A stretch of DNA of 13,305 bases from an uncultured Victivallales bacterium (GTDB lineage: Bacteria > Verrucomicrobiota > Lentisphaeria > Oligosphaerales > JAFGRS01), in NCBI GenBank assembly GCA_903834675.1, contig CAILKC010000061.1:1-13305 (forward strand), written 5' to 3'. This document shows positions 1-13,305 of this stretch, in pieces; within the stretch, counting starts at the first letter, position 1; each line of letters opens with the position of its first letter. Under the pieces are notes generated by a model, which had not been told where the DNA came from, did not search any database, and saw nothing but the letters and a program-made list of their open reading frames with translations. Both the position numbers and the translations under genes were made by a program.

Positions 1-65
1 CGCGGTAGGGTGCCACGGGACTCCGTCAAACCCTGCCTTCGTATGCGCATAGTCAAGCTCCCTGA

Positions 66-97
66 GCGCGCCCCGGCCACTGCGGCCCCTGGCGCGC
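66..97 (-). terminator. GC-rich hairpin downstream of the beta-barrel gene
   Basis: A perfect 7-bp inverted repeat, GCGCGCC at 66-72 and GGCGCGC at 91-97, encloses a smaller GGCC/GGCC pair at 75-78 and 84-87. It begins just after the stop codon of the minus-strand beta-barrel gene, where a transcription terminator would be expected. No T-run follows on the minus strand, so it is not a classical intrinsic terminator. It could be a 3'-end stabilising hairpin or simply a product of GC-rich sequence. Confidence 0.25.
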
Positions 98-105
98 GGT
101 GCTGA

Positions 106-1011
106 TCAGAAATCAAAGACCACCTTCAGCAGGCCGCTCTGGCCGCTGAGATCGAGCGCTGCCTGCGAGGTGCCGGCGGTGCCGCTCACCTCGTCCAGGC
201 GGACTTCGAGTTCGGTGGAGATGTGCTCGGTGAGATGGACGCCGGCGCTGAGGCTGACGAAAAGGCCGACAGCGATGTCCGAGCCCGAGTCGCTGCGCTC
301 CAAGCGGTAGAAGCCCGGATCGCCGGTTCCCGGAATGGCGTTCCAGGCGCCGCTCTCGACCGTCTCCGTCTTGGTCTCGGCCCAGTAGAACGCCGGGCCG
401 ACGCCGGCGGCCAGATAGAAGCGCTTGAGGTCGTACTGGGCGCGCAGGCCAAGATCGAAAACCAGCAGGTCCATCTCGAAACGGCTGAGCTGAACGCTTG
501 CGGAGGTACCCCGCGAGAATCCGGGCAGGGGCGCGTCGTCGAGGGGTGGAACCAGCACTAGCTCATCGTCGACCAGGTAATTGTAGTGCTGGGCCGCGAA
601 CGCCCCGGATGCCCCTCGCGCCCCCTGGGCGCTGAGGTCGGCGTCAACTGTGTAGTATGCCAGACCGGCGGTCAGCCGCAGGCTCAACGCCCCTCGCCGC
701 CAGAGGTCCTTCTGCAGCCCGAGCGCCGGCGCCAGGACGTTGTCCGTCGAGGTGTCACCACCCCGATACAGGACCTGGTCCGCGCTCACCCCGCTGTCGC
801 TGCTCAGCCCCGGCAGCCGCGAGTAACCCTGGATCCCCACCGGGCCACCCACCCGCGACATTGAGTTGTAGTTGCGCAGCTTGAAGCTCTCGACCTTCAC
901 GTCGCCGAAGGAACGATAGGCGGCGCCCAGTTGCAGATGGAGGCCGTAGTCCTCACCCAGCGCCCCCAGGGCGAACAGCGCATACAACGCGACCAGCAAC
1001 CTTGGTAGCAT
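106..1011 (-). CDS. Predicted outer-membrane beta-barrel protein
   Basis: Predicted 301-residue exported protein. Residues 1-19 form a Sec signal peptide (basic start, then a Leu/Ala-rich core) with likely cleavage after ALG, before Glu20. The mature part is rich in alternating polar/hydrophobic stretches with aromatic residues, such as YGLHLQLGAAYRSF near the start and LRLTAGLAYYTVDADL and FYLAAGVGPAFYWAE further on. It ends in LLKVVFDF, a final strand with a terminal Phe as expected of a BAM recognition signal. This architecture fits a small monomeric barrel of about 8-12 strands in the outer membrane. I recognise no specific family and assign no substrate. The start is supported by GAGAGG at 1018-1023, six bases upstream of the ATG. 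It is divergent from the secreted beta-helix gene, so shared regulation is possible but not shown. Confidence 0.75.
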   Translation of the reverse strand: MLPRLLVALYALFALGALGEDYGLHLQLGAAYRSFGDVKVESFKLRNYNSMSRVGGPVGIQGYSRLPGLSSDSGVSADQVLYRGGDTSTDNVLAPALGLQKDLWRRGALSLRLTAGLAYYTVDADLSAQGARGASGAFAAQHYNYLVDDELVLVPPLDDAPLPGFSRGTSASVQLSRFEMDLLVFDLGLRAQYDLKRFYLAAGVGPAFYWAETKTETVESGAWNAIPGTGDPGFYRLERSDSGSDIAVGLFVSLSAGVHLTEHISTELEVRLDEVSGTAGTSQAALDLSGQSGLLKVVFDF

Positions 1012-1300
1012 GCTCTACCTCTCTGTTGGTAAGGTATTATGTCTAATATAATACTGGATATTGCAAATTGATACAGTTCAATTGTCCGACCGGAAAAATA
1101 TGCATGGTTGAATTTGAGCGTCTTTCTGCGGGGAAGTTCCAGCGCGCGCCGCGAAGAGTGGGGTGGTGGCGGTAAGGTACGCTGGTGTGACTGGGGGCAA
1201 AGGTCTCTGCGGGAGCGGCAGGGCCGGCGGGTGCCGGGGCGGTGCGGCGCAGGGGTATGCCGGGTTGGTTCTTGCGGCGGCAGACGAAGGAGAAGGCGAC
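1012..1300. promoter_or_regulatory. Divergent spacer with AT-rich promoter-like island
   Basis: This 289-bp spacer separates the divergent beta-barrel and beta-helix genes. About 1030-1110 is strikingly AT-rich against the GC-rich surroundings. On the plus strand it holds a perfect TATAAT at 1047-1052 with TTGGTA at 1026-1031, though the 15-bp spacing is short. On the minus strand TTGCAA (1061-1066) and CATAAT (1036-1041) are 19 bp apart. The motifs are not optimal in either direction, so the region is a plausible bidirectional promoter without a confident assignment. From 1111 to 1300 the sequence is GC-rich, and I see no further gene in it. Confidence 0.4.
1286..1292 (+). promoter_or_regulatory. 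Ribosome binding site fixing the beta-helix gene start
   Basis: GAAGGAG lies 8 bases before the ATG at 1301. The reading frame is open further upstream to a GTG at 1163. Only the ATG at 1301 has this strong site and gives a protein beginning with a signal peptide, which decides the start. Confidence 0.7.
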
Positions 1301-4072
1301 ATGCGACAGCTGCTGGGAGTAGCGATGATGGCAGCCTTACTGGCGGCCGGAACCTGCGGCGGAGTGGAGTTGTATGTCAGTCCGGCGGGGAATGACGCCT
1401 GGTCGGGCCGGCTTGCCGAAGCCGCGGTCGGCGGGGGTGATGGCCCGTTCGCGACCCTGCTTCGGGCTCGGGATGAGATTCGGGCGCTGAAAGCGAAAGG
1501 GCCCTTGAGTGAGGCGGTGACGGTGACGGTGCGCGGTGGCATCTACGCTTGGCGCGAGCCCTTGGTGCTGGGTGCACAGGATTCCGGCACTGCGGCGGCG
1601 CCGGTGCTGTATCGGGCGCAGCCCGGGGAGGCGGTCATACTGCGCGGGAGTGTGCCGATCCAGGGCTGGCGGCCCTGGCGTGATGGCATTTTCCAGGCCG
1701 AGGTCTCGGGTCTGGGTCTGAGCCAGCCGCCCCGGCAGCTCTTCTTCAAAGGCCAGCGCCAGCCTTTGGCGCGCAGCCCGAACGTCGACCCTGAGCACCC
1801 CCGCAGTGGCGGCTTCCTCTACGTCACCGGCGAGGTGGAGAAGGAGAGCAAGACGCTGCTGCAGTACAATCCGGCGCTGCTGGATCCCTCGGTCTGGTCC
1901 CAGCCGCAGCAGGTGCGGGTGCATGTGTGGTCCTGGTTGAACTGGAACCGCAGTGTTGTGGCGGTCAAGTCGGTGGACAGCCCCCGCAGCGTGATCACCC
2001 TCGCTGGGTCGGCGTCATACAAGCTGATCCGCGGCAACCGCTTCTTTGTCGAGAACGCCCTTGAGATGCTCGACGCCCCTGGCGAGTGGTTCGTCGATGC
2101 CGATTGCCGCTTCGCCTACTTCCTGCCGCCGGGCGGCGCGGCCCCGGCCGACGGCGAGGTCACCGTGCCGGTAGTAGAGGATTTGGTCCGCCTGGAAGGC
2201 AATGCGGCGACCGGCGCCTTCGTCGGCCACGTGCGTCTGCACGGGTTCCGCTTCGAGGAAGCTCAAAAAGGCCTGGTCTCGCTGAAGTTGGCCGAGTACT
2301 GCGCCGTGACCGGGAGCAGGCTGACGAACGGTGGTGGCGCGGCCCTGACCCTGGGCGCCCGCAGTCACCACAACCGGATTGCGGGGTGTGACATCGCGCA
2401 CGTCGGTGGACCAGGAATCGAGATCAATGCCGAACTGGACTGGGAGCACCGGCTGGAGAATCGGGTGAGTTTTAACGAGATCACCAACAATCATGTGCAT
2501 GATGTCGGCGAGGGCGGGGATGCCTGGGGTGCCATCCGTTTGAACCCCTCCTGCGGCGGCAACGTGAGCCACGACAACGTCATCTCGCATAACCTGGTGC
2601 ATGATACGCCGCGTCAGGGCATCTCCTTCAACGGCTTCCGCAACATCGTGGAGTACAACGAGGTCCACCACACCAACCAGGAGCAGTCCGATACGGGCGC
2701 CATCGGCATGGGCTCCCGTGACATCTACGAGCGCGGCAGCGTCATCCGCTTCAACTACATTCACGACACCGGCGGCTACAACATGCTCAAGCCCGGCGTC
2801 TGGGAGTACCCGCACTACTCCTGGGGCGTCTACCTCGACGACTACACCAGTGGCGTCCAGGTCTACGGCAATCTGATTGTGCGGGCCTACCGGGCCGGGG
2901 TCATGGTGCATGGCGGGCAGGACAACACGATTGAGGGCAACGTCATCGTTGACAGCCGCGTCTGCCAGGTGGAATATGCCCCCATCGACAGTCTGGTCTC
3001 AGGCCGCACCCCGGCCCATCCCGACAAGAGCGAGTGGTTGATGAGCGGCACGCGCTGTCTCGGCAATGTTTTCGCCTACAGCGACACGAAGGCCAAGTGG
3101 CTCAACGGGAGCAAATGGAGCCAGGTCTTGGCAGCCTCAGAGCGCAACCTGATCTGGCCGGACGGGGGCCTGGTCCGGGTGGGGCTCCGGGCCGAGGCGG
3201 CTGGCACGGAATGGGCTGCCTGGCAGGCGCTGGGCTACGACCGGGCCTCGGTCAGCGCCGACCCGTTGTTTGTCGATGCCGCCAAGGACGACTACCGGCT
3301 GCGCCCCGAGTCACCCGCCCTGGCGCTGGGTTTCAAGGCCTTGCCACTGGAGAAGATGGGCTTGTACGAGTCGCCCGAACGGGCCTCGTGGCCGGTCAAG
3401 GTCGAGGTCTGGCGAGAGACCCACCTGACCCACCCTGGCGGCCTGCCCGAGGCGCCCGCCAAGGAGCCCGTGCGTTACCGCGCCGTGAGTACCCCAACCG
3501 CGCCGCTGATCGATGGTAACACCGACGCCCCGGAGTGGCCTTGGGAGACCCCAGGCGCCAAGGCGATGGTGACCGCTCTATCGATGGAGGATGGTAAGGC
3601 GAAACAGCCCAGTTGGGCTCTGGTGATGGCCGATGGCGAGGCGCTCTACATCGCTCTGGTCAACCGGGTTGCGGACTCCGCCAAACTGCTGCGACAGGGC
3701 GGGGTCTGGGGCCAGAACGACGGCGCCGAAGTCTGCCTCCAGGACGCCAGCGGCGCCAAGCCGGGGCCCATCTTTGTGGTGCAGGGGTTCCCCTCCGGCG
3801 TCTGCGAGAGCGTCGACCACGCCGGGGCGCCCGCCGAGGCCGTGCTGCGTCTTGGGCAGGCCGTCCGTTACGCCGCCCGGATCGGCGAGGGCCAGTGGAC
3901 TGGCGAGTGGCGTATCCCCTTCGCCGCCCTGGGCCTCGAGGCGGCCAAGGTGACCTCGTTGCGCTTCAATATCGGGGTGCTCAAGGCCGCCGAGCGCGAG
4001 TGGACCGCCTGGGTCAGCACCGGCGGCGCCCCCTGGCGCCTGGAGCAGGCCGGGGAGCTGCTGCTGAAGTAG
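1301..4072 (+). CDS. Secreted right-handed beta-helix protein with C-terminal CBM9-like domain
   Basis: Predicted 923-residue secreted carbohydrate-active protein. Residues 1-20 form a Sec signal peptide. The mature protein opens with ELYVSPAGNDAWSG, followed by the GGIY...DSGT...PVLYRAQPGE block (79-110), the usual entry to right-handed parallel beta-helix glycan-active proteins. Asn/His/Gly-rich coils occupy roughly 290-560 (NRVSFNEITNNHVHDVG, VIRFNYIHDTGG and similar), and DPLFVDAAKDDYRLRPESPA (654-673) is a typical closing motif. Residues about 725-923 look like a CBM9/DOMON-like sugar-binding domain (PLIDGNTDAPEW, then WTGEWRIPFAALGL). The opening resembles GH141-type beta-helix enzymes, but I cannot identify catalytic residues, so it may be a hydrolase, a lyase or a binding protein. 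The Cys at 19 is not in a good lipobox. It probably acts on polysaccharide in the periplasm or outside the cell. Confidence 0.8.
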   Translation: MRQLLGVAMMAALLAAGTCGGVELYVSPAGNDAWSGRLAEAAVGGGDGPFATLLRARDEIRALKAKGPLSEAVTVTVRGGIYAWREPLVLGAQDSGTAAAPVLYRAQPGEAVILRGSVPIQGWRPWRDGIFQAEVSGLGLSQPPRQLFFKGQRQPLARSPNVDPEHPRSGGFLYVTGEVEKESKTLLQYNPALLDPSVWSQPQQVRVHVWSWLNWNRSVVAVKSVDSPRSVITLAGSASYKLIRGNRFFVENALEMLDAPGEWFVDADCRFAYFLPPGGAAPADGEVTVPVVEDLVRLEGNAATGAFVGHVRLHGFRFEEAQKGLVSLKLAEYCAVTGSRLTNGGGAALTLGARSHHNRIAGCDIAHVGGPGIEINAELDWEHRLENRVSFNEITNNHVHDVGEGGDAWGAIRLNPSCGGNVSHDNVISHNLVHDTPRQGISFNGFRNIVEYNEVHHTNQEQSDTGAIGMGSRDIYERGSVIRFNYIHDTGGYNMLKPGVWEYPHYSWGVYLDDYTSGVQVYGNLIVRAYRAGVMVHGGQDNTIEGNVIVDSRVCQVEYAPIDSLVSGRTPAHPDKSEWLMSGTRCLGNVFAYSDTKAKWLNGSKWSQVLAASERNLIWPDGGLVRVGLRAEAAGTEWAAWQALGYDRASVSADPLFVDAAKDDYRLRPESPALALGFKALPLEKMGLYESPERASWPVKVEVWRETHLTHPGGLPEAPAKEPVRYRAVSTPTAPLIDGNTDAPEWPWETPGAKAMVTALSMEDGKAKQPSWALVMADGEALYIALVNRVADSAKLLRQGGVWGQNDGAEVCLQDASGAKPGPIFVVQGFPSGVCESVDHAGAPAEAVLRLGQAVRYAARIGEGQWTGEWRIPFAALGLEAAKVTSLRFNIGVLKAAEREWTAWVSTGGAPWRLEQAGELLLK

Positions 4073-4238
4073 CTGGGGACAGCCCCACGTCTTTTGAAGC
4101 CTTGCCGTTCTTTGCGCCTTGGTTGCATTTGCTTAACGATATGGTAGCCTAACGGGCTCTGGCCGGGATGCGGCTGCTGGCAGGGGTCGCGGGCCCGTGG
4201 GTCCAGATTCGGCAACCGAAGCGCTATGGGAGACACGC
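4073..4238 (+). promoter_or_regulatory. Spacer upstream of the symporter operon
   Basis: This 166-bp spacer follows the beta-helix gene and should hold the promoter of the DUF485-symporter pair. The stretch 4110-4150 is less GC-rich than its surroundings and has loose -35-like (TTGCGC at 4112, TTGGTT at 4119) and -10-like (AACGAT at 4135, TATGGT at 4139) hexamers, none of them convincing. GGGAG at 4228-4232 is six bases before the ATG at 4239 and is the ribosome binding site that favours that start over the GTG at 4197. Confidence 0.3.
4074..4095 (+). terminator. Possible intrinsic terminator after the beta-helix gene
   Basis: TGGGG (4074-4078) and CCCCA (4083-4087) form a 5-bp stem with an ACAG loop, followed shortly by TCTTTT (4090-4095). 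It lies immediately after the TAG stop codon. The stem is short and the T-run is offset by two bases, so it is a weak candidate. Confidence 0.4.
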
Positions 4239-4529
4239 ATGCTGCACGAACCAGCGCCCCGGACGCAGGGGCAGGATAAGGCGTCGGCGCCCAAGGCCCG
4301 CCTGGGGTTACGGTTATTCATCGCTTACTGCGTGGTCTACGCCGGGTTTGTGGTGATCAACACCCTGAAGCCGAAGGCGCTGGAGGGCGCCGGTCTGTTC
4401 GGGGTGAATCTGGCGGTGACCTACGGTTTCGGGCTGATCGTGCTGGCCATTGTGATGGGGCTGATCTACAACGCCGCCTGCACTCGTCTTGAGGACCGCG
4501 TGGGCCAGGGTGGGGAGGGGAAGCCATGA
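4239..4529 (+). CDS. DUF485 family small membrane protein (YjcH-like symporter partner)
   Basis: A 96-residue protein with two predicted membrane helices, about 22-42 (LGLRLFIAYCVVYAGFVVIN) and about 57-79 (NLAVTYGFGLIVLAIVMGLIY). The pair, with YAGFV and the NLAVTYGFGLIVLA signature, matches the DUF485 family, whose E. coli member YjcH is encoded just before the acetate permease ActP. Its biochemical role is not established; it is generally regarded as a companion of the symporter. The ATG at 4239 is preferred to the GTG at 4197 because it has GGGAG six bases upstream. The last codons overlap the next gene by ATGA (4526-4529), which implies translational coupling with the symporter. The length is normal for the family. 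Confidence 0.88.
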   Translation: MLHEPAPRTQGQDKASAPKARLGLRLFIAYCVVYAGFVVINTLKPKALEGAGLFGVNLAVTYGFGLIVLAIVMGLIYNAACTRLEDRVGQGGEGKP

Positions 4530-6451
4530 TCTACCAGCCGTCCATCGTTGCGGTCATCGTCTTTGTGCTTTTCGTGCTCCTGGTGATCGGTTTGTCATCG
4601 TACCTGGCCCGGCGGACGAAGTCAGCCCACAGCTACTTTGCGGCCGGCGGCACGATTCACTGGGGCGTCAATGGCATCGCCTTTGCTGGCGACTACCTCT
4701 CGGCGGCGTCGTTTCTGGGCATCTGCGGCATGATTGCGACGAGCGGCTACGACGGTTTCCTGTACTCGATCGGCTTTCTGGCCGGGTGGGTGGTGGCGCT
4801 GTTCGTGGTGGCGGAGCCGATGAAGCGTCTGGGCCGCTATACTTTCACCGACGCCCTGAACGCCAACTTCAAGTCTCCCGGCATTCAGTTGGCGACGGCG
4901 ATCAGCACCTTAGTGGTGTCGGTCTGTTACCTGATTCCGCAGATGGTGGGTGCGGGCGACCTGGTGACGCCGTTGCTAGGGCTGCCACACTACATGGGGG
5001 TGATCATGGTGGGCGCCATCGTGATCTTCATCGTGGCGACGGCGGGCATGACCTCGACCACCTACGTGCAGTTCATCAAGGGTGGGTTGCTGATCATCTG
5101 TTCGCTGGTCCTGGTCATCATGCTGGTGCGCAAGGGTCTCGACACCAAACCGCAGCCCGACTACCACGTCTTCCTGACGCAGGCAGCCACCTGCGTCGAC
5201 GGTAAAGTCACCCAGGTCGAGGATACCCAAAGCCGGGTCGCCGCGCAGATGGAGGCCGGCGGCAAGACCTTCGTCAAACTGGACCGCGACGGCATCAGCA
5301 CTTGGTGGCTGCTGGTCAAGACCGAGAACGGCGCCGTGCTGAAGGAGGCCCTCGCCATCACCCGCACCGCGGCGGGCGCCACTCTCTACAACGGCGCGCC
5401 CAAAGCGGACCGGAAGTTCTTCCAGGTCGGGCATGTCTCGAAGATCATCGATAACGGGGTCGAGGTAGAGCGTAGCGGACCGGTCGGGCCGTTCCGCTAC
5501 CTGGCGCTGCTGGAAAAGGCGACGGTGGTGCGTTTTGGTGAGCAGCCGCTCAAGGACGGCGGCGACAAGGTGACGGTGTACTATCAGAATCCAACCGCCG
5601 GTGCGCGGATCATGCGTCCGGGCCTCAAGTTCAAGGTGGATGAGGGGGCCACGGTCTGGACCAAGCTCAATTTCATCTCGTTGATGCTGGCCTTGTTTTT
5701 CGGCACCGCGGCCTTGCCGCACATTCTGATTCGCTACTACACGGTGCCCAGCCCGAAGTGCGCCCGCAAGTCAACCATCGTCGCGATTGGGGCAATCGGT
5801 CTGTTCTACGTGCTGACGCTCTTTCTGGGGCTGGGGGCCATGGTCAACGGCGTTCTCGATGTCGAGAGCAGTAACATGGCCGCGCCGCTGCTGGCCCGTT
5901 CCTTCGGGACGCTGCTGTTCGCCATCATCTCGGCGGTGGCGTTTGCGACCATCCTGGGGACGGTCAGCGGCTTGATCGTGGCGGCCTCCGGCGCGGTGGC
6001 GCACGATCTGCTTGATGTTTACTGGAATGTGCGCATGACGGACCAGGGCAAGGTGCGGGCCGGCAAGATTGCGGCCGTGTCGGTGGGGGCCATCGCCATT
6101 GCGCTGGGCATCTTGATGAAGGGAATGAACGTCTCCTTCCTGGTCGGCTTGGCCTTTGCTGTGGCGGCGTCCGCCAACCTGCCCGCCATCCTGATGATGA
6201 TCTTCTGGAAGCGCACGACGGCCAAGGGTATCGCGGCCTCGGTGGTTACCGGCATGCTTTCGTCGCTGCTGATCATCCTGCTGTCGCCCAGCATGTTCGC
6301 GCAGTACGGACTGGACAAGAATGCAGCGCCGATGCCGCTCGACAACCCCGGCATCGTCTCTATCCCCTTGAGTTTTCTGGTGTTGGTGGTCGTCTCCTTG
6401 CTGACCAAAGCCCGGCAGGAGCCCGCCAGCGCCACGCCCGCCAAGGCCTGA
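4526..6451 (+). CDS. ActP-like sodium:solute symporter with enlarged loop (SSS family)
   Basis: A 641-residue inner-membrane transporter of the solute:sodium symporter family, closest in motifs to the acetate permease ActP: YLARRTKSAHSYFAAGG (26-42), FAGDYLSAASFLG (53-65), SGYDGFLYSIGFLAGW (73-88), GRYTFTDA (103-110), MVGAGDL (140-146), FFGTAALPHILIRYYTV (391-407) and ISAVAFATIL (468-477). I count about 13 membrane segments. Transport of acetate or another short carboxylate with a cation is likely, but the substrate is not proven. Residues about 206-376, between helices 6 and 7, form a hydrophilic region of about 170 residues, far longer than the E. coli ActP loop, and would be extracytoplasmic under the usual SSS topology. 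The start overlaps the DUF485 gene by ATGA. No acetyl-CoA synthetase gene lies in the window. Confidence 0.88.
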   Translation: MIYQPSIVAVIVFVLFVLLVIGLSSYLARRTKSAHSYFAAGGTIHWGVNGIAFAGDYLSAASFLGICGMIATSGYDGFLYSIGFLAGWVVALFVVAEPMKRLGRYTFTDALNANFKSPGIQLATAISTLVVSVCYLIPQMVGAGDLVTPLLGLPHYMGVIMVGAIVIFIVATAGMTSTTYVQFIKGGLLIICSLVLVIMLVRKGLDTKPQPDYHVFLTQAATCVDGKVTQVEDTQSRVAAQMEAGGKTFVKLDRDGISTWWLLVKTENGAVLKEALAITRTAAGATLYNGAPKADRKFFQVGHVSKIIDNGVEVERSGPVGPFRYLALLEKATVVRFGEQPLKDGGDKVTVYYQNPTAGARIMRPGLKFKVDEGATVWTKLNFISLMLALFFGTAALPHILIRYYTVPSPKCARKSTIVAIGAIGLFYVLTLFLGLGAMVNGVLDVESSNMAAPLLARSFGTLLFAIISAVAFATILGTVSGLIVAASGAVAHDLLDVYWNVRMTDQGKVRAGKIAAVSVGAIAIALGILMKGMNVSFLVGLAFAVAASANLPAILMMIFWKRTTAKGIAASVVTGMLSSLLIILLSPSMFAQYGLDKNAAPMPLDNPGIVSIPLSFLVLVVVSLLTKARQEPASATPAKA

Positions 6452-6572
6452 GAGGCGCTGGTGGAGGTGCGCGGCCAGAACCGGGGGCCAGGGTCCAGCG
6501 TGGGGCACCGCGGTTGGCTTGAATAGAGGCCCGGTTGAGCGGGAGCTTCGTACGCATCGTGGCGCAGGCTGG

Positions 6573-6615
6573 AAGTCTCATTCTGGTAGGTCTGGCCCCA
6601 GCCGGGGGCTGGGCT
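6573..6615 (+). repeat. Imperfect direct repeat, copy 1
   Basis: The 43-bp segment starts AAGTCTCATTC, contains the 16-mer GCCCCAGCCGGGGGCT and ends in GGCT. It matches 6764-6806 with five substitutions and no gaps by manual alignment. It includes the hairpin CCAGCC-GGG-GGCTGG at 6598-6612. Confidence 0.85.
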
Positions 6616-6634
6616 TGTATGAGGCTTGTATGAG
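6613..6634 (+). repeat. 11-bp tandem duplication GCTTGTATGAG
   Basis: GCTTGTATGAG occurs twice back to back, at 6613-6623 and 6624-6634, without mismatch. A related CTCGTATGA follows at 6647-6655. The duplication overlaps the left arm of the long inverted repeat at 6630. Confidence 0.85.
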
Positions 6635-6772
6635 ACTTGCGGCAACCTCGTATGACACCAGGCGCTTCCCATTCCGCCCGTCGTCCGCCGCGGCGGCCAC
6701 GCAGGGCCGCCCTCCAGGCGATCCGGCACGTACCGGCCGGATCGGAATGGGAACCGCGTCGGCAAGTCTCAT
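6630..6772. repeat. Nested inverted repeats with branched folding potential
   Basis: The outer arms ATGAGACTTGC (6630-6640) and GCAAGTCTCAT (6762-6772) are perfect 11-bp complements. Inside them TTCCCATTCCG (6666-6676) and CGGAATGGGAA (6743-6753) form a second perfect 11-bp stem. This encloses two local hairpins, GGCGGCC/GGCCGCC (6692-6698 with 6705-6711) and ATCCGG/CCGGAT (6721-6726 with 6737-6742), the latter directly abutting the second stem. The palindrome CCGCCGCGGCGG lies at 6685-6696. Such an arrangement suggests a structured RNA or a palindromic mobile repeat of the MITE or REP kind. I do not recognise a known family. Confidence 0.75.
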
Positions 6773-6806
6773 TCCGGTATGTCCAGCCCCAGCCGGGGGC
6801 TTGGCT
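6764..6806 (+). repeat. Imperfect direct repeat, copy 2
   Basis: This second copy of the 43-bp unit has AAGTCTCATTCCGGTATGTC followed by the shared 16-mer GCCCCAGCCGGGGGCT. Its first nine bases are part of the right arm of the long inverted repeat, and its last base starts the heptamer array. Confidence 0.85.
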
Positions 6807-6839
6807 GAACCCTGAACCCTGAACCCTGAACCCTGACCC
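6806..6839 (+). repeat. TGAACCC heptamer tandem repeat
   Basis: Four perfect TGAACCC units run from 6806 to 6833, followed by a shortened fifth unit, TGACCC (6834-6839). The array abuts copy 2 of the 43-bp repeat and ends 39 bp before the ATG of the sensor gene. Copy number in such arrays can change by slippage. Confidence 0.9.
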
Positions 6840-6865
6840 TACGGAACTGACATGCGCCCCTAGAC

Positions 6866-6870
6866 AGGAG
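6866..6870 (+). promoter_or_regulatory. Ribosome binding site for the sensor-nucleotidyltransferase
   Basis: AGGAG ends 8 bases before the ATG at 6879. In-frame GTG codons at 6870 and 6876 overlap or crowd this site and are poorer starts, so the ATG at 6879 is chosen. Confidence 0.65.
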
Positions 6871-6878
6871 TGACGGTG

Positions 6879-9122
6879 ATGGTCACGCGGTTCCTGCTTC
6901 GTATCGGGTTGCCCACCCTGTTGACCTTCGTTCTCTTCTGCATCACCATCTTTGCCATTCTGATTCCGGCCATCGAGCGCAGCATTGTCGAGCACAAGAA
7001 GGAGATGATTCAGGAACTGACCACCTCCGCCTGGAACATTCTGGCCAGTTTCGAGGAGGAAGCGCAGGCTGGCCTGATCAGCCGGGCGGACGCCCAGCGC
7101 GAGGCCGTGCTGCAGTTTCGCAACCTGCACTACGGGCCGCACCTGAAGGACTACTTCTGGGTCAACGACCTGACGCCGCGCATGGTGGTACATCCCTACC
7201 GGCACGACTTGGAGGGGCAGGACATCTCGGGCATTCAGGACCCGGATGGCAAACGGCTATTTGTAGAGTTCGTGCAACTGGCCAAGACCAAGGGCGAGGG
7301 CTTCGTCCGCTACCGCTGGCAGTGGAAAGACGATCCGACCCGGATCGTGCCGAAACTCTCCTACGTGAAGCTGTTCGAGCCTTGGGGGTGGGTGATCGGC
7401 ACCGGCATCTACCTCGAGGACGTACGCCAGGAGGTCGCGGCGGTCACCCGGCGTCTGTTCGTCTACTCGATTGCGATCCTGGCGGTGGTCAGTCTGCTGC
7501 TGTTTGTAGTGCTGCAGCATGGCTTGCGCGTCGAGCGCCTCAACCGCGCCGCGGAGCAGGCGCTGCGGGCTTCCGAAGAGCGCTACCGCACGGTGGTCGA
7601 GTCGGCCGGCGAGAGTATCATCATGGCGGTCGGCCAGGATCGTCTGTATGCCAACGCCAACGCCCTGCAGTTGCTGGGTTTCAGCGCCGAGGAGTTTGCC
7701 GGTTTGAGCCTGCGTCAGGTCATCAAGTTGACCTCGGCCGAGCGCGAGGCGGGCTATCACTGGCACGACGGATTTCTCGATGGCCGTCCCGCGCCGACCA
7801 AACACGAGTCTGAACTGGTCGCCAAAGACGGCCATACCGTGCCGGTGATGCTCTCCTACTCGCCCATCTCCGTGGCGGGCCGCGACGGGGTCATCATCGT
7901 CGCCACCGACATCACGGCGCGCAAACTCCAGGAGGCCGCCCAGGACCAGCACCGCAACGCGCTCCTGGAGCGCATGGACGGCCTGCGGGCACGCGAAGAC
8001 AGTCGCGACGAGGCCCTGCGCAGCCTGCAGGCAGCGCTGCTGCTCCTGCAGGGTCCCGACGCCACCGCGTCGCTCGGCGACTTCACCCGCAAGCTGCGAG
8101 CCGCACACGACCCGGAGGAAGTGGCCGAGCTGAACCGTAGCCTGCCGACGCTGGCGCGAGCGTTGATGGCCAGCGGCCTGCGCTCAGAGGCTGTGAACCG
8201 CTTCATCACCGTGAACAGCGACGCCGTCCTCGAGACGCTGATCGGTTTCGCCTTTCAGCGGTTGGGCCCAGCTCCGGTGGACTTCGTCTTCCTGATCATG
8301 GGCAGCGAGGGGCGGCGGGAACAGACTCTGTGTACCGACCAGGATAACGCCCTGTTGTTTGCGGACCCACCCGCGGCGCAGGGGCCGGCGGTCATGGCCT
8401 ACTTCCAGCGCCTGGGCGAGCAGGTCTGCACCTGGATGAACGAGGCCGGGTATGCTTTTTGTCAGGGGAAGGTGATGGCCAGCAACCCGCAGTGGTGTCA
8501 GCCCCTATCGGCCTGGCAGGCGCACTTTACGGGCTGGATACGGACCTTGGAGGCCACGGACCTGCTGCAGGCCAAGATCTTCTTTGACTTCCGCTGTGGT
8601 TACGGTCAGGCCAGTCTGCTGGAGCCGCTGCGCCAGACGCTGCGCGACGAACTCGGCGCGAACCCCCGCTTTTTCGCGCAGATGGCCTTGAACGTCCTGC
8701 ACTTCGAGCCCCCCCTCGGTCTATTTGGCGGGATCGCCTTGCAGACGGTAGGCGAGCACCGCCGGGTAGTCGACATCAAGAGTGCCATGACCCCGATCGT
8801 CGACTTTGCCCGTATTTACGCGCTGCGGCATGACCTGGCCGCGCGCGGCACGGTCGAACGGCTGGGGGGTTTGTTGGCCGCCGAGGTTCTCACCCGCCAG
8901 AACCACGACGAGATCGTGCAGATCTACGGCGCACTGATGCAGATCCGACTGGAGAACCAGGCCTACGCTCTGAGCGCGCAGCGGACGCCGGACAATCTGG
9001 TGGAACCCGAGCGCCTGACACACCTGCAGCGGCGCATCCTGCGCGAGAGCTTTGCGCAGATACGGAACTTCCAGACCCGGCTGAGCTACGACTTCACCGG
9101 ACTGCCCGGGGGCTTCCGATGA
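6879..9122 (+). CDS. Membrane sensor: sCache - PAS - DUF294 (GlnD-like) nucleotidyltransferase
   Basis: A 747-residue multidomain inner-membrane protein. TM1 (about 8-30) and TM2 (about 193-213) flank an extracytoplasmic single Cache domain (about 35-185; DYFWVND, MVVHPYRHDLEGQDISG, PKLSYVKLFEPWGWVIGTGIY). A cytoplasmic PAS domain follows (about 230-350; ASEERYRTVVESAGESII, VATDITARK), then a helical linker and a DUF294 nucleotidyltransferase-like domain with MGSEGRREQTLCTDQDNALLF (474-494). This fits the G-S...D-x-D nucleotidyltransferase motif, with Asp487 and Asp489 as likely metal ligands. NPQWCQPLSAW (536-546), AKIFFDFR (565-572) and the DUF294_C substrate-binding part (about 585-725; GEHRRVVDIK, PIVDFARIYALRH) complete it. 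It probably transfers a nucleotidyl group to an unknown target under ligand control. Family members normally carry cNMP and CBS domains instead. No kinase, GGDEF or chemotaxis domain is present. The end overlaps the next gene by ATGA. Confidence 0.87.
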   Translation: MVTRFLLRIGLPTLLTFVLFCITIFAILIPAIERSIVEHKKEMIQELTTSAWNILASFEEEAQAGLISRADAQREAVLQFRNLHYGPHLKDYFWVNDLTPRMVVHPYRHDLEGQDISGIQDPDGKRLFVEFVQLAKTKGEGFVRYRWQWKDDPTRIVPKLSYVKLFEPWGWVIGTGIYLEDVRQEVAAVTRRLFVYSIAILAVVSLLLFVVLQHGLRVERLNRAAEQALRASEERYRTVVESAGESIIMAVGQDRLYANANALQLLGFSAEEFAGLSLRQVIKLTSAEREAGYHWHDGFLDGRPAPTKHESELVAKDGHTVPVMLSYSPISVAGRDGVIIVATDITARKLQEAAQDQHRNALLERMDGLRAREDSRDEALRSLQAALLLLQGPDATASLGDFTRKLRAAHDPEEVAELNRSLPTLARALMASGLRSEAVNRFITVNSDAVLETLIGFAFQRLGPAPVDFVFLIMGSEGRREQTLCTDQDNALLFADPPAAQGPAVMAYFQRLGEQVCTWMNEAGYAFCQGKVMASNPQWCQPLSAWQAHFTGWIRTLEATDLLQAKIFFDFRCGYGQASLLEPLRQTLRDELGANPRFFAQMALNVLHFEPPLGLFGGIALQTVGEHRRVVDIKSAMTPIVDFARIYALRHDLAARGTVERLGGLLAAEVLTRQNHDEIVQIYGALMQIRLENQAYALSAQRTPDNLVEPERLTHLQRRILRESFAQIRNFQTRLSYDFTGLPGGFR

Positions 9123-9853
9123 TTCTGTTGCTCTCCGACGTACACTGTTTGTATGAGGTGGTCAATCAGCAGATTGCTCATGCTGAGGCGACGACAGGTC
9201 GGCCGGTAGACGCCGCGATCATTCTGGGTGACGTGGGCCTGTTCGAACCACAGCTTGGGCGCTTTTTTCGGCGCGCCGGGGAACGTTTCACCCGCCCGAC
9301 GTACTTCATCGAGGGCAACCACGAGGATCACGACCACTTAGCGGCATTGGCAAGCGCCTACGGCCACATCCTGGAGCATCTGCCCCGGAGTTCGGTGCGT
9401 GTCATCGACGGCCACCGCTTCCTCTGCCTGGGCGGCGCGGGCTACATGGATGCGCACACGACGCCGTGGTCCGCGGTCATCACGGCGACGGACATTGAGG
9501 CCTGCCTGGCCCACCCCCACGGCGCCATCGATGCCATCCTCTCGCACGACTGTCCGCAGGGGATCGGGGTCCCCAACCGCCCTGGGTTTGAGCACTACGG
9601 TCCGCCAGGATTTGAAGGCAGCTCCTCGTTGCTGGCCCACTTTGCGCCCCGGTTCTGGTTTTTTGGACACCACCATAGGTGGCATGACTATACTATCGGT
9701 GGCACTCGTTTTGCGGGCCTGGCGCAGAGCTGGAAGGGCTACGGGCTGCTGGACCACGACGGCACTCTGCGGGTGGTTCAGCATAGCGTGCCTATCGCCA
9801 CACCCTTCTGGGCCGGTCTCCGGCGCCGCTGGTTGAGCGTCTGGCGGCGCTGA
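9119..9853 (+). CDS. Calcineurin-like metallophosphoesterase
   Basis: A 244-residue predicted cytoplasmic phosphoesterase with the complete two-metal motif set: DVH (Asp7, His9), GD (37-38), GNHE (66-69), SHD (His143) and GHHH (183-186). It has no signal peptide. The substrate cannot be read from sequence; family members hydrolyse phosphomonoesters, phosphodiesters or nucleotides. The segment FEHYGPPGFEGSSSLLAHF and the GHHHRWHDYTIGGTRFAGL close are typical of bacterial single-domain members. A basic, Trp-rich tail (LRRRWLSVWRR) ends the protein. Its start overlaps the stop of the sensor-nucleotidyltransferase by ATGA (9119-9122), so the two are probably made in a coupled fashion and may act on the same molecule. 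rlmI follows 18 bp later. Confidence 0.9.
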   Translation: MILLLSDVHCLYEVVNQQIAHAEATTGRPVDAAIILGDVGLFEPQLGRFFRRAGERFTRPTYFIEGNHEDHDHLAALASAYGHILEHLPRSSVRVIDGHRFLCLGGAGYMDAHTTPWSAVITATDIEACLAHPHGAIDAILSHDCPQGIGVPNRPGFEHYGPPGFEGSSSLLAHFAPRFWFFGHHHRWHDYTIGGTRFAGLAQSWKGYGLLDHDGTLRVVQHSVPIATPFWAGLRRRWLSVWRR

Positions 9854-9871
9854 GCGAGGATAGGAGAGTTC

Positions 9872-11065
9872 ATGCAGGCGCAGATGGTCATCAAGCCGAG
9901 TTGCGAGCGCTCGTTGCTGCGGGGACATCCCTGGATCATGTCGGGGGCGGTCGAGAGTGTGCGCGGCGCGCCGACTCCGGGCGCGACCGTGGACGTCGTC
10001 AATGGGCGCGGCGAGTGGTTCGCCAGCGCGGCCTACTCGCCGAGTTCGCAGATCCGCGGTCGGGTCTGGAGTTTCAGCCGTGATGAGGCCATCGACGACG
10101 CCTTCTTCCGGCAGCGGCTGGCGCTGGCCTTCGGGCTCCGCGTGGGGCTGGGTCTGGGCGCGGACAAGGACACGGCCAGGCGTCTGGTCAACGCCGAGTC
10201 GGATGGTTTGCCCGGAGTCATCATCGACCGTTACGGGGAGGTGCTGGTGGGGCAATTTTTGACGGTGGGCGCGGAGCGCTGGAAGCCGGTGCTGGTCGAG
10301 GCGGCTATGGAGCTGAGCGGCTGCGCCTCGTTCTATGAGCGTTCCGACAGCAGTGCGCGGGAACGCGAAGGCCTTCCCGAGGTCTGCGGTCTGCGCGCCG
10401 GGGTCGAACCGCCGGAGCTGGTGACCATCGTGGAGGGGGCGGCGCGCTACCTGGTCGACGTGCGCGCCGGGCACAAGACCGGCTTCTACCTCGACCAGCG
10501 CGAGAACCGCTCCCTGGTGGGCGCCGCCTGTCGCGGCCTGGAGGTGCTCAATTGCTTCTGCTACACGGGCGGCTTTGGCATCGCGGCGCTGGTCGGCGGC
10601 GCCACGGCCGTCGTGCAGATCGATGTTTCCGCCGCGGCTCTCGATCTGGCCCGCCGCAATGCCGAGCTCAACGGCTTTGGGCCGGAGCGCAGCCGCGTGG
10701 TCGAAGCGGACGTTTTTCACGAGCTGCGTCGCCTGCGGGACCGGCGCGCCTCGTTCGATGCCATCGTCCTGGACCCGCCCAAGTTTGCCGATACCCGCAG
10801 CCAGCTTGACGGCGCCTGCCGCGGCTACAAGGACATTAACCTTCTGGCGTTCAAGCTGGTGCGTCCGGGCGGCAGCCTGTTCACCTTTTCGTGTTCGGGC
10901 GCCATGACGCCCGAGCTTTTCCACAAGGTGGTAGCCGAGGCGGCCGCGGACGCCGGGCGGGATGGCTGTATCGTACGGGAGTTATCGCAGGCCGCCGACC
11001 ATCCGCGTCTGTTGCGAGTGCCCGAGGCGCACTACCTCAACGGCTTGCAGGTGAGCGTGCGCTGA
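9872..11065 (+). CDS. rlmI: 23S rRNA (cytosine1962-C5)-methyltransferase RlmI
   Basis: A 397-residue SAM-dependent methyltransferase that closely follows E. coli RlmI (396 residues as I recall it). The N-terminal PUA-type RNA-binding domain (about 1-75) has LLRGHPWIMSGAV and AAYSPSSQIRGRVW. A central domain carries NAESDGLPGVIIDRYG (107-122). The catalytic domain contains HKTGFYLDQRENR (201-213), SAM-binding NCFCYTGGF (227-235), DPPKF (301-305) and the FSCSG motif with the probable catalytic Cys341. QLDGACRGYKDINLLA is also family-typical. It methylates C5 of cytosine 1962 of 23S rRNA. AGGAG at 9862-9866 precedes the ATG by five bases, and the 18-bp gap to the phosphoesterase suggests co-transcription, probably without functional relation to the sensor genes. 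It converges with the aminotransferase 27 bp downstream, with no clear terminator between them. Confidence 0.95.
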   Translation: MQAQMVIKPSCERSLLRGHPWIMSGAVESVRGAPTPGATVDVVNGRGEWFASAAYSPSSQIRGRVWSFSRDEAIDDAFFRQRLALAFGLRVGLGLGADKDTARRLVNAESDGLPGVIIDRYGEVLVGQFLTVGAERWKPVLVEAAMELSGCASFYERSDSSAREREGLPEVCGLRAGVEPPELVTIVEGAARYLVDVRAGHKTGFYLDQRENRSLVGAACRGLEVLNCFCYTGGFGIAALVGGATAVVQIDVSAAALDLARRNAELNGFGPERSRVVEADVFHELRRLRDRRASFDAIVLDPPKFADTRSQLDGACRGYKDINLLAFKLVRPGGSLFTFSCSGAMTPELFHKVVAEAAADAGRDGCIVRELSQAADHPRLLRVPEAHYLNGLQVSVR

Positions 11066-11092
11066 GCCTCTGGAAGAGACGCTTCGTCAGGT

Positions 11093-12298
11093 TCAGGCGC
11101 GGCGCAGACGTTCCACGCAACGGCACATGGCCGCGGCGATGTAGCGGTTGAGATCGTCGCTCATGGCGGGGTGCAGCGAGACACAGAAGAGGCGCGCGGT
11201 AATGGCTTCCGAGAGCGGGTTACGCTGCCCCTTGGTGTGCTCAGCCAGGAGCTTCCGGCTGAGGTAGGCGGGCCGGTTGGCGACGACGCAACCGATGGCG
11301 TAGTCATCCTGCAGCATCTGCATGAGTTTGTCGCGCTTTTCACCGGCCCAGGCTTCGGGCACCAGGCAGGTGTAGAGGTAGAAGCTGTGCTCGCAGTCGG
11401 CCGGCTCGTAGGGCGGCGTGATCTCGGGCAACCCGGCCAGCATCGCGGTACGAGCATAGGCCAGGCGGCGCCGGGAGGCGATGAAGCCGTCGAGTTTGCG
11501 GAGCTGCACCAGGCCGACCGCGGCCTGGACCTTGGTCATGACGTTGCTGGTGCCCCAGGCCTCGGCCTCGCTGCCGTACATGCGCACCGAGCGGCAGAAC
11601 TTCTGCACGTTCTCGTCGTCGGTGGTGACCATCCCGCCTTCGCCGAGGGTGGTCATGTTCTTCATGGTATGGAAACTGAAGATAGTGGCCAGGCCCTTCT
11701 TGCCGATCTTGCCGCCCTGGTAGCCGCCGCCGCAGGCGCGGGCGGCATCGCCGATGACGGGGATGGGGCCAAACTCGGGGTGCGGGCGCCGCTGGCCGAC
11801 CGCGATGAGTTCATCCATGGGCGCGGACATGCCGTTCATGTGGACCGGGAAGATGGCGCGGGTCCGCGGCGTGATCCTGGCCTCGACGTCAACCGGATCG
11901 AGTTCGAAAGTCCGCGGGTCGATCTCGCCCCAGATCACCTGTCCGCCAGCGCCGAGGACGGCCAGGGGCGCCGCCTGGTAGTTGACGCTGGGGACGATCA
12001 CCTCGTCGCCGGGTTTGAGCTTGAGCGAACGCATGACCATGTCCAGGCCCGGCCCGGCGCTGTTGCAGGTGACCGCGTACTTGCAGCCGCAGTAGGCGGC
12101 GAAGGCCTGCTCGAACTCCGGGATAGGCGAGGCCGAGAAGCCGAAGCCTTTGTGGATGTCCATCGCTTCACGGATGGCGGCCACGGCAGCCTCGACCTCT
12201 TCCTCGCCGTAGGCGCCGCCCAGCAGCGGCTCTGCCTTCCAGACCGTCGGGGGTTTCGGAAACTTCAGGGCCTCGTTGATCTCACGTTCGCTCAGCAT
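11093..12298 (-). CDS. DegT/DnrJ/EryC1/StrS family PLP-dependent aminotransferase
   Basis: A 401-residue type I fold PLP enzyme of the family that aminates keto-sugars in nucleotide-sugar, surface-polysaccharide or secondary metabolism. Visible features are TCNSAGPGLDMVMRSL (77-92, cofactor phosphate region), GDEVIVPSVNY (97-107), the IGDAARACGG stretch with Asp184 contacting the PLP nitrogen, and FSFHTMKNMTTLGEGGMV with Lys213 as the Schiff-base lysine. YGSEAEAWGTSNVMTKVQAAVGLVQL is also typical. The length is usual. The substrate cannot be inferred, and no other sugar-nucleotide genes are in the window. The start is supported by GGGAGG (12308-12313) nine bases upstream. It is divergent from an AraC-family gene, which may regulate it, and convergent with rlmI. 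Confidence 0.92.
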   Translation of the reverse strand: MLSEREINEALKFPKPPTVWKAEPLLGGAYGEEEVEAAVAAIREAMDIHKGFGFSASPIPEFEQAFAAYCGCKYAVTCNSAGPGLDMVMRSLKLKPGDEVIVPSVNYQAAPLAVLGAGGQVIWGEIDPRTFELDPVDVEARITPRTRAIFPVHMNGMSAPMDELIAVGQRRPHPEFGPIPVIGDAARACGGGYQGGKIGKKGLATIFSFHTMKNMTTLGEGGMVTTDDENVQKFCRSVRMYGSEAEAWGTSNVMTKVQAAVGLVQLRKLDGFIASRRRLAYARTAMLAGLPEITPPYEPADCEHSFYLYTCLVPEAWAGEKRDKLMQMLQDDYAIGCVVANRPAYLSRKLLAEHTKGQRNPLSEAITARLFCVSLHPAMSDDLNRYIAAAMCRCVERLRRA

Positions 12299-12427
12299 GT
12301 CCGTGTGCCTCCCTGCAATTCTCGCTCATTCTCCAGCCTGACCACCGAGACGCCCAGGACCCGTTCGCCGGGATGATTTGAGCCCTCGTTGGCTTCACGA
12401 AATCACTGTACTAGCTTAGGCAGACTA
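12299..12427. promoter_or_regulatory. Divergent promoter region between the aminotransferase and araC-type genes
   Basis: This 129-bp spacer must contain the promoters of both divergent genes if each is transcribed from here. The right half (about 12395-12430) is less GC-rich, and TTGAGC (12378) is a weak -35 candidate. No convincing promoter pair or repeated operator could be identified by eye. GGGAGG on the minus strand at 12308-12313 serves the aminotransferase. Confidence 0.35.
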
Positions 12428-13288
12428 ATGAAATTGCAGGGCATGGACGAGGTTGGCCAATATATGGACAAAATACGCGGTATTCTGGAGATGGCCTTGG
12501 ACTGGGTAAGCCTTGCGGAGACCGTTCCCGTGGCCTACGCGGCCGAGGACCGGGTGCCGGTGAACACGCGGGCCAGCCCGCTGCTGGAGTTTGGTCTGCA
12601 CTCGCTGGGCGCGGAGAGTCTGCTTGAGGTCGGCGGGCTGCGGCGTGAGTCAAGAGCAGGGGACGTGTGTGTGCTGAATGCGCACTACGGCAATCGGGGA
12701 ACGCCGCGCCAGCACTGGGGTTTCTGGTGCGTGTCGCTGGACACGCGGACCTGTCCCGACGCAGCCATCGGCCAGGCGCCGCTCCTGGAGCTGGCGCATC
12801 TGCGGCACCCGGCCCGGGTCTTGGCGCAGTTCGAGGAAGTGGGGCGCCTCTACAAGCACGGCGCCGAGACCCGCGGCTACCGGCTCAAGGCCGAGGTACT
12901 GCGCCTCCTGGCCGAGCTCTATGAGAACTGCGGCTACGTCAGCACACCGCCCGTGAGTTCGGCGGCCTGCCAGGCGGCGTTGGACTTCATGGACGAGCAC
13001 CAGGCTGATCCCGGCCTGAGCCTACCGCGACTGGCACGGGCCGCGTCGCTCTCCGTGGCGCAGCTCTGTCGGGTCTTCCAGCGTGACCTGGGCGCCAGTC
13101 CGATGAAGCATCTTACCCGCCTGCGTCTCGAACGGGCGCGGGACCTGTTGCGCAAGACCACGCTGAACGTCGGCGAGGTGGCCCACGCCGTCGGCTTCAA
13201 CGACCCGCTGCACTTCTCGCGGGTCTTCCGCCGCTACGCTGGGGCGCCCCCGAGGGACCTGCGGCGGGGGCTGTTGCCGCGGCAGTGA
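12428..13288 (+). CDS. AraC family transcriptional regulator
   Basis: A 286-residue regulator. The C-terminal 100 residues (about 183-283) are an AraC/XylS double helix-turn-helix: LSLPRLARAASLSVAQLCRVFQ (first HTH, about 198-218), then SPMKHLTRLRLERARDLL and VGEVAHAVGFNDPLHFSRVFRRYAGAPP (second HTH, about 248-274). The N-terminal part (about 45-110; EFGLHSLGAESLLEVGGLRR, RAGDVCVLNAHYG, HWGFWCVSLD) looks like a cupin-type effector-binding domain, probably for a sugar or related metabolite. The ATG at 12428, with TAGG seven bases upstream, is preferred to the TTG at 12389; an ATG at 12443 is also possible. It may regulate the divergent aminotransferase or itself, but no operator was identified. 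The gene is complete and stops 17 bases before the window end. Confidence 0.9.
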   Translation: MKLQGMDEVGQYMDKIRGILEMALDWVSLAETVPVAYAAEDRVPVNTRASPLLEFGLHSLGAESLLEVGGLRRESRAGDVCVLNAHYGNRGTPRQHWGFWCVSLDTRTCPDAAIGQAPLLELAHLRHPARVLAQFEEVGRLYKHGAETRGYRLKAEVLRLLAELYENCGYVSTPPVSSAACQAALDFMDEHQADPGLSLPRLARAASLSVAQLCRVFQRDLGASPMKHLTRLRLERARDLLRKTTLNVGEVAHAVGFNDPLHFSRVFRRYAGAPPRDLRRGLLPRQ

Positions 13289-13305
13289 GCGGTAGCGACG
13301 GTGCC

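Follow-up and report, generated by a model that had tools for sequence, protein, structure and literature searches.

A membrane-bound Cache-PAS-DUF294 protein encoded beside a symporter and a phosphoesterase: a candidate for carboxylate-controlled nucleotidylation

The locus and its sensor protein

The window, i.e. the whole 13,305-nucleotide stretch analysed here, carries a gene group on its forward strand that encodes a DUF485 protein, an SSF symporter, a sensor protein, a phosphoesterase and a methyltransferase. Positions are those of the window, and domains of the sensor are listed after its gene.

4197..4529, + strand: DUF485 small membrane protein, symporter partner (Pfam DUF485, 31.9 bits, cut-off 28)
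4526..6451, + strand: SSF-family symporter, the proposed controlled transporter (Pfam SSF, E 1.4e-68)
6879..9122, + strand: sensor gene, TM-sCache_2-TM-PAS-DUF294-DUF294_C, 747 aa (Pfam, hydropathy, model, fold matches)
6990..7448, + strand: sCache_2 domain (PF17200), residues 38-190 (Pfam E 1.2e-39; 136.2 bits, cut-off 25)
7644..7919, + strand: PAS domain (PAS_9), residues 256-347 (Pfam E 1.2e-8)
8139..8549, + strand: DUF294 nucleotidyltransferase domain (PF03445), residues 421-557 (Pfam E 2.5e-43; 147.7 bits, cut-off 21)
8664..9095, + strand: DUF294_C domain (PF10335), residues 596-739 (Pfam E 6.2e-42; 143.3 bits, cut-off 22.5)
9119..9853, + strand: calcineurin-type metallophosphoesterase, proposed eraser (Pfam Metallophos, E 1.6e-8)
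9872..11065, + strand: methyltransferase with a PUA-like domain, following the phosphoesterase (domain search)

The sensor reading frame comprises 747 codons from an ATG at 6879 to a stop ending at 9122, with an alternative GTG start open 9 nt upstream. The domain layout proposed in the earlier note holds: sCache_2, PAS_9, DUF294 and DUF294_C all score above the curated Pfam cut-offs, hydropathy gives two TM-like stretches at about residues 14-32 and 193-211, and the domain search, the AlphaFold2 model and hydropathy place a helix between PAS and DUF294. The model, built with 60 sequences, reached a mean pLDDT of 83.9 and a pTM of 0.52, so that the single domains can be trusted and their packing cannot. 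The top fold matches of the DUF294 part, among 50 matches listed, are the protein adenylyltransferases GlnE and DrrA. Gly475, Ser476, Asp487 and Asp489 are invariant in 60 of 60 aligned homologues and in all 70 Cache-DUF294 genes of the survey described below, in agreement with the claim that the Asp487/Asp489 signature is intact; we take Gly475-Ser476 and Asp487-x-Asp489 to be the Gly-Ser and Asp-x-Asp motif typical of nucleotidyltransferase-superfamily members. Judged from fold and motif, the domain is predicted to be a nucleotidyltransferase with transfer activity. Pfam detected neither a second catalytic domain nor an RNA-binding domain in the protein. A kinase or chemotaxis output was rejected, no such domain being found by Pfam, and the description of an extracytoplasmic sensor lacking kinase, cyclase and chemotaxis outputs thus stands.

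Gene order is shared between the window and a related locus at 86% identity, and the methyltransferase-PUA gene was found in a single one (L001) of 14 related loci. The DUF485 frame as listed begins at a GTG (4197); its homologue L127_15 starts at the Met-Leu-His-Glu-Pro that lies inside this frame. The gap in front of the sensor gene (6452-6878) measures 427 nt, against 109 nt in L001. A direct repeat of 43 nt (copies at 6573-6615 and 6764-6806, 88%) occurs in it, along with a 7-nt tandem repeat (6805-6840) and several inverted ones; Rfam gave no match anywhere in the window. Further downstream lie a sugar-aminotransferase-like gene (11093-12298) and a gene for an AraC-type regulator (12389-13288), both below NCBIfam cut-offs.

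Distribution of the fusion and its partner genes

Using the sensor as query, a protein search scored 7998 candidates and yielded 1562 matches at E <= 1e-5. All of the 120 matches listed, the window's own protein included, carry sCache_2, DUF294 and DUF294_C according to precomputed domains, and many of them also keep CBS domains. The earlier note had considered the layout unusual and had proposed tabulating DUF294 architectures; rarity is ruled out by the listed relatives, and the fusion proved common, the locus titles naming Victivallales, Lentisphaeria, Planctomycetota, Verrucomicrobia, Riflebacteria, Vibrio and Draconibacterium. In two of the 14 related loci (L012 and L013) the Cache gene lacks DUF294. 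A literature search, with most subscription journals outside its coverage, found no work combining DUF294, Cache and nucleotidyltransferase, and none of the retrieved passages on DUF294 concerns the Cache-PAS-DUF294 architecture. Within the literature searched, the architecture is common yet uncharacterised.

We then compared DUF294 neighbourhoods in 175 stretches (the window, the 14 related loci and 160 fetched stretches). With an anchor defined as a DUF294 match of at least 200 residues, 148 stretches gave 154 anchors; the other 27 comprised 24 whose sCache_2 gene belongs to another kind, the split-frame L004, and L141 and L261, which are cut by contig ends. Seventy anchors (window included) carry Cache and 84 do not. 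One of the latter, L237, has a Cache-matching stretch directly upstream in a separate ORF and looks like a split Cache-DUF294 gene, hence it was left out of the tests, leaving 83 other anchors. The Cache-DUF294 genes of L004 (10001-12973), L207 and L237 appear to be frame-broken in these assemblies.

A partner gene or a fused partner domain was identified at 64 of the 70 Cache anchors. The most frequent is a calcineurin-type phosphoesterase gene, located directly downstream on the same strand at 41/70 (window included) with a gap of -3 to 53 nt; in the window the 4 nt ATGA belong both to its start and to the sensor stop. Another calcineurin-type gene lies 30-32 nt upstream at two anchors (L260 and L262). 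A family designated X accompanies 16/70, as an N-terminal fusion in 14 and, in two, as a gene of its own beginning 6-7 nt downstream:

L118 6650-6988 and L119 9166-9504: separate family X genes; the family also forms the N-termini of 14 Cache-DUF294 genes

PHP is associated with four Cache anchors, as an N-terminal domain in three and, in L207, as an ORF directly upstream of the sensor; the C-terminus of this ORF resembles a sensor start, and the two are probably a frame-broken fusion. An N-terminal DnaQ domain is fused in one (L011), and a looser DnaQ search of the Cache-only loci returned just this copy. The six Cache anchors with no recognised partner are L128, L142, L143, L144, L258 and L259. 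The earlier note's term "one-component" is therefore incomplete, since the gene usually comes with a partner, which the note had left unconnected with it. Among the non-Cache anchors, 66/83 have a DnaQ-type exonuclease gene (downstream in 56); the remaining 17 lack a known partner, and L146 and L186 among these run into a contig end. No DUF294 anchor in either set was accompanied by two partner types. Furthermore, the phosphoesterase HMM found no gene in the 24 sCache_2 stretches lacking a DUF294 match (0/24), which indicates that the partner goes with the fusion and not with the sensor. Directly 3' of the DUF294 genes of L146 and L178, which are related to each other and have no known partner, we observed spore-photoproduct-lyase-like radical SAM genes (5817-6917 and 8052-9152, respectively).

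The phosphoesterase HMM drew on a neighbour cluster from 15 loci, almost all of the Cache type, and missed the genes of L260 and L262, both confirmed by Pfam; an HMM-free motif scan gave 38 Cache loci and one other locus (L237). In Fisher tests of Cache versus other anchors, DnaQ reached 6e-26, the phosphoesterase 1e-18, X 1e-6 and PHP 0.04, the rows being related and kinship ignored. On a quick tree with 47 of 151 inner branches open, at least six partner changes and four Cache changes are required, neither number being firm. As family X forms a single clade and only six or more partner changes are needed, independent partner swaps were few.

In the phosphoesterases, Asp7, His9, Asp38, Asn67, His68, His143, His184 and His186, presumably the metal site, are kept in 40-41 of 41 sequences, and what we take to be the DEDDh set is present in 58-62 of 62 DnaQ genes; both active sites look intact. 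The solved sequence nearest to the window phosphoesterase is an RNA lariat debranching enzyme (E 4e-5), and the DnaQ-type partners match RNase_T and, weakly, an exoribonuclease domain. Family X is a conserved helical family of 112 residues with many invariant His, Asp and Arg, and also Tyr; it gave no Pfam match in L118 and no convincing PDB match, and has no known catalytic fold. Its invariant His, Asp and Tyr would allow an eraser function as well.

The carboxylate pocket and a probable link to uptake

Identity of the Cache domain to PscD (5g4y) and Adeh_3718 (4k08) amounts to 41-42%. Passages of PMC5062169 describe seven PscD residues in contact with propionate, and in the printed alignment these correspond to Tyr92, Trp94, His105, Phe128, Tyr145, Trp147 and Lys159 of the sensor. 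The 60-row homologue alignment shows no variation at any of the seven, and across the 70 Cache-DUF294 genes six are invariant (70/70), position 94 being Trp in 62 and Phe in 8. Since it scores above its cut-off and has the contact residues of PscD, the domain falls into the C2/C3-carboxylate type of sCache_2, and its ligand is very probably a carboxylate, proposed here to be a C2/C3 monocarboxylate. Acetate, glycolate, pyruvate and propionate would be the candidates, among which the pocket does not single one out. According to passages of PMC12415202, L-lactate sensors have Leu where pyruvate-binding domains have the His that corresponds to sensor His105; this His is retained here, making lactate a less likely ligand. 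Passages of PMC5062169 also caution that identical pockets may differ in affinity.

The window symporter belongs to SSF by Pfam and is nearest to MctC (454.3 of 670 bits) and ActP (409.4 of 750), falling below these and every other NCBIfam transporter cut-off. An SSF symporter lies within 6 kb of 43/70 Cache and 28/83 other anchors, which upholds the linkage of DUF294 to such symporters claimed before, and either an SSF symporter or DUF485 is this close to 46/70 Cache anchors. The remaining 24 have neither within 6 kb, some of these stretches being cut by contig ends. The companions differ between the two sets: DUF485 is near 33/70 Cache and 0/83 other anchors, while putative DUF4212 (14/83 versus 1/70) and acetyl-CoA-synthetase-like genes (21/83 versus 2/70), so named from their sequences, are more frequent near the others. 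Moreover, the window symporter has a long insert after a TM-like stretch (residues ~202-378). The region matching its residues 205-373 spans 153-176 residues in 29 of 37 symporters from Cache stretches and 49-71 in the other 8, against 26-61 in all 18 symporters from other stretches. By crude hydropathy the insert would lie outside the cell, and the Cache domain may make contact with it there. It is probable that the Cache-DUF294 sensor acts in monocarboxylate uptake.

Proposed reversible nucleotidylation and alternative readings

On the observed domains, motifs, pocket, linkage and exclusive partner slot we base a tentative proposal, namely that carboxylate sensing leads to reversible nucleotidylation of the uptake system, with the partner phosphoesterase as the eraser. 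The periplasmic sCache_2 domain would bind a C2/C3 monocarboxylate, and the signal would reach the cytoplasmic DUF294 domain by way of the second TM helix, PAS and the helix that follows. The latter would attach a nucleotide (AMP or UMP) to some uptake-system protein, the likeliest target being the symporter encoded alongside, the accompanying DUF485 protein or a regulator of these, and the metallophosphoesterase with the 4-nt overlap would take the nucleotide off again. In other genomes the same slot is occupied by a DnaQ-type exonuclease, PHP, the second calcineurin-type enzyme or family X. From the ligand to the chemistry, the target, the eraser role and the sign of control, these steps are inferred. 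That DUF294 nucleotidylates a protein appears reasonably likely, and an eraser role of the partner gene is about equally so. Three unrelated phosphoesterase folds interchange beside one nucleotidyltransferase, so the simplest common role is the removal of what DUF294 adds, by analogy with GlnD, in which the same kind of transferase is joined to its own removing hydrolase domain.

The Pseudomonas relatives of the soluble branch provide further data. Passages of PMC5715377 describe pflu5625 as carrying a nucleotidyltransferase domain and predict that it works by nucleotidylation; deleting either this gene or actP made a negligible difference on acetate. In passages of PMC9927547, pp_0354 (a CBS protein) and pp_0353 (RNase_T family) of Pseudomonas putida form an operon, and pp_0354 shares a regulon with actP-I. 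The single pp_0353 deletion impaired growth on pyruvate, acetate growth was unaffected in pp_0353 and pp_0354 mutants, and the authors propose mRNA decay by pp_0353. These passages do not call pp_0354 a nucleotidyltransferase; we infer that it is a DUF294 protein. Passages of PMC9765439 report the PA3232-PA3235 cluster with actP as upregulated on propionate, PA3233-PA3235 as downregulated after propionate addition, and normal growth of a PA3234 deletion on propionate. In the passages seen, loss of the DUF294-type gene alone thus had no growth effect (PMC5715377, PMC9927547), and loss of actP hardly changed growth on acetate or propionate (PMC9765439, PMC5715377, PMC9927547). Loss of an eraser that locks a modified, inactive state would explain the asymmetry between pp_0353 and pp_0354, and the published P. 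putida phenotypes are consistent with a writer and eraser pair.

Several observations weigh against the full chain: the absent or negligible growth effects of losing the DUF294-type gene or actP in Pseudomonas, the six Cache anchors with no recognised partner and the 24 that lack both SSF and DUF485 in the surrounding 6 kb, the symporter scores under all NCBIfam transporter cut-offs, and the missing catalytic fold of family X. The partner slot would equally suit a nucleotide messenger or an RNA substrate. The nucleotidyltransferase superfamily includes messenger synthases, DnaQ-type, PHP and calcineurin-type enzymes each include hydrolases of small nucleotides, and every writer has at most one hydrolase type; the ligand could accordingly trigger DUF294 to make a small linear or cyclic nucleotide that the partner degrades. 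We regard this as unlikely, because the leading fold matches, among the 50 listed, are protein adenylyltransferases and the examined neighbourhoods show no recurring gene that could encode a receptor. The same fold matches, which act on proteins, speak against extension of an RNA 3' end by DUF294 with trimming by the partner, as a control of mRNA or tRNA, and so do the lack of an RNA-binding domain and the membrane anchor next to a transporter. The RNase_T and weak exoribonuclease matches, the nearness of the window phosphoesterase to a lariat debranching enzyme and the mRNA decay suggested for pp_0353 in passages of PMC9927547 point towards such tailing, to which we give a similarly low probability.

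DUF294 might also nucleotidylate a protein while the partners are separate effectors or targets in the same pathway. Family X, lacking a recognised catalytic fold, could be an adaptor or substrate, and 6/70 Cache and 17/83 other anchors have no known partner; however, three unrelated phosphoesterase folds exclude one another beside DUF294, joined by fusion or near-overlap, and the phosphoesterase is absent from all 24 Cache genes without DUF294, which leaves this reading no more probable than RNA tailing. Least probable of all is a domain that merely binds ligand or nucleotide and touches the symporter, transferring nothing: it would fit the long symporter insert (29/37 symporters of Cache stretches versus 0/18 of the others), placed outside by crude hydropathy, but a binding scaffold would hardly need motif carboxylates that are invariant in 70/70 genes.

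Returning to reversible nucleotidylation, a wider version, which we consider doubtful, would see in DUF294 genes a signalling kind of their own, with one writer, exchangeable inputs (inside cNMP/CBS or outside Cache-PAS) and exchangeable erasers (DnaQ exonuclease, two calcineurin-type enzymes, PHP phosphoesterase and the 112-residue family X). The window would then represent the outside-sensing calcineurin-type variant, and family X a new denucleotidylase. DUF294 proteins occur widely and are connected with the use of acetate and pyruvate, and the literature passages seen gave no target or demonstrated activity for them. The exclusive partner slot suggests a concrete mechanism of writer and eraser, the invariant Cache pocket suggests a ligand class, and the P. 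putida deletion phenotypes, as given in the passages seen, make the idea a question of epistasis. If it is true, a carboxylate outside the bacterial cell is wired straight to nucleotidylation, of which, to our knowledge, there is no characterised example.

Among known systems, GlnE (glutamine synthetase adenylyltransferase) and GlnD share the transferase fold of the sensor's DUF294 part at 12-14% identity, but have no TM, Cache or PAS, and their remover resides in the same polypeptide, whereas the candidate remover of the window is a separate adjoining gene of another fold. The sCache_2 chemoreceptors PscD and Adeh_3718 have a chemotaxis output in place of a nucleotidyltransferase. The NCBIfam model of MctS (NF052443) matches sensor residues 29-206 with 90.9 bits of a 700-bit cut-off; MctS, however, is the histidine kinase of a monocarboxylate transporter, and the window sensor has no kinase. 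A likeness also exists to proteins of the Pseudomonas acetate regulon, namely to pflu5625 with its nucleotidyltransferase domain and to pp_0354 with its RNase_T operon partner and actP-I regulon, and the soluble DUF294 genes of the survey resemble pp_0354 in their DnaQ partner (66/83). Yet pflu5625 and pp_0354 are soluble and sense inside through cNMP-binding and CBS domains, whereas the window protein senses outside through Cache, has PAS and no CBS, and is paired with a calcineurin-type partner.
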